DNA of 23,038 nucleotides. It comes from an uncultured Clostridia bacterium (GTDB taxonomy: Bacteria > Bacillota > Clostridia > Oscillospirales > Oscillospiraceae). The stretch's first letter is position 1, and each line of letters opens with the position of its first letter. A program made the position numbers and the translations under genes. The stretch spans positions 1-23,038 of the forward strand of contig CAMELY010000005.1 of the NCBI GenBank assembly GCA_945926565.1. The letters are read 5' to 3'. Below the pieces are notes generated by a model, which ran no database searches, was not told the origin of the DNA, and saw only the letters and a list, made by a program, of their open reading frames with translations. This document shows positions 1 to 23,038 of the stretch, piece after piece.

Positions 1-636
1 GTAGATGAGGGCCAGGCGGATGTTGAGCATGCGCAGCACCGGTGCCATCCAGGAGTCCATGGTGACCGCCAGCACCAGACAGGAGAGCAGGACAGCCACC
101 AGAATGTACATGGGCAGCTCCTGGTTGACCAGGTTGCGGGTGTCGGTGACGATGGCGGACATGCTGCTCAGGAAGCACTGCTCCCCGGCGATGGCCCGCA
201 CCTCCTCGATGGCGTCCATGGTCTCATCCGCCGAGGTGGAGGTGTCGAAGAACATGGCCATCAGGGTGGCGTCCCCGCTGTGGAAGGCGTCGTAGTATTT
301 CTCCGGCAGAATCTCCTGGGGCACCGAGCTGTCTGCGATGCTGTCGAACCAGATCACCTCGGCCACATGGTCCACCTGCTCCAGCTTGGCCTTGAGTTGG
401 GAGACCTGACTGTCTGTCATGCCCTCCGCCACAAACATGGCGTAGGCGCCCTTGCCGAAGTCGTCCAGCAGGATCTGCTGTCCCTCCATCGTCTCGATGT
501 CGTCGGGCAGATAGTACAGGATGTCATAGTTGACCCGGGTACTGAAATAGCCGAACGCGGACGGAATCAGCAGCAGCAGGCTGAGCACCAGAATCGGTAT
601 TCGGCGTTTGACGATTTGCTTTGCGAATCTTAACAT
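1..636 (-). CDS. MMPL/RND-family membrane transporter, N-terminal part (cut by window edge)
   Basis: The minus-strand frame begins with ATG at 636, preceded by an AGAGGG ribosome site, and stays open for 212 codons to the window edge, so only the N-terminus is present. The protein starts with a basic segment and one hydrophobic helix (about residues 12-30). An extracytoplasmic region of about 140 residues follows, and a second hydrophobic stretch begins near residue 175 (MYILVAVLLSCLVLAVTM). One helix, a large outer domain and then a helix bundle is the pattern of MMPL-type RND exporters, which move lipids or small molecules by proton-motive force. It is divergent from the TetR gene, and the shared gap holds four TetR-like operators, so it is probably that regulator's target. 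The substrate cannot be told. The family call is fairly sure. Confidence 0.8.
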   Translation of the reverse strand, partial: MLRFAKQIVKRRIPILVLSLLLLIPSAFGYFSTRVNYDILYYLPDDIETMEGQQILLDDFGKGAYAMFVAEGMTDSQVSQLKAKLEQVDHVAEVIWFDSIADSSVPQEILPEKYYDAFHSGDATLMAMFFDTSTSADETMDAIEEVRAIAGEQCFLSSMSAIVTDTRNLVNQELPMYILVAVLLSCLVLAVTMDSWMAPVLRMLNIRLALIY

Positions 637-654
637 AGTCGTCCCTCTTTTTAG

Positions 655-671
655 AATGACCATCAGTCATT
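655..671. promoter_or_regulatory. Putative TetR operator O1
   Basis: AATGACCATCAGTCATT is a perfect inverted repeat: 6-bp arms AATGAC/GTCATT around 5 bases. It lies just downstream of the predicted start of transporter transcription, where bound repressor would block elongation or initiation. It is the best copy of a motif found four times in this gap. Confidence 0.75.
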
Positions 672-684
672 TCAGGATGGGGAC

Positions 685-713
685 AGTGTAGTACAAAACT
701 GACCGGCAGTCAA
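685..713 (-). promoter_or_regulatory. Promoter for the MMPL transporter gene
   Basis: Read on the minus strand, TTGACT (708-713) and TACACT (685-690) are separated by exactly 17 bases. Transcription would start near 678, giving a leader of about 40 bases before the ATG at 636. One 17-bp operator (698-714) covers the -35 box and another (655-671) lies in the leader. Confidence 0.7.
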
Positions 714-714
714 T
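698..714. promoter_or_regulatory. Putative TetR operator O2
   Basis: ACTGACCGGCAGTCAAT keeps the central TGAC-N5-GTCA core of the repeated operator, with mismatched outer bases. It overlaps the -35 box of the transporter promoter. Confidence 0.65.
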
Positions 715-730
715 TACGAAACTGTGAACA

Positions 731-747
731 AATGAACTTTGGTCATT
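731..747. promoter_or_regulatory. Putative TetR operator O3
   Basis: AATGAACTTTGGTCATT matches the AATGAC-N5-GTCATT pattern with one arm mismatch. It sits just upstream of the transporter -35 box, 33 bases after O2 counted start to start. Confidence 0.65.
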
Positions 748-772
748 TGTTAAAAACAACCCCGGGAAGAAA

Positions 773-789
773 GATGACTATTGGTCATT
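773..789. promoter_or_regulatory. Putative TetR operator O4
   Basis: GATGACTATTGGTCATT matches the pattern with one outer mismatch. It ends 17 bases upstream of the -35 box of the TetR gene promoter, so it could mediate autoregulation or cooperative binding with O3 (42 bases away). Confidence 0.65.
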
Positions 790-806
790 TTTGAACGGAG
801 AGAAGA

Positions 807-835
807 TTGACACCTGCGGTGGAATCAGGTATGAT
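807..835 (+). promoter_or_regulatory. Sigma-A promoter for the TetR gene
   Basis: TTGACA (807-812), a 17-base spacer and TATGAT (830-835). This is close to consensus and places transcription start near 842, about 28 bases before the GTG start codon. Confidence 0.8.
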
Positions 836-869
836 AAAACAAATATCATTGTAAAGGAGCGGACCTTCT

Positions 870-1478
870 GTGGGAAAAGTAGCTGAGAATAAGCAGCAGA
901 AGGAACAAAATCTGCTGGATACCGCCTTTGAGCTGTTTACCACCAAGGGCTTTGCCAAGACCTCCATTGCGGACATAGTGGAGCGGGCGGGCATGGCCAA
1001 GGGCACCTTTTATCTCTACTTCCGGGACAAGTACGACATCCAGGAAAAGCTGATCGTGCGCAAGGCGGGGCAGGTCTTTCACCACGCCCTGAGCCATCTG
1101 GACTTCAGCCGCTGCGCCAGCTTTGCCGACAGGCTGACTGCCATAGCGGACGACGCCCTGGAGCAGCTGCAAAAGGATCCGGGCCTGCTCCGGTTCATCA
1201 ACAAGAACCTGAGCTGGGGGATCTTCCGCCGGGCGCTGCACAAGTCCTCGGACGACTACCTGGGCACCTTTGAGCGCATCCTGGCCGACAGCGGAGAGCA
1301 GATTGAAGAGCCGGTGCTGCTGCTGTACACCATTCTGGAGCTGGTCAGCAGCACCTGCCACAGTGTCATCCTGGAGAAGGACCCTGTCGATCTGGAACGC
1401 TATAAGCCTTACCTGTACCGGTCAATCCGGGCAATTGTGGAGAGCTTTCGGGTAAAAGCGGAAGAAAAGACAGAATAA
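870..1478 (+). CDS. TetR/AcrR-family transcriptional regulator
   Basis: A 202-residue protein, the usual TetR length. The start is GTG at 870, chosen because AAAGGAGC lies 9 bases upstream and the DNA-binding domain then begins normally. Residues 14-60 form the TetR N-terminal helix-turn-helix: LLDTAFELF, then the recognition part with the family's GTFYLYF signature near residues 45-51. The C-terminal part (about 65-200) is the variable ligand-binding and dimer domain. TetR proteins bind palindromes as dimers and release DNA when a small ligand binds. The divergent MMPL transporter and the four matching inverted repeats suggest this protein represses the exporter and itself until a toxic or lipid-like ligand appears. 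The family is certain; the ligand is unknown. Confidence 0.93.
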   Translation: MGKVAENKQQKEQNLLDTAFELFTTKGFAKTSIADIVERAGMAKGTFYLYFRDKYDIQEKLIVRKAGQVFHHALSHLDFSRCASFADRLTAIADDALEQLQKDPGLLRFINKNLSWGIFRRALHKSSDDYLGTFERILADSGEQIEEPVLLLYTILELVSSTCHSVILEKDPVDLERYKPYLYRSIRAIVESFRVKAEEKTE

Positions 1479-1484
1479 CAGTTT

Positions 1485-1512
1485 GAGCCGGCGGAACTCC
1501 GCCGGCTCTTTT
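1485..1512 (+). terminator. Rho-independent terminator after the TetR gene
   Basis: A GC-rich stem, GAGCCGGCGG paired with CCGCCGGCTC around an AACT loop, followed by TTTT. It lies 6 bases after the TetR stop codon and isolates that gene from the ymdB operon. Confidence 0.88.
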
Positions 1513-1546
1513 CGTGTCCACAGATTCCCCACTTTCCGGAAAAACG

Positions 1547-1575
1547 TTGCGCCCCGGGCCGGAAAAGGGTATACT
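1547..1575 (+). promoter_or_regulatory. Promoter of the ymdB-lepB-nudix-AKR operon
   Basis: TTGCGC (1547-1552), 17 bases, TATACT (1570-1575). Transcription would begin near 1582, giving a leader of about 40 bases. No other strong promoter is visible up to 5176 and the five genes are closely spaced, so this probably drives all of them. Confidence 0.6.
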
Positions 1576-1622
1576 AAAGTCCATGGAAGGATTACCCATA
1601 TCCAAAGAGAAAGAGGAAGCCT

Positions 1623-2402
1623 ATGACTGTTACAATATTGGCGGTGGGAGACGTGGTCTCTGAGGCCGGACTGGACTACCTCAGCCGCAATCTGCGCCGG
1701 GTCAAGCGGGAGCAGGGGGCCGACTTCACCGTGGTCAACGGGGAGAACGCCGCCGGTATCGGCCTGAACCCGTCTGACGCCCAGGCCATCTTCGACGCCG
1801 GGGCGGACGTCATCACCCTGGGCAACCACACCTGGGGCAAGATCCGGATTACCGGCCTGCTGGACAGCAATGACTACATCCTGCGCCCCGCCAATTTCGC
1901 CCGGCGGACGCCCGGCCGGGGCTGGGGGGTCTACGACGGGCCCAGAGGGCTGCGCATCGGGGTGATCAGCCTGATCGGCCGGGTTAATATGGATCCCAAT
2001 GTGGAAAATCCCTTTACCACCGCCGATGCCATTCTCAGCCGGATGGAGGCGGATCTGGTGCTGGTGGACTTCCACGCCGAGGCCACCAGTGAGAAGCTGG
2101 CCATGGGCTGGTATCTGGACGGCCGGGCGTCGGCGGTCTGGGGCACCCACACCCATGTGCCCACAGCGGACAGCCAGGTGCTGCCCCAGGGGACCGGATA
2201 TCTCACCGACCTGGGCATGACTGGCCCTGCCAGGTCGGTGCTGGGTATCCAGCCGGAGCTCTCCATCAACAAATTCCTGGGAGGCCTGCCCCGGCGATAT
2301 GAGGCGGCAGGAGGTCCCTGCAAACTGGAGGCGGCGGCCTTTGTGGTCGACACCGCAAGCAAGCGCTGCCTGGAGGTGCGGCCCATCCATCTGATGGGCT
2401 GA
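1623..2402 (+). CDS. ymdB: YmdB-like metallophosphoesterase (TIGR00282 type)
   Basis: A 259-residue cytoplasmic enzyme, near the family's usual length. Metal-binding motifs appear in the expected order: GD at 9-10, NGEN at 39-42, GNHTW at 67-71, DFHAE at 149-153 and THTH at 175-178. The best-studied relative, Bacillus subtilis YmdB, hydrolyses 2',3'-cyclic nucleotides and affects biofilm and motility decisions. That role is family knowledge, not shown here. The ATG at 1623 is preceded by an AGAGGA site. It leads an operon with lepB 27 bases downstream. In many Bacillota this gene lies near rny (RNase Y), but no rny is seen here. Family very likely; physiological substrate uncertain. Confidence 0.88.
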   Translation: MTVTILAVGDVVSEAGLDYLSRNLRRVKREQGADFTVVNGENAAGIGLNPSDAQAIFDAGADVITLGNHTWGKIRITGLLDSNDYILRPANFARRTPGRGWGVYDGPRGLRIGVISLIGRVNMDPNVENPFTTADAILSRMEADLVLVDFHAEATSEKLAMGWYLDGRASAVWGTHTHVPTADSQVLPQGTGYLTDLGMTGPARSVLGIQPELSINKFLGGLPRRYEAAGGPCKLEAAAFVVDTASKRCLEVRPIHLMG

Positions 2403-2429
2403 CCGGCAGCGGATAAAGGAGAAACACAT

Positions 2430-3038
2430 ATGACGCAGCGAGAAATGAGACAGCCGGAGCCCCGGAAGGGGAGACGGCAGTCCAAACAGCCGGAGTCCGG
2501 GGAGAGCTGGCAGCAGGAGCTGTTCGGCGAACTGAAGGTTCTGGTGGTGGTACTGACGGCTACCATCCTGATCTTTCACTTTCTGACCCAGCTGATTGTA
2601 GTGGTGGGCTCCTCCATGTACCCCACCCTCTACGACGGGGATCTGGTGCTGGCCTGGCGGCTGAACTACCAGCCGGAGACAGGGGATGTGGTCATCGTCC
2701 ACAAGGAGACGGATGTCATCCATGAGAACATCGTCAAGCGGGTCATTGCCACCGGCGGCCAGACGGTGGAGCTGGACTATGACCAGAACGCCGTCTATGT
2801 GGATGGCGTCCGGCTGGAGGAGGGGTATATCAACCTGGAGGAGGCCGACCCCATGGAGGTTCGGGGAGATGTGGTGAGCATCGACGTGCCTGAGGGCTCC
2901 ATCTTTGTCATGGGTGACAACCGGAACCACTCCACCGACAGCCGCTTTACAGTAGAACTGGGCATCGTGGACGAGGGATATATCATCGGCAAGGGTCTCT
3001 TTGTCTTCTTCCCGTTCAATCATCTGAAGCTGTTGTAG
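2430..3038 (+). CDS. lepB: Signal peptidase I
   Basis: A 202-residue type I signal peptidase of the short Gram-positive form. A basic, hydrophilic N-terminal tail of about 35 residues precedes a single membrane helix (about 36-60). The catalytic serine is S62 in GSSMYPTL and the catalytic lysine is K103 in VKRVIA. The conserved box GDNRNHSTDSR at 162-172 closes the S26 fold. The enzyme cuts signal peptides from exported proteins at the outer face of the membrane, and clients in this window would include the LRR/fibronectin protein at 7432. The ATG at 2430 follows AAAGGAGA. The nudix gene follows after 10 bases, and its ribosome site overlaps the lepB stop codon, suggesting coupled translation. 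Confidence 0.95.
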   Translation: MTQREMRQPEPRKGRRQSKQPESGESWQQELFGELKVLVVVLTATILIFHFLTQLIVVVGSSMYPTLYDGDLVLAWRLNYQPETGDVVIVHKETDVIHENIVKRVIATGGQTVELDYDQNAVYVDGVRLEEGYINLEEADPMEVRGDVVSIDVPEGSIFVMGDNRNHSTDSRFTVELGIVDEGYIIGKGLFVFFPFNHLKLL

Positions 3039-3048
3039 GAGGCAGGGT

Positions 3049-3573
3049 ATGGAAGAGCGGATTGATCTCTATAATGATCTGGGACAGGCCACCGGCAAGA
3101 CCCAGCTCCGCTCAGAGGAGCTGCGGGAGGACGCCTGGTATCTGGTGGTCACCGTCTGGGTGCGGGACAAGGGCGGCAAGCTGCTGCTGACCCAGCGGCA
3201 GGAGACAAAGACCTTCTACCCCCTCTGCTGGGAGGCCACCGGCGGCTTTGCCCAGGCGGGGGAGGGCCCCTGGCAGGCGGCCTGCCGGGAGCTGGCGGAG
3301 GAGACTGGACTGACGCCTCCGGAGCGCCAGTGGCGCTTTCTGGGCATGCTGCACAGCCTGGACATCATCCACGACCACAAATATCAGGCCCTGGCGGCCA
3401 ATTACCTGGTCACTTTGGAGGAGACGGAGCCGGAGATCTCCTGCCAGCCGGAGGAGGTCAGGGACGCCCGGTGGGTCACCGGCGCGGAGTATCTGGCCCT
3501 GCCGGAATCGGAGCAGGAGCCCTTCACCCCTTACAGCTTCCGTCACTTCCGGAGAGAGATTCTGGAGGAGTAA
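3049..3573 (+). CDS. Nudix hydrolase (IPP-isomerase-like subgroup)
   Basis: A 174-residue protein with a complete Nudix box: G66, five residues, E72, seven residues, then R80-E81-L82-A83-E84-E85-T86-G87-L88, the metal-binding and catalytic helix. The opening DLYND.G..TGK and the lengthy central strand resemble the group often annotated as IPP-isomerase-like Nudix proteins, but I see no isomerase-specific cysteine pattern that would prove isomerase activity. Nudix enzymes hydrolyse nucleoside diphosphates linked to another group; the substrate here is unknown. GTAGGAGG, overlapping the lepB stop codon, serves as the ribosome site for ATG 3049. It is cotranscribed with lepB and the aldo/keto reductase. 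Confidence 0.88.
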   Translation: MEERIDLYNDLGQATGKTQLRSEELREDAWYLVVTVWVRDKGGKLLLTQRQETKTFYPLCWEATGGFAQAGEGPWQAACRELAEETGLTPPERQWRFLGMLHSLDIIHDHKYQALAANYLVTLEETEPEISCQPEEVRDARWVTGAEYLALPESEQEPFTPYSFRHFRREILEE

Positions 3574-3609
3574 CCGAGGCGCTTTTGCCAATTAGATGGA
3601 GGTATCACA

Positions 3610-4791
3610 ATGCAGTACCGCAAGGACAAACACGGGGAGTCCCTCTCCCAGCTGGGCTTTGGCTGTATGCGCTTTCAGCGGGTGCGGGGCAAGATCGACA
3701 CGGAGGCCGCCGAGCGGCAGCTGATGGCCGCCCTCAAGGCGGGGGTGAACTACTTCGACACCGCCTATATCTATCCGGACAGCGAAAAGACCGTCGGCGA
3801 GATCTTCGCCAGAAACCACTGCCGGGAGCAGCTGCACATCGCCACCAAGCTGCCCCACTATCTGATCAAAAAGCCGGAGGATATGGAGCGGTACTTCCAG
3901 GAGCAGCTCCAGCGGCTCCAGACCGACTATGTGGACTACTACCTGATGCACATGCTCCCCGACGTCACCACCTGGAACCGGCTCAAGGGCCTGGGCATTC
4001 TGGAGTGGATCCAGGAGAAAAAGGCCTCCGGCGCCATCCGGAACATCGGCTTCTCCTACCACGGCAACACTAACACCTTCCTGGAGCTGCTGGAGGACTA
4101 CGACTGGGACTTCTGCCAGATTCAGTACAACTACATTGACGAGCACACCCAGGCGGGCCGGAAGGGCCTGGAGCGGGCGGAGGAGAAGGGAATCCCCGTC
4201 ATCATTATGGAGCCCCTCCGGGGCGGACGGCTGGTGAACCGGCTCCCGGCCAAGGCGATCAAGCGGTTCCAGAAGGCCCAGCCCCAGCGCTCTCCCGCCG
4301 AGTGGGGCCTGCGCTGGCTGTGGAATCAGACCGGGGTCACCGTGGTGCTCTCCGGCATGAACAGCATGGAGATGGTGGAGGAGAACTGCCGGATTGCCGA
4401 CCAGGCGAAGCCGGGGGAGCTCACCGAGCAGGACTTCCAGATGTATGAAGATGTCAAGGCCGCCATTAACGAGAAGGTGAAGGTGGGCTGCACCGGCTGC
4501 GGCTACTGCATGCCCTGTCCCAACGGGGTGGACATCCCTGGCTCCTTCCGCTGCTACAACGCCAGGTACACCGAGGGCTTTTACACCGGCATGAAAGAGT
4601 ATGTCATGTGCACCACCCTCCGGGGCAAGCGCTCCAACGCCGGCCAGTGCATCAAGTGCGGCAAATGCGAGCGCCACTGTCCCCAGCACATCCAGATCCG
4701 CAGTGAGCTGGAAAACGTCAAGAAGACCATGGAAAATCCCATCTATCATATCGCCAAGGCGGTGACCCGGCTGATCGGCCGCTTTGAGTAA
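3610..4791 (+). CDS. Aldo/keto reductase with C-terminal 2x[4Fe-4S] domain
   Basis: A 393-residue two-domain protein. Residues 1-280 form an aldo/keto reductase barrel with the catalytic tetrad visible: D50, Y55 (DTAYIY), K80 (ATK) and H114 (YLMH). Residues 290-365 add a ferredoxin-like domain: C294, C297, C300 and C303 in CTGCGYCMPCP, and C347, C350, C353 and C357 in CIKCGKCERHCP, enough for two [4Fe-4S] clusters. This fused form is common in anaerobic Clostridia and suggests electron flow between the NAD(P)H/carbonyl site and a low-potential carrier. The real substrate is unknown. GGAGG lies before ATG 3610. It is the fourth gene of the operon, with its stop 19 bases before the next start. 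Confidence 0.92.
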   Translation: MQYRKDKHGESLSQLGFGCMRFQRVRGKIDTEAAERQLMAALKAGVNYFDTAYIYPDSEKTVGEIFARNHCREQLHIATKLPHYLIKKPEDMERYFQEQLQRLQTDYVDYYLMHMLPDVTTWNRLKGLGILEWIQEKKASGAIRNIGFSYHGNTNTFLELLEDYDWDFCQIQYNYIDEHTQAGRKGLERAEEKGIPVIIMEPLRGGRLVNRLPAKAIKRFQKAQPQRSPAEWGLRWLWNQTGVTVVLSGMNSMEMVEENCRIADQAKPGELTEQDFQMYEDVKAAINEKVKVGCTGCGYCMPCPNGVDIPGSFRCYNARYTEGFYTGMKEYVMCTTLRGKRSNAGQCIKCGKCERHCPQHIQIRSELENVKKTMENPIYHIAKAVTRLIGRFE

Positions 4792-4810
4792 GCAAAAAGG
4801 AGAGAGAAAA

Positions 4811-5176
4811 ATGGCAAGAAAGTGGGTTCCCGTTGTCAGCGAGGCTTCAGAGGAGGCCCTGGAGCTGGACTTTGCCGCCGCGGAGCAGGTGGGCAAGCTG
4901 TCTGTAGGAGAGCGGTATCTGTTCTGCCGCAAGCTGCTGGGCGGGGTGGAGTACCTGCCCTATACTGACATTCAGCGGGCCTACCGCCGCCAGGAGGAGA
5001 GCCGGGCGGTCATGGGCTGCTGCCCCCAGTATTTCCTGACCCATTTCCTGGTGACTGTCCTGCCCGACGGCACGCCGAAAAAGTGGGAGCTGGAGCGGAA
5101 GGAACAGGTGGACCGGGCGCTGGAGCTGCTCAAAGAGCAGGCCCCGGAGATCGCCTTTGGGTTTGTCAAGGCGTGA
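4811..5176 (+). CDS. Small conserved-looking protein of unknown function
   Basis: A 121-residue soluble protein I do not recognise. The ATG at 4811 is preferred over an in-frame TTG at 4784 because AAAAAGGAGAGAG precedes it and the TTG overlaps the end of the upstream reductase. The protein has no signal peptide or membrane helix. Its centre contains GERYLFCRKLLGG, YLPYTDIQRAYRRQEESRA and a CC pair, then a predicted amphipathic C-terminal helix rich in Glu and Leu (about 90-110). The alternation of short strands and a final helix could fit a small PH-like fold, but that is a guess. It is last in the operon, 19 bases after the reductase. Confidence 0.75.
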   Translation: MARKWVPVVSEASEEALELDFAAAEQVGKLSVGERYLFCRKLLGGVEYLPYTDIQRAYRRQEESRAVMGCCPQYFLTHFLVTVLPDGTPKKWELERKEQVDRALELLKEQAPEIAFGFVKA

Positions 5177-5183
5177 CTGGCAG

Positions 5184-5202
5184 GGGCGCACCGTGTGCGC
5201 CC
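5184..5202 (+). terminator. Possible terminator of the ymdB operon
   Basis: GGGCGCAC pairs with GTGCGCCC around a CGT loop, 7 bases after the last stop codon. The following GCCTGTTCTTG is only partly T-rich, so termination may be weak or need Rho. Confidence 0.5.
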
Positions 5203-5252
5203 GCCTGTTCTTGCACCCGACGCAGCCAATTGCAAATTTTTTATGAACCCCC

Positions 5253-5281
5253 TTGCATTCCCAGGGGAAAAGGGGTATGAT
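5253..5281 (+). promoter_or_regulatory. htpG promoter
   Basis: TTGCAT (5253-5258), 17 bases, TATGAT (5276-5281). It is followed within 3 bases by the CIRCE operator, the usual layout of HrcA-controlled genes. Confidence 0.85.
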
Positions 5282-5284
5282 ATG

Positions 5285-5311
5285 TTAGCACTCAGAAGAA
5301 ATGAGTGCTAA
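5285..5311. promoter_or_regulatory. CIRCE operator (HrcA binding site)
   Basis: TTAGCACTC, nine bases, GAGTGCTAA: an exact match to the CIRCE consensus, extended by one more pair (G5284/C5312). HrcA dimers bind CIRCE and repress chaperone operons until heat or misfolded protein titrates the GroE system. CIRCE covers the predicted start of htpG transcription. Confidence 0.97.
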
Positions 5312-5381
5312 CATTTTTCGTTTACAAAATAGTTTTGGGGGCAGCCAAGCGCCGCCCCCGCATATTGGAGGCAGTTGTACT

Positions 5382-7301
5382 ATGGAAAAGCGTCAATTCA
5401 AAGCGGAGTCTCAGCGGATGCTGGATCTGATGATCAACTCCATCTACACCCACAAGGAGATCTTCCTCCGGGAGATCCTCTCCAACGCCAGCGACGCCAT
5501 CGACAAGCTGGCCTATAAGGCCCTCACCGATGACAATGTGGGTATGAGCCGGTCTGATTTCAAGATCACCATCACCGCTGACAAGGAGGCCAAGACCCTC
5601 ACCATCTCGGATAACGGCATCGGCATGACCGAGGAGGAGCTGGAGAACAACCTGGGCGTCATCGCCAAGAGCGGCTCTCTCCAGTTCAAGAAGGAGATGG
5701 CCGAGAAGGAGGGCGTGGACGCAGGCGACGTGGATATCATCGGACAGTTCGGCGTGGGCTTCTACTCCGCTTTTATGGTGGCCTCTGACGTCAAGGTCCT
5801 GACCCGGGCCTACGGTTCCGATACCGCTTATCTGTGGGAGTCTAACGGCACCGACGGCTACACCATCACCGAGGCTCAGAAGGACACGGTGGGCACCGAC
5901 GTCATCATGACCATCAAGGAGGACGGCGAGGAGGAGAAGTACAGCGACTACCTGGAGGAACACAACATCTCCCGGCTGGTCAAGAAGTACTCCGACTATA
6001 TCCACTATCCCATCACCATGCTGGTGACCAAGTCCCGCCAGAAGCCCAAGCCCGAGGACGCCGGCGACGACTATCAGCCCGAGTGGGAGGACTACCAGGA
6101 GTGGGAGACCCTGAACTCCATGGTGCCCCTGTGGCAGAAGAAGAAGGAGGACGTCACCGAGGACGAGCTGAACGCCTTCTACACCGACAAGTTCAACGAC
6201 TGGGAGAAGCCCCTGACCAGCATCCAGGTCCATGTGGAGGGCAACGTCACCTATGACGCCCTGCTCTATATCCCCAGCCGTACCCCCTATGACTTCTACA
6301 CCCGGGACTACAAGAAGGGCCTGCAGCTCTATTCCTCCGGCGTGCTGATTATGGACAACTGCGCCGACCTGCTGCCCGAGCACTTCCGCTTTGTCAAGGG
6401 CGTGGTGGACACCCCCGACGTCAGCCTGAACATCTCCCGCGAGATGCTGCAGCAGACCCGCCAGCTCAAGGTCATCGCCAAGAACCTGGAGAAGAAGATC
6501 AAGGCGGAGCTGCTCAAGCTCCAGAAGGAGGAGCGGGAGAAGTACGAGCAGTTCTGGAAGAGCTTTGGCCTCAACGTGAAGTACGGCGCCGTGTCCGACT
6601 ACGGCATGAACAAGGATAAGGTGCTGGATCTGCTGCTGTTCCTCTCCTCTCAGGCGGAAAAGGGCACCACCCTCCGGGAGTACAAGGATCGGATGCCGGA
6701 GAGCCAGGAGTATATCTACTATGTCTGCGGCGACGACGCGGGCCAGCTCGCCAAGCTGCCTCAGGCCGAGCGGATTCTGGACAAGGGCTATGAGATCCTC
6801 TACCTCACCGACGAGGTGGACGAGTTCGTCATGCAGGCCATCGGCGAGTTTGACGGAAAGAAGCTCAAGAGCATCAACGATGAGGACGCCCTCCCCGAGA
6901 CCGAGGAGGAGAAGAAGGCCGCCGAGGAGAAGGCAGAGTCCGGCAAGGCTGTGCTGGACTTCCTCAAGGAGACCCTGGGCGACAAGATCAAGGAGGCACG
7001 CATCTCCAAGATCCTGAAGAGCCACGCCGTCTGCATGACCGCCGACGGCCCGGTGACCATCGAGATGGAGAAGTATATGAAAAAGCAGGGCGCCGACATG
7101 GGCGGTATGAAAGCTGAGCGGGTGCTGGAGCTCAACGCCGACTCCGACGCCTTCGCAGCCCTCAAGGATGCTGTGGAGAACGACCCGGAGAAGGCCAAGC
7201 TCTATGCCCAGGTGCTGTACAACCAGGCCCTGCTCATTGCCGGCCTCCCCATCGAGGATCCCGCCGCCTATACCGACCTGATCTGCAGTCTGCTGAAGTA
7301 A
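5382..7301 (+). CDS. htpG: Molecular chaperone HtpG (Hsp90)
   Basis: A 639-residue bacterial Hsp90. The ATG at 5382 follows TTGGAGGCAG. An in-frame ATG at 5301 lies inside the CIRCE operator and would precede or overlap the transcription start, so it is rejected. The N-terminal ATPase domain shows FLREILSNASDAIDKL (E31, N35, D38), DNGIGM and GQFGVGFYSAF. The middle domain has IYYVCGDD and LDKGYEILYLTDEVDEF; the C-terminal dimer domain ends in LLIAGLPIEDPAAYTDLI. HtpG refolds client proteins in an ATP-driven clamp cycle. It is a single-gene unit with its own promoter, CIRCE and terminator. A GC-rich hairpin in the leader (GGGGGC 5337-5342 with GCCCCC 5354-5359) precedes the ribosome site and could tune translation. 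Confidence 0.97.
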   Translation: MEKRQFKAESQRMLDLMINSIYTHKEIFLREILSNASDAIDKLAYKALTDDNVGMSRSDFKITITADKEAKTLTISDNGIGMTEEELENNLGVIAKSGSLQFKKEMAEKEGVDAGDVDIIGQFGVGFYSAFMVASDVKVLTRAYGSDTAYLWESNGTDGYTITEAQKDTVGTDVIMTIKEDGEEEKYSDYLEEHNISRLVKKYSDYIHYPITMLVTKSRQKPKPEDAGDDYQPEWEDYQEWETLNSMVPLWQKKKEDVTEDELNAFYTDKFNDWEKPLTSIQVHVEGNVTYDALLYIPSRTPYDFYTRDYKKGLQLYSSGVLIMDNCADLLPEHFRFVKGVVDTPDVSLNISREMLQQTRQLKVIAKNLEKKIKAELLKLQKEEREKYEQFWKSFGLNVKYGAVSDYGMNKDKVLDLLLFLSSQAEKGTTLREYKDRMPESQEYIYYVCGDDAGQLAKLPQAERILDKGYEILYLTDEVDEFVMQAIGEFDGKKLKSINDEDALPETEEEKKAAEEKAESGKAVLDFLKETLGDKIKEARISKILKSHAVCMTADGPVTIEMEKYMKKQGADMGGMKAERVLELNADSDAFAALKDAVENDPEKAKLYAQVLYNQALLIAGLPIEDPAAYTDLICSLLK

Positions 7302-7323
7302 ATCAGATTTGTGCAGTCAACAG

Positions 7324-7360
7324 TGCGCCTGCTCTCTCAAAAGAGGGCAGGCGCATTTTT
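7324..7360 (+). terminator. htpG terminator
   Basis: TGCGCCTGC pairs with GCAGGCGCA (7324-7332 with 7347-7355). The stem is extended by TCTCT/AGAGG-type pairing with one G-T pair, and TTTTT follows at 7356-7360. Confidence 0.9.
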
Positions 7361-7369
7361 GCGGAAAAC

Positions 7370-7399
7370 TTGCCAGAAAAACAGGAAATATGCTACAAT
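7370..7399 (+). promoter_or_regulatory. Promoter for the LRR/fibronectin protein gene
   Basis: TTGCCA (7370-7375), 18 bases, TACAAT (7394-7399). A TG one base before the -10 box makes it an extended -10 type. The start would lie about 25 bases before the GTG/ATG region. Confidence 0.6.
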
Positions 7400-7431
7400 G
7401 ATGTCAAACGACAGACGAGGAGGAAACGCCG

Positions 7432-10134
7432 ATGAAAAAGTGGAAGCAAGGGCTGCTCTCCCTGTGCCTGGCACTGACGGCGGCGGCGCTGTTTCTGCCG
7501 ACCTCGGGCTGGGCGGCGGAGGATCTGCTGCTGGACGGCGGGATTGGCGTTACGGCGGAAGAGCTGACGCCGGAAGCGGCCGTGCAAGCCGATGCGTACG
7601 GCGCGGACGGTACAGATGATACGGAAGTGGACATGACACTGGCCGCCCCTGTGCTGACCGGCGCGGAGACTGTCGCTGTTCAGGACAAAGGGGGAAACTG
7701 GTACAGTGTGGTCAGAGTCACCTGGGAGCCGGTGGAAGGAGCTGAAAAATATCAGGTCCTCCGGCGGACGGAGGACGGCGACTGGGAGACAGCGAGCTAT
7801 TCCGCCGAAACCAGCTATGAAGATTATGACGTGACCCGCTCCACTTTCTATTACTACACTGTCCGCTGTGTGGACACAGCCAGTGAGCCCTGCAGCCCCT
7901 ATGATGAGAAGGGCGTCTCGGTCTATTATCCCTCCGGCAGCTGTGGGGAGCAGGTCTCCTGGAAGCTGGTCTCCGGCAATGTGCTGGAGATCACCGGCAG
8001 CGGCTCCATGTATGACACCTATAATATGGAGACGAGTCCCTGGTATGCCCTGCGCCGGTACATCACCCAGGCGCGGGTAGGGGAGGGAGTCACCCACCTC
8101 AGCGGCTACGCCTTCCAGGGCTGCACAGCGCTGAAAGAGGCCATACTGCCGGAGAGCCTGACCTCTGTGGGAACGTATGCCTTTTTCAACTGCACTGCTC
8201 TGGAGACGGTGAACCTTCCTCAGGGGATAACGGAAATTCCTGAGCGTACCTTTTACGGCTGCAGCAGCCTCACCGGGCTGACCTTGCCAGACGGTCTGAC
8301 GGCCATCGGAAAGGGAGCCTTTGACGGCTGCTCCAGACTGACTGGCCTGACCTTGCCGGAGAGCGTGACTGAGATTGGCTCATCCGCCTTCTCCAGCTGC
8401 AAAAAGCTGACCCGGATTGACCTCCCCCAGGGGGTGACGGCGCTGGGACTGAATACTTTCTATGGCTGCGTCTATTTGCAGGAGATCACATTCCCGGAGG
8501 GCTTTACCACACTGGGCGCTTATGCCCTCTCCGGATGTCTCAGCCTGACCAGCCTGGAGCTGCCGGAAAGCCTGACCAGCCTGGGAGTGGGCGCACTGCG
8601 GGGCTGCAGCGCGCTGGAAACCATCTTTTTCCGGGGCGGCTGCCCGGATATGAGTGGGGAGTCCTTCCCCACCGGCTGCGAGATCCGGGCTTACTATCCC
8701 ATGTACGACCAGAGCTGGACAGCTGAGCGGCGGCAGGCAGTGGACAACTCCAATCTGGTCTGGACTGGCTGGACGCCCTCCACTGGAGCCGTCCAGCGCT
8801 GCGCCACTCCGGTGCTGACGGCTGCCAACGACACGGGCGGCGTCAGGATCAGCTGGAACATAGTCCGGGGGGCGGAGCAATACCGTGTCTTCCGGTGGAA
8901 TGCGGCCCAAAAAAAGTGGAATACGCTGACCACTACGGGAGGGCTCAGCTATGTGGATACCACAGCCGCCAGCGGCACAACCTATCAGTATACAGTGCGC
9001 TGCCTTGTGGGCGGGAAGTACGCCAGCGGCTACGATCTGGAGGGAAGGACAGTCTGTTATCTGACAGCACCCGAGGTGAAAGCGGCCAATGCCGCCGGCG
9101 GCGTCACAGTCACCTGGTCGAAGGCGGCAGGCGCAGAGCAATATGTCGTCTACAGAAAGCTGGCGGGAGGCAAGTGGGAGATCCTGACCACAGTGAAGGC
9201 CGGGGAAAAACGCAGCTATCTGGATACCGGTGTGAAAGATGGGAGCGGAAACCGCTACTACTACACCGTGCGCTCTGTCAAAGGGGATGCGCGCAGCGAC
9301 TATGTAAAAAATGTCGCCCTCTATTACTTGAGCCAGCCTGCGGTGAAGGCCGCTTCGGCAGCCAACGGGGTCACAGTGACCTGGAGCCGGAGCGCCGGCG
9401 CGGAGAGCTATCGGGTCTACCGTAAAACAGGCAGCTCCAACTGGAAGGGGATCGCCACGGTTACCGGGGAGAAGACGCTGTGCTATTCCGATACGTCGGC
9501 GCAGAGCGGGACAACCTACATTTACACCGTCCGGGCCCAAAAGGGCGGAACACTCAGCTCCTATCTCACCTCCGGAGCGCAGGTGACCTATCTGACCCAG
9601 CCCGCTGTCTCGGTCAGCAATGGGAGCACCGGCGTCAATGTGTCCTGGAAAAAAGTTTCCGGTGCGGAAGGCTACCGGGTCTACCGGAAGATTCCGGGCG
9701 GAAGTTGGAGTCGGATCGCCACCCTCAAGGGGAGTGACACGCTTCAGTACACCGACAAGGGGATTGCAGATAAAAACGGCAGCACCTATCTCTATACGGT
9801 TCGGGCGGTGAAGGGAAGCGCCCTCAGCTCCTACCACAGCGGCAAGAGCATCATTCGCCTCACCCGGCCCAGCATTGCCAAGCTGAGCAACAGCAGCAGC
9901 CGCAAGCTCACGGTTCAGTGGGGCAAGAACAGCAAGGCCACCGGCTACCAGATCCAATATGCCACCAGCTCCGGCTTTTCCGGGGCCAAGACGGTGACGG
10001 TGACCTCAGGATCAACTGTAAAGACCACCATCTCCAGCCTTACCCGGGGAAAGACCTACTATGTCCGGGTGCGGGCAGTCTGTACTGCGGGGGCGTCACC
10101 TCCTATTCCGCCTGGAGCAGTACCAAAAGTCTGA
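7432..10134 (+). CDS. Secreted BspA-type leucine-rich repeat and fibronectin type III protein, C-terminus probably frameshifted
   Basis: A 900-residue exported protein. ATG 7432 follows GAGGAGGAA. Residues 1-28 are a signal peptide (basic start, hydrophobic core, likely cut after SGWA). A first fibronectin-III-like domain lies at about 66-160. Eight 23-residue LRR_5 repeats lie at 225-405, with the pattern AF.GC..L....LP.S.T.IG. Five fibronectin-III domains of about 86-89 residues follow at 458-890. No LPXTG, membrane anchor or SLH domain is visible, so it is either released or held by an unseen partner. BspA-type proteins commonly bind host or matrix proteins, but the ligand is unknown. The last 13 residues (ASPPIPPGAVPKV) do not fit the fold. 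Adding one G at the G5 run 10089-10093 restores GVTSYSAWSSTKSLKISK with a stop at 10148, about 905 residues. Confidence 0.9.
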   Translation: MKKWKQGLLSLCLALTAAALFLPTSGWAAEDLLLDGGIGVTAEELTPEAAVQADAYGADGTDDTEVDMTLAAPVLTGAETVAVQDKGGNWYSVVRVTWEPVEGAEKYQVLRRTEDGDWETASYSAETSYEDYDVTRSTFYYYTVRCVDTASEPCSPYDEKGVSVYYPSGSCGEQVSWKLVSGNVLEITGSGSMYDTYNMETSPWYALRRYITQARVGEGVTHLSGYAFQGCTALKEAILPESLTSVGTYAFFNCTALETVNLPQGITEIPERTFYGCSSLTGLTLPDGLTAIGKGAFDGCSRLTGLTLPESVTEIGSSAFSSCKKLTRIDLPQGVTALGLNTFYGCVYLQEITFPEGFTTLGAYALSGCLSLTSLELPESLTSLGVGALRGCSALETIFFRGGCPDMSGESFPTGCEIRAYYPMYDQSWTAERRQAVDNSNLVWTGWTPSTGAVQRCATPVLTAANDTGGVRISWNIVRGAEQYRVFRWNAAQKKWNTLTTTGGLSYVDTTAASGTTYQYTVRCLVGGKYASGYDLEGRTVCYLTAPEVKAANAAGGVTVTWSKAAGAEQYVVYRKLAGGKWEILTTVKAGEKRSYLDTGVKDGSGNRYYYTVRSVKGDARSDYVKNVALYYLSQPAVKAASAANGVTVTWSRSAGAESYRVYRKTGSSNWKGIATVTGEKTLCYSDTSAQSGTTYIYTVRAQKGGTLSSYLTSGAQVTYLTQPAVSVSNGSTGVNVSWKKVSGAEGYRVYRKIPGGSWSRIATLKGSDTLQYTDKGIADKNGSTYLYTVRAVKGSALSSYHSGKSIIRLTRPSIAKLSNSSSRKLTVQWGKNSKATGYQIQYATSSGFSGAKTVTVTSGSTVKTTISSLTRGKTYYVRVRAVCTAGASPPIPPGAVPKV
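8104..8646 (+). repeat. Eight tandem 69-base LRR_5 coding repeats
   Basis: Seven full 23-residue units run from GYAFQGC at 8104 to 8586, and a partial eighth ends near 8646. Each unit has an aromatic/Ala-Phe start, GC or NC, a leucine strand and LP-x-S/G at position 15-17. Unit length is constant, with no insertions. Confidence 0.85.
8803..10092 (+). repeat. Five tandem fibronectin type III coding repeats
   Basis: Units start near 8803, 9064, 9331, 9595 and 9862, 261-267 bases apart. Units 2-4 share near-identical phrases such as PAVKAAS, GVTVTWS, AGAE.YRVYRK and YTVR, indicating recent duplication. The fifth (SNSSSRKLTVQW) is the most divergent and resembles the terminal fibronectin unit of many clostridial surface proteins. 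Confidence 0.8.
10089..10093 (+). other. G5 tract at a probable one-base deletion
   Basis: Downstream of this run the expected C-terminal strand (GVTSYSAWSS) is encoded in another frame. Six Gs instead of five would join the two frames. Sequencing error, a true mutation or slippage are all possible. Confidence 0.7.
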
Positions 10135-10155
10135 AAATTTCAAAGTAAACCAGAT

Positions 10156-10189
10156 GTCCCGGCCCTCAAAGGGGCCGGGACAGTGTTTT
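10156..10189 (+). terminator. Terminator after the LRR/fibronectin gene
   Basis: GTCCCGGCCC pairs with GGGCCGGGAC (10156-10165 with 10172-10181) around TCAAAG, followed by AGTGTTTT. It lies 8 bases after the restored stop codon at 10148, which supports 10148 as the original gene end. It touches the 3' end of the convergent larE-like gene. Confidence 0.8.
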
Positions 10190-10941
10190 CAATCGCTGTG
10201 CCTTGCCGCGGCGTCCAGCCGCACCTCGGGAAACAGCGACCCCAGTGCCTCGGTGATCTCCCCCCAGCGCCGCCGAGCATCCGGCTGCTGTCCACCGGGG
10301 AGCTGCAGCAGCGCACCCCAGTCCCGCAGCCGCAGCCGCAGATCGGAAAAGCCCAGAGCCATCAAAGCCCGCTCTCCTGTCTCTACCCGGGCCAGATCCG
10401 CAGGCGTGATCACCCGACCGGTGGGAAACCGGGTGGCAAGGCAGGCATAGCTGGGCTTGTCCCAGGTGGGGAGCCCCGCCTCCCGGCTCCGGCGGCGGAT
10501 CTCCGCCTTGGTCAGGCCGCACAGCCGCAGGGGGCTCTCCACCTCCAGCTCGGCCAGGGCACGCATTCCGGGACGGTCATTGGCGTCGTCGCTGGCGTTG
10601 GTGCCCTCCCAGAGCAGGGAAAAGCCTGCCGCCTCCGCCCCCCGGCGCAGGGTGGTAAACAGCAGACGCTTGCAGTAGTAGCAACGGTTCGAGGGGTTCT
10701 CCCGGATTTTCGAGCAGGAGAGAGGCTCCGCTGTCAGTACAATGAGGGGGACACCCAGAGACTGGCAGAGGGCCTCCGCTCCCTGCCGCTCCCAGCGGGG
10801 CTGGAAGGGGGTGTCGATGAAAAAGGGCTGCACCTCCGCTCCGGATTCCAGAGCGGCCCAGAGCAGAAAGGCGGAGTCGGTGCCTCCGGAAAAGGCCAGG
10901 GCGCCCCGGAAATGGGCGGAAAAATACTGCTGCAGGTTCAT
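10189..10941 (-). CDS. larE: LarE-type ATP-dependent sulfur transferase
   Basis: A 250-residue PP-loop protein on the minus strand. ATG at 10941 follows GGAGGCGGCT. The ATP pyrophosphatase motif SGGTDSA is at 18-24. NPSNRCYYCK at 83-91 and KPSYACLATRFP at 162-173 are LarE signatures. In Lactiplantibacillus LarE the cysteine in the ACLA-type motif (here C167) gives up its sulfur to build the nickel-pincer cofactor of lactate racemase. Here C87 and C90 make a CxxC, so three cysteines may face the active site, the arrangement of LarE proteins reported to hold a [4Fe-4S] cluster and act catalytically. No larA, larB or larC lies in the window, so the target may be elsewhere or different. Family certain; role less so. 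Confidence 0.9.
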   Translation of the reverse strand: MNLQQYFSAHFRGALAFSGGTDSAFLLWAALESGAEVQPFFIDTPFQPRWERQGAEALCQSLGVPLIVLTAEPLSCSKIRENPSNRCYYCKRLLFTTLRRGAEAAGFSLLWEGTNASDDANDRPGMRALAELEVESPLRLCGLTKAEIRRRSREAGLPTWDKPSYACLATRFPTGRVITPADLARVETGERALMALGFSDLRLRLRDWGALLQLPGGQQPDARRRWGEITEALGSLFPEVRLDAAARHSD

Positions 10942-10966
10942 AGCCGCCTCCTAAAACGTTTTTTTC

Positions 10967-10995
10967 AGTATAGCATGGAGCGAGAGAGGATGCAA
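10967..10995 (-). promoter_or_regulatory. Promoter for larE
   Basis: On the minus strand TTGCAT (10990-10995) and TATACT (10967-10972) are 17 bases apart, with the start about 20 bases upstream of ATG 10941. The 327-base gap between larE and the peptide gene contains this promoter, the divergent promoter at 11128 and a leader; nothing else was recognised in it. Confidence 0.75.
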
Positions 10996-11127
10996 TCGGA
11001 ACGAAAATATCTGTTTTCTAACTGATGGTCTTGCATAAAAGTCGAAAAAGAGCGGAAAGAAATGGAGAAGAACCCCTTTGAACAGGAGGAAAGCTGTGCA
11101 AAAAGGAGGAAAAATTCCACAGGACGG

Positions 11128-11156
11128 TTGACACCCGGAGAAAAGTATGTTATAGT
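11128..11156 (+). promoter_or_regulatory. Promoter for the putative precursor peptide gene
   Basis: TTGACA (11128-11133), a 17-base spacer and TATAGT (11151-11156), one of the strongest promoters in the window. Transcription from about 11163 leaves a leader of about 105 bases containing short GGGAA/TTCCC complementary segments and ending in AAGAGGAGGA. Confidence 0.82.
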
Positions 11157-11268
11157 AGCTATACATAAAGGGAAACAGGCTTCCCTGCTGCTTCCCGGAA
11201 AGAATGTAATCTGTTTGCTGCTGATTTCTGGAAGCGCGACTCCAGAGAAGAAGAGGAGGAAACCTGAC

Positions 11269-11676
11269 ATGAAGAAAGTTTACGAGGCTCCGGCTGTTCA
11301 TCTGGAGCAGTTTGTGGCCAATGAGTATATTGCTGCCTGTGATAGTGGCACGGTGTACAAGTTTACGTGTGATGCGGGAGGCGGAGAGCGCGGCGATGTT
11401 TTTACTTCTACTGGAGAGAACTTAACTCGGGGCTCTAGGAAATATTATCATGCGTGTAACCAGACTCATGAGGCCAGTACTCAGGACGACTTTATTGAAG
11501 GAACTTTAGTGTTCAATGGTGGCAATGATCAAACAGGTGGTTATGTTGGCATGTGGCCGTTCGGTCACTATGAGGACTATGAGTCAACTCCTGTGATTAT
11601 CTGGACTGATGGTGGCACCAACGTTCACTGTACTACGGAGTTAGATATGGAAAATTGGAAGACTGACAAGTCTTAA
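11269..11676 (+). CDS. Putative ribosomally made, modified peptide precursor (135 aa)
   Basis: ATG 11269 is preceded by AAGAGGAGGA; an in-frame ATG at 11062 lies upstream of the promoter and is rejected. Residues 1-24 (MKKVYEAPAV, then NEYIAAC at 18-24) match from memory a leader-like start shared by many small peptides of gut Bacillota. The remaining 110 residues are rich in Gly, Asp, Thr and Tyr, with four cysteines (C24, C34, C63, C121) and no signal peptide or membrane helix. GC is about 47% by hand count against over 60% in flanking genes. A strong promoter lies before it and a terminator after it. The next genes encode radical SAM/SPASM, HPr-kinase-like, ABC exporter and PqqD-like proteins, so a precursor role is likely but inferred. 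The modification is unknown. Confidence 0.72.
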   Translation: MKKVYEAPAVHLEQFVANEYIAACDSGTVYKFTCDAGGGERGDVFTSTGENLTRGSRKYYHACNQTHEASTQDDFIEGTLVFNGGNDQTGGYVGMWPFGHYEDYESTPVIIWTDGGTNVHCTTELDMENWKTDKS

Positions 11677-11742
11677 GCTATACCACAGCCTTTACCCGGT
11701 GTTTAGGTCTGCGTATGGAACGACGATATGAATTACATTAAG

Positions 11743-11770
11743 AGGACCGGATGATTCCGGTCCTTTTTTT
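11743..11770 (+). terminator. Terminator/attenuator between precursor and radical SAM gene
   Basis: AGGACCGGA and TCCGGTCCT form a perfect 9-bp stem with a TGAT loop, followed by T6. It follows the precursor stop by 66 bases. No good promoter was seen between it and the radical SAM gene, so partial readthrough may supply the enzyme. Confidence 0.9.
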
Positions 11771-11816
11771 GCAAAGCAACGCAGAGGCGCGACCGTATGA
11801 GAGAAGGGAGGGTCAC

Positions 11817-12959
11817 ATGGAACAGACACAAAACCTGACCCGCATTGAGGAGCAGCTCTGTGACCGTGCCACCCAGGCCCTGAGGCCCATCGGCGGCACG
11901 CTGGAGCTGCTGCCTCTTTGCAATATGAACTGCGATATGTGCTATGTCCGCCTCAGCCGGGGGGAGCTGGAGCGGCAAGGCCGGCTGCGCACTGCCGATG
12001 AGTGGCTGGCCCTTGCCCGGGAGATGAAGAAAGAGGGGGTGCTCTTTCTGCTGCTCACCGGCGGGGAGCCGCTGCTCTATCCCGACTTCCGGCGGCTGTG
12101 GCTTGGCCTGCAGGAGCTGGGGATGATCCTCTCCCTCAACACCAACGGCACCCTGCTGGACGAGGATACCGCTGCCTTTTTGGGGGCCCACAAGCCCCGG
12201 CGGGTAAATATCACCCTCTACGGCTGTGACGACGGGGCCTATGAGCGCTTGTGCCACTATCCCGGCGGATTCAAAAAGACGATGCGGGGCATCCGCCTGC
12301 TTCAGGCCCAGGGGGTGGACATCCGCATGACCTGTACTGTCAGCCGGGAGAACCGGGACGATCTGGATCGGGTGATCGCCATCGGCAAGGAGCTGGGCGT
12401 CCACATGACGGTGGACACCTATCTGGATCCCGCCCAGCGGGAGCGGCCCCTGCCTTTTGACCAGCAGACCCGGCTCCCGCCGGAGGAGGCGGGCCGCCTG
12501 CGGGCCAGATTCTGGAAGCTGTTTTATGACCGGGAAAAGTACCGGGCAATGGCGGAGGAGATGGTCTGGCGGGCAACCCATACGCCGCCGGGAGAGGCTG
12601 TGCCGGGAAAGGTGCGCTGCCGGGCGGGGCGCAGCTCCTTTGTCATCAACTGGCAGGGACGGATGATTCCCTGCCTGATTCAGGATCACCTGTCTGCCAA
12701 CGCCTTTGAGCAGGGCTTTGCCGCCGCATGGGAGCAGATTACCCGGGGAACCCAGGAGATCCGCACCAGCCCGAGATGCAGTGCCTGCCGCTTGCGTACG
12801 GTCTGCACCGCCTGCTGTGCCCGAGCCCGGCAGGAGACGGGGGCCTTTGACGGCACGCCGGAATATCTCTGCCGCTATACGACGGGAATGATTCAGGCCA
12901 TGGCGGAGGATTTGGAGGAGATGGGGGTCATCAAAAGAGTGCCCGCTCCAAACAGCTGA
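11817..12959 (+). CDS. Radical SAM/SPASM peptide-maturase-like protein
   Basis: A 380-residue protein. ATG 11817 follows AGGGAGGG; an upstream in-frame ATG at 11751 lies inside the terminator hairpin and is rejected. The radical SAM cluster motif is C35-N-M-N-C39-D-M-C42 after LLPL, with GGEP at 82-85 and SLNTNGT forming the next strand. After about residue 275 comes a SPASM-type cysteine region: CRAG, IPC, CSAC, VCTACCA and a final YLC, enough for auxiliary Fe-S clusters. SPASM enzymes commonly install thioether or C-C links on peptides. The adjacent precursor and PqqD-like protein fit that. No separate N-terminal RRE domain is visible, so the PqqD-like protein at 15735 may supply leader binding. 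The last 29 bases overlap the 3' end of the convergent kinase-like gene. Confidence 0.9.
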   Translation: MEQTQNLTRIEEQLCDRATQALRPIGGTLELLPLCNMNCDMCYVRLSRGELERQGRLRTADEWLALAREMKKEGVLFLLLTGGEPLLYPDFRRLWLGLQELGMILSLNTNGTLLDEDTAAFLGAHKPRRVNITLYGCDDGAYERLCHYPGGFKKTMRGIRLLQAQGVDIRMTCTVSRENRDDLDRVIAIGKELGVHMTVDTYLDPAQRERPLPFDQQTRLPPEEAGRLRARFWKLFYDREKYRAMAEEMVWRATHTPPGEAVPGKVRCRAGRSSFVINWQGRMIPCLIQDHLSANAFEQGFAAAWEQITRGTQEIRTSPRCSACRLRTVCTACCARARQETGAFDGTPEYLCRYTTGMIQAMAEDLEEMGVIKRVPAPNS

Positions 12960-13773
12960 CCGCCTCCTCTGAGATGGTACATCCCAGGTAATACACCGGC
13001 ACCGTGGAGCAAAGCTCCAATGCCAGATCGGTGGCCCGGCTGGTGAAAGCCGGATTCCAGCGGTTGACAGTCAGCTGGCCAAAAACCAGCCGCATTGCCT
13101 CCAGCGGCGTGAGCCGGCGTGCGGAGTTCTCTTTTGCCTGACTGAGCATGACGATGGCGCGGATGGGGGTTGTCTCATTGTGACAGACGCCGGAGCTGCC
13201 GCAGACCGGCCAGCCCTGGGCAATCCAGCCGCCTGCACGCTTGCCCAGTAGGGCTCTGTCTCCGTTGACGGTCTCCGCCCCCCGGTACCGCTCCCACAGG
13301 TTGGCCTGGGTGGTCTTGCCGGTTTCGGAAGGGGCGGAGAAGAGGATTGCTTCTCCCCGGTATTTGACATAGGCGCAGTGGAGTACGAGCTGGTCTAAGA
13401 CGATCATCCGCCGTTCCAGCGCCAGCAGGGAGGCAAATATGGTGTCTGAGCCAAGCTGCTCCCGCCAACCCGGCGCCAGCGTAACCCGGGCGTGGGCGGC
13501 GTCCAACTCCTGATAGTAGGCATAGGGGACAGGGACGCCGGAAATGCCCAGCAGACGCCCCTCTCCCGTATCGGTCTGAAAGACGGTGAGATCCGGACGT
13601 CTGACCAGAGGCCGCGTCCGGGGCAGAAGGAGCGCGGAGGAGAAGCTCAGCTCATAGTGATAGGCCTCCGGCAGTACATTGGCCTCGAAAAGCGCCAGGT
13701 TTTCCGGCAGAGGCAGCATCTCCGGCACGGTGAGCCGAAAAGGGAAGGGGCCGATTTGGCAGCATCGTTGCAT
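12931..13773 (-). CDS. HPr-kinase-like (HprK-related) protein
   Basis: A 280-residue minus-strand protein. ATG at 13773 is chosen over an in-frame ATG at 13821 because GGAAAGGAAG lies 7 bases upstream of it and the longer version has no ribosome site. The P-loop is SAPSETGKTT at 146-155, with K153 and T154; H132 (LHCAYV) and N170-G171-D172-R173 follow the order seen in HprK-like kinases. The genuine HPr kinase signature EIRG is absent, so it is not the catabolite-control enzyme. Related proteins occur in peptide gene clusters; the lasso-peptide members phosphorylate the precursor. A role in phosphorylating or sensing the peptide is inferred. It is divergent from the ABC transporter (82-base gap) and its tail overlaps the radical SAM gene by 29 bases. 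Confidence 0.82.
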   Translation of the reverse strand: MQRCCQIGPFPFRLTVPEMLPLPENLALFEANVLPEAYHYELSFSSALLLPRTRPLVRRPDLTVFQTDTGEGRLLGISGVPVPYAYYQELDAAHARVTLAPGWREQLGSDTIFASLLALERRMIVLDQLVLHCAYVKYRGEAILFSAPSETGKTTQANLWERYRGAETVNGDRALLGKRAGGWIAQGWPVCGSSGVCHNETTPIRAIVMLSQAKENSARRLTPLEAMRLVFGQLTVNRWNPAFTSRATDLALELCSTVPVYYLGCTISEEAVSCLERALF

Positions 13774-13811
13774 AGCGCAGCTTCCTTTCCAGAAAAAGAG
13801 TTGTTTCTCAT

Positions 13812-13840
13812 AGCATAGCATTTTTTGTAGATAAAGTCGA
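13812..13840 (-). promoter_or_regulatory. Possible promoter for the HprK-like gene
   Basis: On the minus strand TCGACT (13835-13840) and TATGCT (13812-13817) are 17 bases apart, about 35 bases from the start codon. The match is moderate. No convincing promoter was seen on the plus strand for the divergent ABC gene. Confidence 0.4.
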
Positions 13841-13855
13841 TAGAGGAGGATCTCT

Positions 13856-15664
13856 GTGTTTGACGACGAGAGAGAAAATCAGCAGCAGCAGAAGAAGAAT
13901 GCCTTTTCCTCAGAGGCATTGAATACCCTTATCCGCCGTTGGAAGGAGGGCACCTTTTACGAGATTATAGACGACTGGAAGTGGATTTTCTCCTACAGTG
14001 CCCGCTATAAAGGCGCGATCCTCTTTTACACGCTGTTGGGTATCTTCAGCACCAGCATGGGCTTGGTGAGCAGCGTGGTCAGCAAATATCTGATTGACAT
14101 TGTCACCGGATACCAGTTTGACCGGCTGCCGGTGCTGATTGCTGTGATGGTCGGCAGCACTGTGTTCAGCCTGGTCTTCGACAGCCTGATCAGCCGTCTT
14201 TCCACCAAGCTGAGCATTTACATCAACAACGATATTCAGGCGGATATCTTTGACAAGATTATTGACGCAGACTGGCTCAAACTGAGCCAGTATTCCAACG
14301 GTGACGTGCTCAACCGCTTCAACGGCGATGTGAGCACAGTGAGCGGAAACGCCATCAGCTGGCTGCCCAGCATCATTATCACCGTCTACAATTTTGTCGC
14401 TACCTTTGTCCTGATTCTGCACTATGACGTGGTGATGGCGGTCATCGCCTTTGCCAGCGCGCCCTTTATGCTGCTGGCCTCCAGGGTGCTGATTACCAGG
14501 CAGCGGGAGTACAACAAAAAAATGCGGGAAATGAGCAGTCAGCTCATGACCTTTGAGGCCGAGACCTTTTATAACTTCGACACCATCAAATCCTTCGGCA
14601 TTTCCGGTCTTTACGGGCGAAAAATGCGGGGATGGCAGGAGAAGTTCAAGAAGGTCAGTCTGGACTACAATCTGTTTTCCATCAAAACCAATATCTTTAT
14701 GTCCATCCTGGGCACGCTGGTGCAGTTCCTTGCCTTTGGCTACTGCCTGTTCCGCCTGTGGACGGGAGATATTACCTATGGCACCATGACGCTGTTCATG
14801 ACCCAGCGGAGTAAGCTCTCCAGCGCCTTTTCCTCCCTGGTGTCCATTATCCCCTCCTTCCTCAACAGCTCCGTCTCCGCTCACCGGATCCGGGAGCTGG
14901 TACAGCTGCCCCGGGAGGTGCATATCCCAGAGGAGTCGGAGGAGATGGCCCGGGCGGCAGCCCAAGGCTTTGAGGTGCGGATGACCGGAGTGGATTTCTC
15001 CTATGTGGAGGCTCAGCGGGTGATCACCCACTCCGACTTTGTGGCCCGGCCCGGCGAAATTGTGGCCCTGGTGGGCCCCAGCGGGGAGGGTAAGACCACC
15101 CTGATCCGGCTCATTCTGGGCCTGATCCGGCCGGAATCCGGTGAGGCCCTCCTGGTGGGCGGCGACGGGAGCCAGGTGGAGATCAACGCTGATACCCGCC
15201 GCTATTTTGCCTATGTGCCCCAAGGCAACACCCTGCTCTCCGGCACAGTGGAAGAGAATCTGCGTATGGTCAAGGAGGACGCCACAGAGGAAGAGATCGT
15301 CCAGGCGCTGAAGACCGCCTGCGCCTGGGACTTTGTCCAAAAGCTGGAGGGCGGCATTCACGGCAAGCTGGGCGAGCGGGGAAGAGGCATTTCCGAGGGC
15401 CAGGCCCAGCGGATCGCCATCGCCCGTGCGGTGCTCCGGGACGCCCCGGTGCTGCTGCTGGACGAGGCAACGTCTGCGCTGGATGTGGAGACAGAGCGGC
15501 AGGTGCTGCGCAATATCGTCCGGCAGAATCCCAACAAGACCTGCATTGTCACCACCCATCGGCCCAGCGTGCTGGGCCTGTGCCAGCGGGTGTATCGGGT
15601 GATGGAGACCCGGGTGCGGGAACTCACCGAGGAGGAGTCTGCGAAAATGGTGATGGATTTCTGA
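13856..15664 (+). CDS. Exporter-type ABC transporter (membrane domain fused to ATPase)
   Basis: A 602-residue half-transporter with a GTG start at 13856 after AGAGGAGGA. An acidic/Gln-rich N-terminus (MFDDERENQQQQKK) precedes about six membrane helices (about 55-330). The ATPase is intact: Walker A GPSGEGKTT with K413, Q-loop VPQGN, signature ISEGQ at 512-516, Walker B VLLLDEAT with D536 and E537, and H568 in TTHRPS. The N-terminus lacks a C39 peptidase domain, so it would export without cutting a leader, unless a separate protease does so. It would act as a homodimer. Next to the peptide, radical SAM and PqqD genes it is a plausible peptide exporter. It heads a run of five same-strand genes to 19804. 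Confidence 0.93.
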   Translation: MFDDERENQQQQKKNAFSSEALNTLIRRWKEGTFYEIIDDWKWIFSYSARYKGAILFYTLLGIFSTSMGLVSSVVSKYLIDIVTGYQFDRLPVLIAVMVGSTVFSLVFDSLISRLSTKLSIYINNDIQADIFDKIIDADWLKLSQYSNGDVLNRFNGDVSTVSGNAISWLPSIIITVYNFVATFVLILHYDVVMAVIAFASAPFMLLASRVLITRQREYNKKMREMSSQLMTFEAETFYNFDTIKSFGISGLYGRKMRGWQEKFKKVSLDYNLFSIKTNIFMSILGTLVQFLAFGYCLFRLWTGDITYGTMTLFMTQRSKLSSAFSSLVSIIPSFLNSSVSAHRIRELVQLPREVHIPEESEEMARAAAQGFEVRMTGVDFSYVEAQRVITHSDFVARPGEIVALVGPSGEGKTTLIRLILGLIRPESGEALLVGGDGSQVEINADTRRYFAYVPQGNTLLSGTVEENLRMVKEDATEEEIVQALKTACAWDFVQKLEGGIHGKLGERGRGISEGQAQRIAIARAVLRDAPVLLLDEATSALDVETERQVLRNIVRQNPNKTCIVTTHRPSVLGLCQRVYRVMETRVRELTEEESAKMVMDF

Positions 15665-15671
15665 CCGGGAC

Positions 15672-15701
15672 TTGTAGGATGAGGTTTCAGTGTGTTACAA
15701 T
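15672..15701 (+). promoter_or_regulatory. Possible internal promoter before the PqqD-like gene
   Basis: TTGTAG (15672-15677), 18 bases, TACAAT (15696-15701), in the 70-base gap after the ABC gene. Transcription would start about 30 bases before ATG 15735. Moderate match only. Confidence 0.4.
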
Positions 15702-15734
15702 AACCTGAACTTGGATTTTCAGGAGGGCAGACAG

Positions 15735-16001
15735 ATGAAAATCAGCAGAGACTATATCATCCGGGAAATTGCGGGCGAATATGTGGTGGTGCCTACCGGC
15801 GCGGCAGCGGCACGCTTTAACGGCCTGATTACCATTAACGGTATCGGCGCCTTCCTGTGGCGCATGCTCCAGGAGGAGGCGGACGAGGCCGGACTGCTTC
15901 AGGCAGTGCTGGAGGAGTACGAGACGGACGAGGCTACGGCGAAGGCGGATATCGCACAATTTCTCCAGGTGCTGGAGCAGAACGGCATTCTGGAACGCTG
16001 A
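15735..16001 (+). CDS. PqqD-like peptide chaperone / RiPP recognition element
   Basis: An 88-residue protein, the usual PqqD length. ATG 15735 follows CAGGAGGGC; the in-frame upstream ATG at 15690 overlaps the possible internal promoter. The fold signatures are present: YIIREIAGEYVVVP (a three-strand start), RFNGLITINGIGAFLW (the conserved N..G..IW-like turn), then an Asp/Glu-rich helix and D-x-x-x-FL-x-x-L-x-x-NGIL at the end. PqqD proteins grip the leader of a peptide and present it to a radical SAM enzyme. The best partner in the window is the radical SAM protein at 11817, although it lies on the far side of the HprK-like and ABC genes. Confidence 0.87.
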   Translation: MKISRDYIIREIAGEYVVVPTGAAAARFNGLITINGIGAFLWRMLQEEADEAGLLQAVLEEYETDEATAKADIAQFLQVLEQNGILER

Positions 16002-16033
16002 TGCTGCTGAATGAGGAGGACTGAACGAGACCG

Positions 16034-16861
16034 ATGAGAAGACCGATCCAGTTTTGGCTGTTTGTGCTCCTGATTGCGGTAAGCGCCGTCTTTGCCGTCA
16101 CATTATGGGGAGATATGTCCCGGGAGGTCAACCGCAGCCCCGAGATTTCCTTTGACGCCCAGGAGATTACGGTCAGCGTGTCAGACGACCAGTCTGCCCT
16201 GCTGCAGGGGGTCACCGCCAGCGACTCAGAGGACGGAGATGTGACCGGCTCTCTGGTGGTGGAGAGCATCGCCGAATTTCAGGAGGATGGCTCCCGGGAG
16301 GTGACCTACGCCGCCTTTGACAACTCCGGAAATGTGAGCAAGGCCAGCCGGCAGCTCCGCTACAGCGACTATCGCAGCCCGGAGATCAAGCTGGTCCAGG
16401 AACTGAAAACGGTGGTGGGCACCGATATCAACCTCCAGGACTGTGTCCGGGTGGAGGACGTGCTGGACGGGGATCTCACCAATCAGCTCCGTATTGTGGA
16501 GAGCGATTACAGCAACTATGTGCCCGGCGAATATCAGATTACGATTCAGGTGACCAACAGCGCCGGAGACACCACAGAGCAGACCTTTCCCATTCAATGT
16601 GTCTCTGAGCAGGAGCTGGGAGTTCCCACAATCACGCTGTCTGTCTACAGCGTCACGCTGCAGACGGGGGCGGCGTTCCGGGCCGAAGACTACATTGAGG
16701 AGGTCAGCGGGTCCGATGAGACGGGCCGGACGCTGACCAGTGCGGATGTCCGCATCTCCAGCGGGGTGGATACGCAGGAGCCGGGCACCTATCAGGTGGG
16801 CTATTCCCTGCAGGGCAGCGGAGGTACGGGCACTGCCCGGCTCACAGTGATTGTCGAGTGA
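16034..16861 (+). CDS. Membrane-anchored Ig-like (DUF5011-type) extracellular protein
   Basis: A 275-residue protein. An N-terminal helix (about residues 7-25) anchors or exports it; there is no lipobox. The rest looks like three beta-sandwich domains: one near 38-110 with ASDSEDGDVTG, one near 113-195 with VEDVLDGDLTN, and one near 200-275. The D-x-x-DGD and PGTY.V.Y phrases are typical of DUF5011/HYR-type domains found on Bacillota surfaces, often beside capsule-export genes. The GAGGAGGA site is 13 bases from ATG 16034, rather long. It lies between the PqqD-like gene (32-base gap) and the first Wzz/kinase (13-base gap), pointing to a role at the cell-envelope side of that system. Function unknown. 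Confidence 0.8.
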   Translation: MRRPIQFWLFVLLIAVSAVFAVTLWGDMSREVNRSPEISFDAQEITVSVSDDQSALLQGVTASDSEDGDVTGSLVVESIAEFQEDGSREVTYAAFDNSGNVSKASRQLRYSDYRSPEIKLVQELKTVVGTDINLQDCVRVEDVLDGDLTNQLRIVESDYSNYVPGEYQITIQVTNSAGDTTEQTFPIQCVSEQELGVPTITLSVYSVTLQTGAAFRAEDYIEEVSGSDETGRTLTSADVRISSGVDTQEPGTYQVGYSLQGSGGTGTARLTVIVE

Positions 16862-16874
16862 GGGGGGAGCGCGT

Positions 16875-18287
16875 ATGACAAGCTATGGACGGGAGGGCGT
16901 GGAAAACGCCCGGTTTCTGCTCCCCACCATTCTGGGAGATGTGCTGCGCCAGTGGCTTACCATCCTGCTGGCCGGACTGATCGCCGCTATGAGCGCCTTT
17001 ATCTGGCTGTCCTGGAGTTGGCAGCCGGAGTACAGCATGACCGCCTGCTATGCGATCATGTCCAAGGCCACCGACGGATATGTGAGCTATACCACCGGAT
17101 CCGTCTCCTATACAGTGGCCACTACCTTTAAATATCTCATTGACAGCGATATCCTCCAGGCTGAGGTGGCGGACGCCATGGGAACAGACCGCCTGGATGG
17201 GACGATCCAGACGGAGATCCTGAAGGATACCAATATCATGTATCTCACGGTGAAGGCGTCCACGCCGAAGAAGACCTACGACATTATGAGCGCCGTGGTG
17301 GAGAACTATCAGGAGCTGGTGGATGCTGTGCTGGGCAGCGTCACTCTGGATATGCTGGAGCGGCCGGTGATTCCTACCGCACCAAGCAACCAGCCCAATC
17401 GTGCCCGGACGGCGGCGACAGCCGGACTGCTGGCCATGGGTCTGACAGCGGCCCTGCTGGCCTTCCTCTCCTATAGCCGGGACTCGGTCAAGACGGAGGA
17501 GGACTTCCGGATCAAGCTGAATCTGAAGCGGCTGGCCACGATTCCGCAGGAGCGGCGGCGGCTGTCCCAGGGCCTTGATTTCCGCAAGCAGAAACACCTG
17601 CTCATCAATCAGTTTCCCATCAGCTATCAGTTTACTGAGGCAGTGGAGCTGCTGCGCACCAGCTTTGAGTACCGGGCGGAGAAGCAGAGCTGCAAGGTGA
17701 TTCTGGTGACCAGCACCATGCCCAACGAGGGCAAATCCACCGTCTCAGTCAATCTGGCCCTCTCTCTGGCCAAGGCGGGCAGCCGGGTCATCTTTATCGA
17801 CGGTGACCTGCGCAACCCCACCATCCACTCCATGCTTAAGCTGGACAAAGTGATTCGCCGGGATCTGGGCCAGTTCCTCCAGGGGCAGTGCGGCTTCCCT
17901 GATGTGGTAGTGGACTACAGAAACCCGGAGATGTATGTGCTGGCCGGCAAGGCCAGCTATGAAAACGCCTCGGAGCTGCTGGGCTCCCGTGTGATGAGCC
18001 TGATGATCCGGGAACTGCGGACCAAGGCGGACTATATTATCATCGACACGCCGCCTGCCGGCGCCATGGTGGACACCGAGGAGGTCTCTCACTATGCCGA
18101 CGGCGCTATCCTGGTGGTGCGGCAGAACCATGCCCCCACGGGAGCTATCCTGGATGTGGTGGACGCCCTGAAGCAGACCAAGATCCAGGTGCTGGGCTGC
18201 GTGTTCAACAATGTCCAGAACTGGGACTGGATGTCCGGACGGGACTATCAGCCGGCGGCCGGGCAGAATGAAGGACACCGCCGGTAA
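16875..18287 (+). CDS. Wzz / BY-kinase fusion, active-type (polysaccharide co-polymerase with tyrosine autokinase)
   Basis: A 470-residue protein. ATG 16875 follows GGGGGGAGC; an upstream in-frame TTG at 16851 overlaps the previous stop. Residues 1-205 form a Wzz-type module with two membrane helices (about 27-47 and 178-199) around an outer domain. Residues 260-450 form a BY-kinase ATPase with intact Walker A PNEGKST (K287), Walker A' DGD (D309, D311) and Walker B IIIDTPP (D391). Such kinases control capsule or exopolysaccharide chain length by cycling tyrosine phosphorylation. Unusually, the C-terminal end has a single tyrosine (Y458) instead of a tyrosine cluster. The next gene, 14 bases downstream, is a paralogue with the opposite set of features. 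Confidence 0.9.
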   Translation: MTSYGREGVENARFLLPTILGDVLRQWLTILLAGLIAAMSAFIWLSWSWQPEYSMTACYAIMSKATDGYVSYTTGSVSYTVATTFKYLIDSDILQAEVADAMGTDRLDGTIQTEILKDTNIMYLTVKASTPKKTYDIMSAVVENYQELVDAVLGSVTLDMLERPVIPTAPSNQPNRARTAATAGLLAMGLTAALLAFLSYSRDSVKTEEDFRIKLNLKRLATIPQERRRLSQGLDFRKQKHLLINQFPISYQFTEAVELLRTSFEYRAEKQSCKVILVTSTMPNEGKSTVSVNLALSLAKAGSRVIFIDGDLRNPTIHSMLKLDKVIRRDLGQFLQGQCGFPDVVVDYRNPEMYVLAGKASYENASELLGSRVMSLMIRELRTKADYIIIDTPPAGAMVDTEEVSHYADGAILVVRQNHAPTGAILDVVDALKQTKIQVLGCVFNNVQNWDWMSGRDYQPAAGQNEGHRR

Positions 18288-18301
18288 AGGGGGGATCGGA
18301 T

Positions 18302-19804
18302 ATGAGCAGCTATGAAAAGCAGGAAGCGGGGCAGGAGGAACTGATTGATCTGACCGTTGTACTGCACCAGTTCTTTAAGATCCTCCGGCAGATGCTGGCG
18401 CTTGTGCTGACCCTGACCGTGCTGGGCGGCGCGGGCTATTGGGCGCTGCAGCGGTTGAGATATACGCCCCAATATACCGCCTCCGCGCCCTTCGTGGTCA
18501 GAGCGAGCTCCGGGGGGATTGTCAATGAGTACAGCGACAGCCTGACGGCAGAGCAGTTGGCCAATCAGTTCCCTCAGATCATCAACAGCAGCGCCCTGCA
18601 GAAGCGGGTAATGCGGGAATTGGGGCTGGACTATATCCCCGGCACCATCAGCCTGGATTTGGTTCAGGACACCAAGCTGGTGACCATGCGGGCCACTGCC
18701 CGGGATCCCCAGATGGCCTACGATATTCTGATTGCTGTGCTGAACAACTATGAAGAGGTTTCCTTCAAGGTGCTGGGCAGCACGTCCATGACGTTGCTGC
18801 GGGAGCCAGTGGTGCCGACCGAGGTGGACAACCCCTTTTCCGACCTGCGTCAGCTGGCCAAGGGCGCACTGGGCGGCCTGACGGCGGGCCTGCTGATTGT
18901 GCTGGTCTTCGCCATGACCCGCTTTACCATCAAGGACAAGGAGGATGTGAAAAAGCAGCTGAACATCCCCTACCTGGGCGCGGTGCCCAGGGTGCCTGTC
19001 CGGCGGCTGGGCAAGGGCAGGGAGAGCCTGATCTCTGTCTCCAATGAGCGAGTCGGTTTTGGTTTTCAGGAGGGCATGCGGCTGGTCCGCTCCCGCCTGA
19101 TGCGGCAGATGGCGGTGGATGAGGAGAGCGAAACCCTGCTGCAAAAGGTCATTCTGGTCACAAGCGCGGCGGCCAAGGAGGGCAGCACCACCATCGCTGT
19201 GAATCTGGCCCTGACCATGGCGGCCAAGGGAAAACGGGTCATTCTGGTGGATTGTAATCTGCGCAGCCCGGAACTGAAGCGGCAGTACGGCCTGCCTCGG
19301 GATGCCTTCGGCATACAGGATGTGCTGGATGGGCGATGCAGCCTCAATGATGCGCTGACGCCCTATGAATCGGAAAACCTCCTGGTGATGGCGGGCGACC
19401 GCAGGATAGCCGAGTCTTCCGGGCGGATTCTCAGCAGCGCCATGGGTCAAGTGCTCCAGGCCCTGCGGCAGGCGGCGGATTTTGTGATTCTGGACACGCC
19501 GCCGGCGGGCGCAGTGGCGGACGCCGGAAATCTGGCCCGGTACTGCGACGGCATTGTGGTGGTCATCAAACAGGATACGACCCGAGTCTCCCGGATTGTC
19601 CGGGCGGTGGAGGAGCTGTCTGAGAGCGGAGCGCCGATTCTGGGCTGTGTGCTCAGCGCAACAGAGGGCGGCGAAGGCGGCTATGGCTATGGTTATGGCT
19701 ACAGCTACAGCGGATACGGTTATGGCTATGGTAGCTACGGCTACGGTTATGGAAACTACGGCGGGAAACAGCCGGACAGAGGCCGAAAACCAAAAGCGGA
19801 ATAA
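18302..19804 (+). CDS. Wzz / BY-kinase fusion with degenerate ATP site and tyrosine-rich tail
   Basis: A 500-residue paralogue of the preceding protein. ATG 18302 follows AAAGGGGGGATC. Wzz-type helices lie at about 31-49 and 187-206. The kinase-like domain runs from about 275 to 450. Walker A reads AAKEGSTT (292-297), with S295 where the catalytic lysine should be. Walker A' reads DCN (D317, N319) instead of DxD. Walker B ILDTPP (D398) is kept. The C-terminus carries 12 tyrosines between Y461 and Y486 in GY repeats, ending in a basic KPKAE tail. It may be a pseudokinase and a phosphoacceptor for the upstream kinase; that is inference. No glycosyltransferase genes lie nearby. It ends the operon with a terminator 11 bases downstream. 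Confidence 0.88.
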   Translation: MSSYEKQEAGQEELIDLTVVLHQFFKILRQMLALVLTLTVLGGAGYWALQRLRYTPQYTASAPFVVRASSGGIVNEYSDSLTAEQLANQFPQIINSSALQKRVMRELGLDYIPGTISLDLVQDTKLVTMRATARDPQMAYDILIAVLNNYEEVSFKVLGSTSMTLLREPVVPTEVDNPFSDLRQLAKGALGGLTAGLLIVLVFAMTRFTIKDKEDVKKQLNIPYLGAVPRVPVRRLGKGRESLISVSNERVGFGFQEGMRLVRSRLMRQMAVDEESETLLQKVILVTSAAAKEGSTTIAVNLALTMAAKGKRVILVDCNLRSPELKRQYGLPRDAFGIQDVLDGRCSLNDALTPYESENLLVMAGDRRIAESSGRILSSAMGQVLQALRQAADFVILDTPPAGAVADAGNLARYCDGIVVVIKQDTTRVSRIVRAVEELSESGAPILGCVLSATEGGEGGYGYGYGYSYSGYGYGYGSYGYGYGNYGGKQPDRGRKPKAE

Positions 19805-19815
19805 GATACAGACAA

Positions 19816-19847
19816 TGAGGGCAGGAACAGCTTCCGGCCCTCATTTT
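19816..19847 (+). terminator. Terminator of the ABC-PqqD-Ig-kinase operon
   Basis: TGAGGGC pairs with GCCCTCA, extended past an A-G mismatch by GGAA/TTCC around a CAGC loop, followed by TTTT at 19844-19847. Confidence 0.82.
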
Positions 19848-19882
19848 AACTGACAAAAAGGATGGGCGTAGGTTTGCTGTCC

Positions 19883-19911
19883 TTGACTATCTGTGGAGAA
19901 ACGGTTAAACT
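19883..19911 (+). promoter_or_regulatory. Promoter of the CYTH-deoC unit
   Basis: TTGACT (19883-19888), 17 bases, TAAACT (19906-19911). Transcription would start near 19918, about 22 bases before GTG 19940, which supports that start over an in-frame ATG at 19862 lying upstream of the promoter. Confidence 0.68.
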
Positions 19912-19939
19912 ACTCTTATCAAACTGGAGGAGGGATCTT

Positions 19940-20437
19940 GTGGAGATTGAGCGAAAATTTTGGCTGGATCGGTTCCCGGAGGGGCTGCCTTTGGTGAAGC
20001 GGCTCCAGACCTGGCAGGGATATCTCTATACGGACCCGGCGGAGGTGCGGATCCGGCGCAGCCGGGTGGAGGACACCGGGGAGGAATACTACCGGCTGTG
20101 CATCAAAAGTCAGGGAGACCTCTCCCGCCATGAGGTAGAGACCGATTTGACCCGGGAGCAGTTTGAGGAGCTCTGCCTGTTGCTGGAGCCGGGAAAACCG
20201 CTGATCCATAAGGACTATCGGGCCTATGACCTGGGTGGCGGTCTGGTGCTGGAGTGTTCAGTGGTGGACGATGGGGCCTTTGCCTACGCCGAGGTGGAGT
20301 TTGACAGCGAGGAGGCCGCCCGGGCCTGGACGCCGCCGGACTGCCTGGGCCGGGAAACCACCTATGAGTCGGGATTTCGCATGAAAAAGTATTGGCATAA
20401 CCGCAATCTGCTGCGCAAGACGCAGGAAAAGGAGTAA
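19940..20437 (+). CDS. CYTH-domain protein
   Basis: A 165-residue protein with a GTG start at 19940 after GGAGGAGGGATCTT. It opens with VEIERKF, the ExExK signature of CYTH enzymes (E2, E4, K6). Further strand-borne charged residues follow: VRIRRSR near 40-46, LCIKSQG, HEVETDL near 72-78, IHKDYR near 98-103, LECSVVDD and AYAEVEFDSEE near 121-131. CYTH tunnels bind triphosphate with metal and include thiamine triphosphatases, inorganic triphosphatases and class IV adenylyl cyclases. Sequence alone does not tell which applies here. deoC starts 6 bases downstream, so the two are cotranscribed. There is no HD or CHAD domain attached. Confidence 0.85.
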   Translation: MEIERKFWLDRFPEGLPLVKRLQTWQGYLYTDPAEVRIRRSRVEDTGEEYYRLCIKSQGDLSRHEVETDLTREQFEELCLLLEPGKPLIHKDYRAYDLGGGLVLECSVVDDGAFAYAEVEFDSEEAARAWTPPDCLGRETTYESGFRMKKYWHNRNLLRKTQEKE

Positions 20438-20443
20438 AACAGG

Positions 20444-21109
20444 ATGGAATATCAAGCTCTGCTGTCCCATGTGGATCATACCCTGCTCACCCAGACGGCC
20501 ACCTGGGCGGAGATCAAGACAATCTGTGATGACGGGGCAAAGTACGGCTGTGCCAGCGTCTGCATCCCGGCCAGCTTTGTAAAGCAGGCCGCCGAATACC
20601 TGGGGGGCAAATGCAAGGTCTGCACGGTCATTGGCTTCCCCAATGGCTATTCCACCACGGCGGCCAAAGTTTTTGAGGCGGCTGACGCAGTCAAAAACGG
20701 TGCGGACGAGGTGGATATGGTCATCAATATCGGCTGGGCCAAGGACGGCCGCTGGGAGGCGCTTTTGGAGGAAATCCGGGCGGTCAAGGCCGCCTGTGAC
20801 GGCAGAATCCTCAAGGTGATCATTGAGACCTGTCTGCTGACCGACGAGGAGAAGATCAGACTCTGTGAGATCGTCTCCCAGTCCGGCGCGGACTATATCA
20901 AGACCTCCACCGGCTTTTCCACCGCCGGCGCCACCCGGGAGGACGTGGCCCTCTTTGCCCGCCATGTGGCTCCCCATGTGAAGATTAAGGCGGCGGGCGG
21001 CATCGCCAGTCTCCGGGACGCTCAGGATTTCCTGGATCTGGGTGCCGACCGCCTGGGCACCTCCCGGATTGTCAAGCTGATCAAGGGGCAGGAGGCACAC
21101 GGGTACTGA
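20444..21109 (+). CDS. deoC: Deoxyribose-phosphate aldolase
   Basis: A 221-residue class I aldolase, the usual DeoC length. Active-site residues are visible: D91 in EVDMVIN, the Schiff-base lysine K153 in YIKTSTGF and the second lysine K182 in [16 protein letters not shown] at 9-15 is the family's N-terminal motif. It splits 2-deoxyribose-5-phosphate into glyceraldehyde-3-phosphate and acetaldehyde, the last step of deoxynucleoside breakdown. Its ribosome site AAGGAG overlaps the CYTH stop region. The BMP-family nucleoside-binding protein starts 164 bases downstream, which fits import and catabolism of nucleosides. Confidence 0.97.
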
Positions 21110-21135
21110 GTATTCCGGCCTGCAGGGCAGTGCAG

Positions 21136-21153
21136 AAAACCTTTTCAGGTTTT
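21136..21153 (+). terminator. Weak hairpin after deoC
   Basis: AAAACCT pairs with AGGTTTT around TTTC, 26 bases after the deoC stop. The stem is AT-rich and only its own T run follows, so termination is doubtful. Confidence 0.35.
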
Positions 21154-21175
21154 ACAGCAAAATTCTGTTTTTTGC

Positions 21176-21204
21176 TTGCCTTTGCACCGGGCTTGCGTTA
21201 TACT
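21176..21204 (+). promoter_or_regulatory. Promoter for the BMP lipoprotein gene
   Basis: TTGCCT (21176-21181), 17 bases, TATACT (21199-21204). The start would lie near 21211, giving a leader of about 63 bases that includes the palindrome at 21216. Confidence 0.65.
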
Positions 21205-21215
21205 GATCATATTCC

Positions 21216-21230
21216 TTCTTTTCAAAAGAA
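21216..21230. repeat. 15-base palindrome at the start of the BMP leader
   Basis: TTCTTTTCAAAAGAA is a 7-1-7 perfect inverted repeat. A second partial copy of its half (GTTTTGAAAG) follows within 12 bases. It sits within about 10 bases of the predicted transcription start, where a repressor could bind, or it could fold in the mRNA 5' end. Regulator unknown. Confidence 0.4.
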
Positions 21231-21273
21231 TGTTTTGAAAGAGGACAAAATCTGAACAAGGAAGGTAGAAAAC

Positions 21274-22551
21274 ATGAAGAAGTTGAGTAAACTCCTTGCC
21301 CTGCTTCTGGCTCTGGCTATGATGCTGTCTCTGGCAGCCTGCGGCGGTTCCAGCGCGCCCGCTGAGAAGCCTGCAGAGGAGCCTGCTGCGGAAGAGCCCG
21401 CCGCTGAGGAGCCTGCAGAGGAGCCTGCGGAAGAGCCCGCTGAGGCCCCTGCCGCCCCTGCCGCTGATGTGGAGTACAAGGTGGCCATGATCACCGACTA
21501 CGGCGACATCACCGACCAGTCCTTCAACCAGACCACCTATGAGGCCTGCAAGAGCTTCTGCGAAGCCAACAACATTGAGTTCCAGTACTACAAGCCCAAC
21601 GGCGACTCCACCGCTGAGCGTGTGGCCATGGTCGACGCCGCTGTGGTGGACGGCTACAACGTCATTGTGATGCCCGGCTATGCCTTCGGCGGCACCATCG
21701 TCGAGGTCTCCGGCATGTATCCCGATGTGAAGTTCGTGGCTCTGGACGTGGCTGCCGGCGATATCCTGGAGGCCGGTGTGGGCGCTGGCTATGACTACAA
21801 CCCCGACAACTGGGATGTGACCGAGTACTACAACACCGACAACGTCTACTGCGCGGTCTATCAGGAAGAGCTCTCCGGCTACATGGCCGGCTACGCGGCT
21901 GTCAAGCTGGGCTATAAGCACCTGGGCTTCCTGGGCGGCATGGCGGTTCCCGCCGTCGTCCGCTTCGGCTACGGCTTTGTCCAGGGCGCCAATGACGCCG
22001 CCAATGAGCTGGGCATTGCCGATCAGGTCGCTGTGGAGTATGTCTACGGCAACCAGTTCTATGGCGATGCTGACATCACCGCTTACATGGACACCTGGTA
22101 TCAGACCAACGGCGTGGAAGTCGTCTTTGCCTGCGGCGGCGGTATCTTCAGCTCTGCCGCTGAGGCAGCTGCCAAGGTCGGCGGCAAGGTCATCGGCGTT
22201 GACACCGATCAGGCGCCCATCATCGACAGCTACGGCGAGGGCATGACTGTTACCTCCGCTATGAAGGGCCTGGCCCCCACTGTCAATACCATCCTGTCTG
22301 AGATCGTGGCCGGCAACTGGGGCAGCTATGTTGGTCAGATTCAGAAGCTGGGCCTGGTCTCCGGCGAGGATCCCACTGTGAACTATGTCCAGATTCCCAT
22401 GGAGAGCACTCAGTGGAACGACGGCTTCACCCAGGACGACTATAAGGCTCTGGTGGCCAAGATGTACAGCGGCGAGATTACCGTCTCCGACGATACCTCC
22501 GCTATGCCCGCTCACGACATCACTGTCAACGAGTACGGCAACATCAAGTAA
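21274..22551 (+). CDS. BMP-family nucleoside-binding lipoprotein
   Basis: A 425-residue lipoprotein. ATG 21274 follows AAGGAAGG. The signal peptide ends in lipobox LAAC, with C23 to be lipidated. A flexible linker of Glu-Pro-Ala repeats (about residues 30-65) lifts the binding domain from the membrane. From VAMITDYGDITDQSFNQ (about 70) onward the protein is a PnrA/BMP-type substrate-binding fold, with VVDGYNVIVMPGYAF, GYMAGYAAVKLG, GGMAVPAVVRFGYGF and FACGGGIFSSAAEAA in family order. These proteins bind purine nucleosides and feed an ABC importer. The partner ATPase starts at 22781 and deoC lies upstream, so nucleoside uptake is the likely job. The exact ligand is unproved. Confidence 0.92.
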   Translation: MKKLSKLLALLLALAMMLSLAACGGSSAPAEKPAEEPAAEEPAAEEPAEEPAEEPAEAPAAPAADVEYKVAMITDYGDITDQSFNQTTYEACKSFCEANNIEFQYYKPNGDSTAERVAMVDAAVVDGYNVIVMPGYAFGGTIVEVSGMYPDVKFVALDVAAGDILEAGVGAGYDYNPDNWDVTEYYNTDNVYCAVYQEELSGYMAGYAAVKLGYKHLGFLGGMAVPAVVRFGYGFVQGANDAANELGIADQVAVEYVYGNQFYGDADITAYMDTWYQTNGVEVVFACGGGIFSSAAEAAAKVGGKVIGVDTDQAPIIDSYGEGMTVTSAMKGLAPTVNTILSEIVAGNWGSYVGQIQKLGLVSGEDPTVNYVQIPMESTQWNDGFTQDDYKALVAKMYSGEITVSDDTSAMPAHDITVNEYGNIK

Positions 22552-22574
22552 GAGAAAATCCATCTCAATCCGAG

Positions 22575-22599
22575 AGGGCGGGCCTTGTGCCCGCCCTTT
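22575..22599 (+). terminator. Partial terminator between binding protein and ATPase genes
   Basis: AGGGCGGGC pairs with GCCCGCCCT around CTTGT, with a short TTTCC tail. Such hairpins after a binding-protein gene often keep its transcript level above that of the permease genes. Confidence 0.7.
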
Positions 22600-22657
22600 C
22601 CGTATCTGTTTTGGGAAGTCACTTTTTCCTTTCTGTCAGAAATATCTGCAATCCAGC

Positions 22658-22686
22658 TTTGAAATTTGTAAAAGATATGCTATAAT
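22658..22686 (+). promoter_or_regulatory. Promoter for the ABC importer ATPase gene
   Basis: TTTGAA (22658-22663), 17 bases, TATAAT (22681-22686), with TG one base before the -10 box. The predicted start near 22693 gives a leader of about 88 bases. Confidence 0.65.
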
Positions 22687-22700
22687 CACACTATCACCGT

Positions 22701-22723
22701 GCGCCGGGTTCCGCGGCCGGCGC
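22701..22723 (+). other. GC-rich leader hairpin before the ATPase gene
   Basis: GCGCCGG (22701-22707) pairs with CCGGCGC (22717-22723) around nine bases. It begins about 8 bases after the predicted transcription start. No T run follows, so it is not a terminator. I could not match the leader to a known riboswitch. Confidence 0.4.
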
Positions 22724-22780
22724 TGACCGGGGACAGGCGGTTGGCCTTTCCCACACGTCGAGAAAAGGGGGCGGGTAAAG

Positions 22781-23038
22781 TTGGAGAATTATGCCATTGA
22801 AATGCTCCACATTACAAAGAAATTTCCGGGTATTATCGCCAACGATGACATCACGCTGCAACTGAAAAAGGGAGAGATCCACGCACTTCTGGGTGAAAAC
22901 GGCGCCGGAAAGTCCACGCTGATGAGCGTGCTGTTCGGCCTGTATCAGCCGGAGGAGGGAGAGATCCGCAAGGACGGCAAAAAGGTGGAGATCAAGGACC
23001 CCAACGATGCCAACGCCCTGGGCATCGGCATGGTCCAC
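22781..23038 (+). CDS. Nucleoside ABC importer ATP-binding protein (N-terminal part, cut by window edge)
   Basis: An open frame of 86 codons running off the end of the window. TTG 22781 is preferred because a GGGGGCGGG site lies upstream; an in-frame ATG at 22802 is the alternative. The protein begins ENYAIEMLHITKKFPGIIAND and contains Walker A LGENGAGKST (about residues 40-49), then SVLFGLYQPEEGEI and LGIGMVH near the end, the start of the Q-loop region. This matches the duplicated sugar/nucleoside-type ATPases (NupO/YufO, RbsA-like). Such proteins have two ATPase halves of about 500 residues in total, so most of the gene lies outside. It partners the BMP lipoprotein. Confidence 0.9.
   Translation, partial: MENYAIEMLHITKKFPGIIANDDITLQLKKGEIHALLGENGAGKSTLMSVLFGLYQPEEGEIRKDGKKVEIKDPNDANALGIGMVH

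Follow-up and report, generated by a model that had tools for sequence, protein, structure and literature searches.

Why does a peptide-modifying cassette lie beside two capsule-type BY-kinases, and do the two act together? Phospho-RiPPs of the paeninodin and LPP (linear polyphosphorylated peptide; Popov et al., Nat Commun 2026, PMC13381572) types have no known role, and their frequent setting in capsule loci is unexplained, in the available part of that paper. Here, we analyze such a locus in 23,038 nucleotides from an uncultured Oscillospiraceae bacterium (GenBank GCA_945926565.1, contig CAMELY010000005.1), the whole of which is called the window. The pairing of peptide modification with capsule kinases in many relatives suggests that the protein joins the cell-surface coat.

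Gene content of the locus

All genes listed in an earlier note on this DNA (precursor, radical SAM [rSAM]/SPASM enzyme, HprK-like kinase, ABC exporter, PqqD-like protein, Ig-like protein, and two BY-kinases [BYK1 and BYK2]) were found. They make up a rearranged version of a cluster that recurs in relatives, with the canonical order [NTP_transf_5]-RRE-precursor-rSAM-HprK-ABC-[S26-like]-[CpsB]-Ig-BYK1-BYK2-[LCP]. An ordinary signal peptidase I is encoded at positions 2445-3038 of the window.

The precursor (11269..11676, plus strand; from a homologue set and AF2 modeling) is a 135-aa small protein with a YxxP leader, the leader end NEYIAAC, a predicted beta-rich, folded core of ~110 aa, and a C-terminal Ser135 (AF2 mean pLDDT, 85; zero Pfam or NCBIfam matches). 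A sigma-70-type promoter is predicted upstream by pattern scan (11128..11156, plus strand; TTGACA-17-TATAGT, extended -10, 11/12 consensus matches, -35 box at 11128). A homologue search (E ≤ 0.001) returned 182 proteins, own entry counted, and Ser is the last residue in all 120 that were aligned, the best of the 182. Terminal Ser was found in 95/104 precursors versus 34/723 background genes, and in 79 of the 85 precursors outside the seed loci; [Y/W]xxP was present in 103/107 leaders. The near-universal C-terminal Ser and the [Y/W]xxP leader are new here. The window precursor is 50% identical to one of Phocaeicola faecium over almost its entire length; such cross-phylum conservation would suit a structural role better than a rapidly diverging antibiotic.

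The rSAM/SPASM peptide maturase (11817..12959, plus strand) matches PF04055 (89.4 bits) and PF13186 (22.4 bits; cut-off, 21.5). Its start is likely 11817, for which a ribosome-binding site was found, because the open reading frame opening at 11751 falls within a terminator hairpin. The CX3CX2C motif and SPASM cysteines expected of a maturase are present: across 13 sequences, C57/C61/C64, C290, C308, C355, and C374 are invariant and C343/C346/C352 nearly so.

The HprK-like kinase (12931..13821, minus strand; start probably at 13773), which points the opposite way from its counterpart in canonical copies, was identified by conserved residues and predicted fold. Its sequence match is weak (ScmC, E 3e-4), and PF07475 matches 1 of the 13 HprK-like proteins tested. 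In Foldseek, the predicted fold matched HprK/P and PEPCK with probability 1.0 and E-values of 1e-5 to 5e-5, at TM-scores of just 0.3-0.5. Among 92 sequences, H148, the P-loop residues S165/G168/K169/T171, and D188 are conserved at 95-99% (H148, K169, and D188 at 98-99%), and the alignment showed no conserved second Asp for the His-Lys-Asp-Asp motif. The protein is thus modeled as having the HPr kinase superfamily fold with P-loop, His, and Asp.

The next gene encodes an MsbA-like half-size ABC exporter (13856..15664, plus strand; PF00664, PF00005) that scores 255 bits against MsbA_rel, under the model cut-off of 780, and has no C39 peptidase match. Copies 70 to 72% identical to it occur at two BYK loci with no adjoining rSAM (L082 and L083; in L083, an rSAM comes with the next BYK module), and the exporter may thus belong to the BYK module rather than to the peptide. 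The PqqD-family discrete RRE (15735..16001, plus strand) opens at 15690 as an open reading frame (PF05402, 61.6 bits from there), with the ribosome-binding site favoring 15735. Among solved structures, TbiB1 5v1u (E 3e-4) and PqqD-family 9x8z (E 6e-4) lie closest to it, and it is assigned by sequence to the lasso type.

A single-span membrane protein with Ig-like repeats follows (16034..16861, plus strand; three PF16403 stretches and an N-terminal hydrophobic segment); an Ig match lies immediately 5′ of a BYK in 37/40 BYK loci examined. BYK1 (16875..18287) and BYK2 (18302..19804), both on the plus strand, join a Wzz-like membrane segment to a BY-kinase domain and exceed the TIGR01007 (eps_fam) cut-off of 108 bits (133 and 116.6 bits, respectively); their Wzz parts fall under the Pfam cut-off of 25.5 (15.8 and 24.5). 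The BY-kinase hallmarks are split between them: BYK1 has the Walker A motif PNEGKST and lacks a Tyr-rich tail, and BYK2 has lost the Walker A Lys (AKEGSTT) and carries such a tail, with 12 Tyr in its last 45 residues.

Five consecutive plus-strand genes, from the exporter to BYK2, are separated by 13 to 70 bp, in agreement with the close spacing that had been described. The single terminator reported earlier corresponds to a hairpin 3′ of BYK2 (19814..19845, plus strand; RNA fold of 19805-19860, -20.7 kcal/mol, z -5.7), probably the operon terminator. A second strong one had been overlooked, namely a predicted intrinsic terminator between precursor and rSAM (11742..11770, plus strand; 10-bp stem and seven T, of which two pair in the predicted structure; RNA fold of 11725-11765, -18.1 kcal/mol, z -4.8). 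This hairpin was also missing from the output of the pattern scan.

Comparison with known systems

The closest described system is LPP. In the available part of PMC13381572, LPP clusters combine a discrete RRE, an HprK-like kinase, and an MsbA-like transporter, all three present in the window, with a YxxP leader and a setting in capsule loci. The NTP transferase and SpI-like peptidase of LPP had no model match in the window, and both are found on another contig of the host genome (G000:C6) and in canonical relatives. In relatives, the Ser-His spacing of the S26-like protein is 39 in 28/29 readable copies, equal to LppS S29-H68, whereas the distance from His to the next GD Asp is mostly 15 (22 among 27 listed) versus 25 in LppS (H68-D93). 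Further differences, set against the same part of the paper, are that radical SAM is named 0 times in its main text, that the LPP phosphate is on core Ser3 and the conserved Ser here is the last residue, that the core here is longer and predicted to fold, and that LPP hosts are mostly Bacillota, with Bacilli in focus, and those here include Clostridia and Bacteroidota too. The leader here, YEAPAVHLEQFVANEYIAAC, does not match the LPP leader YxxPxVLxHQxIxFETxxS beyond the common YxxPxV; [Y/W]xxP is described there as the motif recognized by lasso RREs.

Paeninodin and pseudomycoidin, as far as covered in the available part of PMC9266682, share an HprK-like kinase with a conserved C-terminal Ser (PadeK acts on this Ser, and PsmN is needed for the hexose on it), a nucleotidyltransferase-like enzyme (PsmN), a lasso-type RRE, and a [Y/W]xxP leader. 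Among the 18 window proteins scanned, neither a lasso macrolactam cyclase (C) nor a B2 leader peptidase was found; an rSAM enzyme stands in their place, and the precursor is much longer. We take PsmN to be a member of the NTP_transf_5 family.

SynChlorMet, a cassette defined in silico (NCBIfam TIGR04248-TIGR04251), likewise contains rSAM (ScmE/F), PqqD-like (ScmD), and ScmC proteins. ScmC matched 13/13 HprK-like proteins tested (E ≤ 0.01), but window scores are far under the equivalog cut-offs (ScmC, 20/125; ScmE, 85/400; ScmD, 15/100 bits). That cassette is not known to include a BY-kinase. Wzx/Wzy capsule loci with CpsC/CpsD-type BY-kinases share the Wzz-like and BY-kinase proteins and, in relatives, CpsB and LCP, but no glycosyltransferase or initiating transferase was found near the window locus.

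Linkage across relatives

Of the 33 named rSAM loci with full flanks, 16 contain a BY-kinase at a distance of ~10 kb or less; the density of BYK loci (52 in 87.9 Mb) would give 1.2%. Linkage was seen in 27/77 named rSAM loci. In the genus, rSAM occurs in 8/8 genomes with tandem-type BYK versus 2/24 others (P = 4e-6, kinship ignored), so the presence of rSAM does not vary independently of the pair. In an order sample of 196 genomes, all three rSAM-positive genomes are among the six BYK-positive ones (P = 1.6e-5, kinship ignored); the other three BYK-positive genomes lack rSAM, and the two genes are <10 kb apart in one of the three rSAM-positive genomes (G090). Relatives in which the pair lies beside glycosyltransferases, an arrangement that the earlier note would have counted against its reading, number only 3/27 loci, as detected with low-sensitivity models. 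Recurrent linkage and co-occurrence in genus and order thus support the functional coupling proposed earlier.

Adjacency is not obligatory. On contigs as assembled, 4 of the 21 rSAM matches in the genus are within 10.5 kb of a BY-kinase and 17 are not, and in G007, the closest rSAM relative and the BYK1 ortholog are on separate contigs (C43 and C35). On a tree of 57 rSAMs whose loci escape contig ends, the BYK-linked label changes 15 times (at least 11 forced by supported branches; shuffle mean, 14.9), so linkage is not traceable to one event. Many BYK-less rSAM loci of the genus adjoin giant secreted-type proteins.

The full set of rSAM, HprK, ABC, S26-like, CpsB, Ig, and BYK was present in 11/74 named loci, with LCP following BYK2 in L092 and L093. 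Canonical copies also hold the CpsB phosphatase, LCP ligase, CapD, NTP_transf_5, and sometimes glycosyltransferases or Glf, which indicates an envelope glycopolymer. Contig G000:C6 carries NTP_transf_5, CpsB, and Glf (Pfam), a second Ig-BYK pair, and an S26-like protein identified by motif (the copy tested had no Pfam match). Hosts of the cluster include gut Clostridia and Bacteroidota; Merdimonas faecis is one host of a canonical copy.

As the earlier note had observed, glycosyltransferases are absent nearby: no such Pfam domain was found in 18 window proteins scanned, nor did any window open reading frame best match glycosyltransferase, Wzx, CapD, or Glf models (the glycosyltransferase models being single sequences of low sensitivity). 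The host assembly (77% complete) has no PF02397 (Bac_transf) match and one GT2 match; the other seven tandem-BYK genomes have 3 to 12 GT2 matches each. Bac_transf, the usual capsule-initiating transferase, tracks other BY-kinases in the genus (15/17) and not the tandem type (1/8). PF00953 has at least one match in all 32 genus genomes (two in 30), which leaves room for lipid-linked glycan initiation.

Proposed mechanism and alternatives

On balance, we lean toward a cassette whose product, a small modified protein, becomes tied to an envelope polymer under the BY-kinase pair. The RRE would bind the [Y/W]xxP motif and present the leader, and the rSAM enzyme would modify the core, possibly at its four near-invariant cysteines. 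Phosphorylation of the C-terminal Ser would fall to the HprK-like kinase, because paeninodin-type HprK-like kinases act on this residue. The NTP_transf_5 enzyme (here on C6) may then extend the Ser phosphate, as PsmN adds hexose in pseudomycoidin; the S26-like peptidase (also on C6) may cut off the leader where it ends in [V/I]AA-C, and the product would leave the cell through the ABC protein. Outside the cell, the phosphopeptide would associate with, or be joined to, a glycopolymer handled by Ig, BYK1, and BYK2, with BYK1 as the putative active kinase and BYK2 as carrier of the tyrosine tail. This reading predicts a phosphate on the last Ser and a link from this residue to an envelope polymer; if true, the study of RiPP maturation would be joined to that of capsule control by BY-kinases.

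Alternatively, one variable genomic island might house two surface systems that move together yet function separately: a modified peptide that is secreted as an adhesin, toxin, or signal, and a kinase module of the polysaccharide co-polymerase type. We think this unlikely but worth real weight. The rSAM/HprK/precursor triads and Ig/BYK pairs are each found alone in the genus, gene order and strand differ among G000, G003, G026, and G010, BYK linkage is dispersed over the tree in the way expected of frequent gains and losses, and LPP and paeninodin clusters are also often in capsule loci with no known role (available part of PMC13381572). Against this stand genome-level co-occurrence even without adjacency (e.g., G005 and G016) and the conservation, in G007 and G008, of the order ABC-PqqD-Ig-BYK1-BYK2, which places the RRE gene among the others. 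We also doubt, to a similar degree, that the C-terminal Ser is a handle for export, ligation, or proteolysis while the HprK-like kinase has its target elsewhere, in the manner of LppK, which modifies S3 of the LPP core (PMC13381572, part available). All 17 precursors at 13 loci without detected HprK (7/13 with full 10-kb flanks) end in Ser, which thus does not track a local kinase; yet HprK is carried by 62/77 named loci, and paeninodin-type kinases use the conserved C-terminal Ser (PMC9266682, part available).

The earlier note had suggested that the kinases act on the peptide "rather than" on a polysaccharide, an overstatement given the envelope-glycopolymer genes of canonical copies; the note's other suggestion, in which the peptide is displayed at the surface with a polymer, is a better fit than kinases that govern its export. 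A polymer-free scheme, in which the kinases phosphorylate tyrosines of the exporter or Ig protein and so control export or surface attachment of the peptide, is in our judgment improbable: the locus without detected glycosyltransferase, the single GT2 and zero Bac_transf in the 77%-complete assembly, and the 7/8 tandem-BYK genomes without Bac_transf would suit it, but the CpsB, LCP, CapD, NTP_transf_5, and occasional glycosyltransferases or Glf of relatives, the GT2 counts of the other seven genomes, and the genus-wide PF00953 speak against it.

Within the preferred reading of a polymer-tied protein, we regard it as rather unlikely that the polymer under BY-kinase control has the peptide itself as its acceptor or anchor. 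The C-terminal phosphoserine, made by the HprK-like kinase and then used by NTP_transf_5, would be the start or attachment site of the sugar chain and would replace the Bac_transf polyprenyl-phosphate glycosyl-1-phosphate transferase, unmatched in seven of the eight tandem-BYK genomes. A protein-linked surface polymer from RiPP chemistry and BY-kinase machinery would then be common to Clostridia and Bacteroidota. Counting against such an anchor, precursors with no HprK detected nearby (17/17) share the C-terminal Ser, and rSAM/HprK/precursor triads often occur without BY-kinases.

We lean towards reading the cassette in the window as a phospho-peptide pathway that follows the logic of paeninodin and of linear polyphosphorylated peptides (LPPs) with a radical SAM step added; on this view, the conserved small protein that it makes is linked to an envelope module of BY-kinases. 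Among the papers listed by searches of the available literature, there was no account of a radical SAM/SPASM enzyme (rSAM), an HprK-like kinase, and a BY-kinase together, and no earlier description of this rSAM-containing, BY-kinase-linked form, which is not proof of absence; the portions retrieved of PMC10352776 and PMC12710340 held nothing relevant.

The assembly to which the window belongs (as contig C5) totals 1.44 Mb and is 77% complete. The cassette carries genes for a precursor (+), rSAM/SPASM (+), an HprK-like kinase (−), an ABC exporter (+), a PqqD-family protein (+), an Ig-like protein (+), and two Wzz/BY-kinase fusions, BYK1 (+) and BYK2 (+), for which ribosome-binding sites (judged by eye) favored starts at 11269, 11817, 13773 (minus strand), 13856, 15735, 16034, 16875, and 18302, in that order. 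It is flanked on one side by a gene that we take to be LarE-like and on the other by deoC paired with a presumably CYTH-like gene; neither the LarE-like nor the CYTH-like gene had a Pfam match at 1e-5. A BspA-type leucine-rich-repeat protein with a fibronectin type III domain is encoded upstream (7432-10134), and no PADLOC defense-system match was found for the four proteins tested. A strong promoter-like site lies upstream of the precursor gene (pattern scan), and a strong intrinsic terminator (11742-11770; fold calculation, absent from the pattern scan output) lies between precursor and rSAM, overlapping the start of the longest rSAM open reading frame (ORF) (11751). Through this terminator, the precursor dose would exceed the maturase dose.

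The precursor had no Pfam or NCBIfam match. A search at E ≤ 0.001 returned 182 proteins (own entry included), 120 of which were listed. In an alignment of the window precursor with 119 of the listed proteins, Ser was the last residue in all 120 sequences, the leader showed P8, F15, and NEYVAA-C24, the residues C24, C34, C63, H67, W112, H120, and W130 were invariant (C121, 95%), and the C-terminal end read T132-K134-S135. In the AlphaFold2 prediction, the leader is ill defined and residues ∼27 to 133 form a beta-rich core modeled with confidence (mean pLDDT of the whole protein, 85); this predicted structure had no significant PDB match. Identity was 50% over nearly the full length to the precursor of Phocaeicola faecium (Bacteroidota) and 45% to that of Candidatus Blautia merdipullorum; at the level of sequence, the precursor is conserved across phyla. 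A leader model made from only residues 1 to 36 of 19 hand-picked precursors and searched against ORFs near rSAM genes gave 107 matches, 97 with a terminal Ser (95/104 once near-copies were dropped; 79/85 outside the seed loci), compared with a background of 34/723 other called genes in the window and named loci. Seven of the 10 matches without a terminal Ser (one contig counted twice) had Ser at the penultimate position. The motif [Y/W]xxP was present in 103/107 leaders, and the pattern [V/I/A]A-x(1-3)-C was present in 98/107 ORFs (whole ORF searched).

According to a review, PadeK phosphorylates the C-terminal Ser of the paeninodin precursor, and attachment of a hexose to the phosphate requires PsmN, an annotated nucleotidyltransferase, although a host glycosyltransferase might also take part (PMC9266682). 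LPP clusters combine a RiPP recognition element (RRE), an HprK-like kinase, an NTP transferase, an MsbA-like exporter, and an SpI-like peptidase in capsule loci; their precursors have YxxP leaders and carry the phosphate on Ser3 of the core, removing the NTP transferase had no effect in a heterologous host, and "radical SAM" has zero occurrences in the main text (PMC13381572). Across 92 sequences of the HprK-like protein, His148, the P-loop (Ser165, Gly168, Lys169, and Thr171), and Asp188 were kept at 95 to 99%. Matches to family models were weak (ScmC in 13/13 members, HprK_rel_B in 5, and Hpr_kinase_C in 1), and when PDB sequences were searched by profile, HprK/P came up only at E values of 0.2 to 0.9; the predicted fold (pLDDT, 90) resembled HprK/P and PEPCK (probability, 1.0; E, 1e-5 to 5e-5; TM-scores, 0.3 to 0.5). 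Terminal Ser did not track a local HprK-like gene, as it was found in 17/17 precursors without a detected one (13 loci, 7 having full 10-kb flanks) and in 78/87 with one, and the 17/17 counts against a simple phosphorylation reading. That a C-terminal phosphoserine would be the attachment point of a polymer seems improbable to us.

The closest solved structures to the PqqD protein were the lasso RRE TbiB1 (E, 3e-4) and the PqqD-family entry 9x8z (E, 6e-4). Relatives also encode a protein that we presume to be S26-like from its GSSMxPF motif; the one copy scanned had no Pfam match. Ser-His spacing was 39 in 28 of the 29 readable copies (9/38 were unreadable), equal to S29 to H68 of the LPP peptidase LppS, whereas the spacing to the next Asp was mostly 15, compared with 25 in LppS. 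No window ORF matched the S26-like, NTP_transf_5, or CpsB models, and all three are found on contig C6 of the same assembly, in a locus that contains another Ig-BYK pair. This second locus (L077, 11491-19018) reads NTP_transf_5, CpsB, Ig, BYK1, S26-like, BYK2, and UDP-galactopyranose mutase and supplies, within the same genome, parts absent at the window. The window does encode a conventional signal peptidase I at 2445-3038 (116 bits to Peptidase_S26), which lies 8 kb upstream of the precursor and could in principle act as leader peptidase, though its neighborhood is housekeeping-like.

The joining of peptide maturation to BY-kinases, noticed at the window in the earlier note, recurs elsewhere. 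Among 77 named loci, drawn from the best 80 of 537 confirmed rSAM matches, 27 had a BY-kinase within the fetched flank; for the 33 of these loci with full flanks, the count was 16, with 1.2% expected by chance (52 BYK loci in 87.9 Mb of the 31 genomes carrying those 33 loci), an expectation that excludes 18 weak MinD-like rows (1.7% if included) and that used BYK models different from those of the locus test. The full set of rSAM, HprK, ABC, S26-like, CpsB, Ig, and BYK was present in 11/74 loci from the same best 80, including Merdimonas faecis (L120), Candidatus Blautia merdipullorum (L093), and uncultured Oscillospiraceae (L115 and L124), and two Bacteroidota loci (L142 and L162) had all but the Ig match. 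An LCP protein comes after BYK2 in L092 and L093.

At the genome level, rSAM (E ≤ 1e-20) was found in 8/8 of the genus genomes with this tandem type of BYK1 (>170 bits) and in 2/24 of the others (32 genomes; P = 4e-6, ignoring kinship). Among 196 other genomes of the order (rSAM, E ≤ 1e-55; BYK1, E ≤ 1e-45), all three rSAM-positive genomes were among the six BYK1-positive ones (P = 1.6e-5, ignoring kinship). Of these three, genome G090 has PqqD-precursor-HprK-rSAM-ABC-S26-Ig-BYK-BYK in a row, G177 has ∼13 kb between rSAM and BYK1, and G249 has them on separate contigs. Within the genus, with contigs as assembled, a BYK lay within 10.5 kb of 4/21 rSAM matches, and adjacency is looser than genome-level co-occurrence.

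A first rSAM tree, on which contig-cut rows were scored as unlinked, gave 27 changes for 40 BYK rows, a count as low in 13/500 shuffles (slightly clustered); because its 50 cut rows inflate the change count, the test was redone without them. On the resulting tree of 57 rSAMs, BYK linkage has to switch state 15 times (at least 11 of these switches being forced) and is not clustered, since shuffled labels gave a mean of 14.9, so linkage was gained or lost many times. Repeated gain and loss together with kept co-occurrence suggests selection for the rSAM-BYK pair; the scatter on the tree alone would equally fit a shared island.

Many short-precursor triads of the genus adjoin giant secreted-type proteins in place of BYK. 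Nine loci (L024, L025, L026, L028, L029, L032, L033, L035, and L036) have ∼85-amino-acid precursors with a C-terminal Ser, HprK, and rSAM, with giant neighbors that include GH20 (L029) and VWA (L025) proteins; no BY-kinase was present in the stretches fetched for them, one lying 11 kb off in G016 (contig C40). These loci make up a second, surface-protein-linked branch of the family.

The initiating transferase PF02397 (E ≤ 1e-10) was found in 15/17 genomes of the genus whose BY-kinase matches were all of other types, 0/7 without a BY-kinase match, and 1/8 with the tandem type (tandem versus other, P = 5e-4), the exception being G010 (contig C44), alongside another BYK match. The window's assembly (77% complete) had no PF02397 and one PF00535 match; the remaining seven tandem-type genomes had 3 to 12 PF00535 matches. 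Two PF00953 enzymes were present in 30/32 genus genomes (one each in the window's assembly and G014), which rules out a complete loss of lipid-linked initiation. From these counts, the window cassette is not a classical Wzy locus, and low-sensitivity models found glycosyltransferases in 3 of the 27 BYK loci (best 80 of 537). Given CpsB, LCP, CapD, and Glf in relatives, a glycopolymer is likely handled by such clusters.

Of 85 aligned BY-kinases, 81 kept the lysine of Walker A, and three of the four lacking it were BYK2 of the window and of genomes G007 and G008. These BYK2 proteins have 12 to 14 Tyr among the last 45 residues, and their BYK1 partners keep the lysine (NEGKS/T in BYK1 copies generally) and have one Tyr there. 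Taken on sequence, the simplest reading would make BYK1 the kinase and BYK2 a tyrosine-bearing substrate. A general kinase/pseudokinase division was ruled out by the lysine count (81/85) and by Tyr-rich tails usually on both partners (37 pairs), and the split is confined to the window (16875-19804) and its two orthologs, L075 and L076.

In G007, abutting contigs C83 and C35 would give prec-HprK-rSAM-ABC-PqqD-Ig-BYK1-BYK2. C83 begins with ABC residues 17 to 119 (55% identity) and C35 ends with residues 116 to 602 (76%); they were neither joined nor counted because of non-ABC bases at both ends and the unequal identities. In both G007 and G008, the ABC gene is interrupted close to a contig end (L075, L076, and L031), and the sequence that extends past the match hints that the exporter gene contains a repeat or insertion. 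Two rSAM genes each were seen in L092, L093, L094, L120, and L122, most of which also encode precursors of two types, one ending in HPNRS/PNHS and the other ETAKS-like. MalT-like regulators with a LuxR-type DNA-binding domain adjoin the clusters in L092 (3158-5536) and L122 (5792-7795), and a gene in L093 (2282-4576) looks similar to these.
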